Part shown: one piece after another, positions 1 through 26,394 of the stretch
How positions within the stretch are numbered: the stretch's first letter is position 1
Layout of the letters: the number at the start of each line of letters is the position of its first letter
From: a virus
Length of the DNA stretch: 26,394 bases
Reading direction: 5' to 3' (one strand)
IMG/VR virus record: IMGVR_UViG_3300020463_000114
Span: 1 to 26,394 of that record
Notes under the pieces: generated by a model
Told to the model about the DNA's origin: nothing
Seen by the model: the letters and a program-made list of their open reading frames with translations, nothing else
Databases searched by the model: none
Program-made: the position numbers and the translations under genes

Positions 1-161
1 TTAGGCCTTGTAGGATCTTTGCCATCGTCCTCACTATGTACACCTAAATATTTGTGTACATGTACTCCAGTACCACCTGCAAAGATGTGTTCACCCACAA
101 CTCTATCTATGAAGTTGTAATCATTTCCTTTTACTGGATTCCATAAACTTAATCTTGGCAT
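1..161 (-). CDS. Probable neck protein gp14, N-terminal part (runs off window)
   Basis: Reading the complement from the ATG at 159-161 gives 53 codons with no stop before the window edge. The protein begins MPRLSLWNPVKGNDYNFIDR and continues with a GGTGVHVHKYLG segment. This opening (a SLxNPxKxNDYxFxDR block, then GGTGVxxHKYLG) resembles the start of neck protein gp14 of T4-like marine phages as I remember it. Gp14 joins gp13 at the head-tail connector. A GATAAATA late box lies seven bases upstream of the ATG, so the gene would be a late gene read divergently from the island on the other strand. Only about a fifth of the expected protein is visible, so the family call rests on the N-terminus alone. 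Another virion protein with a similar start remains possible. Confidence 0.55.
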   Translation of the reverse strand, partial: MPRLSLWNPVKGNDYNFIDRVVGEHIFAGGTGVHVHKYLGVHSEDDGKDPTRP

Positions 162-168
162 AATATAC

Positions 169-176
169 TATTTATC
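169..176 (-). promoter_or_regulatory. Late promoter box (GATAAATA) for the minus-strand gp14-like gene
   Basis: The complement reads GATAAATA followed by seven bases and then the ATG at 161. This is one base away from the T4 late -10 consensus TATAAATA. With T4 geometry, transcription would begin about two bases before the start codon. No -35 element is evident, as expected for T4-type late promoters. Confidence 0.6.
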
Positions 177-211
177 ACCTTCTAAATTTATATTGATGTA
201 AATTATATCAC

Positions 212-219
212 AATAAATA
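212..219 (+). promoter_or_regulatory. Late promoter box (AATAAATA), five bases before the ATG at 225
   Basis: AATAAATA, then GATAC, then ATG. T4 late boxes occupy -13 to -6, so a five-base spacer places +1 on the A of the start codon. No Shine-Dalgarno is present upstream of this ATG. Together with the minus-strand box at 169-176 it forms a divergent late promoter pair. Confidence 0.65.
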
Positions 220-224
220 GATAC

Positions 225-1097
225 ATGCCGGCAGTTAGAGGAGCAAGACCTATTAGAAACAAGGAAATACTAGATTTCCATAACAGTATAGGTACGCCTA
301 AAGAAACATCGTTAGAAGAATATGCTAATGTATGGCGTAATTGGTTAAATTTTAGTGAGAGTAAAACACTTAATGGATTACAAAATTTTACTTTTGCTGA
401 TTATACCCAAGGAACCAGTCAAGCATTTGATAATTTTATTTTAAGACATTGTAAAGACAAGCAAATTAATGTCCTGAAAGGAGATTTTCAGTATCATGCT
501 TGTTTAGGCAAACATGTAGAATTTAATTATGTGGAATATCCGCACCATTTTGAAAGTGTTTTAAACGGTCCAGATTTACATGCATTACTTATAAGTGCAC
601 CATTTAGTGATTTTGGTTGCATACATCCTGACTTTGAACATATAATGCGTATCTGTGTGGCACATAATATACCTGTGTGCTTAGACTTAGCATATTGGGG
701 TATTGCAAAGCATGTACACATAAATTTAGATGCTTTTCCTTGCATAAAAGAAGTTACATGTAGTTTAAGCAAACCTTTCTTTACTTTGGAAAACCACAGA
801 GTTGGTATTAGGTTTACAAAAGATTATGTAGACGATGGTATTAGTATGCTTAATGAAGTTAAAATGGCTAATAATTATAGTATGGCATTAGGAGTTGAGT
901 ATATGAAAAACTTCAGTCCTGATTATAATTGGGAAAAATTTAGTGATTTGTACCAGGATGTCTGTCATGAGCAGGATTTAGTTTGGACTGATACTGTAAT
1001 ATTTGGATTGGGCGATGACCAAAGACATAGTGATTTTAGTAGAGGAGTAAGCGGAAATTACAGAGTTTGTGTCAGCGAATGGTTAAATGACTGTTAA
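225..1097 (+). CDS. PLP-dependent aminotransferase-like protein (fold type I, compact)
   Basis: The product is 290 residues. Motifs characteristic of class I/II aminotransferases occur in the right order. Residues 151-159 (VCLDLAYWG) match the D-x-A-Y cofactor-binding strand, with D154 for the pyridine nitrogen and Y157. SLSK at 180-183 offers Schiff-base lysine K183, followed by R192-x-G as in the S-x-S-K-x(n)-R-x-G block. R280 in NYRVCVS sits where the substrate-carboxylate arginine (R386 of aspartate aminotransferase) is expected. The protein is roughly 100 residues shorter than typical family members, so the small domain must be reduced. It is the first gene of the island and overlaps the next gene by 11 bases. 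Expected activity is amino transfer to a keto compound; the substrate is unknown. A catalytically altered PLP-fold protein is the main alternative. Confidence 0.7.
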   Translation: MPAVRGARPIRNKEILDFHNSIGTPKETSLEEYANVWRNWLNFSESKTLNGLQNFTFADYTQGTSQAFDNFILRHCKDKQINVLKGDFQYHACLGKHVEFNYVEYPHHFESVLNGPDLHALLISAPFSDFGCIHPDFEHIMRICVAHNIPVCLDLAYWGIAKHVHINLDAFPCIKEVTCSLSKPFFTLENHRVGIRFTKDYVDDGISMLNEVKMANNYSMALGVEYMKNFSPDYNWEKFSDLYQDVCHEQDLVWTDTVIFGLGDDQRHSDFSRGVSGNYRVCVSEWLNDC

Positions 1098-2316
1098 GCA
1101 TTTTAAAAATATAATTGTAGCAAATGAAAATCAAAAAGAAGATGATTTTTATTATTTAATTGAAAAAGAATTTATAATAGCATTAAAAAAATATTTTGAT
1201 GTTGTTCCAGAATATATAACTACTGAATATATTTCTATAGATAATTTATCTAAAAAATTAATATCTAAAAAAATTACAAAAGAATCTATAATTATAAATT
1301 TAGGATTTATAAGATCTGATAAAGATAAATTTGAGGACATTTTAAGTAATAAAATAACATTAAAATTTTTAATTAGGTATTTACTTGCAGATCCTTCAAA
1401 TAAATTAGTAATTAGTGAATTTATGGAAAACATAAATTATACACCTTTAATAAAAAATTATTTTCCACAACAACTTCATAAACAAATTTACTTTTTAACT
1501 TCCAATATAGATATTGAGCAAGAAGAAATTAATATTATACATTCTCAATTATTTCTTCCTTATGCTCTCAAAATAATTAATAATGTTGATAATACTAAAC
1601 TAGACATTACAAATAATTTTCAAATAAATGCAAATGCAGTAAGAGGTACTAAATTAATTGTAATGCACATGCTTAAACATTTTAATTTACTACAAGAGGG
1701 AAAGTATAGTTATGGAAAATTAGTTACTCCTAATCTTAAAAAACTAGTATTAAATTTTTATAAAAATCACAAAAGTATAGATTTGCTTAAAGAATGTTTT
1801 GAACATGAAATTAATTCTACTTATATTAATAATGTATTTGGCCATACTTCGGACGATAGTCAAAAATTATATGTGGGAAATAAGTATTTTAACTTTAAAT
1901 TAGGAAAAACTTATGTTGATACATATAGAAAATCTTTATTAGGTGTAGTGATAGAAGATAATCTTACAGCACATAATGATCAATGTTATGTGATTCCTAA
2001 AACTAATTTTGTTACTGAAAAAACATATTACAATATGTATTTTAAAAATCCTTTTATTATTTTTAACAATCAACATTTTTTAAAAAACATGAAAAAATTA
2101 TTTGGTTATAAATCATTTTCCCCCTGGATAGATGAAAGTTACGACGATATAGAAGATGATATAGAAAGATATTATACAGCAATACAAGAATTAATTAAAA
2201 TACAAAATATGTCAGATAATGATAAAAAGACTTTTTTACAAAATGTAAAACCTATATGCGAACACAATTTTAATATTATGTCAGAAACTGTAAAACATAA
2301 AAACTATTTCCAATAA
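1087..2316 (+). CDS. Putative glycosyltransferase-like protein (paralogue of the 19061-20347 gene)
   Basis: A 409-residue, very Lys/Asn/Ile-rich protein with no confident family assignment over its N-terminal half. The C-terminal part carries TEK at 310-312, NPFII at 321-325, GYKSF at 340-344 and W-x-DESYD at 347-353. The gene at 19061-20347 has the same blocks in the same order and spacing. A T/S-E-K loop followed by a PFI strand resembles the donor-binding region of GT-B glycosyltransferases of the exostosin/fucosyltransferase type, hence the tentative call. The ATG lies within the end of the aminotransferase gene (11-base overlap), implying translational coupling. The stop codon lies inside the late promoter box of the amidinotransferase gene. 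Codon use is even more A/T-biased than that of its neighbours. Sugar donor and acceptor cannot be inferred. Confidence 0.5.
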   Translation: MTVKHFKNIIVANENQKEDDFYYLIEKEFIIALKKYFDVVPEYITTEYISIDNLSKKLISKKITKESIIINLGFIRSDKDKFEDILSNKITLKFLIRYLLADPSNKLVISEFMENINYTPLIKNYFPQQLHKQIYFLTSNIDIEQEEINIIHSQLFLPYALKIINNVDNTKLDITNNFQINANAVRGTKLIVMHMLKHFNLLQEGKYSYGKLVTPNLKKLVLNFYKNHKSIDLLKECFEHEINSTYINNVFGHTSDDSQKLYVGNKYFNFKLGKTYVDTYRKSLLGVVIEDNLTAHNDQCYVIPKTNFVTEKTYYNMYFKNPFIIFNNQHFLKNMKKLFGYKSFSPWIDESYDDIEDDIERYYTAIQELIKIQNMSDNDKKTFLQNVKPICEHNFNIMSETVKHKNYFQ

Positions 2317-2319
2317 ATA
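2312..2319 (+). promoter_or_regulatory. Late promoter box (AATAAATA) upstream of the amidinotransferase gene
   Basis: AATAAATA overlaps the TAA stop (2314-2316) of the preceding gene. It is followed by a short leader with an AGGAGA Shine-Dalgarno at 2335-2340 and the ATG at 2345. Unlike the boxes that sit five bases from an ATG, this one predicts an mRNA with a leader of about 20 bases. Confidence 0.55.
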
Positions 2320-2344
2320 GTATTATACATTTACAGGAGACATA

Positions 2345-3406
2345 ATGATAGTTAATTCCCACAACGATTGGGACCAATTAGAGGAAATAATCGTTGGACA
2401 TGCTCACCACAGCAGAATAGCAACTGATATTTCAGCAAGAAGTTTCAGTTACGCACCTTACCCAGAAGAACAAATTAAACCATTAGAGGGAGTATATCCT
2501 CAATGGGTAATAGACGAAGCAAATGAAGATGCAGATGGACTTGCAAAAGTTTTAGCAGACATGGGTGTAATTGTACACCGCCCTAAAATAGTTGATTGGG
2601 AAAATATAAATTATGATATTGGCCAAGGCTGGAATACCAAAGGCTGGTACAGTTGGTGTCCAAGAGATTTGATACTACCCTTAGCAGACATGTTAATAGA
2701 AACACCTACTCCTGTTAGAGCAAGATATTTTGAAGCAAAACATTTATACGAAGATATAATGTATGAAGCATTTGAAGATGGTGCCTTATGGTTAGAAGCA
2801 CCTAAACCTAAATTACATGACGATATGTATCAGTTTGATAATCTAGACGTTGCTACATTATTAGATCATGAGATATGCTTTGATGCACCTAACATTGTAA
2901 GAGTAGGCACAGACTTGTTATATCAAGTTAGTAATTCAGGAAATATGAAAGGTTACAAATGGCTTAAACGATTATTAGAGCCAATGGGTTATAAATTACA
3001 TTACAGTGAATTATATAGTTTTGCACATTTTGATAGTACTATTGTACCACTAAGACCAGGGTTAGTACTAATGAACAGTTCAAGAGTAACACCTGAAAAT
3101 TGTCCAGAAATGTTTAAAAAGTGGGATAAAATATGGTTCGATGATTGTGTTGTTCAAGGAAGTAAACTTTCAGAGGAAGGATATATTGCTCCATGTTCAT
3201 CTTATATAGGTATGAACTTATTAAGTGTTAATGAAAATACAGTAATCTTAGACTCAGCACAAGAGCCTCTGATGCGAGAACTAGACAAATACGGTATAGA
3301 TAGTGTACCAGTACAATTCAGGCACTCTATGACGTTGTCTGGTGGCATACATTGTGCAACATTGGATCTAAGACGTAAAGGAACCTTAGAGAGTTATTGT
3401 GATTGA
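2345..3406 (+). CDS. Glycine amidinotransferase-like enzyme (L-arginine:amine amidinotransferase family)
   Basis: A 353-residue protein matching the AGAT/StrB1 family along its length. It opens with NDWDQLEEIIVG. It has D180 in FDAPNIVRVGTD, H228 in HFDSTIVPLRPG, and a C-terminal LSGGIHCATLDLRRKG block whose C337 corresponds to the catalytic cysteine (Cys407 of human AGAT, with Asp254 and His303). The family transfers the amidino group of arginine to an amine through a cysteine-linked intermediate. Known acceptors include glycine and scyllo-inosamine 4-phosphate. The triad is intact, so activity is likely; the acceptor is unknown. Neighbouring aminotransferase and sugar epimerase genes make an amino-sugar or other phage-made amine a plausible acceptor (inference). 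It has a good Shine-Dalgarno (AGGAGA) and overlaps the next gene by eight bases. Confidence 0.88.
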   Translation: MIVNSHNDWDQLEEIIVGHAHHSRIATDISARSFSYAPYPEEQIKPLEGVYPQWVIDEANEDADGLAKVLADMGVIVHRPKIVDWENINYDIGQGWNTKGWYSWCPRDLILPLADMLIETPTPVRARYFEAKHLYEDIMYEAFEDGALWLEAPKPKLHDDMYQFDNLDVATLLDHEICFDAPNIVRVGTDLLYQVSNSGNMKGYKWLKRLLEPMGYKLHYSELYSFAHFDSTIVPLRPGLVLMNSSRVTPENCPEMFKKWDKIWFDDCVVQGSKLSEEGYIAPCSSYIGMNLLSVNENTVILDSAQEPLMRELDKYGIDSVPVQFRHSMTLSGGIHCATLDLRRKGTLESYCD

Positions 3407-3887
3407 GTACGGAAATATAAAAATTAATATTCCTCATGCTTTATTAGAGAATATAAATTTTCAAGATTATTTCCAGTGCTATCAGCAATATGAGGATTTA
3501 GAAAAATATTATACAGAACATAACAGCAGTATTTGGCAAATGTTTGAGGACTCACCAGAGTGGATACATGAATTAGCAAACAAAATTCCGCAAGGTTTCG
3601 ATCATCATGTTGTAAGTGTTATTAAAGTAGATCCAGGACAAACTATTCCACATCATGTTGATAAGCATTTTAAATTAAAAGAGCAATATGGTGGAGGTAC
3701 AGGATATCGCTATCTAATATTTTTAGAAGATTGGAAACGTGGACATTACTATGAAGTACATGATCAGCCTTTTACAAAATGGCGTAAAGGAGATTGGGTT
3801 AAGTTTGGTAGTGATGATTGGCATATAGCAGGTAACATGGGAGATAAACCGTTTTATTCTGCTCAGGTTACGGTATTATATAAATGA
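3399..3887 (+). CDS. 2-oxoglutarate/Fe(II)-dependent oxygenase-like protein, first of a tandem pair
   Basis: A 162-residue protein read from a GTG at 3399, overlapping the amidinotransferase stop; no ATG lies near the expected start. The pattern fits a minimal double-stranded beta-helix oxygenase. H86-V-D88 supplies the first two iron ligands (in IPHHVDKH), and the distal histidine is H142 in DDWHIAGN. Between them runs a YRYLIFLEDW strand and a WRKGDWV turn. Phage oxygenases of this group hydroxylate proteins, nucleotides or small molecules; nothing here identifies the substrate. Its stop overlaps the ATG of a second, divergent oxygenase in an ATGA junction, so the pair is co-translated. An iron-binding cupin without oxygenase activity is the main alternative. 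Confidence 0.72.
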   Translation: MIEYGNIKINIPHALLENINFQDYFQCYQQYEDLEKYYTEHNSSIWQMFEDSPEWIHELANKIPQGFDHHVVSVIKVDPGQTIPHHVDKHFKLKEQYGGGTGYRYLIFLEDWKRGHYYEVHDQPFTKWRKGDWVKFGSDDWHIAGNMGDKPFYSAQVTVLYK

Positions 3888-4426
3888 TAAAAGGACATAT
3901 AGATCTTTCCTGGTTAGATGAAAGAGAACTTTACCTAACAAAATTTGTAGAAGAATCAAATAGTATTTGGTGTAGTGGATACTGGAAAGATAATAATATG
4001 CCTGTTCCTGATTATCCTGAAGATGGGCCTATAGTTTTACAAACATATGATGAGTTTGCACCTAGATGGGCTCATAAAATTAAAGAAATGTTTCCATTCA
4101 TAGAACATCCATTAGTCACAGTAAATTGCATAAAGCCTGGAAGATTTACAGGACCGCATGTAGATAAATTTTATAGATTATATGATATAGCAAAACAAAA
4201 TAATTGGGATATTGAAAATAAAGTGCCTGTAAGAGTAAATGTTTTTTTACAAGATAAAATTATGGGACATTTTTTAGAAATAGAAGAACATTCATTTACA
4301 GATTATAAAAAAGGTGACTACACATATATTTTTAAAGATAAAGCACATTGTCTTAGTAATGTAAGTAATTATAATAGATATACTTTACAAGTAACAGGAT
4401 TTGCAAAAACAGAGGATTTAACATGA
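3884..4426 (+). CDS. 2-oxoglutarate/Fe(II)-dependent oxygenase-like protein, second of a tandem pair
   Basis: A 180-residue protein, distantly related in layout to the gene before it. H92-V-D94 lies in GPHVDKFYRL, a VRVNVFLQD strand and a YKKGDYTYIF turn follow, and the distal histidine is H155 in DKAHCLSN. R165 may bind the co-substrate carboxylate. The N-terminal ~75 residues are Trp-rich and specific to this copy. It is joined on both sides by ATGA overlaps, with the previous oxygenase and with the epimerase, so all three should be translated from one mRNA. The pair could act on different positions of one substrate, or as a heterodimer; both are inference. The conserved HVDK and KGD motifs make the family call firmer than for either gene alone. 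Confidence 0.7.
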   Translation: MIKGHIDLSWLDERELYLTKFVEESNSIWCSGYWKDNNMPVPDYPEDGPIVLQTYDEFAPRWAHKIKEMFPFIEHPLVTVNCIKPGRFTGPHVDKFYRLYDIAKQNNWDIENKVPVRVNVFLQDKIMGHFLEIEEHSFTDYKKGDYTYIFKDKAHCLSNVSNYNRYTLQVTGFAKTEDLT

Positions 4427-5379
4427 GAATATTTATAACAGGAGCAGACGGATTTATAGGCCAACACATGGTTCAAAGATTAAAAGACAATCATGAACTA
4501 GGATTTTTAACAGAAGATTTAAGAGATCATTCCAAAGTTGCTATGCAGATTTCTACGTTTGATCCTGAAATAATTGTACACTTGGCGGCAAGAACAGAAG
4601 TAGAACAAAGTTTTTATGAGCAGATAACATTTAGTGATATCAATTACACAGGTACAGTAAATTTAATTGAAATAGCATCTAAACTTAAAAATTTAAAAAA
4701 CTTTGTTTTTGCATCAACTATGGAAGTTTATGGCTGGCAACCAATAAGCGACTTAATTAGAGATGGTAAAGAGGAAGGTATTATAGCATTTAATGAAGCA
4801 ACACCGCCTAATCCAAATGCCCCCTATGCCGTTGCAAAATATGGCTGTGAAAAATACTTAGAGTATGCTCACAGAAGTTATGGGTTACCATTTACAACAA
4901 TACGCCAAACAAATGCTTATGGTAGAAAGGACAATGACTTTTTTGTTACTGAGCAAATTATTACTCAAATGCTAAAAAATCCAAAAGAGATTAATTTAGG
5001 TTATGGTGAGCCATATAGAAACTTTATTTACATTGATGATTTATTAGATGCTTGGGAAACTGTAATCAACAATCCTGATAAGTGTGCAGGAGAAATATTT
5101 TGTATAGGTCCTGATAATGCAATTAAAATAAAAGATTATGTAAAACTTATTGCAGATAAAATTGGATGGAACGGACATGTAAATTGGAATACAAAGCCAA
5201 AACGTCCTGGAGAAATTTACTTACTTAATAGCACAAATCATAAAATCACTACCAGACTTGGCTGGTTTCCCAAAGTAGAATTAAGTGACGGCCTAGATAT
5301 TACTATACAATCTTGGAAAAATATCTTGGAAAACAATCTACCGCATAATATAGACAAAAGATTTTCTAAAGGTAAATAA
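4423..5379 (+). CDS. NAD-dependent nucleotide-sugar epimerase/dehydratase (extended SDR)
   Basis: A 318-residue extended short-chain dehydrogenase/reductase. The dinucleotide-binding loop G7-A-D-G-F-I-G13 follows the first beta strand, LAART appears at 54-58, ASTMEVYG at 97-104, and the catalytic Y135-x-x-x-K139 (YAVAK) is intact. RQTNAYG and a YRNFIYIDD segment further on are typical of UDP-glucose 4-epimerase and GDP-mannose 4,6-dehydratase relatives. The length is normal for the family. Its expected role is to make or rearrange a keto or epimerised nucleotide sugar. It is the last gene of the island and starts within the stop of the oxygenase (ATGA). Epimerase versus dehydratase cannot be decided from these motifs. 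Confidence 0.85.
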   Translation: MRIFITGADGFIGQHMVQRLKDNHELGFLTEDLRDHSKVAMQISTFDPEIIVHLAARTEVEQSFYEQITFSDINYTGTVNLIEIASKLKNLKNFVFASTMEVYGWQPISDLIRDGKEEGIIAFNEATPPNPNAPYAVAKYGCEKYLEYAHRSYGLPFTTIRQTNAYGRKDNDFFVTEQIITQMLKNPKEINLGYGEPYRNFIYIDDLLDAWETVINNPDKCAGEIFCIGPDNAIKIKDYVKLIADKIGWNGHVNWNTKPKRPGEIYLLNSTNHKITTRLGWFPKVELSDGLDITIQSWKNILENNLPHNIDKRFSKGK

Positions 5380-5387
5380 TAATCTTA

Positions 5388-5415
5388 TTGACATTTAAAA
5401 AATAGATGTTATACT
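5388..5415 (+). promoter_or_regulatory. Sigma70-like promoter: TTGACA, 16 bases, TATACT
   Basis: The -35 box is TTGACA at 5388-5393 and the -10 box TATACT at 5410-5415, with a 16-base spacer. It lies just after the epimerase stop, and a strong GGAGG Shine-Dalgarno follows before the ATG at 5435. This gives early or middle host-polymerase transcription of the next genes, separate from the late-driven island. Confidence 0.75.
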
Positions 5416-5434
5416 CTATTTTTGGAGGATTATT

Positions 5435-5665
5435 ATGGATTCAATGTTTTTATTTTTTCTAGTTTTTATACTTGCAAACTCATATTTTATGTATAAAGCA
5501 GGTGAAAGAGCAGGAAAATTTAGTGGAATGATAAGTATTACTCAGTTCTTTAAGCAAAAAAATGCATTAAAAGATAAAAACAGTATATTAGGATTTAAAA
5601 ATTGGCCTACAGTTATACAATTAATGTATGACTCGCCAGATCCAGAACAACTGTTTGAAGACTGA
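5435..5665 (+). CDS. Small single-pass membrane protein of unknown function
   Basis: A 76-residue protein with a hydrophobic stretch at about residues 3-20 (MFLFFLVFILANSYFMY), followed by basic residues (KAGERAGK) and a polar tail ending in an acidic DSPDPEQLFED. A single N-terminal membrane anchor with the tail in the cytoplasm is likely, since positive charges follow the segment. The gene has its own sigma70-like promoter and a strong GGAGG ribosome site 6-10 bases before the ATG, which argues strongly that it is real. I do not recognise the family. Early expression of small inner-membrane proteins is common among phage host-takeover or exclusion genes, but that is only a contextual guess. 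Confidence 0.7.
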   Translation: MDSMFLFFLVFILANSYFMYKAGERAGKFSGMISITQFFKQKNALKDKNSILGFKNWPTVIQLMYDSPDPEQLFED

Positions 5666-5672
5666 GACACAG

Positions 5673-6836
5673 ATGCCCAGAAGAAAAAAAGAAAGAAGTA
5701 TATACGTTACCAAAGAGCCAGAGTGGAATACTCTGCGTCTAATAACTGACATTAAAAAACAAGAAGAAGCATTTAGATCATGTGAGTATTTTGTCAGAAC
5801 TGAAATTCCTAAAAAGAAAATTGTTAATTCATGTAAAAAATGGATTAAAGAAGCATCAGGTTGGACAAAAGAAGAAATTAAAATTGTATTAGCAAACCCA
5901 GAATGGTCATTTTCTGCGGCAGGTATTTCCACCTTTGTATGGTATAAGATTGGATACATGCCAGAAAGTATTGCTATACATTATCATCAAAAACGTAAAG
6001 AGGAATGGCTTAAACGTGGCCAAAAATCTTTAGATGAAAAAGCAGTTAAAGAGGAACTTAAACCCAAAAAAGTAATAAGCATACAAGAAAGGATGAAGCA
6101 ACAAGTTGCGCCTTTATGTGCAGAGTGGGAGTTTAAATTAGACTCATTAGTAGATAGTGAATTTACATCATTAAAATTTAAACCTTACGAGGACATGTTA
6201 TCTCATACTCCTGAAATAAAGGCCAATCATGCTAAAATAATAAAAGAAGAGTTTCAAGCAGAATATGATGAAGCATTAGAAGTAAAAGAATGGAAAGATC
6301 CTGATATTAAAGAAGGGTATGCACATTTTACTGCCAAAATGAGAAAGGAATTTGTTGAATTTTTTGAAAAGATTAATACTGCATGTGATACTATAATTGA
6401 AACTAAAAAGTCTACTAGAACATCTCGTAAGCCAAGAGCAAGAAGTAAGGATAGTATTATTAAAAAGTTAAAGTTTCAAATTAATGATAGTGATTTAGGT
6501 ATAGCAAGTATTCATCCTACAGAAATTGTAAACTGTAATGAACTTTGGGTTTATAATACTAAAACAAGAAAAATTGGTGTATATCATGCTTTAACAAAAG
6601 ACCCAAGAGCAATGAACAGGCCAGGATCAGGACTTAGTGTGAAAGGCACAACTATTATAGATTTTGATAAAGATGCGAGTACACAAAAAACATTACGCAA
6701 ACCCAAGGAGCAAATAGCAAATTGGACAGGCAAAGCAAAAACCAAATTTGCTAAATCGTTTAACGAGTTAAAAACAACTCCTATTAAAATGAATGGCAGG
6801 ATTAATGATAATACAATCATTCTAAAGGCATTTTAA
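5673..6836 (+). CDS. Unknown basic protein, conserved-looking, precedes gp13
   Basis: 387 residues from the ATG at 5673, eight bases after the previous stop. An upstream in-frame ATG at 5628 would add 15 residues inside the preceding gene and is less likely. The N-terminus is strongly basic (MPRRKKER). A Lys/Glu-rich helical middle follows, then a KKSTRTSRKPRARSK basic linker around residues 255-270. The C-terminal ~120 residues have a beta-rich look, with an ELWVYNTKTRKIGVYHAL strand pair and a TTIIDFD segment. No catalytic motif or family is recognised. The basic linker would suit nucleic-acid contact. The position, between a sigma70-like promoter and the neck gene, does not settle whether it is a virion or an intracellular protein. 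Confidence 0.7.
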   Translation: MPRRKKERSIYVTKEPEWNTLRLITDIKKQEEAFRSCEYFVRTEIPKKKIVNSCKKWIKEASGWTKEEIKIVLANPEWSFSAAGISTFVWYKIGYMPESIAIHYHQKRKEEWLKRGQKSLDEKAVKEELKPKKVISIQERMKQQVAPLCAEWEFKLDSLVDSEFTSLKFKPYEDMLSHTPEIKANHAKIIKEEFQAEYDEALEVKEWKDPDIKEGYAHFTAKMRKEFVEFFEKINTACDTIIETKKSTRTSRKPRARSKDSIIKKLKFQINDSDLGIASIHPTEIVNCNELWVYNTKTRKIGVYHALTKDPRAMNRPGSGLSVKGTTIIDFDKDASTQKTLRKPKEQIANWTGKAKTKFAKSFNELKTTPIKMNGRINDNTIILKAF

Positions 6837-6846
6837 TACAAAAAAC

Positions 6847-6854
6847 GATAAATA
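6847..6854 (+). promoter_or_regulatory. Late promoter box (GATAAATA), five bases before the gp13 ATG
   Basis: GATAAATA, then GTAGT, then ATG at 6860. No Shine-Dalgarno lies upstream of the ATG. T4 geometry puts +1 on the A of the ATG, predicting a leaderless late transcript. Confidence 0.7.
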
Positions 6855-6859
6855 GTAGT

Positions 6860-7621
6860 ATGCCAAAAGATCAGATAGGATATAAAAACCGAGAAGAACT
6901 CATCAAAGAGATGCAAATTCGTCTAGGCGACGGAATAATAGATGTTGAATTAGACAGAGAACACTATGATGTTGCTATAGATAAGGCTATCGCTCTATAC
7001 AGGCAGTTAAGTGCAGGTAGTGTAGAGGAAAGTGTTATATTTTTTCAAACAAAAACAGATGTAACAGAATATACTCTACCAGATGAAGTTATGGAAGTTA
7101 GACGCCTTTACAGAAGAGGTATTGGAACTAACAGTGGTGGAGGTACTAACTTTGATCCATTTGATGTTGCATTTAACAATATGTATATGCTACAAGCAGG
7201 GCAAATAGGTGGACTTGCAGTATTTGATGCCTTTGCACAATACAAAGAAACTATTGGTAGAATTTTTGGTAGTGAATACAATTTTATATGGAATAGAAAT
7301 ACTAAGCAGTTAAAAATATTAAGAAACGTTAGGCACGAAGAAGATATTGCTGTTGGTGTATATAACTTTATTCCAGAATCAATTTTATTAACAGATGTTT
7401 ATGCGGCAAACTGGCTATCAGGATATTCCTTATCCCAAGCAAAATACATGCTTGGAGAAGCAAGAAGTAAATATCAGTCAGGACTACCAGGTGCCGGTGG
7501 AGCCATACAGTTAAATGGTGAGGCATTAAAATCAGAAGCACAACAAGAAATGCAAAGTTTCAGAGATAGTATTCACAATATGGAAGAGGGCAACCTTCCT
7601 CTTAATTTCGTTATAGGATAA
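6860..7621 (+). CDS. 13: Neck protein gp13
   Basis: A 253-residue protein with the character of T4-like neck protein gp13. The N-terminal part carries KNREELIKEMQIRLGDGIIDVELD, then a conserved helix with paired acidic/basic residues (AIDKAIALYRQL). A beta segment follows (VTEYTLPDEVMEVRRLYRRG), then a loop holding a Gly/Asn-rich stretch, and then YKETIGRIFGSEYNFIWNRNTKQLKILR. Gp13 with gp14 seals the filled head and forms the platform for tail attachment. Length is similar to marine T4-like homologues. Here it is separated from the putative gp14 gene by the metabolic island and lies on the opposite strand, unlike the adjacent 13-14 order of T4. Its ATG is directly behind a late promoter box. 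Confidence 0.75.
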   Translation: MPKDQIGYKNREELIKEMQIRLGDGIIDVELDREHYDVAIDKAIALYRQLSAGSVEESVIFFQTKTDVTEYTLPDEVMEVRRLYRRGIGTNSGGGTNFDPFDVAFNNMYMLQAGQIGGLAVFDAFAQYKETIGRIFGSEYNFIWNRNTKQLKILRNVRHEEDIAVGVYNFIPESILLTDVYAANWLSGYSLSQAKYMLGEARSKYQSGLPGAGGAIQLNGEALKSEAQQEMQSFRDSIHNMEEGNLPLNFVIG

Positions 7622-7622
7622 T

Positions 7623-8285
7623 ATGCTAATAGGAATAACGGGTTTTATAGGCAGTGGCAAAGATACAGTAGCCAATATGTTTGTAGAACGTGGATGTTCC
7701 CATGATAGTTTTGCCTCTCCTGTAAAAGATGTATGTGCTAGTATATTTGGCTGGCCTAGAGATATGCTTGAAGGCGACACAGTTGAAAGCAGAGACTTCA
7801 GAGAAATACCTGATATGTTTTGGACTAAAAAATTAGGAGTACCTAATTTTACTCCCAGATTAGCATTACAATTAATGGGTACAGAAGTACTAAGAAATCA
7901 TTTTGCACCTGATATATGGATTAATAGTTTAGAATATCGTATTAGAAAACAAAATCAAAATGCTCCATGTACAGTAATTAGTGATGCAAGATTTAGAAAC
8001 GAACTTGATTTAATTAAAAGTATGGGCGGTGTTATTATATGGGTGCAACGTGGTGACTTACCAGAATGGTTTGAAGTAGCCAAAACTGCTCATAATAATG
8101 TTGTAAGTAAAAAAATTATGACAACAAAATACAGAGAAGTACACGAAAGTGAGTGGAACTGGGCAGGATATCCTGTAGATTACATTATAGATAATAATGG
8201 CACTTTAGAGGAACTTGCTAAACAAGTGGAAAACATTCGAGATTGGAAAACAGGTAAATTTAAAGAACATCTTAAAATTATATAA
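7623..8285 (+). CDS. 1: Deoxynucleoside monophosphate kinase (T4 gp1-like)
   Basis: A 220-residue P-loop kinase beginning MLIGITGFIGSGKDTVA, with Walker A G7-F-I-G-S-G-K-D-T15. An RLALQLMGTEVLRNHF segment and a VISDARFRNELDLIKSMGG segment match the substrate-binding and lid-adjacent regions of dNMP kinases of the T4 gp1 type. These phosphorylate dNMPs released from host DNA to dNDPs for phage DNA synthesis. It starts one base after the gp13 stop with no clear ribosome site of its own, so it is probably coupled to gp13. A nucleotide-metabolism enzyme between neck and sheath genes is an arrangement not seen in T4. The general P-loop kinase call is firm and the substrate less so. Confidence 0.82.
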   Translation: MLIGITGFIGSGKDTVANMFVERGCSHDSFASPVKDVCASIFGWPRDMLEGDTVESRDFREIPDMFWTKKLGVPNFTPRLALQLMGTEVLRNHFAPDIWINSLEYRIRKQNQNAPCTVISDARFRNELDLIKSMGGVIIWVQRGDLPEWFEVAKTAHNNVVSKKIMTTKYREVHESEWNWAGYPVDYIIDNNGTLEELAKQVENIRDWKTGKFKEHLKII

Positions 8286-8336
8286 TATTGCCTAATACGC
8301 CTTAATTTCCTTAAATACACAATAATCCTAAAAAAA

Positions 8337-8375
8337 GATAAATACTATTAAGAAAATCTTAATATTAGGAGAAAA
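8337..8375 (+). promoter_or_regulatory. Late promoter plus 5' stem-loop leader of the sheath gene
   Basis: GATAAATA at 8337-8344 is followed at once by TATTAAGA (8346-8353), a three-base loop AAA, and TCTTAATA (8357-8364), an eight-base-pair stem. AGGAG lies at 8367-8371, then the ATG at 8378. With T4 spacing, +1 falls around 8350, inside the left arm of this inverted repeat, so only part of the stem might be transcribed from this box. Read-through RNA would carry it whole. Confidence 0.6.
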
Positions 8376-8377
8376 AT

Positions 8378-11182
8378 ATGGCAACATTAGTTTCGCCTGG
8401 AGTAAGTGTAAGTGTATCGGATGAGAGTTTTTACTCGCCAGCCGGTGCAGGATCAGTTCCACTTATAGTTATCGCAACGGCTCAAGACAAAACGAGTCCT
8501 GACGGTACAGGAACATCAGGTTACACAACTTCAGCATCAGCAGACAAACTCTACAAAATTTCAAGTCAGAGAGAACTATTACAACAGTATGGTAATCCTG
8601 TATTTAAAACAAGTGGAGGAACTCAGTTACATGGTAACGAGCAAAATGAATACGGACTACTTGCGGCTTATAGTTTCCTTGGAGTAGCCAATAGTGCATA
8701 CGTTTTAAGAGCAAATGTAGATTTAAATGCCTTAACGGCAAGTTCAAATGAACCTACTACTGCACCAGCAAACGGAACATATTGGTTAGATACTGCAAGT
8801 ACTTTACTAGGTTTAAGAAAATATGATGGTTCTAAATATGTTACTCAAACAGTAAAAGTTCCAGCAAAAACAGACCTAGCATCAGATGGTACACCAAAAA
8901 CAGGTTATGGACAAGACGGCGATTATGCTGTTGTCTATTTCGATGTTTCAGGAAACACATTAGCAACATTTAAACTGTATCAAAAAACAACAGCAAATAA
9001 TTGGGACCTTATAGGTAGTGCAGGATGGACAACTAGAACATCTTCAGCAGACTTCCAAATAGGCTCAAACGCACAATTACCTACAACAAGACAAGGTGGC
9101 GGTGCTTTACAATCAGGAGATTTATTCCTACAACTTAATTCATTAAGTAATGGATCAGACTTCTCATTAAAACTATACAATAGTGCAACAGCACAATTTA
9201 CAGCACAAACAGTAGAATCAGGTGTGTTAATGTCTTCAGCATTTTCACCTGCAAGACATGGTGCAAATCCTCAGGTTGGAGATATTTTCTTTGACGTATC
9301 AGGAGAAGGTGCTAATGAACAAGATGGTACAGCAAGTCTTACACCAAAACGTCATAATGGCGGATCAAGTGTTACAGCATTAGGAAATGCAGTAGTTAGT
9401 GATACAGCAGTAACAGTTGCACCACATAGTGGTAAAATTAGTGTCTCATTAAGAATCAATAGCGGTTCAAATGTAGATGTTACATTTTCTACAGACGGTG
9501 ATGCAGACGGTAATGCAAGTGTTGATGACATGGTACAAGATATAAATGCGGCCTTAACCGCTTCAAACTCATCATTAACTTTTGCAAATACTGTAGTTGC
9601 TTCAAACAACTCAGGCAAAATTCAATTAGTAAATAGTGCAGGTACTGACATTTTAGTTATAGATGGAAATGTATCTGGGTTTACAGCGGCAAATATTGCT
9701 TTAGATAGTTCAGCACCTTATAGTAACTTTGAAAAATTAAGTTTTACTGCAAGTGCAAATGCTGTAACAGGCACATTAGCAGACGGTACACTATGGTACA
9801 ATAGTACAGTAGCAACCGCTAATGTTGACTTACTTTACAACGATGCTTCAACAGGATGGGAGCCATATGATAAGGATGTACAAGTTAAAGGTTCAGAGCC
9901 TACATTACAATCAGATGGCGTAAGTTCATTAGTTGATGGAGATATTTGGATTGACGGTAGTGATTTAGAAAACTATCCTAGAATTTACAAAAGAGCCTCT
10001 GGTGCTTGGGTATTGCTAGATAATGCAGACCAACATAGTCCAGAAGGTGTAGTTTTTGCAGATTTTAGAAACTCTAGTGCAAGTAATACATTAATTACTG
10101 GTGCTCCTTTACCTGCAAGTTTTCCAGCAAATATTATAGGTTGGAATAAATTACTAAGTTCTGGTAATGTTAAAAAATATAACACTACAACAGGACTTTG
10201 GGAAGATGAAAGTGGTAACAAAACAGATGGTTCACCATTTATGTTAAGAAAAGCACAGAGAAATGTAATTGTAAAAGCATTACAATCTTCAGTAACAAGT
10301 AATCAAGAAATTAGAAATGAAACAAATCGTTTCAATATTATGGCAGTACCAGGATATCCTGAACTAGCAGATGAAATGATTACTTTAGGCACAGATAGAA
10401 AAAATACTGTATTTAGTGTTATAGATACACCATTTAGATTGGCGGCAGATGCCACAAGCACAAAAAATTGGGTAACAAATAGCAATAATGCAGGTGAGAA
10501 TGGTGAAGACGGATTAGTATCAAGCGATGCCTATGCGGCTGTTTACTATCCATCAGGGTTATCAACAAACCTAGATGGTTCAAGTGTAATGGTTCCAGCA
10601 TCACACATGGCACTAAGAACGTTAGCATTTAACGACCAAGTGGCTTTCCCTTGGTTTGCACCAGCAGGGTTCCAAAGAGGACTTGTTAATAATGCGACAT
10701 CAGTAGGACATCTAAATGCAACAACAAGTGAATTTACACCAGTTGCTTTAAGTGAAGGACAAAGAGATAGTTTATATTCCAACAAAGTAAATCCAATTGG
10801 AAACTTCCCAGGAAGAGGACTAGCAGTATTTGGACAAAAAACACTTAATCCAGTATCAAGTGCATTAGATAGAATTAACGTTGCAAGACTAGTAGTTTAC
10901 TTACGTGAGCAATTAGACGACGCAGTTAAACCATTCTTGTTTGAACCTAACGATGAAGTTACAAGAGCAAACGCAAAATCAGTAGTTGATAGACTATTAG
11001 GCGAACTTGTTTCTCAAAGAGGGTTGTTTGACTTTATTACAGTTTGTGATATTACAAACAATACTCCAGCAAGAATTGATAGAAATGAATTACACATTGA
11101 CATAGCGATACAGCCAGTCAAAGCAGTTGAGTTCATTTACATACCTATCAGAATCCAAAACACATTGGGTCAAACTGGTTAA
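8378..11182 (+). CDS. 18: Tail sheath protein gp18, with a very large inserted region
   Basis: A 934-residue contractile tail sheath protein; T4 gp18 has 659. The N-terminus (MATLVSPGVSVSVSDESFY) and residues ~625-934 carry the sheath core, including NVARLVVYLREQLDDAVKPFLFEPND and the C-terminal arm DIAIQPVKAVEFIYIPIRIQ that links neighbouring subunits. Between about 115 and 625 lies an insertion of roughly 500 residues rich in Ser/Thr/Asn/Gly. It has recurring beta-hairpin signatures GTYWLD 133-138, GDLFLQ 247-252, GDIFFD 301-306, GTLWYN 470-475 and GDIWID 521-526. In sheath proteins such insertions face outward. The gene has its own late promoter, leader hairpin and Shine-Dalgarno, and a terminator follows it, fitting a very abundant product. 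Confidence 0.92.
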   Translation: MATLVSPGVSVSVSDESFYSPAGAGSVPLIVIATAQDKTSPDGTGTSGYTTSASADKLYKISSQRELLQQYGNPVFKTSGGTQLHGNEQNEYGLLAAYSFLGVANSAYVLRANVDLNALTASSNEPTTAPANGTYWLDTASTLLGLRKYDGSKYVTQTVKVPAKTDLASDGTPKTGYGQDGDYAVVYFDVSGNTLATFKLYQKTTANNWDLIGSAGWTTRTSSADFQIGSNAQLPTTRQGGGALQSGDLFLQLNSLSNGSDFSLKLYNSATAQFTAQTVESGVLMSSAFSPARHGANPQVGDIFFDVSGEGANEQDGTASLTPKRHNGGSSVTALGNAVVSDTAVTVAPHSGKISVSLRINSGSNVDVTFSTDGDADGNASVDDMVQDINAALTASNSSLTFANTVVASNNSGKIQLVNSAGTDILVIDGNVSGFTAANIALDSSAPYSNFEKLSFTASANAVTGTLADGTLWYNSTVATANVDLLYNDASTGWEPYDKDVQVKGSEPTLQSDGVSSLVDGDIWIDGSDLENYPRIYKRASGAWVLLDNADQHSPEGVVFADFRNSSASNTLITGAPLPASFPANIIGWNKLLSSGNVKKYNTTTGLWEDESGNKTDGSPFMLRKAQRNVIVKALQSSVTSNQEIRNETNRFNIMAVPGYPELADEMITLGTDRKNTVFSVIDTPFRLAADATSTKNWVTNSNNAGENGEDGLVSSDAYAAVYYPSGLSTNLDGSSVMVPASHMALRTLAFNDQVAFPWFAPAGFQRGLVNNATSVGHLNATTSEFTPVALSEGQRDSLYSNKVNPIGNFPGRGLAVFGQKTLNPVSSALDRINVARLVVYLREQLDDAVKPFLFEPNDEVTRANAKSVVDRLLGELVSQRGLFDFITVCDITNNTPARIDRNELHIDIAIQPVKAVEFIYIPIRIQNTLGQTG

Positions 11183-11200
11183 ACAGTAATTTAACTAATA

Positions 11201-11226
11201 AAAGGGCGGTTTTTCCGCCCTTTTTT
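11201..11226 (+). terminator. Rho-independent terminator after the sheath gene
   Basis: AAAGGGCGG (11201-11209), loop TTTTT, CCGCCCTTT (11215-11223), and a run of T to 11226. The nine-pair G/C-centred stem is exceptional in this AT-rich sequence. It lies 18 bases beyond the gp18 stop and separates sheath from tube transcription. Confidence 0.92.
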
Positions 11227-11269
11227 ATGATAAAATTAAAACATGTTATATTAATTTTTGGCCAGATCA

Positions 11270-11324
11270 GATAAATATTCGTATATTAAAGTTGAACTTT
11301 AATTAATTAAGTTCTAGGAGAACA
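11270..11324 (+). promoter_or_regulatory. Late promoter plus 5' stem-loop leader of the tube gene
   Basis: GATAAATA at 11270-11277, then an inverted repeat ATTAAAG (11285-11291), loop TTGAA, CTTTAAT (11297-11303), then AGGAG at 11316-11320 and the ATG at 11327. T4 geometry places +1 near 11283, so this stem would form at the extreme 5' end of the mRNA. Confidence 0.65.
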
Positions 11325-11326
11325 AC

Positions 11327-11965
11327 ATGGCAGTAGATAGTGCAACAACAGAAACTAAAAGTAAATTTGGTGTACCCTTAACCGGTAATACTGGTTCTGG
11401 CGTACTTATGCCAAAACTTAAATATAGATTCCGTGTGAGTTTGCTTAACAACTTTGGTGGAAGTAATGAAACTAAAGTACTTACTCAAAATGTGCAAAAC
11501 GTAAGTAGACCTAAAATCAGTTACGAAGAGCAAATTATTGATAGTTACAACTCCAGAATCTATGTTCAAGGAAAACATGCATGGGAGCAAATTACTCTTA
11601 CTGTAAGGGATGATATACAAAACCAAGTAACAAAACTTGTTGGTGCCCAAGTCCAAAGACAATTGAACCATTTCCAACAATCAACACCTGCTTCAGGTAG
11701 TGATTACAAATTCGATTGCCAAATCGAAGTTTTAGATGGTGTCAACGCAGGTGCATCGGAAGTTTGGTTCCTTGAAGGTTGTTTCTTAACAAACGTAGAC
11801 TACAGTGATTCAGATTATTCAGCAAGTGACCCTGTACAGGTGATCATGCAGATCAGATACGATAACGCCGTACACTTTGAAGGTGATAACGATGTTAATG
11901 GTAGAACTGTAGGTGGAAACCCATTCCCAGAAACAGTAGACGTAGGCTCAACAACACTAGGTTAA
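11327..11965 (+). CDS. 19: Tail tube protein gp19
   Basis: A 212-residue protein of the gp19 tail tube family. The core contains YRFRVSLLNNFG, a VQNVSRPKISYEE strand, YVQGKHAWEQITLTVRDD, and the late strands FDCQIEVLDG, EVWFLEGCFLTNVDYSDSDY and QVIMQIRYDNAVHF. These make up the antiparallel sheets that stack into the hexameric tube. It directly follows the sheath gene, as in T4, but has its own promoter, leader hairpin and strong AGGAG site. The C-terminal ~25 residues (VNGRTVGGNPFPETV) are a polar extension. Length is slightly above that of T4 gp19 (163). Confidence 0.88.
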   Translation: MAVDSATTETKSKFGVPLTGNTGSGVLMPKLKYRFRVSLLNNFGGSNETKVLTQNVQNVSRPKISYEEQIIDSYNSRIYVQGKHAWEQITLTVRDDIQNQVTKLVGAQVQRQLNHFQQSTPASGSDYKFDCQIEVLDGVNAGASEVWFLEGCFLTNVDYSDSDYSASDPVQVIMQIRYDNAVHFEGDNDVNGRTVGGNPFPETVDVGSTTLG

Positions 11966-11985
11966 TCCTAGGGTAGGAGTGCTTA

Positions 11986-13233
11986 ATGCAGTTTCTTAAA
12001 TTCGGAGGCGGGCGGAATTTCTATACAAAGGATTTCCGCAACGCCTATCATTTTAGACCAGATGTCGCTCCCCCGCGACAGAAGTTTGAAGGATATATAA
12101 ATTTTGTACCTAACAGGGCATTGTTAGGAACTTTTCTACGAGATACAGATACTATGGCTCTGAGAACTAGATTAAGTTCTCTTGTCCGTACTGCTCAATT
12201 ACCTGAGGTTGCATTTCAGACTCAAATTGTAAATGCATTTAATCAGAAAAGAATTGTACAAACTGGTAGAGAATATAGTCCTATAACTGTTAATCTTTTT
12301 GATACTATACAAAACGAATGGCTTACTCTGTTAATGAAGTATTTTACATATAACTATGCAGATGCAACAAGTAAATTTGATTCAAGTTCAACTGTTACAG
12401 AAGAAAATAGTTTATCTGGTAGAGATTTAGATACAAAATTTTTAACAGAAACTTTTAAAAAATATAACTCTGCTGTATCAACAGATACTGGAAGTTTTGG
12501 AACAGATGCTTCTGAAAGAGGTTTTGATAGTAATGCATTTGGTTTTACACAAAGAGAAACACCTTATTTCTTCGAAAGAATAGATATGATTATGTATCAT
12601 GGTAATACAGGAGTACAATATACTCTAGTAAATCCAATTATTACTAGTATAAATTTTGGTGATATAGATTACTCAGATAGTGGCTTTAAAGATATTTCTA
12701 TACAATTACAATATGAGTACTTCTCAGTATATGATCAATTAAACTTTAAATTAGGCGAACAAGATTTATCACGTTTTGAAAATGTAAGTGGAGTTGATCT
12801 TCCTGGCAGATATGCTGGAGATAAATTACCTATTGCTATAACAGATCCTACTACCATAAAAGAAGTAATGAACAGGAAAAGACAGCCACAAATATTTACA
12901 CAATATTCAACAGGTACAAACGAAAAATCTAATTTACAAGCAGGAGAAGATCCAACCTATGTGCCAAGGCCTGATCCTGGAATTAGTGACGAAGGAGGTA
13001 TTTTATCTAAGGCTAGTGATTGGTTTAGTGATAATCCTTTTGGCAGAATATTAGATAAAGGCCTTAGTGCCGCAGTTAATGGTGGAGATATCAAAGATGC
13101 ATTAACAGGCGGACTGTTTAATGAATTCACTCAAGGATTACAAAACCCAGTTGAGGGAGATATCTTTAATGGAAAAGGAAAACGTATAGATACTGGCTCA
13201 GATAGCAATTTAGGAGATTCACCAGATGGCTAG
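11986..13233 (+). CDS. Tube-like baseplate protein (possible gp54-type tube initiator)
   Basis: A 415-residue protein with a tube-fold pattern in its first ~260 residues. KFEGYINFVPN opens the sheet, VRTAQLPEVAFQTQIVNAFN parallels the VQNVSRPKISYEEQIIDSYN strand of the preceding gp19, and YTLVNPIITSINFGDIDYSDS parallels the FLEGCFLTNVDYSDSDY strand. The C-terminal ~150 residues are Gly/Asp/Asn-rich and probably flexible. In T4 the baseplate tube initiator gp54 and the cap gp48 share the tube fold, so this is best read as one of those, most likely gp54-like. The assignment between them is by context only. It has an AGGAG ribosome site seven bases before the ATG and sits 20 bases after gp19. 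Confidence 0.62.
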   Translation: MQFLKFGGGRNFYTKDFRNAYHFRPDVAPPRQKFEGYINFVPNRALLGTFLRDTDTMALRTRLSSLVRTAQLPEVAFQTQIVNAFNQKRIVQTGREYSPITVNLFDTIQNEWLTLLMKYFTYNYADATSKFDSSSTVTEENSLSGRDLDTKFLTETFKKYNSAVSTDTGSFGTDASERGFDSNAFGFTQRETPYFFERIDMIMYHGNTGVQYTLVNPIITSINFGDIDYSDSGFKDISIQLQYEYFSVYDQLNFKLGEQDLSRFENVSGVDLPGRYAGDKLPIAITDPTTIKEVMNRKRQPQIFTQYSTGTNEKSNLQAGEDPTYVPRPDPGISDEGGILSKASDWFSDNPFGRILDKGLSAAVNGGDIKDALTGGLFNEFTQGLQNPVEGDIFNGKGKRIDTGSDSNLGDSPDG

Positions 13234-13666
13234 TCAAAGTTTATATGAAACATTTGGTAATGAACAAGACATTACATTACTAAATGAAATGCTTACAATT
13301 TTTATAAAAAATAGTACAGTAGACTTTCCTGTGCCTCAGGCATCTTCACAAATACTAGGTAGTTTTAACGATAAAAATACCTTAGAACATATAAATGGAC
13401 CATTATTAGAGCAGATTAAAATGAGACTTTTAGGCTCTGGATTTAGTGAAGCAAATGCAAATGCTTTAAGTTTGGTACTTTTGCAAGTTTCAGAACAACA
13501 AAATATACACCCTTTTGAATTTTTTGAATTATCTACTAATACACTTAAAATTACAAAAGAGGCTTACAATGCCATAAATGCACTAAGGCCATCAGGAAAC
13601 AGAGTAAATTTAGTAACACCACTAAAAAATTCCAATAGCAGAGTCAAAGACATTATAAAGGCCTAA
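13226..13666 (+). CDS. Unknown small protein in the tail gene cluster
   Basis: A 146-residue protein overlapping the tube-like gene by eight bases (ATGGCTAG junction), with AGGAG ten bases upstream. It appears alpha-helical, with an LLNEMLTIFIKN helix, an LLEQIKMRLLGSGFSEANANALSLVLLQV helix pair and a basic C-terminus. I do not recognise the family. Overlap with a baseplate/tube gene and placement before gp4 suggest a virion or virion-assembly role. Nothing in the sequence shows an enzyme motif or membrane segment. Confidence 0.7.
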   Translation: MASQSLYETFGNEQDITLLNEMLTIFIKNSTVDFPVPQASSQILGSFNDKNTLEHINGPLLEQIKMRLLGSGFSEANANALSLVLLQVSEQQNIHPFEFFELSTNTLKITKEAYNAINALRPSGNRVNLVTPLKNSNSRVKDIIKA

Positions 13667-13667
13667 C

Positions 13668-14135
13668 ATGAAAAAGTTCATGAAAGGTAAATATGTCGTC
13701 CAAGAGGCAACCAAATACGTTGGTAAGAAAGACCCTACATATAGAAGTAGTTGGGAATTAGCATTTATGCGAATGTGTGATAGCCATCCTAACATAACTA
13801 AATGGGCAAGTGAAAATGTTAAAATACCATATAGAAGTCCCTTAGACGGAAAGTATCATAATTATGTACCAGACTTTATGGTACAATATACTGATAAAAA
13901 TGGACAAGATCATGTTGAACTTATAGAAATAAAGCCTAGTACTCAAACCAGCCTTAAAAACGCCAGAAGCCGTGGAGATGCTATGCAAACGGCAATAAAT
14001 GCCGCCAAGTGGACATCAGCACAAGAATGGTGTCAACGCAAAGGTATTCGCTTTAAAGTAATAAACGAAGATCAAATTTTCAGAAATAATAAGCCACGTA
14101 AGCCTAAACAACGTGTTGCTAAAAAACGTAAGTAA
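13668..14135 (+). CDS. 4: Head completion protein gp4 (PD-(D/E)xK nuclease fold)
   Basis: A 155-residue protein that matches the T4 gp4-type head completion family. E30 in YRSSWELAF, P68-D69 in VPDFMVQY and E87-I-K89 in LIEIKP form the ordered E...PD...ExK set of a restriction-endonuclease-like fold. In T4, gp4 acts after DNA packaging with gp2 to finish the head before tail joining. The C-terminus is very basic (KPRKPKQRVAKKRK), suited to DNA contact. The start lies one base after the previous stop, with only a weak purine-rich ribosome site. All nuclease residues are intact, so catalysis is possible although not shown for most homologues. Confidence 0.8.
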   Translation: MKKFMKGKYVVQEATKYVGKKDPTYRSSWELAFMRMCDSHPNITKWASENVKIPYRSPLDGKYHNYVPDFMVQYTDKNGQDHVELIEIKPSTQTSLKNARSRGDAMQTAINAAKWTSAQEWCQRKGIRFKVINEDQIFRNNKPRKPKQRVAKKRK

Positions 14136-14141
14136 TAAATA
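14134..14141 (+). promoter_or_regulatory. Late promoter box (AATAAATA), five bases before the gp16 ATG
   Basis: The TAA stop of the gp4 gene (14133-14135) runs into AATAAATA. This is followed by CAGTT and the ATG at 14147, with no Shine-Dalgarno. The layout predicts a leaderless transcript. Confidence 0.65.
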
Positions 14142-14146
14142 CAGTT

Positions 14147-14629
14147 ATGACAAAGAAACTGGAAGAAGAGTTTAATCTGCCCCCTATAGAAGAGGTTACT
14201 AAAACAGAACCAACTATAGTTGAAACAGAAACAGAAATAGAAGAAACTCAAAACGCATTAAGTGTTAGCGAAAAAATAAATACCGCCTTTAAAGAAATAA
14301 AAGGTTTAGAAGACCATGAAGGCGAAATGAACGATATTGCCAAAATGGCTGTAGAAAGTTATGAACAGTTAATGCAATTAGGTATGAACGTAAGTGATAT
14401 GGCGGCTGGCAAAGTGTTTGCAGAAGCAAGTAATATGCTTAAAATAGCCTTAGATGCCAGTGATGCCAAAACAAAAGCCAAGTTACAACAAATAGATTTA
14501 ATGCTTAAAAAAGCAAGAATAGATAAATTTAGTGATAAAGGTTCAGGTGAATCAGAAGGAGTAGCCGCCACAGTTTTTGACAGAAACGATCTGTTAAAAA
14601 TTATAAAAGGTGAAAATGACAAGAAATGA
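14147..14629 (+). CDS. 16: Terminase small subunit gp16 (probable)
   Basis: A 160-residue acidic/helical protein. An unstructured Glu/Thr-rich N-terminus (to ~40) is followed by a long helical hairpin (IAKMAVESYEQLMQLGMNV, then KVFAEASNMLKIALDASDAKTKAKLQQIDLMLKKARID). It ends in a short conserved-looking tail, ATVFDRNDLLKII. This three-part layout (disordered start, central coiled-coil pair, ATVF...L tail) matches T4-type gp16, which forms a ring that recognises DNA and stimulates the gp17 ATPase. T4 gp16 is 164 residues. The large subunit gene lies about 3 kb downstream, separated by two unknown genes and an SGNH gene rather than adjacent as in T4. Confidence is limited by the low sequence conservation of this family. 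Confidence 0.65.
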   Translation: MTKKLEEEFNLPPIEEVTKTEPTIVETETEIEETQNALSVSEKINTAFKEIKGLEDHEGEMNDIAKMAVESYEQLMQLGMNVSDMAAGKVFAEASNMLKIALDASDAKTKAKLQQIDLMLKKARIDKFSDKGSGESEGVAATVFDRNDLLKIIKGENDKK

Positions 14630-14635
14630 TAAATA
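14628..14635 (+). promoter_or_regulatory. Late promoter box (GATAAATA) before the 14661 gene
   Basis: The box overlaps the TGA stop of gp16 (14627-14629). A short leader with TTGGAG at 14647-14652 precedes the ATG at 14661. This late gene therefore keeps a ribosome site, unlike the gp16 gene just before it. Confidence 0.6.
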
Positions 14636-14660
14636 ACAATGTATAATTGGAGTTTTCAAT

Positions 14661-15392
14661 ATGACAGAATTAAAACAATACATCGCTGAAGCATTTAGTA
14701 AAGAGTACGGCTTCAGAGTAAAAATTGCATCTGACTGTAGTTCAGATCATATGGATATTATAGAAAAGTGTTTAGCAAAATACAATCTTGTAAGTGCTAC
14801 ACCTTTTAAAAGAACTCCAATAGAAGAAAATCCAATGGAATTTTACCGTGCAAAAGGTGTACAATTTACATCAGAAGTATGCAGTTCAGATATTATACTT
14901 AAATATCCTGTTAATGAAAGAATTTTAGAAGTATGGTTAGCAGTTAATTTAGGACTAGACCATGAAAGAGTATTATGCTATGGTGTTAAAGAACCAAGAC
15001 GTTTAGAAGCAGATATACAAGCAGAAAGACTAGAAAACGATAAAGACAGAGTTGCTGAAATAGATCCTGAAAATATAGACTTACATGATGGTGCAGAAGC
15101 ATTTGAACATTATGAAGCAGAAAATCAGGAATTAGATTTTAGCCAACCATTATTTGGTGAAGAGTACAACAAAAAGTTTTTAGAAGAATTACAAAAAATT
15201 AAAGATGAAAAAGGCGCAGACTATTTTTCAAACTTTTTAAATGGTTATCCTAGAAAAGATGAACTAATGGGTGACAATTTAAGACCTACATACGACGACT
15301 TACACAAAGGTGTCAATATGGGCAAAGGTAGTGAAAGCAGTAAAGAAGTTTCCAGAGTTTCACAATCTAGAGGTGCTGGAGGTATTGTATAA
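14661..15392 (+). CDS. Unknown protein between terminase subunits, with an ELDF motif
   Basis: A 243-residue acidic protein. The first ~115 residues look like a compact folded domain: an EAFSKEYGFRVKIAS opening, a DIIEKCLAKYNLVSATPFKRTP segment typical of alpha-beta folds, and an ILEVWLAVNLGLDHERVLCYGV helix-strand. The rest is charged and probably flexible. It contains QELDFSQPLF, related to the NELDFN motifs of the next protein, and a Ser/Gly-rich end. I do not recognise the family. The late promoter, Shine-Dalgarno and stop-start overlap with the next gene (TAATG) indicate a late, virion-assembly or packaging-related product. The VSATPFKRTPIEENPMEFYRAKG region may be an interaction surface, but this is only inference. 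Confidence 0.72.
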   Translation: MTELKQYIAEAFSKEYGFRVKIASDCSSDHMDIIEKCLAKYNLVSATPFKRTPIEENPMEFYRAKGVQFTSEVCSSDIILKYPVNERILEVWLAVNLGLDHERVLCYGVKEPRRLEADIQAERLENDKDRVAEIDPENIDLHDGAEAFEHYEAENQELDFSQPLFGEEYNKKFLEELQKIKDEKGADYFSNFLNGYPRKDELMGDNLRPTYDDLHKGVNMGKGSESSKEVSRVSQSRGAGGIV

Positions 15393-16585
15393 TGAATCTT
15401 AATGATATCATTAAAGAAGAACCTGGTGATTCTAACGAACTAGATTTTAATAATCCTGGTGGCAAGCCACAAGATGGCGTAGGCCTAAAACCCAGTCAAA
15501 GAGCCGCAATTAAAAAAGCAATGGGTGATGATGATCAAAGAGCAACAAATATACTTAGGGTATATGGTTTCTTAGAAAAGAATCAATCGATACCAGCCAA
15601 TTATGCAGAAGATTTAAAATTTTTTATAGATAATAATCTTGGTAACATAATACGACAAGGAGCGGCCGCTGTTGATAAGAGTAGGAAAACTTTTAAACCG
15701 GATACAGATGCCCCATTACAAGATCCGCCAGGTGCAGACAATAAATATGGTCAAGACATTGGACAAACCTTAGATGATTTAGATAATAAGAAAGAATCCA
15801 AGTTTCAAGAAGACAAAGATCATTGTCCTAAATGCGGTGCAGAAAGAGAAATATTAAAAGCATGTGCCACATGTGGTTGTAGAGAAAGTGTAAACGAAGA
15901 AATCACAGGACAAGATCGTGTTGCTATAAAACAAATTGTTCCAGATAATCAGAAAGTAAATGACATTATCAGAGGAATGGCCAGGATACAACAAGGTAAA
16001 AATCCTCCAACTGATACAATTCCAGCAATTAATGAACTTATTCAAAACAGTATAGGTATTCAAATTGACCTAGGTAATGCTCAAACAAAAAGAGGACAGG
16101 ACTTGGTTAAGCAACAAGCAAAAGCAGGTGGTAAACAACAGCCACAACAAATGCAGAAACCTAAAGCAGACCCAAATGAGTTAGATTTTAATCCACAAAA
16201 ATTAGCCGCAAGTTACGAAAATTCTGCAGACGCACTAAACGAAGGTTTAGGTTATGCTATGCCTGGTGAAGAAGATTCAGAAAGAGTAACTTATAGCAAA
16301 ACTAAAAAACAAGGTGATTCCAGTGTTACTGTTAGTGCAAATGCTGACAGCATGGACGAATTACATCACATTTTAAGACTTGCTGGTATAGATTTTGAGA
16401 AAAGTGGAAAAGTAGACGATACACCAGATCATAAAGATCATGATGATCATGAAGAGCCAGAAATGGATAAAAAAGATGATATGGATAAAGTAATGGTAGT
16501 ATCTCCTGCAGATGCTTCAATGTCTACAGACAAGGAAGTTTTAACAAACTACTTAAAAGACAAACTTAGAAAAAGTATTTCCTAA
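15392..16585 (+). CDS. Unknown acidic protein with a zinc-ribbon-like cluster
   Basis: A 397-residue, mostly polar protein. NELDFN occurs twice, near residues 15-20 and again around 265. A four-cysteine cluster C145-x-x-C148...C158-x-x-C161 (HCPKCGAEREILKACATCGC) has zinc-ribbon spacing. Near the C-terminus SVTVSANADSMDELHHILRLAGIDF forms a small folded unit, followed by a His/Asp stretch (DHKDHDDHEEP) that could bind metal. No family is recognised. It begins within the stop of the previous gene (TAATG) behind GGAGG at 15378-15382, so the two are coupled. Modular, disordered and late-expressed properties would fit a scaffold, core or internal head protein, but there is no direct evidence for that. 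Confidence 0.72.
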   Translation: MNLNDIIKEEPGDSNELDFNNPGGKPQDGVGLKPSQRAAIKKAMGDDDQRATNILRVYGFLEKNQSIPANYAEDLKFFIDNNLGNIIRQGAAAVDKSRKTFKPDTDAPLQDPPGADNKYGQDIGQTLDDLDNKKESKFQEDKDHCPKCGAEREILKACATCGCRESVNEEITGQDRVAIKQIVPDNQKVNDIIRGMARIQQGKNPPTDTIPAINELIQNSIGIQIDLGNAQTKRGQDLVKQQAKAGGKQQPQQMQKPKADPNELDFNPQKLAASYENSADALNEGLGYAMPGEEDSERVTYSKTKKQGDSSVTVSANADSMDELHHILRLAGIDFEKSGKVDDTPDHKDHDDHEEPEMDKKDDMDKVMVVSPADASMSTDKEVLTNYLKDKLRKSIS

Positions 16586-16595
16586 TAATCCCACT

Positions 16596-16603
16596 TATAA
16601 ATA
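16596..16603 (+). promoter_or_regulatory. Consensus late promoter box (TATAAATA), five bases before the ATG at 16609
   Basis: This is the only exact T4 consensus TATAAATA placed at a gene start in the window. It is followed by GTGTT and ATG, with no Shine-Dalgarno. It is the clearest example of the leaderless late layout. Confidence 0.78.
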
Positions 16604-16608
16604 GTGTT

Positions 16609-17466
16609 ATGATAGATGATCTATACGTAGATGGAAATAGTTATGCCTCTGGCTGGGGAAGAGGTTTAGAAAGATCAATATCCAAACAACCAGGTTTCGA
16701 CTCCTGGGTAGATTACTTTGCAGACTTATCTAACTGTGAAAATGTTTGGAATCATTCCTTAGTAGCAAAACCTATAGAAATGCAAAAGTATGATGTAGTA
16801 AATTTTTGCAATGAATATTTTAAAAAATATAATAGTTTTGACAGATTATTTGTAATTGTAGAAATACCTTTTGTATGGTATAGAATTTTAACAAATATTA
16901 CAATTAGGGACAATAATTTTAAAGGAGAGACAGCATATCCTATAATTATGTCTAAATGGACAAAACTAGATACTCTTGAATATTTAATACATTATGTAAG
17001 AAGATCTGGTGATTTCTTAAGTCCAAAGGAGCCACTTTACACAACTATTAGTAGGCAACAACTAGATCAAAACGATGTTGCCAGAACAGAAAAACTTGCA
17101 GAGCAATGGATGAACGAAAGACCTAGGAGATTTGCAGAGCATATGACCTTTGCATATGAAAATGTAAATTACTTAAAACAGTTTTTACATCAAAGAAATA
17201 TTCCTTACATGATATATTCTAGTGCTGTTACAGATAAAAATCCATATAGAGACGCAATAGATTTTGCATTTAGAAACTTATCTAAAGATAACAGATTTAT
17301 TCCTCTAAAAGAAATGACAGGTGCTCAATTAGGGAAAATTACATCGCTTGAAACATTCAGAGAACATCCAGACAAAACAGGACACAAAGCAATAGCAACA
17401 TGGCTATTCGAATATGTTACAAAACATAATCTTACAGAAAAACCAAACCCCTCAATTATAATCTAA
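16609..17466 (+). CDS. SGNH/GDSL hydrolase-like protein
   Basis: A 285-residue protein with the outline of an SGNH hydrolase. Block I is LYVDGNSYASGWG (residues 5-17), where S11 is the candidate nucleophile. The C-terminal block is REHPDKTGHKAIATWL (251-266), with H253 as candidate catalytic histidine in the typical HPxxxGH pattern. The usual aspartate three residues before that histidine is replaced by Phe250; E252 is adjacent, so the triad is atypical. A Trp/Tyr-rich middle (IPFVWYRIL) and a poorly conserved insert separate the blocks. Family members deacylate sugars, lipids or peptidoglycan. Placement directly before gp17 under a consensus late promoter suggests a virion-associated or surface-modifying role (inference). 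Its stop overlaps the gp17 promoter box. Confidence 0.68.
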   Translation: MIDDLYVDGNSYASGWGRGLERSISKQPGFDSWVDYFADLSNCENVWNHSLVAKPIEMQKYDVVNFCNEYFKKYNSFDRLFVIVEIPFVWYRILTNITIRDNNFKGETAYPIIMSKWTKLDTLEYLIHYVRRSGDFLSPKEPLYTTISRQQLDQNDVARTEKLAEQWMNERPRRFAEHMTFAYENVNYLKQFLHQRNIPYMIYSSAVTDKNPYRDAIDFAFRNLSKDNRFIPLKEMTGAQLGKITSLETFREHPDKTGHKAIATWLFEYVTKHNLTEKPNPSIII

Positions 17467-17472
17467 TAAATA
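17465..17472 (+). promoter_or_regulatory. Late promoter box (AATAAATA), five bases before the gp17 ATG
   Basis: Stop codon, late box, spacer and start codon are fused in TAATAAATAGTATTATG (17464-17480). There is no Shine-Dalgarno. This is the most compact gene junction of this kind in the window. Confidence 0.72.
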
Positions 17473-17477
17473 GTATT

Positions 17478-19061
17478 ATGGCAAGAGGAACAGCAGATAC
17501 CAGTCTGGTTAAACAAGGCTACAGCAAAGTAGCATATACACCAGATACCCTTGAAGATTTTAAAAACTGTGCAAATACAGATACAGGTCCTCTGTATTTT
17601 ATGACTAATCATGTTAAAATACAACACCCAACACAAGGCGGTATAGATTTTAATCCTTTCAGTTATCAATTAGATCTTATAGAAAATTATAATAGTTACA
17701 GATACAGTATAAACATGCTGGGTAGACAGATGGGTAAAACTACTGTAGCCGCAGGATACCTGCTGTGGTATGCTATGTTTAAACCTGATAGTACTATATT
17801 AGTTGCGGCTCATAAACAAGCAGGTGCTCAGGAAATTATGCAACGTATTAGATATGCATACGAAAGTGTACCTGATCATATAAGGGCAGGTGTTACAGAA
17901 TACAACAAAGGGAGTATTAGTTTTGATAATGGCAGTAGAATAGTTGCCGCCACTACTACAGAAAACACTGGTAGGGGTATGTCGCTTACATTAGTTTACT
18001 TAGACGAGTTTGCTTTTGTACCTCAACGTATTGCATCTGAATTTTGGACAGCACTATCTCCCACATTGGCAACAGGTGGTAAATGTATTATTACTAGTAC
18101 ACCTAATAGTGATGAAGACACATTTGCTACAATATGGAGACAGGCAAACAAATTATTTGATCAACATGGTAATGAACAAGATGTAGGTATAAATGGTTTT
18201 AAACCTTTACTTGCAATCTGGGACGAACATCCTGACAGAGATCTTGAATGGGCAACTGAAGAACGTGGCAGGATAGGAGATGAAAGATTTAGACGTGAAC
18301 ACGAATGTGAATTTGTTATATACGATGAAACACTTGTAGATCCATTGAAACTTTTAGAACTAAATGGTGTTGATCCGTTGTTAAGAAGTGGACAAGTACG
18401 TTGGTACAAACATCCAAAACCAGATAATATGTATGTAGTATCTTTAGATCCAGCAACTGGTACTGGTGGCGATAATGCGGCTATACAAGTTTTAGAAGTA
18501 CCTAGTATGCAACAAGTAGCAGAATGGTGTCATAATAAAACACCAATAGAAGGACAAATGAAAGTTATGATGGAAATACTGCATTACATCAGAGAAGAAA
18601 CAAATGGAGCAATGACTTACTGGACAGTTGAAAATAATGCAATTGGAGAAGCGGCACTGGTTGTTATAAGAGACACAGGAGAGGAAAATTTTCCTGGAGA
18701 AATGCTACATGAGCCTAAACGAATTCAAGGCAAAAAAGGTAGAAGAGGATATCATACCACACACAAAAGTAAAATTGAATCATGTTTAACATTAAAAAGA
18801 CTTATTGAGCAGGACAAGTTACACCTACTAAGCAAACCTTTAATTAGTGAGTTGAAAAATTTTGTTTCAAATGCAAATAGTTTTAAAGCAAAACCAGGGC
18901 AAACTGATGACTTAGTTATGAGTTTAGTGTTAGGCCTAAGAATGATAGACTATATAAGCAGTTTTGAAGAAGAAGTTTATAGTGCTGTAAGTAGTGGACT
19001 TGGTTACGAATTCGACGACGATGATGATGATAATTATGATCAACCTTTACCAGTAATCTAA
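17478..19061 (+). CDS. 17: Terminase large subunit gp17
   Basis: A 527-residue packaging motor with both domains intact. ATPase: Walker A G82-RQMGK-T89 following SINML, Walker B LVYLDEF (173-179), and motif III TSTPN (206-210). Nuclease: D324 in SLDPATGTGGDNAA, E385 in VENNAIGEA and D477/D478 in GQTDDLVMS supply the RNase-H-like acidic cluster. Gp17 docks on the portal, pumps DNA into the prohead and cuts headfuls. It is about 80 residues shorter than T4 gp17 and ends with an EFDDDDDDNYDQ acidic tail. The start is directly behind a late box, and the stop overlaps the next ATG (TAATG). This is the firmest identification in the window. Confidence 0.96.
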   Translation: MARGTADTSLVKQGYSKVAYTPDTLEDFKNCANTDTGPLYFMTNHVKIQHPTQGGIDFNPFSYQLDLIENYNSYRYSINMLGRQMGKTTVAAGYLLWYAMFKPDSTILVAAHKQAGAQEIMQRIRYAYESVPDHIRAGVTEYNKGSISFDNGSRIVAATTTENTGRGMSLTLVYLDEFAFVPQRIASEFWTALSPTLATGGKCIITSTPNSDEDTFATIWRQANKLFDQHGNEQDVGINGFKPLLAIWDEHPDRDLEWATEERGRIGDERFRREHECEFVIYDETLVDPLKLLELNGVDPLLRSGQVRWYKHPKPDNMYVVSLDPATGTGGDNAAIQVLEVPSMQQVAEWCHNKTPIEGQMKVMMEILHYIREETNGAMTYWTVENNAIGEAALVVIRDTGEENFPGEMLHEPKRIQGKKGRRGYHTTHKSKIESCLTLKRLIEQDKLHLLSKPLISELKNFVSNANSFKAKPGQTDDLVMSLVLGLRMIDYISSFEEEVYSAVSSGLGYEFDDDDDDNYDQPLPVI

Positions 19062-20347
19062 TGGAACATAAAATACAAACACATAAACCCAAAATCAGAT
19101 TGTATCCTGAGAAATATATTAAAGTACGTGGTGAAAAAGTATTATGTCCTTATGGATATACAGAAGAACAAATACTAAAAATAATTAAAAATAATGATTA
19201 TGTTAAAATTTTTAATTTACAGGACATGCCATTATATAAATTACCTACAAATAAATTAAAAATATATGAGCAAATTGATACAAATGTATATGCATTTCCT
19301 ATTTTAGTTGCACCAAGAATATTCAATACAAAAATTTTAACAGAACAAGATAGTTTTGATATACCTAACGATGTAGTTTTAGATAATCAAAATAACAAAT
19401 GTTTAATAATTATAGATAATGTATATGAGCATACATATCCTTTAAAAGATACTAAAAATATTACTTGTAAAACATTTTACAAAGTATTAGAAAATACTAT
19501 TAAGAAATATAATTTAAAAACTAAAAATATGGTTTTAAATGTAAACAATTATAATCCTCCAAAAGTTTTAGGTTTAGATATAGTTGAGTGTAATTTATCA
19601 TTAGGGGTAGAATTTTATGAAAAAGATATGGAAAAATATCATAAAACCTTAGTATATTTAAAAAATCCTGTGGCAAGGCCGTTTAAATTAATTGCTACAA
19701 ATAGTAGACCCAGAAAGCACAGATGTGATTTTGCAGAATTTGTTTTTAAAAATAATCTACTAGAAGATAATATTATATCTTTTAATAGTACAGAAAAAGA
19801 TGTAAACGATTTTAATCCAAATAATAATTACACTTTTAAAAAAACTTTACCATGGCATAACAAAATAGAAAATCCAGATGGACAACAACAAAATATTAAT
19901 ACTCTATGGAATAATTTTATAGACTACAAACTTTATGATAAAGGATATTGTGAGTTTGTTTATGAAACAGAGTTTGAACCTCAAGAAAGAGGTGTATTAA
20001 TTACGGAAAAGATTAATAGATCTTTAAAACATCTAAATCCATTTATTATAGCAGGTACATCAGGAAGTCTAGAAGTATTAAAAAGTTATGGATTTAAAAC
20101 ATTTGATAAGTGGTGGGACGAAAGTTATGATACTGTAAACAATCCAGAAGAAAAAACAGAAAAATTAAACAGTTTATTTTTAGAATTAAGTAATTGGAGT
20201 CATGACAAATGGTGTAAAACACTTAAAGAAATGAGTTCTATACTAACACAAAATTATTATACCTATTACAGAATACATACTAAAGTAGAGTATCTTAAAA
20301 ACTTAGAAAAATATATTGCCGACTTTGTTGCCAAAAACGATAAATAG
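19061..20347 (+). CDS. Putative glycosyltransferase-like protein (paralogue of the 1087-2316 gene)
   Basis: A 428-residue Lys/Asn-rich protein. Its C-terminal half contains SRPRKHRCDFAEFVFKNNLL (215-234), a R-x-HR block followed by a hydrophobic helix. ITEK at 314-317, NPFII at 326-330, GFKTF at 344-348 and WWDESYD at 351-357 follow. The combination of an HR helix, a TEK loop and a PFI strand is typical of phage and large-virus GT-B-like glycosyltransferases of the exostosin group. The same blocks occur in the gene at 1087-2316. The N-terminal half is divergent. It starts within the gp17 stop (TAATG), so it would be co-translated with the terminase and expressed late. Sugar and acceptor are unknown; a virion protein or host surface glycan is plausible. 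Confidence 0.55.
   Translation: MEHKIQTHKPKIRLYPEKYIKVRGEKVLCPYGYTEEQILKIIKNNDYVKIFNLQDMPLYKLPTNKLKIYEQIDTNVYAFPILVAPRIFNTKILTEQDSFDIPNDVVLDNQNNKCLIIIDNVYEHTYPLKDTKNITCKTFYKVLENTIKKYNLKTKNMVLNVNNYNPPKVLGLDIVECNLSLGVEFYEKDMEKYHKTLVYLKNPVARPFKLIATNSRPRKHRCDFAEFVFKNNLLEDNIISFNSTEKDVNDFNPNNNYTFKKTLPWHNKIENPDGQQQNINTLWNNFIDYKLYDKGYCEFVYETEFEPQERGVLITEKINRSLKHLNPFIIAGTSGSLEVLKSYGFKTFDKWWDESYDTVNNPEEKTEKLNSLFLELSNWSHDKWCKTLKEMSSILTQNYYTYYRIHTKVEYLKNLEKYIADFVAKNDK
20339..20346 (+). promoter_or_regulatory. Late promoter box (GATAAATA), five bases before the ATG at 20352
   Basis: GATAAATAG contains the TAG stop (20345-20347) of the preceding gene. GTTAC follows the box, then ATG. No Shine-Dalgarno is present. 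This box decides the start of the next gene. Confidence 0.7.
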
Positions 20348-20351
20348 TTAC

Positions 20352-21611
20352 ATGGCAGTTAATAAAGACATAGTATCAGAAAAACTTTTTAACATACTAA
20401 AGGGATTTGGTTATGAGGTAAAAAGTTTTGATAAAGATGGTGATTTAGTGTTAAATCCACAAGAGGCAACTAGATTTGCAGTTGCAGAACCTAATCTTTT
20501 AGCAAGAATTAATCTTCCAGAAAAAACAATAATGTTAGCAACAAGTGAAGATCTATCAGAAGAACCTGTAAGAGATATGGTAAAACATTTAGCACAAGAT
20601 TATCTTATGAATTTTGACTACAAAATATTTAATAGAAAAATAAAGCCAAAAGGCGAACAAGTAGATGTTAAAAAGAATGCGGAGAAAGACATGGCAGATG
20701 TTATGGAAGCCAGTTTAGGTAGAATGACTGGTAGTAGTAAAACTAGTTACCAACCACTAGAAAATGTAAAGTTGGTTGTGCGTCATAAGAAAGCAGTAAA
20801 TGAAGAAGTACGTGGAGCAAGAAGCAGAAACATACATAGTATATTTATTCAACGTGGCGATGAAAGATTTAAAATGGCAGAAAACAATCTGCAGGCCGCC
20901 AGAGCAATGGCACGTCACATGTATAATGGTGGCGAAATGTATGATACTGTAGGTGAAGCAATTACAAGTATGGCTAAAGATTACAAGCAACTCCGCGAGT
21001 TTGTAAGATATGTTAAGTCAGCAAAACTTATTAATGAAGATAATCAAGAGATTGTTGAACTTGCTGTAGAAAATATTAATGAAATTAGAACACATTTTAA
21101 AAGACTAAGTGGCGTAAAAACTTATGCTAACGCAGTTGAAGGAATAGAAGATTTTAGTTCTGTGGAATTACTTACAGATGATATAGATATAGAAAGTAAA
21201 TTTACAGAAACACATTTTGATGATAAAGTTGCAAATGTATCAAGTAGTTTAAAAAACTTAATTTCTAGAAAGAAAAGTTTTGAGAGTAAAATTACAAAAG
21301 CAATAGAATCAGAAAACTTTGCTAACTTAAAAGATAATTTAGCAGAGCAAGACATTATGGATTTCGATAATCCTAATGCAAAACTTGGACATCAGGTAAG
21401 TATGTTAGGCTATAGTGCAAAAGATGAAACTTTATCCAACTACTTACAAGGTTTAAGTAATAAAATTAGTGCTGGAGGAGAACTTAATCAGTTTGAATAT
21501 GGTACTATAAAAAGTTGTTTACTAGGTGCTAACAGTAGTGATGGTCAAAGATCTGCTCCAGTTGATATGGCTGAAGCATATGAAGTATTTTTGGACCAAT
21601 ATACATTATAA
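20352..21611 (+). CDS. Unknown conserved-looking protein before gp32
   Basis: 419 residues from the ATG at 20352. An in-frame ATG at 20316 would add 12 residues inside the preceding gene, and the late box five bases from 20352 supports the shorter form. The N-terminus (SEKLFNILKGFGYEVKSFDKDGDLVLNP) resembles a small alpha-beta domain. Residues ~145-205 contain RGARSRNIHSIFIQRGDE and NLQAARAMARHMYNGGEMYD, a basic helical block that looks well conserved. The C-terminal part carries MDFDNPNAKLG and a long helical region. No family or enzyme motif is recognised. Late expression and its place after gp17 suggest a virion or assembly factor, without direct proof. Confidence 0.72.
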   Translation: MAVNKDIVSEKLFNILKGFGYEVKSFDKDGDLVLNPQEATRFAVAEPNLLARINLPEKTIMLATSEDLSEEPVRDMVKHLAQDYLMNFDYKIFNRKIKPKGEQVDVKKNAEKDMADVMEASLGRMTGSSKTSYQPLENVKLVVRHKKAVNEEVRGARSRNIHSIFIQRGDERFKMAENNLQAARAMARHMYNGGEMYDTVGEAITSMAKDYKQLREFVRYVKSAKLINEDNQEIVELAVENINEIRTHFKRLSGVKTYANAVEGIEDFSSVELLTDDIDIESKFTETHFDDKVANVSSSLKNLISRKKSFESKITKAIESENFANLKDNLAEQDIMDFDNPNAKLGHQVSMLGYSAKDETLSNYLQGLSNKISAGGELNQFEYGTIKSCLLGANSSDGQRSAPVDMAEAYEVFLDQYTL

Positions 21612-21625
21612 AAACAGTACATAAA

Positions 21626-21660
21626 GATAAATAACTATGTTGGCCAGAAATGGCCAATAG
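21626..21660 (+). promoter_or_regulatory. Late box, seven-codon mini-ORF and hairpin upstream of gp32
   Basis: GATAAATA (21626-21633) is followed three bases later by an ATG that opens a seven-codon frame, MLARNGQ, stopping at 21658-21660. The same bases form a stem TTGGCC (21640-21645), loop AGAAAT, GGCCAA (21652-21657). Late transcripts reading into gp32 would carry this element; transcripts from the sigma70-like promoter at 21675 would not. A leader control element is possible but unproven. Confidence 0.4.
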
Positions 21661-21674
21661 TTGTAAAAAAGTAC

Positions 21675-21703
21675 TTGACTTTTTTGCATCATGGCAATAT
21701 AAT
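21675..21703 (+). promoter_or_regulatory. Sigma70-like promoter of gp32: TTGACT, 17 bases, TATAAT
   Basis: The -35 box TTGACT (21675-21680) and the perfect -10 box TATAAT (21698-21703) are separated by the optimal 17 bases. About 58 bases of leader follow, with AAGGAG at 21748-21753 and the ATG at 21761. This fits strong early or middle expression of the DNA-binding protein and the recombination genes behind it. Confidence 0.85.
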
Positions 21704-21760
21704 TAAGGCACAGTAATATGAATTTATTACGAACATGGCATACATATAAGGAGAAACATT

Positions 21761-22780
21761 ATGGCCTCATTAGCAGAAATAAGAGCAAAACTACAATCAA
21801 TGGAAAGCAATTCCAAAGGTAGTTCCCCCGCTCAAAGCGATAACGCAATTTACCCATTTTGGAATATAGACGAAGGTACAAGTACTGTACTAAGGTTCCT
21901 ACCTGACTCTGATCCAAACAACACGTTCTTTTGGGTAGAACGACAAATGATTAGACTTACATTCCCAGGAGTTGTAGGTGGTGATCAGAAACCAACAACC
22001 GTACAAGTACCTTGTATGGAAATGTTTGGTGAAATTTGTCCAGTTTTACAAGAAGTAAGACCTTGGTTTAAAGATCCTTCTTTAGAAGACATGGGCAGAA
22101 AGTATTGGAAAAAGAGAAGTTATATTTTCCAAGGCTTTGTAAACGAAAATCCTCTTAATGAAGAGGCACCAGAAAATCCAATTAGACGTTTTGTTATTGG
22201 ACCTCAAATCTTTAACATTATTAAATCAGCATTAATGGATCCAGAAATGGAAAACCTTCCTACTGATTATGTTAATGGTACTGATTTCCGTTTAGCAAAA
22301 ACAACCAAAGGACAATATGCAGATTATTCCACTAGTAAGTGGGCAAGAAAAGAAAGTGCATTGACTGAGGAACAACTTGGTGCAATCGATACGCATGGAT
22401 TATATACTCTTAACGATTATCTTCCTGCAAAACCTACAGAAGAAGGTGTACAAGCGATTGCTGAAATGTTCCAAGCAAGTGTTGATGGAGAACTGTATGA
22501 TCCAGCAAGATGGGGTAACTTTTTTAAACCCTATGGACTGGATACAGGAACAAGTACTCAATCAGCATCTGCTCCTGTATCAACAACTACAACAGAGAGT
22601 GTGGCTCCTGTGAGTGCTCCAGCACCAGCAGAAGCAAAAGTTGAAGCAGAAACAGTTGCAGAAGCACCTGCTACACCTGAACCAGCACCAGCAACTGCGA
22701 CAGCAGAAGCAAGTGGCGATGCAGGTAAAAAGTCAGCAGATGATATTCTTGCAATGATCAGAAATAGACAATCAAGTTAG
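21761..22780 (+). CDS. 32: Single-stranded DNA-binding protein gp32
   Basis: A 339-residue gp32 of the marine T4-like type. The core runs from YPFWNIDEGTSTVLRFLPD through FFWVERQMIRLTFPG, VPCMEMFGEICPVLQEVRPWF and YWKKRSYIFQGFV to FVIGPQIFNIIKSAL and a FRLAKTTKGQYADYSTSKW OB-fold strand. T4 gp32 binds zinc through one His and three Cys; here only C85 and C93 remain near that site, so zinc is probably lost or held differently. A Pro/Ala/Glu-rich linker (~265-320) leads to a short KKSADDILAMIRNRQ tail that likely recruits partner proteins. It coats ssDNA in replication, recombination and repair. It heads the gp32-uvsX-uvsY run, ten bases before uvsX. Confidence 0.92.
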   Translation: MASLAEIRAKLQSMESNSKGSSPAQSDNAIYPFWNIDEGTSTVLRFLPDSDPNNTFFWVERQMIRLTFPGVVGGDQKPTTVQVPCMEMFGEICPVLQEVRPWFKDPSLEDMGRKYWKKRSYIFQGFVNENPLNEEAPENPIRRFVIGPQIFNIIKSALMDPEMENLPTDYVNGTDFRLAKTTKGQYADYSTSKWARKESALTEEQLGAIDTHGLYTLNDYLPAKPTEEGVQAIAEMFQASVDGELYDPARWGNFFKPYGLDTGTSTQSASAPVSTTTTESVAPVSAPAPAEAKVEAETVAEAPATPEPAPATATAEASGDAGKKSADDILAMIRNRQSS

Positions 22781-22790
22781 GAGGTAGATC

Positions 22791-23897
22791 ATGCAAAAGC
22801 CTTTTGACTTAACAAAGTTTAGAACTGGACTGACTAAAAGCATTAGTGGTATTAGTGCAGGATTTCATGATCCAAAAGACTGGATTAGCACAGGTAACCA
22901 CACACTAGATTATTTAATTAGTGGAGACTTCAATGGAGGTATCCCATTAGGTAAGGTTAGTGTATTTGCAGGTGAGTCAGGTTCTGGTAAAAGTTTTATC
23001 TGTTCTGGTGTAATTACACGAAATGCTCAAAAAGCCGGCTGTCAGGTTGTGTTGTTCGATTCTGAGAACGCACTTGACGAGCAATGGTTACAAGCATTAG
23101 ATGTAGATACATCTCCAGATAAACTTCTACGTGTTAGTGTTTCAATGATAGATGACGTTGCTAAAGCATTGTCTGAATTCATTAAAGACTACAAAGCAAA
23201 TTATGGCGATCTGCCATATGACGAAATGCCTAAATTAGTTTTTGTAATAGACAGTTTAGGTATGTTGCTAACTCCAACTGATGTAGATCAGTTTAACAAA
23301 GGTGACATGAAAGGGGATATGGGTAGAAAACCTAAGGCACTAGCCTCCTTGGTTAGAAACACCGTGAACCAGATTGCACCTTTTCCTATAGCCTTAGTGG
23401 CTACAAACCATACTTATGCAAGTCAGGACATGTTTGATCCTGATGATAAAATAAGTGGTGGGCAAGGCTTTATATACGCAAGTAGTATTGTTATTGCGAT
23501 GAAAAAACTAAAACTCAAAGAAGATGAGCAAGGTAATAAAACATCAACAGTACAAGGTATTAGAGCCGCATGTAAAGTAATGAAATCCAGATACAGTAAA
23601 CCTTTCGAGGCTGTACAAGTTAAGATTCCTTATGCAACAGGCATGGATCCATACAGTGGTATGTTAGAAATGCTAGAAACAAAAGGCATTGTGGTTAAAG
23701 AAGGAAACAAACTTGCATACAACTCTCCTGTAACTGGAGAAATCATCAAAGAGTTCAGAAAAGGCTGGACTGACGACAAACTTCAGATAGTTATAGATGA
23801 ATGGGGACAAAATCCTATGGCACAACAAGATGAGCCAGAAGATATCGACCCTGAAGTTTTAGAACCAGAAGTTGAGGAGTATAACGATGAGTCCTGA
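22791..23897 (+). CDS. uvsX: Recombinase UvsX (RecA-like)
   Basis: A 368-residue RecA/Rad51-type recombinase. Walker A lies in VFAGESGSGKSF (about 59-69, K67), Walker B in KLVFVIDSLGML (about 149-160), and an ATNHTY segment plus a GGQGFIYASSIVIAM segment correspond to the L2-side core. The N-terminus contains the HTLDYLISGDFNGGIPLGKV lead-in typical of the family. UvsX forms a filament on gp32-coated ssDNA and carries out strand exchange, driving recombination-dependent replication. The tail is acidic. GGAGG lies immediately after the gp32 stop, showing one operon. The small acidic gene that follows begins inside the uvsX end in another frame. Confidence 0.94.
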   Translation: MQKPFDLTKFRTGLTKSISGISAGFHDPKDWISTGNHTLDYLISGDFNGGIPLGKVSVFAGESGSGKSFICSGVITRNAQKAGCQVVLFDSENALDEQWLQALDVDTSPDKLLRVSVSMIDDVAKALSEFIKDYKANYGDLPYDEMPKLVFVIDSLGMLLTPTDVDQFNKGDMKGDMGRKPKALASLVRNTVNQIAPFPIALVATNHTYASQDMFDPDDKISGGQGFIYASSIVIAMKKLKLKEDEQGNKTSTVQGIRAACKVMKSRYSKPFEAVQVKIPYATGMDPYSGMLEMLETKGIVVKEGNKLAYNSPVTGEIIKEFRKGWTDDKLQIVIDEWGQNPMAQQDEPEDIDPEVLEPEVEEYNDES

Positions 23898-24123
23898 AGT
23901 AGCATTACTTTATGATGTGTGGGAAGGTGTTAAAGACCAAGTACCACAAAAAGAACGTCTTCATACTGCAGAAAACATTGTCAGATCTTTTGACGATAAT
24001 GTTGACATCGCAGATGCTGAAAACAATTTACATGATTTTGATAAAGTCATGCAGGCCGCAATAGTAAGCCATTTTGATATAGGCTTTGAGGACGAAGATG
24101 AAGATGAGGATTGGGAAACTTAA
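23887..24123 (+). CDS. Small acidic protein between uvsX and uvsY, unknown
   Basis: 78 residues from the ATG at 23887; an earlier TTG at 23872 is in frame but less likely, because GAGGAG at 23875-23880 is well spaced for the ATG. The protein is helical and ends in an extremely acidic DEDEDEDWET tail. It overlaps the uvsX end by 11 bases and its TAA overlaps the uvsY ATG (TAATG), so it is sandwiched in a coupled operon. The family is not recognised. A role with UvsX or UvsY is suggested only by position; the acidic tail could mimic DNA or contact gp32. Confidence 0.75.
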   Translation: MSPEVALLYDVWEGVKDQVPQKERLHTAENIVRSFDDNVDIADAENNLHDFDKVMQAAIVSHFDIGFEDEDEDEDWET

Positions 24124-24584
24124 TGGCAACCTATTATAATAAAATTGTTGAGGACTTAGGTAATATCGTTGATGCTATTGCGTATTACGAAAAAGAACTT
24201 GATGATGCAAGATGGGAAGTCAGGATCAAAGGGAGTTTGGAGAAAGCCTCCGCCTCCCTCCCCGGTCTTACAGAGTATCGCTTCAATCAATTACAAGAGA
24301 TTGAAGCAATACTTGAACATTTAAATATTGAATTAAGAAAAGAAAGAGCAACAACTTTTAGAAAGTATTTGGAAAACTATAATAGGACTTTAAGTAGTCG
24401 AGACGCAGATAAATTTGTTGATGGCGAACAAAGTGTAATAGATTTAACACATTTAGTTAATCAGTTTAGTTTATTAAGAAACAAATACTTAGGAATAATG
24501 AAAGGACTAGATGCAAAACAATGGCAAATAGGACATATAACTAGACTGCGAACAGCAGGAATGGAAGATATTGTAATTGATTAA
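24123..24584 (+). CDS. uvsY: Recombination mediator UvsY
   Basis: 153 residues from the ATG at 24123, which overlaps the previous stop (TAATG). A TTG-started form four codons longer is unlikely. The C-terminal half carries a helical pattern, with a LENYNRTLSSRDADKFV segment, VIDLTHLVNQFSLLRNKYLGIMKGLDAKQWQIGHITRLR and a short polar end. It aligns in layout with the T4 UvsY stretch containing its YYSGRG...DEF segment and the IKHIQDMR tail. UvsY assembles UvsX on gp32-covered ssDNA. Length is close to T4 UvsY (137). Adjacent uvsX and gp32 support the call. The N-terminal ~40 residues are not obviously conserved. Confidence 0.82.
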   Translation: MATYYNKIVEDLGNIVDAIAYYEKELDDARWEVRIKGSLEKASASLPGLTEYRFNQLQEIEAILEHLNIELRKERATTFRKYLENYNRTLSSRDADKFVDGEQSVIDLTHLVNQFSLLRNKYLGIMKGLDAKQWQIGHITRLRTAGMEDIVID

Positions 24585-24588
24585 ACGA

Positions 24589-24945
24589 ATGAAAACTTTT
24601 GATGAGAAAACATACAGGCCTCTTCCTGAAGAGTTGACTATAAAAACAAGTAAAATAGATGGACTAGGTTTGCATACAAAAGTAAATTTAGATGCAGGAG
24701 TAGTTTTAGGCGAAACACATGTACTAGTTCATAACAGAGACAGACACGAATGGGTAAGGACACCACTAGGAGGATTTATAAATCATAGTGATGACCCAAA
24801 TTGTTATATAAGCACAGACAGAGGCGACAGAACATTACATACAATTAAACCAATTAAAAAATCAGAAGAACTGACAGTTTATTATAGATTTAAAGGATAT
24901 GACGGTACTGTAGGAGATGACACAGATCCTAATATTGAGGAATGA
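24589..24945 (+). CDS. SET-domain protein (lysine methyltransferase-like)
   Basis: 118 residues from the ATG at 24589; a TTG at 24577 overlapping the uvsY stop is an alternative start. Post-SET-core motifs are clear: KIDGLGLHTKVNLDAG (first strand pair), GGFINHSDDPNCYI with the NHS cofactor/knot motif at 65-67, and EELTVYYRF at 93-101, with the tyrosine expected in the active site. The protein is a minimal SET domain with no added domains. Such proteins methylate lysines in proteins; the target could be a phage or host protein. It lacks a clear Shine-Dalgarno and is probably translated by coupling to uvsY. The NHS-PNC and E-x-L-x-x-x-Y patterns make the fold call solid; activity is untested. 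Confidence 0.82.
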   Translation: MKTFDEKTYRPLPEELTIKTSKIDGLGLHTKVNLDAGVVLGETHVLVHNRDRHEWVRTPLGGFINHSDDPNCYISTDRGDRTLHTIKPIKKSEELTVYYRFKGYDGTVGDDTDPNIEE

Positions 24946-25070
24946 AAGACAAATTACAAAACTTATGGAGAAAGTTTATTGCTTGGAAAATTGCAGTAGA
25001 AGTGAAGTTTATTTTGTGGAGAGTAGACAGAAAACTTAAAAAATACCATAAAAAAGCAAAAAAAGTATAA
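24942..25070 (+). CDS. Small basic Trp-containing peptide of 42 residues, unknown
   Basis: The ATG at 24942 overlaps the SET gene stop in an ATGA junction and opens 42 codons ending at TAA 25068-25070. The sequence starts MKDKLQNLWRKFIAWK, has further Trp/Arg residues, and ends in a poly-lysine stretch (KLKKYHKKAKK). The pattern suggests an amphipathic basic helix able to bind membrane, nucleic acid or acidic protein. The junction is the same type used elsewhere in this genome, which supports its being real. No family is recognised. It ends just before the promoter of the AAA+ gene, so it would be the last product of the gp32 operon. Confidence 0.6.
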   Translation: MKDKLQNLWRKFIAWKIAVEVKFILWRVDRKLKKYHKKAKKV

Positions 25071-25077
25071 AAAACAC

Positions 25078-25105
25078 TTGACAATTTGCAAAAATTTGCT
25101 ATTAT
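25078..25105 (+). promoter_or_regulatory. Sigma70-like promoter of the AAA+ gene: TTGACA, 16 bases, TATTAT
   Basis: A perfect -35 box TTGACA (25078-25083) and TATTAT (25100-25105), one mismatch from TATAAT, have a 16-base spacer. An overlapping TATATA at 25103-25108 is a less well-spaced alternative. GGGAGG at 25131-25136 precedes the ATG at 25142. Confidence 0.78.
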
Positions 25106-25141
25106 ATACACATAGTTTAAAAAATACTGTGGGAGGTAAAT

Positions 25142-26179
25142 ATGCAAAACTATGTAAAAATTAAATCTGGAACTTATCGTAGTTCACCATTAAAGGATAT
25201 GATCTTTCCTTTAATTAAACCAATTAGTTATGGAAAACGTGGAGCATTTGTTACTGTAGATGCAAGTGCTGTTATGAATCCAGAATACAAGAAAATTAGA
25301 GTTCTTGTAAATGGTCCATTAGATATAGAGCCTTCTAATAAAGAAGACTACAAAAAACTAATGGGTATAGAAAAACCTAAGGCTAAAAAGAAAGAAACTC
25401 CTGAACAAGCAATGAACAGGATTAAAGGCCGTTTCCAAATATTGGATAAAATGACTGATGCAGTTGCTAACAATGTTGTTAGAGGACTTATTGTATCAGG
25501 CCCTCCAGGTGTAGGAAAAAGTTTTGGTGTTGAACAAATACTAGATGAGTATGAGGCAATGGCAAAACTAGGTGGTAAAACTAGAACAGAAATTGTTAAA
25601 GGTTCTATGACACCTATAGGTTTGTATCAAACACTTTTTAACAACTCTAACGAAGGAGATATTTTAGTTTTTGATGACTGTGATAGTATCCTTTTTGATG
25701 AGGTGTGTCTTAATATGTTAAAAGCGGTTTTAGATTCAGGTAAGAAAAGAACAATTAGTTGGAAAGCAGAATCAAATGTATTAAGAAGAGAAGGTGTGCC
25801 TGATAGATTTGATTTTAAAGGCGGTTGTATCTTTATTACTAATGTTAATTTTGAGAATGTTAGAAGTAAAAAGATTAGAGACCACTTAGAGGCATTAATG
25901 TCAAGATGTCACTACATTGATCTTGGTATGGATTCTATTGAGGATAAATTTTTAAGAATAAACCAAATTGTAAGAGATGGTATGCTTAAAGAATATGGCT
26001 TCTCAAAAGATTTCGAAAAAGAAATTATAGACTTTATGATAAAACATAGTGCTAGACTCAGGGAGATTAGTTTGAGAATGGTACTTAAAATTGCTGACTT
26101 GGCTAAAATGGATTTCGATAATTGGAAAGAAATATCCGAGTCAACATGTATGAGAAGGATTAACATTTACGAATCCTAA
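25142..26179 (+). CDS. AAA+ ATPase, possibly clamp-loader-like or remodelling type
   Basis: A 345-residue protein with an ~95-residue N-terminal domain of unknown type (Lys-rich linker at ~75-95) and then a AAA+ core. Walker A is SGPPGVGKS (119-127), Walker B GDILVFDDCDS (172-182), and a sensor-1-like FITNVN spans 231-236. S254-R-C256 follows in MSRCHYIDL, the position of the SRC arginine-finger motif in clamp-loader subunits. It otherwise differs from T4 gp44 in the N-terminal extension and in length, and the C-terminal helices (HSARLREISLRMVLKIADLAKMD) are those of a general AAA+ lid. Clamp loader, helicase loader and protein remodeller are all possible. It has its own sigma70-like promoter and a strong ribosome site. 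Confidence 0.8.
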   Translation: MQNYVKIKSGTYRSSPLKDMIFPLIKPISYGKRGAFVTVDASAVMNPEYKKIRVLVNGPLDIEPSNKEDYKKLMGIEKPKAKKKETPEQAMNRIKGRFQILDKMTDAVANNVVRGLIVSGPPGVGKSFGVEQILDEYEAMAKLGGKTRTEIVKGSMTPIGLYQTLFNNSNEGDILVFDDCDSILFDEVCLNMLKAVLDSGKKRTISWKAESNVLRREGVPDRFDFKGGCIFITNVNFENVRSKKIRDHLEALMSRCHYIDLGMDSIEDKFLRINQIVRDGMLKEYGFSKDFEKEIIDFMIKHSARLREISLRMVLKIADLAKMDFDNWKEISESTCMRRINIYES

Positions 26180-26185
26180 TCAGAT

Positions 26186-26203
26186 CTGTAATTAATTTTA
26201 CAG
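26186..26203 (+). other. First of three tandem RNA hairpins after the AAA+ gene
   Basis: CTGTAA (26186-26191), loop TTAATT, TTACAG (26198-26203), a perfect six-pair stem starting seven bases after the stop codon. There is no T-run behind it, so it is not a terminator by itself. It is followed within ten bases by the second hairpin. Confidence 0.6.
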
Positions 26204-26212
26204 GTTCCCCCT

Positions 26213-26241
26213 AGTGTTCGAGTCCTCCCACATCGAACACT
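26213..26241 (+). promoter_or_regulatory. Second hairpin, with a CCUCCCACA loop complementary to the AAA+ gene's ribosome site
   Basis: AGTGTTCGA (26213-26221) pairs perfectly with TCGAACACT (26233-26241), leaving loop GTCCTCCCACA. Bases 26224-26232 are the exact reverse complement of TGTGGGAGG (25128-25136), the Shine-Dalgarno region of the same gene. The loop also resembles the 16S anti-Shine-Dalgarno. Regulation by RNA pairing is a hypothesis. Confidence 0.5.
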
Positions 26242-26243
26242 TT

Positions 26244-26275
26244 GAAACCCCCAAATTAATTTGGGGGTTTCTTTT
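26244..26275 (+). terminator. Rho-independent terminator, third hairpin
   Basis: GAAACCCCCAAA, loop TTAA, TTTGGGGGTTTC (26244-26271) followed by TTTT. The twelve-pair stem is the strongest in this region. It ends transcription from the AAA+ gene just before a fresh promoter. The 28-base repeat is a perfect palindrome, so it would also fold in a transcript from the opposite strand. Confidence 0.85.
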
Positions 26276-26284
26276 ATAAACCTC

Positions 26285-26312
26285 TTGACAAACTCAGTAA
26301 CTAATGTATAAT
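26285..26312 (+). promoter_or_regulatory. Sigma70-like promoter: TTGACA, 16 bases, TATAAT
   Basis: Both boxes match consensus: TTGACA (26285-26290) and TATAAT (26307-26312). AGGAG follows at 26350-26354, ahead of the ATG at 26364. It is probably a strong early promoter. Confidence 0.85.
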
Positions 26313-26363
26313 TAATACTTATATTATTACGACTTTGATCAGTCATTACAGGAGAAAAAGATC

Positions 26364-26394
26364 ATGAAAAATATTTTTTACGATAATATCGTTA
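26364..26394 (+). CDS. Start of a further gene, cut by the window edge
   Basis: The ATG at 26364 has AGGAG nine bases upstream and a consensus sigma70-like promoter about 50 bases before it. Only ten codons are visible (MKNIFYDNIV), too few to identify the product. Because the terminator and promoter precede it, it begins a new transcription unit. Confidence 0.6.
   Translation, partial: MKNIFYDNIV

Follow-up and report, generated by a model that had tools for sequence, protein, structure and literature searches.

The window, that is, the whole stretch of DNA analysed, is the record of a tailed phage, 26,394 bases long, with tail sheath, terminase and UvsX genes, and the closest cultured relatives of its terminase belong to the Pseudomonas PA5oct group (58%). 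The locus examined here comprises an AAA+ ATPase gene and the following elements around it.

25078–25105, plus strand: putative sigma-70-type promoter, TTGACA-16-TATTAT with TG before the -10 (consensus scan, 11/12 matches)
25128–25136, plus strand: leader site TGTGGGAGG, the 5' pairing partner, which contains the Shine-Dalgarno (GTGGGAG or a variant in 96 distinct homologues)
25142–26179, plus strand: AAA+ ATPase gene, 345 aa (phrog_1250; distant homologue of T4 nrdC.10)
26183–26206, plus strand: first 3' UTR hairpin (predicted fold; present in many close relatives)
26207–26212, plus strand: second, unpaired C-rich motif CCCCCT (context TTCCCCCTAGTG; nearly all hairpin-type relatives)
26213–26241, plus strand: 9-bp stem with an 11-nt loop presenting an anti-Shine-Dalgarno motif (stem covariation)
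26224–26232, plus strand: 3' site CCTCCCACA, the 3' pairing partner (CCTCCCAC invariant in 19 hairpins; compensatory changes in L301-type relatives and L364)
26244–26275, plus strand: intrinsic terminator GAAACCCCCAAATTAATTTGGGGGTTTC-TTTT

The AAA+ protein scores barely over the cut-off for Pfam AAA, and its homologues in KVP40 and Acj9 are annotated as nrdC.10-like. Counted from the putative promoter, the predicted leader is ~30 nt long, and relatives contain a similar AT-rich, -10-like stretch upstream of the leader motif. The 3' UTR, up to and including the terminator, measures 96 nt (26180–26275) and is shorter in distant relatives. Since the gene has a promoter-like sequence and a terminator of its own, its mRNA is probably a short monocistronic transcript.

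The sequence-only reading had pointed to a perfect complementarity between a 3' loop and the leader of this gene, and its coordinates were confirmed to the base: 25128–25136 and 26224–26232 are exact 9-nt reverse complements. With the start codon at 25142, the leader site corresponds to the Shine-Dalgarno. Mononucleotide shuffling of the 3' UTR produced a match of 9 nt or longer in 39 of 5000 trials (~0.8%), so that the match in the window is by itself suggestive, not convincing. None of 27 other genes tested in the window matched its own leader over more than 8 nt, and the sole 8-nt match among them is AT-rich and located away from the Shine-Dalgarno. The sequence TCCTCCCACA occurs a single time in the window record.

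Relatives were gathered by searching viral contigs, with the window protein, an alignment and progressively more distant members as queries, which yielded 96 distinct coding sequences with usable flanks and 62–100% identity to the window protein; every relative carrying the element is a metagenomic contig. Analysis of their flanks revealed a leader site together with a complementary 3' site in 96/96, where this number refers to sequences and not to independent events, as do the other counts given here; only the two compensatory changes located in the protein tree count as events. The presence count depends in part on the search patterns for the 3' site, which included the core motif; these patterns nonetheless yielded the site in every homologue. 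The leader sites were of the GGGAG or AGGAG type upstream of the start codon, the complements lay between the stop codon and the terminator, and in every lineage the paired leader segment was the Shine-Dalgarno itself.

The stem around the loop (26222–26232) is formed by AGTGTTCGA (26213–26221) and TCGAACACT (26233–26241). Among 19 distinct hairpins, four stem pairs had changed on both sides and the loop CCTCCCAC was invariant; 95.9% of the stem cells were paired, compared with 19.5–44.4% in slid controls. All 32 matches of the hairpin pattern in viral contigs were located directly 3' of an AAA+ gene. The distant clade has no such hairpin, and its complement lies 0–8 nt after the stop codon. 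The display of the loop on a nine-pair stem, as described in the sequence-only reading, therefore holds for the window clade but not for distant relatives, which carry the motif without the hairpin; all these relatives share the pairing, whereas the hairpin is limited to one clade. No Rfam family matched the window at the gathering score. A tRNA T arm, prompted by the TTCGAGTCC look of the stem, was rejected, since the pairing does not fit and Rfam gave no match.

Covariation was analyzed in 43 distinct site pairs after in-register alignment of the leader and 3' sites. The 7-bp core was fully paired in 40 of them, with one pair lost in the remaining 3, and standard pairs occupied 99.0% of the 7-pair core cells against 47.8–67.1% in slid controls. 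Two core pairs had changed on both sides, and neither the observed core pairing nor the covariation score was reached by any of 500 shuffles. The maintained pairing core is GTGGGAG/CTCCCAC. As for the TGTG previously claimed to be specific to this gene, its GTG is kept paired, but the outermost T is unpaired in 17 of the 43 site pairs.

One of the compensatory changes, from G-C to A-U, is found in L301, L305, L306 and L318 (CTGTAGGAG with CTCCTACAG; compensated core TGTAGGAG with CTCCTACA), and the other, from U-A to G-C, in L364 (GGGGAGG with CCTCCCC). The protein tree places the former four in one clade with support of 100/100 and groups L364 with L297 and L328, both of which have the unchanged motif. 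Because L364 stands beside these unchanged relatives, on a branch other than that of the L301 clade, the changes represent two separate events, although L364 sits on a long branch and its precise position in the tree is unsure. Outside the core, the pairing extends to 10 bp in L205 (GTGGGAGAAC with GTTCTCCCAC) and L318 and to 11 bp in L328, and L057-type relatives have a matched outer extension (TGTGGGAGA with TCTCCCACA). G-U pairs are tolerated at the edge of the pairing. Independent drift of loop and leader among relatives, which the sequence-only reading had named as the result that would contradict it, was looked for, and the opposite was found: both sites are kept in the 96 relatives, and core changes are compensated in two separate lineages.

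Some of the data count against the mechanism. In four loci from two lineages (L035/L047 and L048/L051), the leader reads GTGCTGGGAGG but the 3' site has not changed, so that one core position is mismatched without compensation and the contiguous pairing is 7 bp long; a one-base bulge would partly restore the pairing. L364 also contains one core mismatch. Note that the L035/L047 and L048/L051 lineages lie far apart in the protein tree yet have the altered leader GTGCTGGGAGG in common, through either parallel change or recombination. At 0.073, the covariation score of the slid control at +3 was higher than the 0.063 of the 7-pair core, because four of the seven core pairs never vary; this control remained below the observed core in pairing and in doubly changed pairs, and no slid control exceeded the covariation score of the 9-pair version. 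A crude swap test, in which the duplex energy of each leader was compared across every 3' UTR, showed no advantage of self over other (8490 of 20,000 permutations were as good), since most lineages carry an identical motif and those four core pairs are invariant. The weight of evidence rests on the two compensatory events and the near-complete pairing in register, on which we regard it as very probable that the leader and 3' sites pair as RNA.

The distant homologues examined in cultured T4-like, KVP40-like, Atu_ph07, Aeromonas and Vibrio phages (including D506) showed no such pairing, and this was counted against the mechanism. In the Pseudomonas phages PA5oct and 30-3, leader and 3' region are complementary over another 8-nt sequence, AGTAGCAT/ATGCTACT (shuffle frequency 0.021), located inside a different hairpin. 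In PA5oct (L413:398-421 and L413:1574-1653), this hairpin lies after the stop codon; the complement is possibly an analogous device, or could be due to chance. A search of viral contigs with the protein of Pseudomonas phage 30-3 found no relatives.

The predicted energy of the isolated duplex between the leader and the 3' site was -16.2 kcal/mol, compared with -11.6 when the leader is paired with the 16S anti-Shine-Dalgarno. Folding of the full-length 1165-nt mRNA without pseudoknots gave a pairing probability of ~0.03, with a minimum-energy fold that lacks the pairing and a cost of 2.6 kcal/mol for forcing it; pseudoknot-free folding cannot represent pairing of the loop while the stem stays closed. 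A nested fold, in which CCCCCT (26207–26212) is paired with the G-run of the leader, was also predicted.

The 3' motif covers the Shine-Dalgarno and its duplex is predicted to be stronger than the 16S pairing, so repression of initiation is the most likely effect. The reading we favor, and consider somewhat probable, is that an anti-Shine-Dalgarno in the 3' UTR pairs with the leader of its own mRNA, blocks ribosome binding and caps output. Ribosomes could load before RNA polymerase completes the 3' UTR; once the tail is made, CCTCCCAC would pair with GTGGGAGG, cover the Shine-Dalgarno and stop initiation. The pairing could occur within one molecule or between copies of the mRNA, and output per mRNA or per infection would be capped as a result. 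The sequences themselves show the complementarity, its retention, the compensatory changes and, in one clade, a covarying hairpin; from them we infer that the RNAs are made as drawn and pair in the cell, with a repressive effect through a block of initiation and with the timing outlined. A variant in which every terminating ribosome masks the post-stop anti-Shine-Dalgarno of the distant clade and the end of ribosome traffic releases it, so that idle mRNA locks itself shut, appears unlikely to us; if true, such a traffic-sensing switch would have been kept for one gene near recombination genes, as a linear motif or as a hairpin depending on the clade.

The main rival to self-repression is a small RNA derived from the 3' UTR, cut off or separately made, that would act in trans on the AAA+ mRNA and perhaps on host mRNAs. 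The evidence for pairing fits trans action as well as cis action, the OppZ and CarZ RNAs of Vibrio cholerae provide a precedent (PMC7398697), and the 3' UTR of the window clade resembles a small RNA in its succession of a hairpin, a C-rich single strand, a hairpin with a C-rich loop and a terminator. In the distant clade, however, the tail is short, and the motif lies within 0–8 nt of the stop codon without a surrounding hairpin. Moreover, eight phage records, mostly fragments, were examined for further GTGGGAG sites, and none of those read lay before a start codon, so that these records yielded no further phage gene carrying the 7-mer at its start. We give this rival a minor share. The same anatomy would also suit a closed loop that protects or stabilizes the mRNA instead of repressing it, as in Bacillus subtilis hbs, for which the review PMC7821165 describes protection against RNase Y, and the post-stop motif of distant relatives would bring ending ribosomes near the start site. 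A purely protective duplex, however, would not need the Shine-Dalgarno, which is paired in every lineage; since the paired leader segment is this site, pairing and ribosome loading are mutually exclusive, and protection without repression seems improbable.

Readings that dispense with RNA pairing fare worse. A 9-bp inverted repeat flanking one gene, whether as the ends of a mobile element or as a pair of protein-binding sites in DNA, would also keep both copies alike. However, the 5' copy always contains the Shine-Dalgarno, the 3' copy is looped out on a covarying RNA stem upstream of the terminator, and the edge accepts G-U pairs. Gene order around the AAA+ gene is also stable: uvsX lies upstream and, in most cases, a TonB-receptor-like gene downstream. 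Mobile-element ends were rejected as the origin of the repeat on this ground. A DNA repeat is thus largely refuted already and very improbable. Coincidence, in which a C-rich loop matches by chance because Shine-Dalgarno sites are alike, could draw on the 9-nt matches obtained in 0.8% of the shuffled 3' UTRs; it is refuted by the 96 distinct homologues and the compensatory change in two lineages, and we assign it practically no weight.

Among known systems, the closest in principle to the proposed self-repression is icaR of Staphylococcus aureus, in which a C-rich 3' UTR motif, UCCCCUG, binds the Shine-Dalgarno of its own mRNA, blocking the initiation complex and creating a substrate for RNase III, and in which compensatory mutations restore binding (PMC3868564). 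As in icaR, the phage 3' UTR has a motif complementary to its own Shine-Dalgarno (exact over 9 nt in the window), and compensatory changes support the pairing, natural ones in two lineages of the phage and engineered ones in icaR. The icaR 3' UTR is long, at 38% of the total mRNA length, and other staphylococci lack its motif (PMC3868564; PMC7821165). In contrast, the phage 3' UTR of about 96 nt falls under the icaR-like length of >100 nt, which the mechanism does not strictly require, and the phage element is kept across a divergent family and displayed in a hairpin loop in one clade. In hbs, a 14-nt pairing between the 5' and 3' UTRs protects from RNase Y and is not conserved among close relatives, according to PMC7821165. 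The phage mRNA resembles hbs, as described there, in that its two UTRs would pair with each other, and differs in that the paired segment is the Shine-Dalgarno and is retained across a divergent family. OppZ and CarZ are small RNAs processed from 3' UTRs by RNase E that repress their own operons in trans by base-pairing (PMC7398697); the phage 3' end is likewise the complement of the site where translation of its own mRNA starts, but the AAA+ gene, unlike those operons, is probably monocistronic.

The closure of hok mRNA is a fold-back between its 5' and 3' ends. In the type I toxin mRNAs hok and aapA, the structure of the full-length message keeps the Shine-Dalgarno closed (PMC6733600, PMC11228461). 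Whereas these encode small toxins and are accompanied by antisense RNAs, the phage gene encodes a 345-aa AAA+ protein, with no antisense RNA evident. A partial literature search in open-licence papers found no described phage case of anti-Shine-Dalgarno pairing between 5' and 3' UTRs. The phage element would thus follow the same principle as icaR, and what appears to be new is that it occurs in a phage lineage, is deeply conserved, has undergone natural compensatory changes and is presented in two ways. Because icaR and hbs are reported as unconserved between close species (PMC7821165), 5'-3' UTR pairing could so far be seen either as a regulatory strategy that lasts or as a collection of oddities. 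In the phage case, the complementarity has persisted throughout a divergent family, with compensatory changes and in two presentation forms, so that the family offers a natural alignment for this question of durability and a defined set of mutations to test.

Other observations concern the surroundings of the gene. TonB-receptor-like homologues lie 3' of the AAA+ gene in most relatives; the window copy starts at ~26364 and is cut by the window end, and the copy in L001 (L001:4214-6241) encodes 676 aa with a TonB-dependent receptor plug domain. A gene resembling an outer-membrane receptor is unusual in a phage. Upstream of the AAA+ gene, a small SET-domain gene (24601–24945), possibly for a protein lysine methyltransferase, is found at that place in the closest relatives only. 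The terminator of the window differs from that of L001 despite an identical AAA+ protein and resembles that of L006, which suggests local recombination within the 3' UTR.
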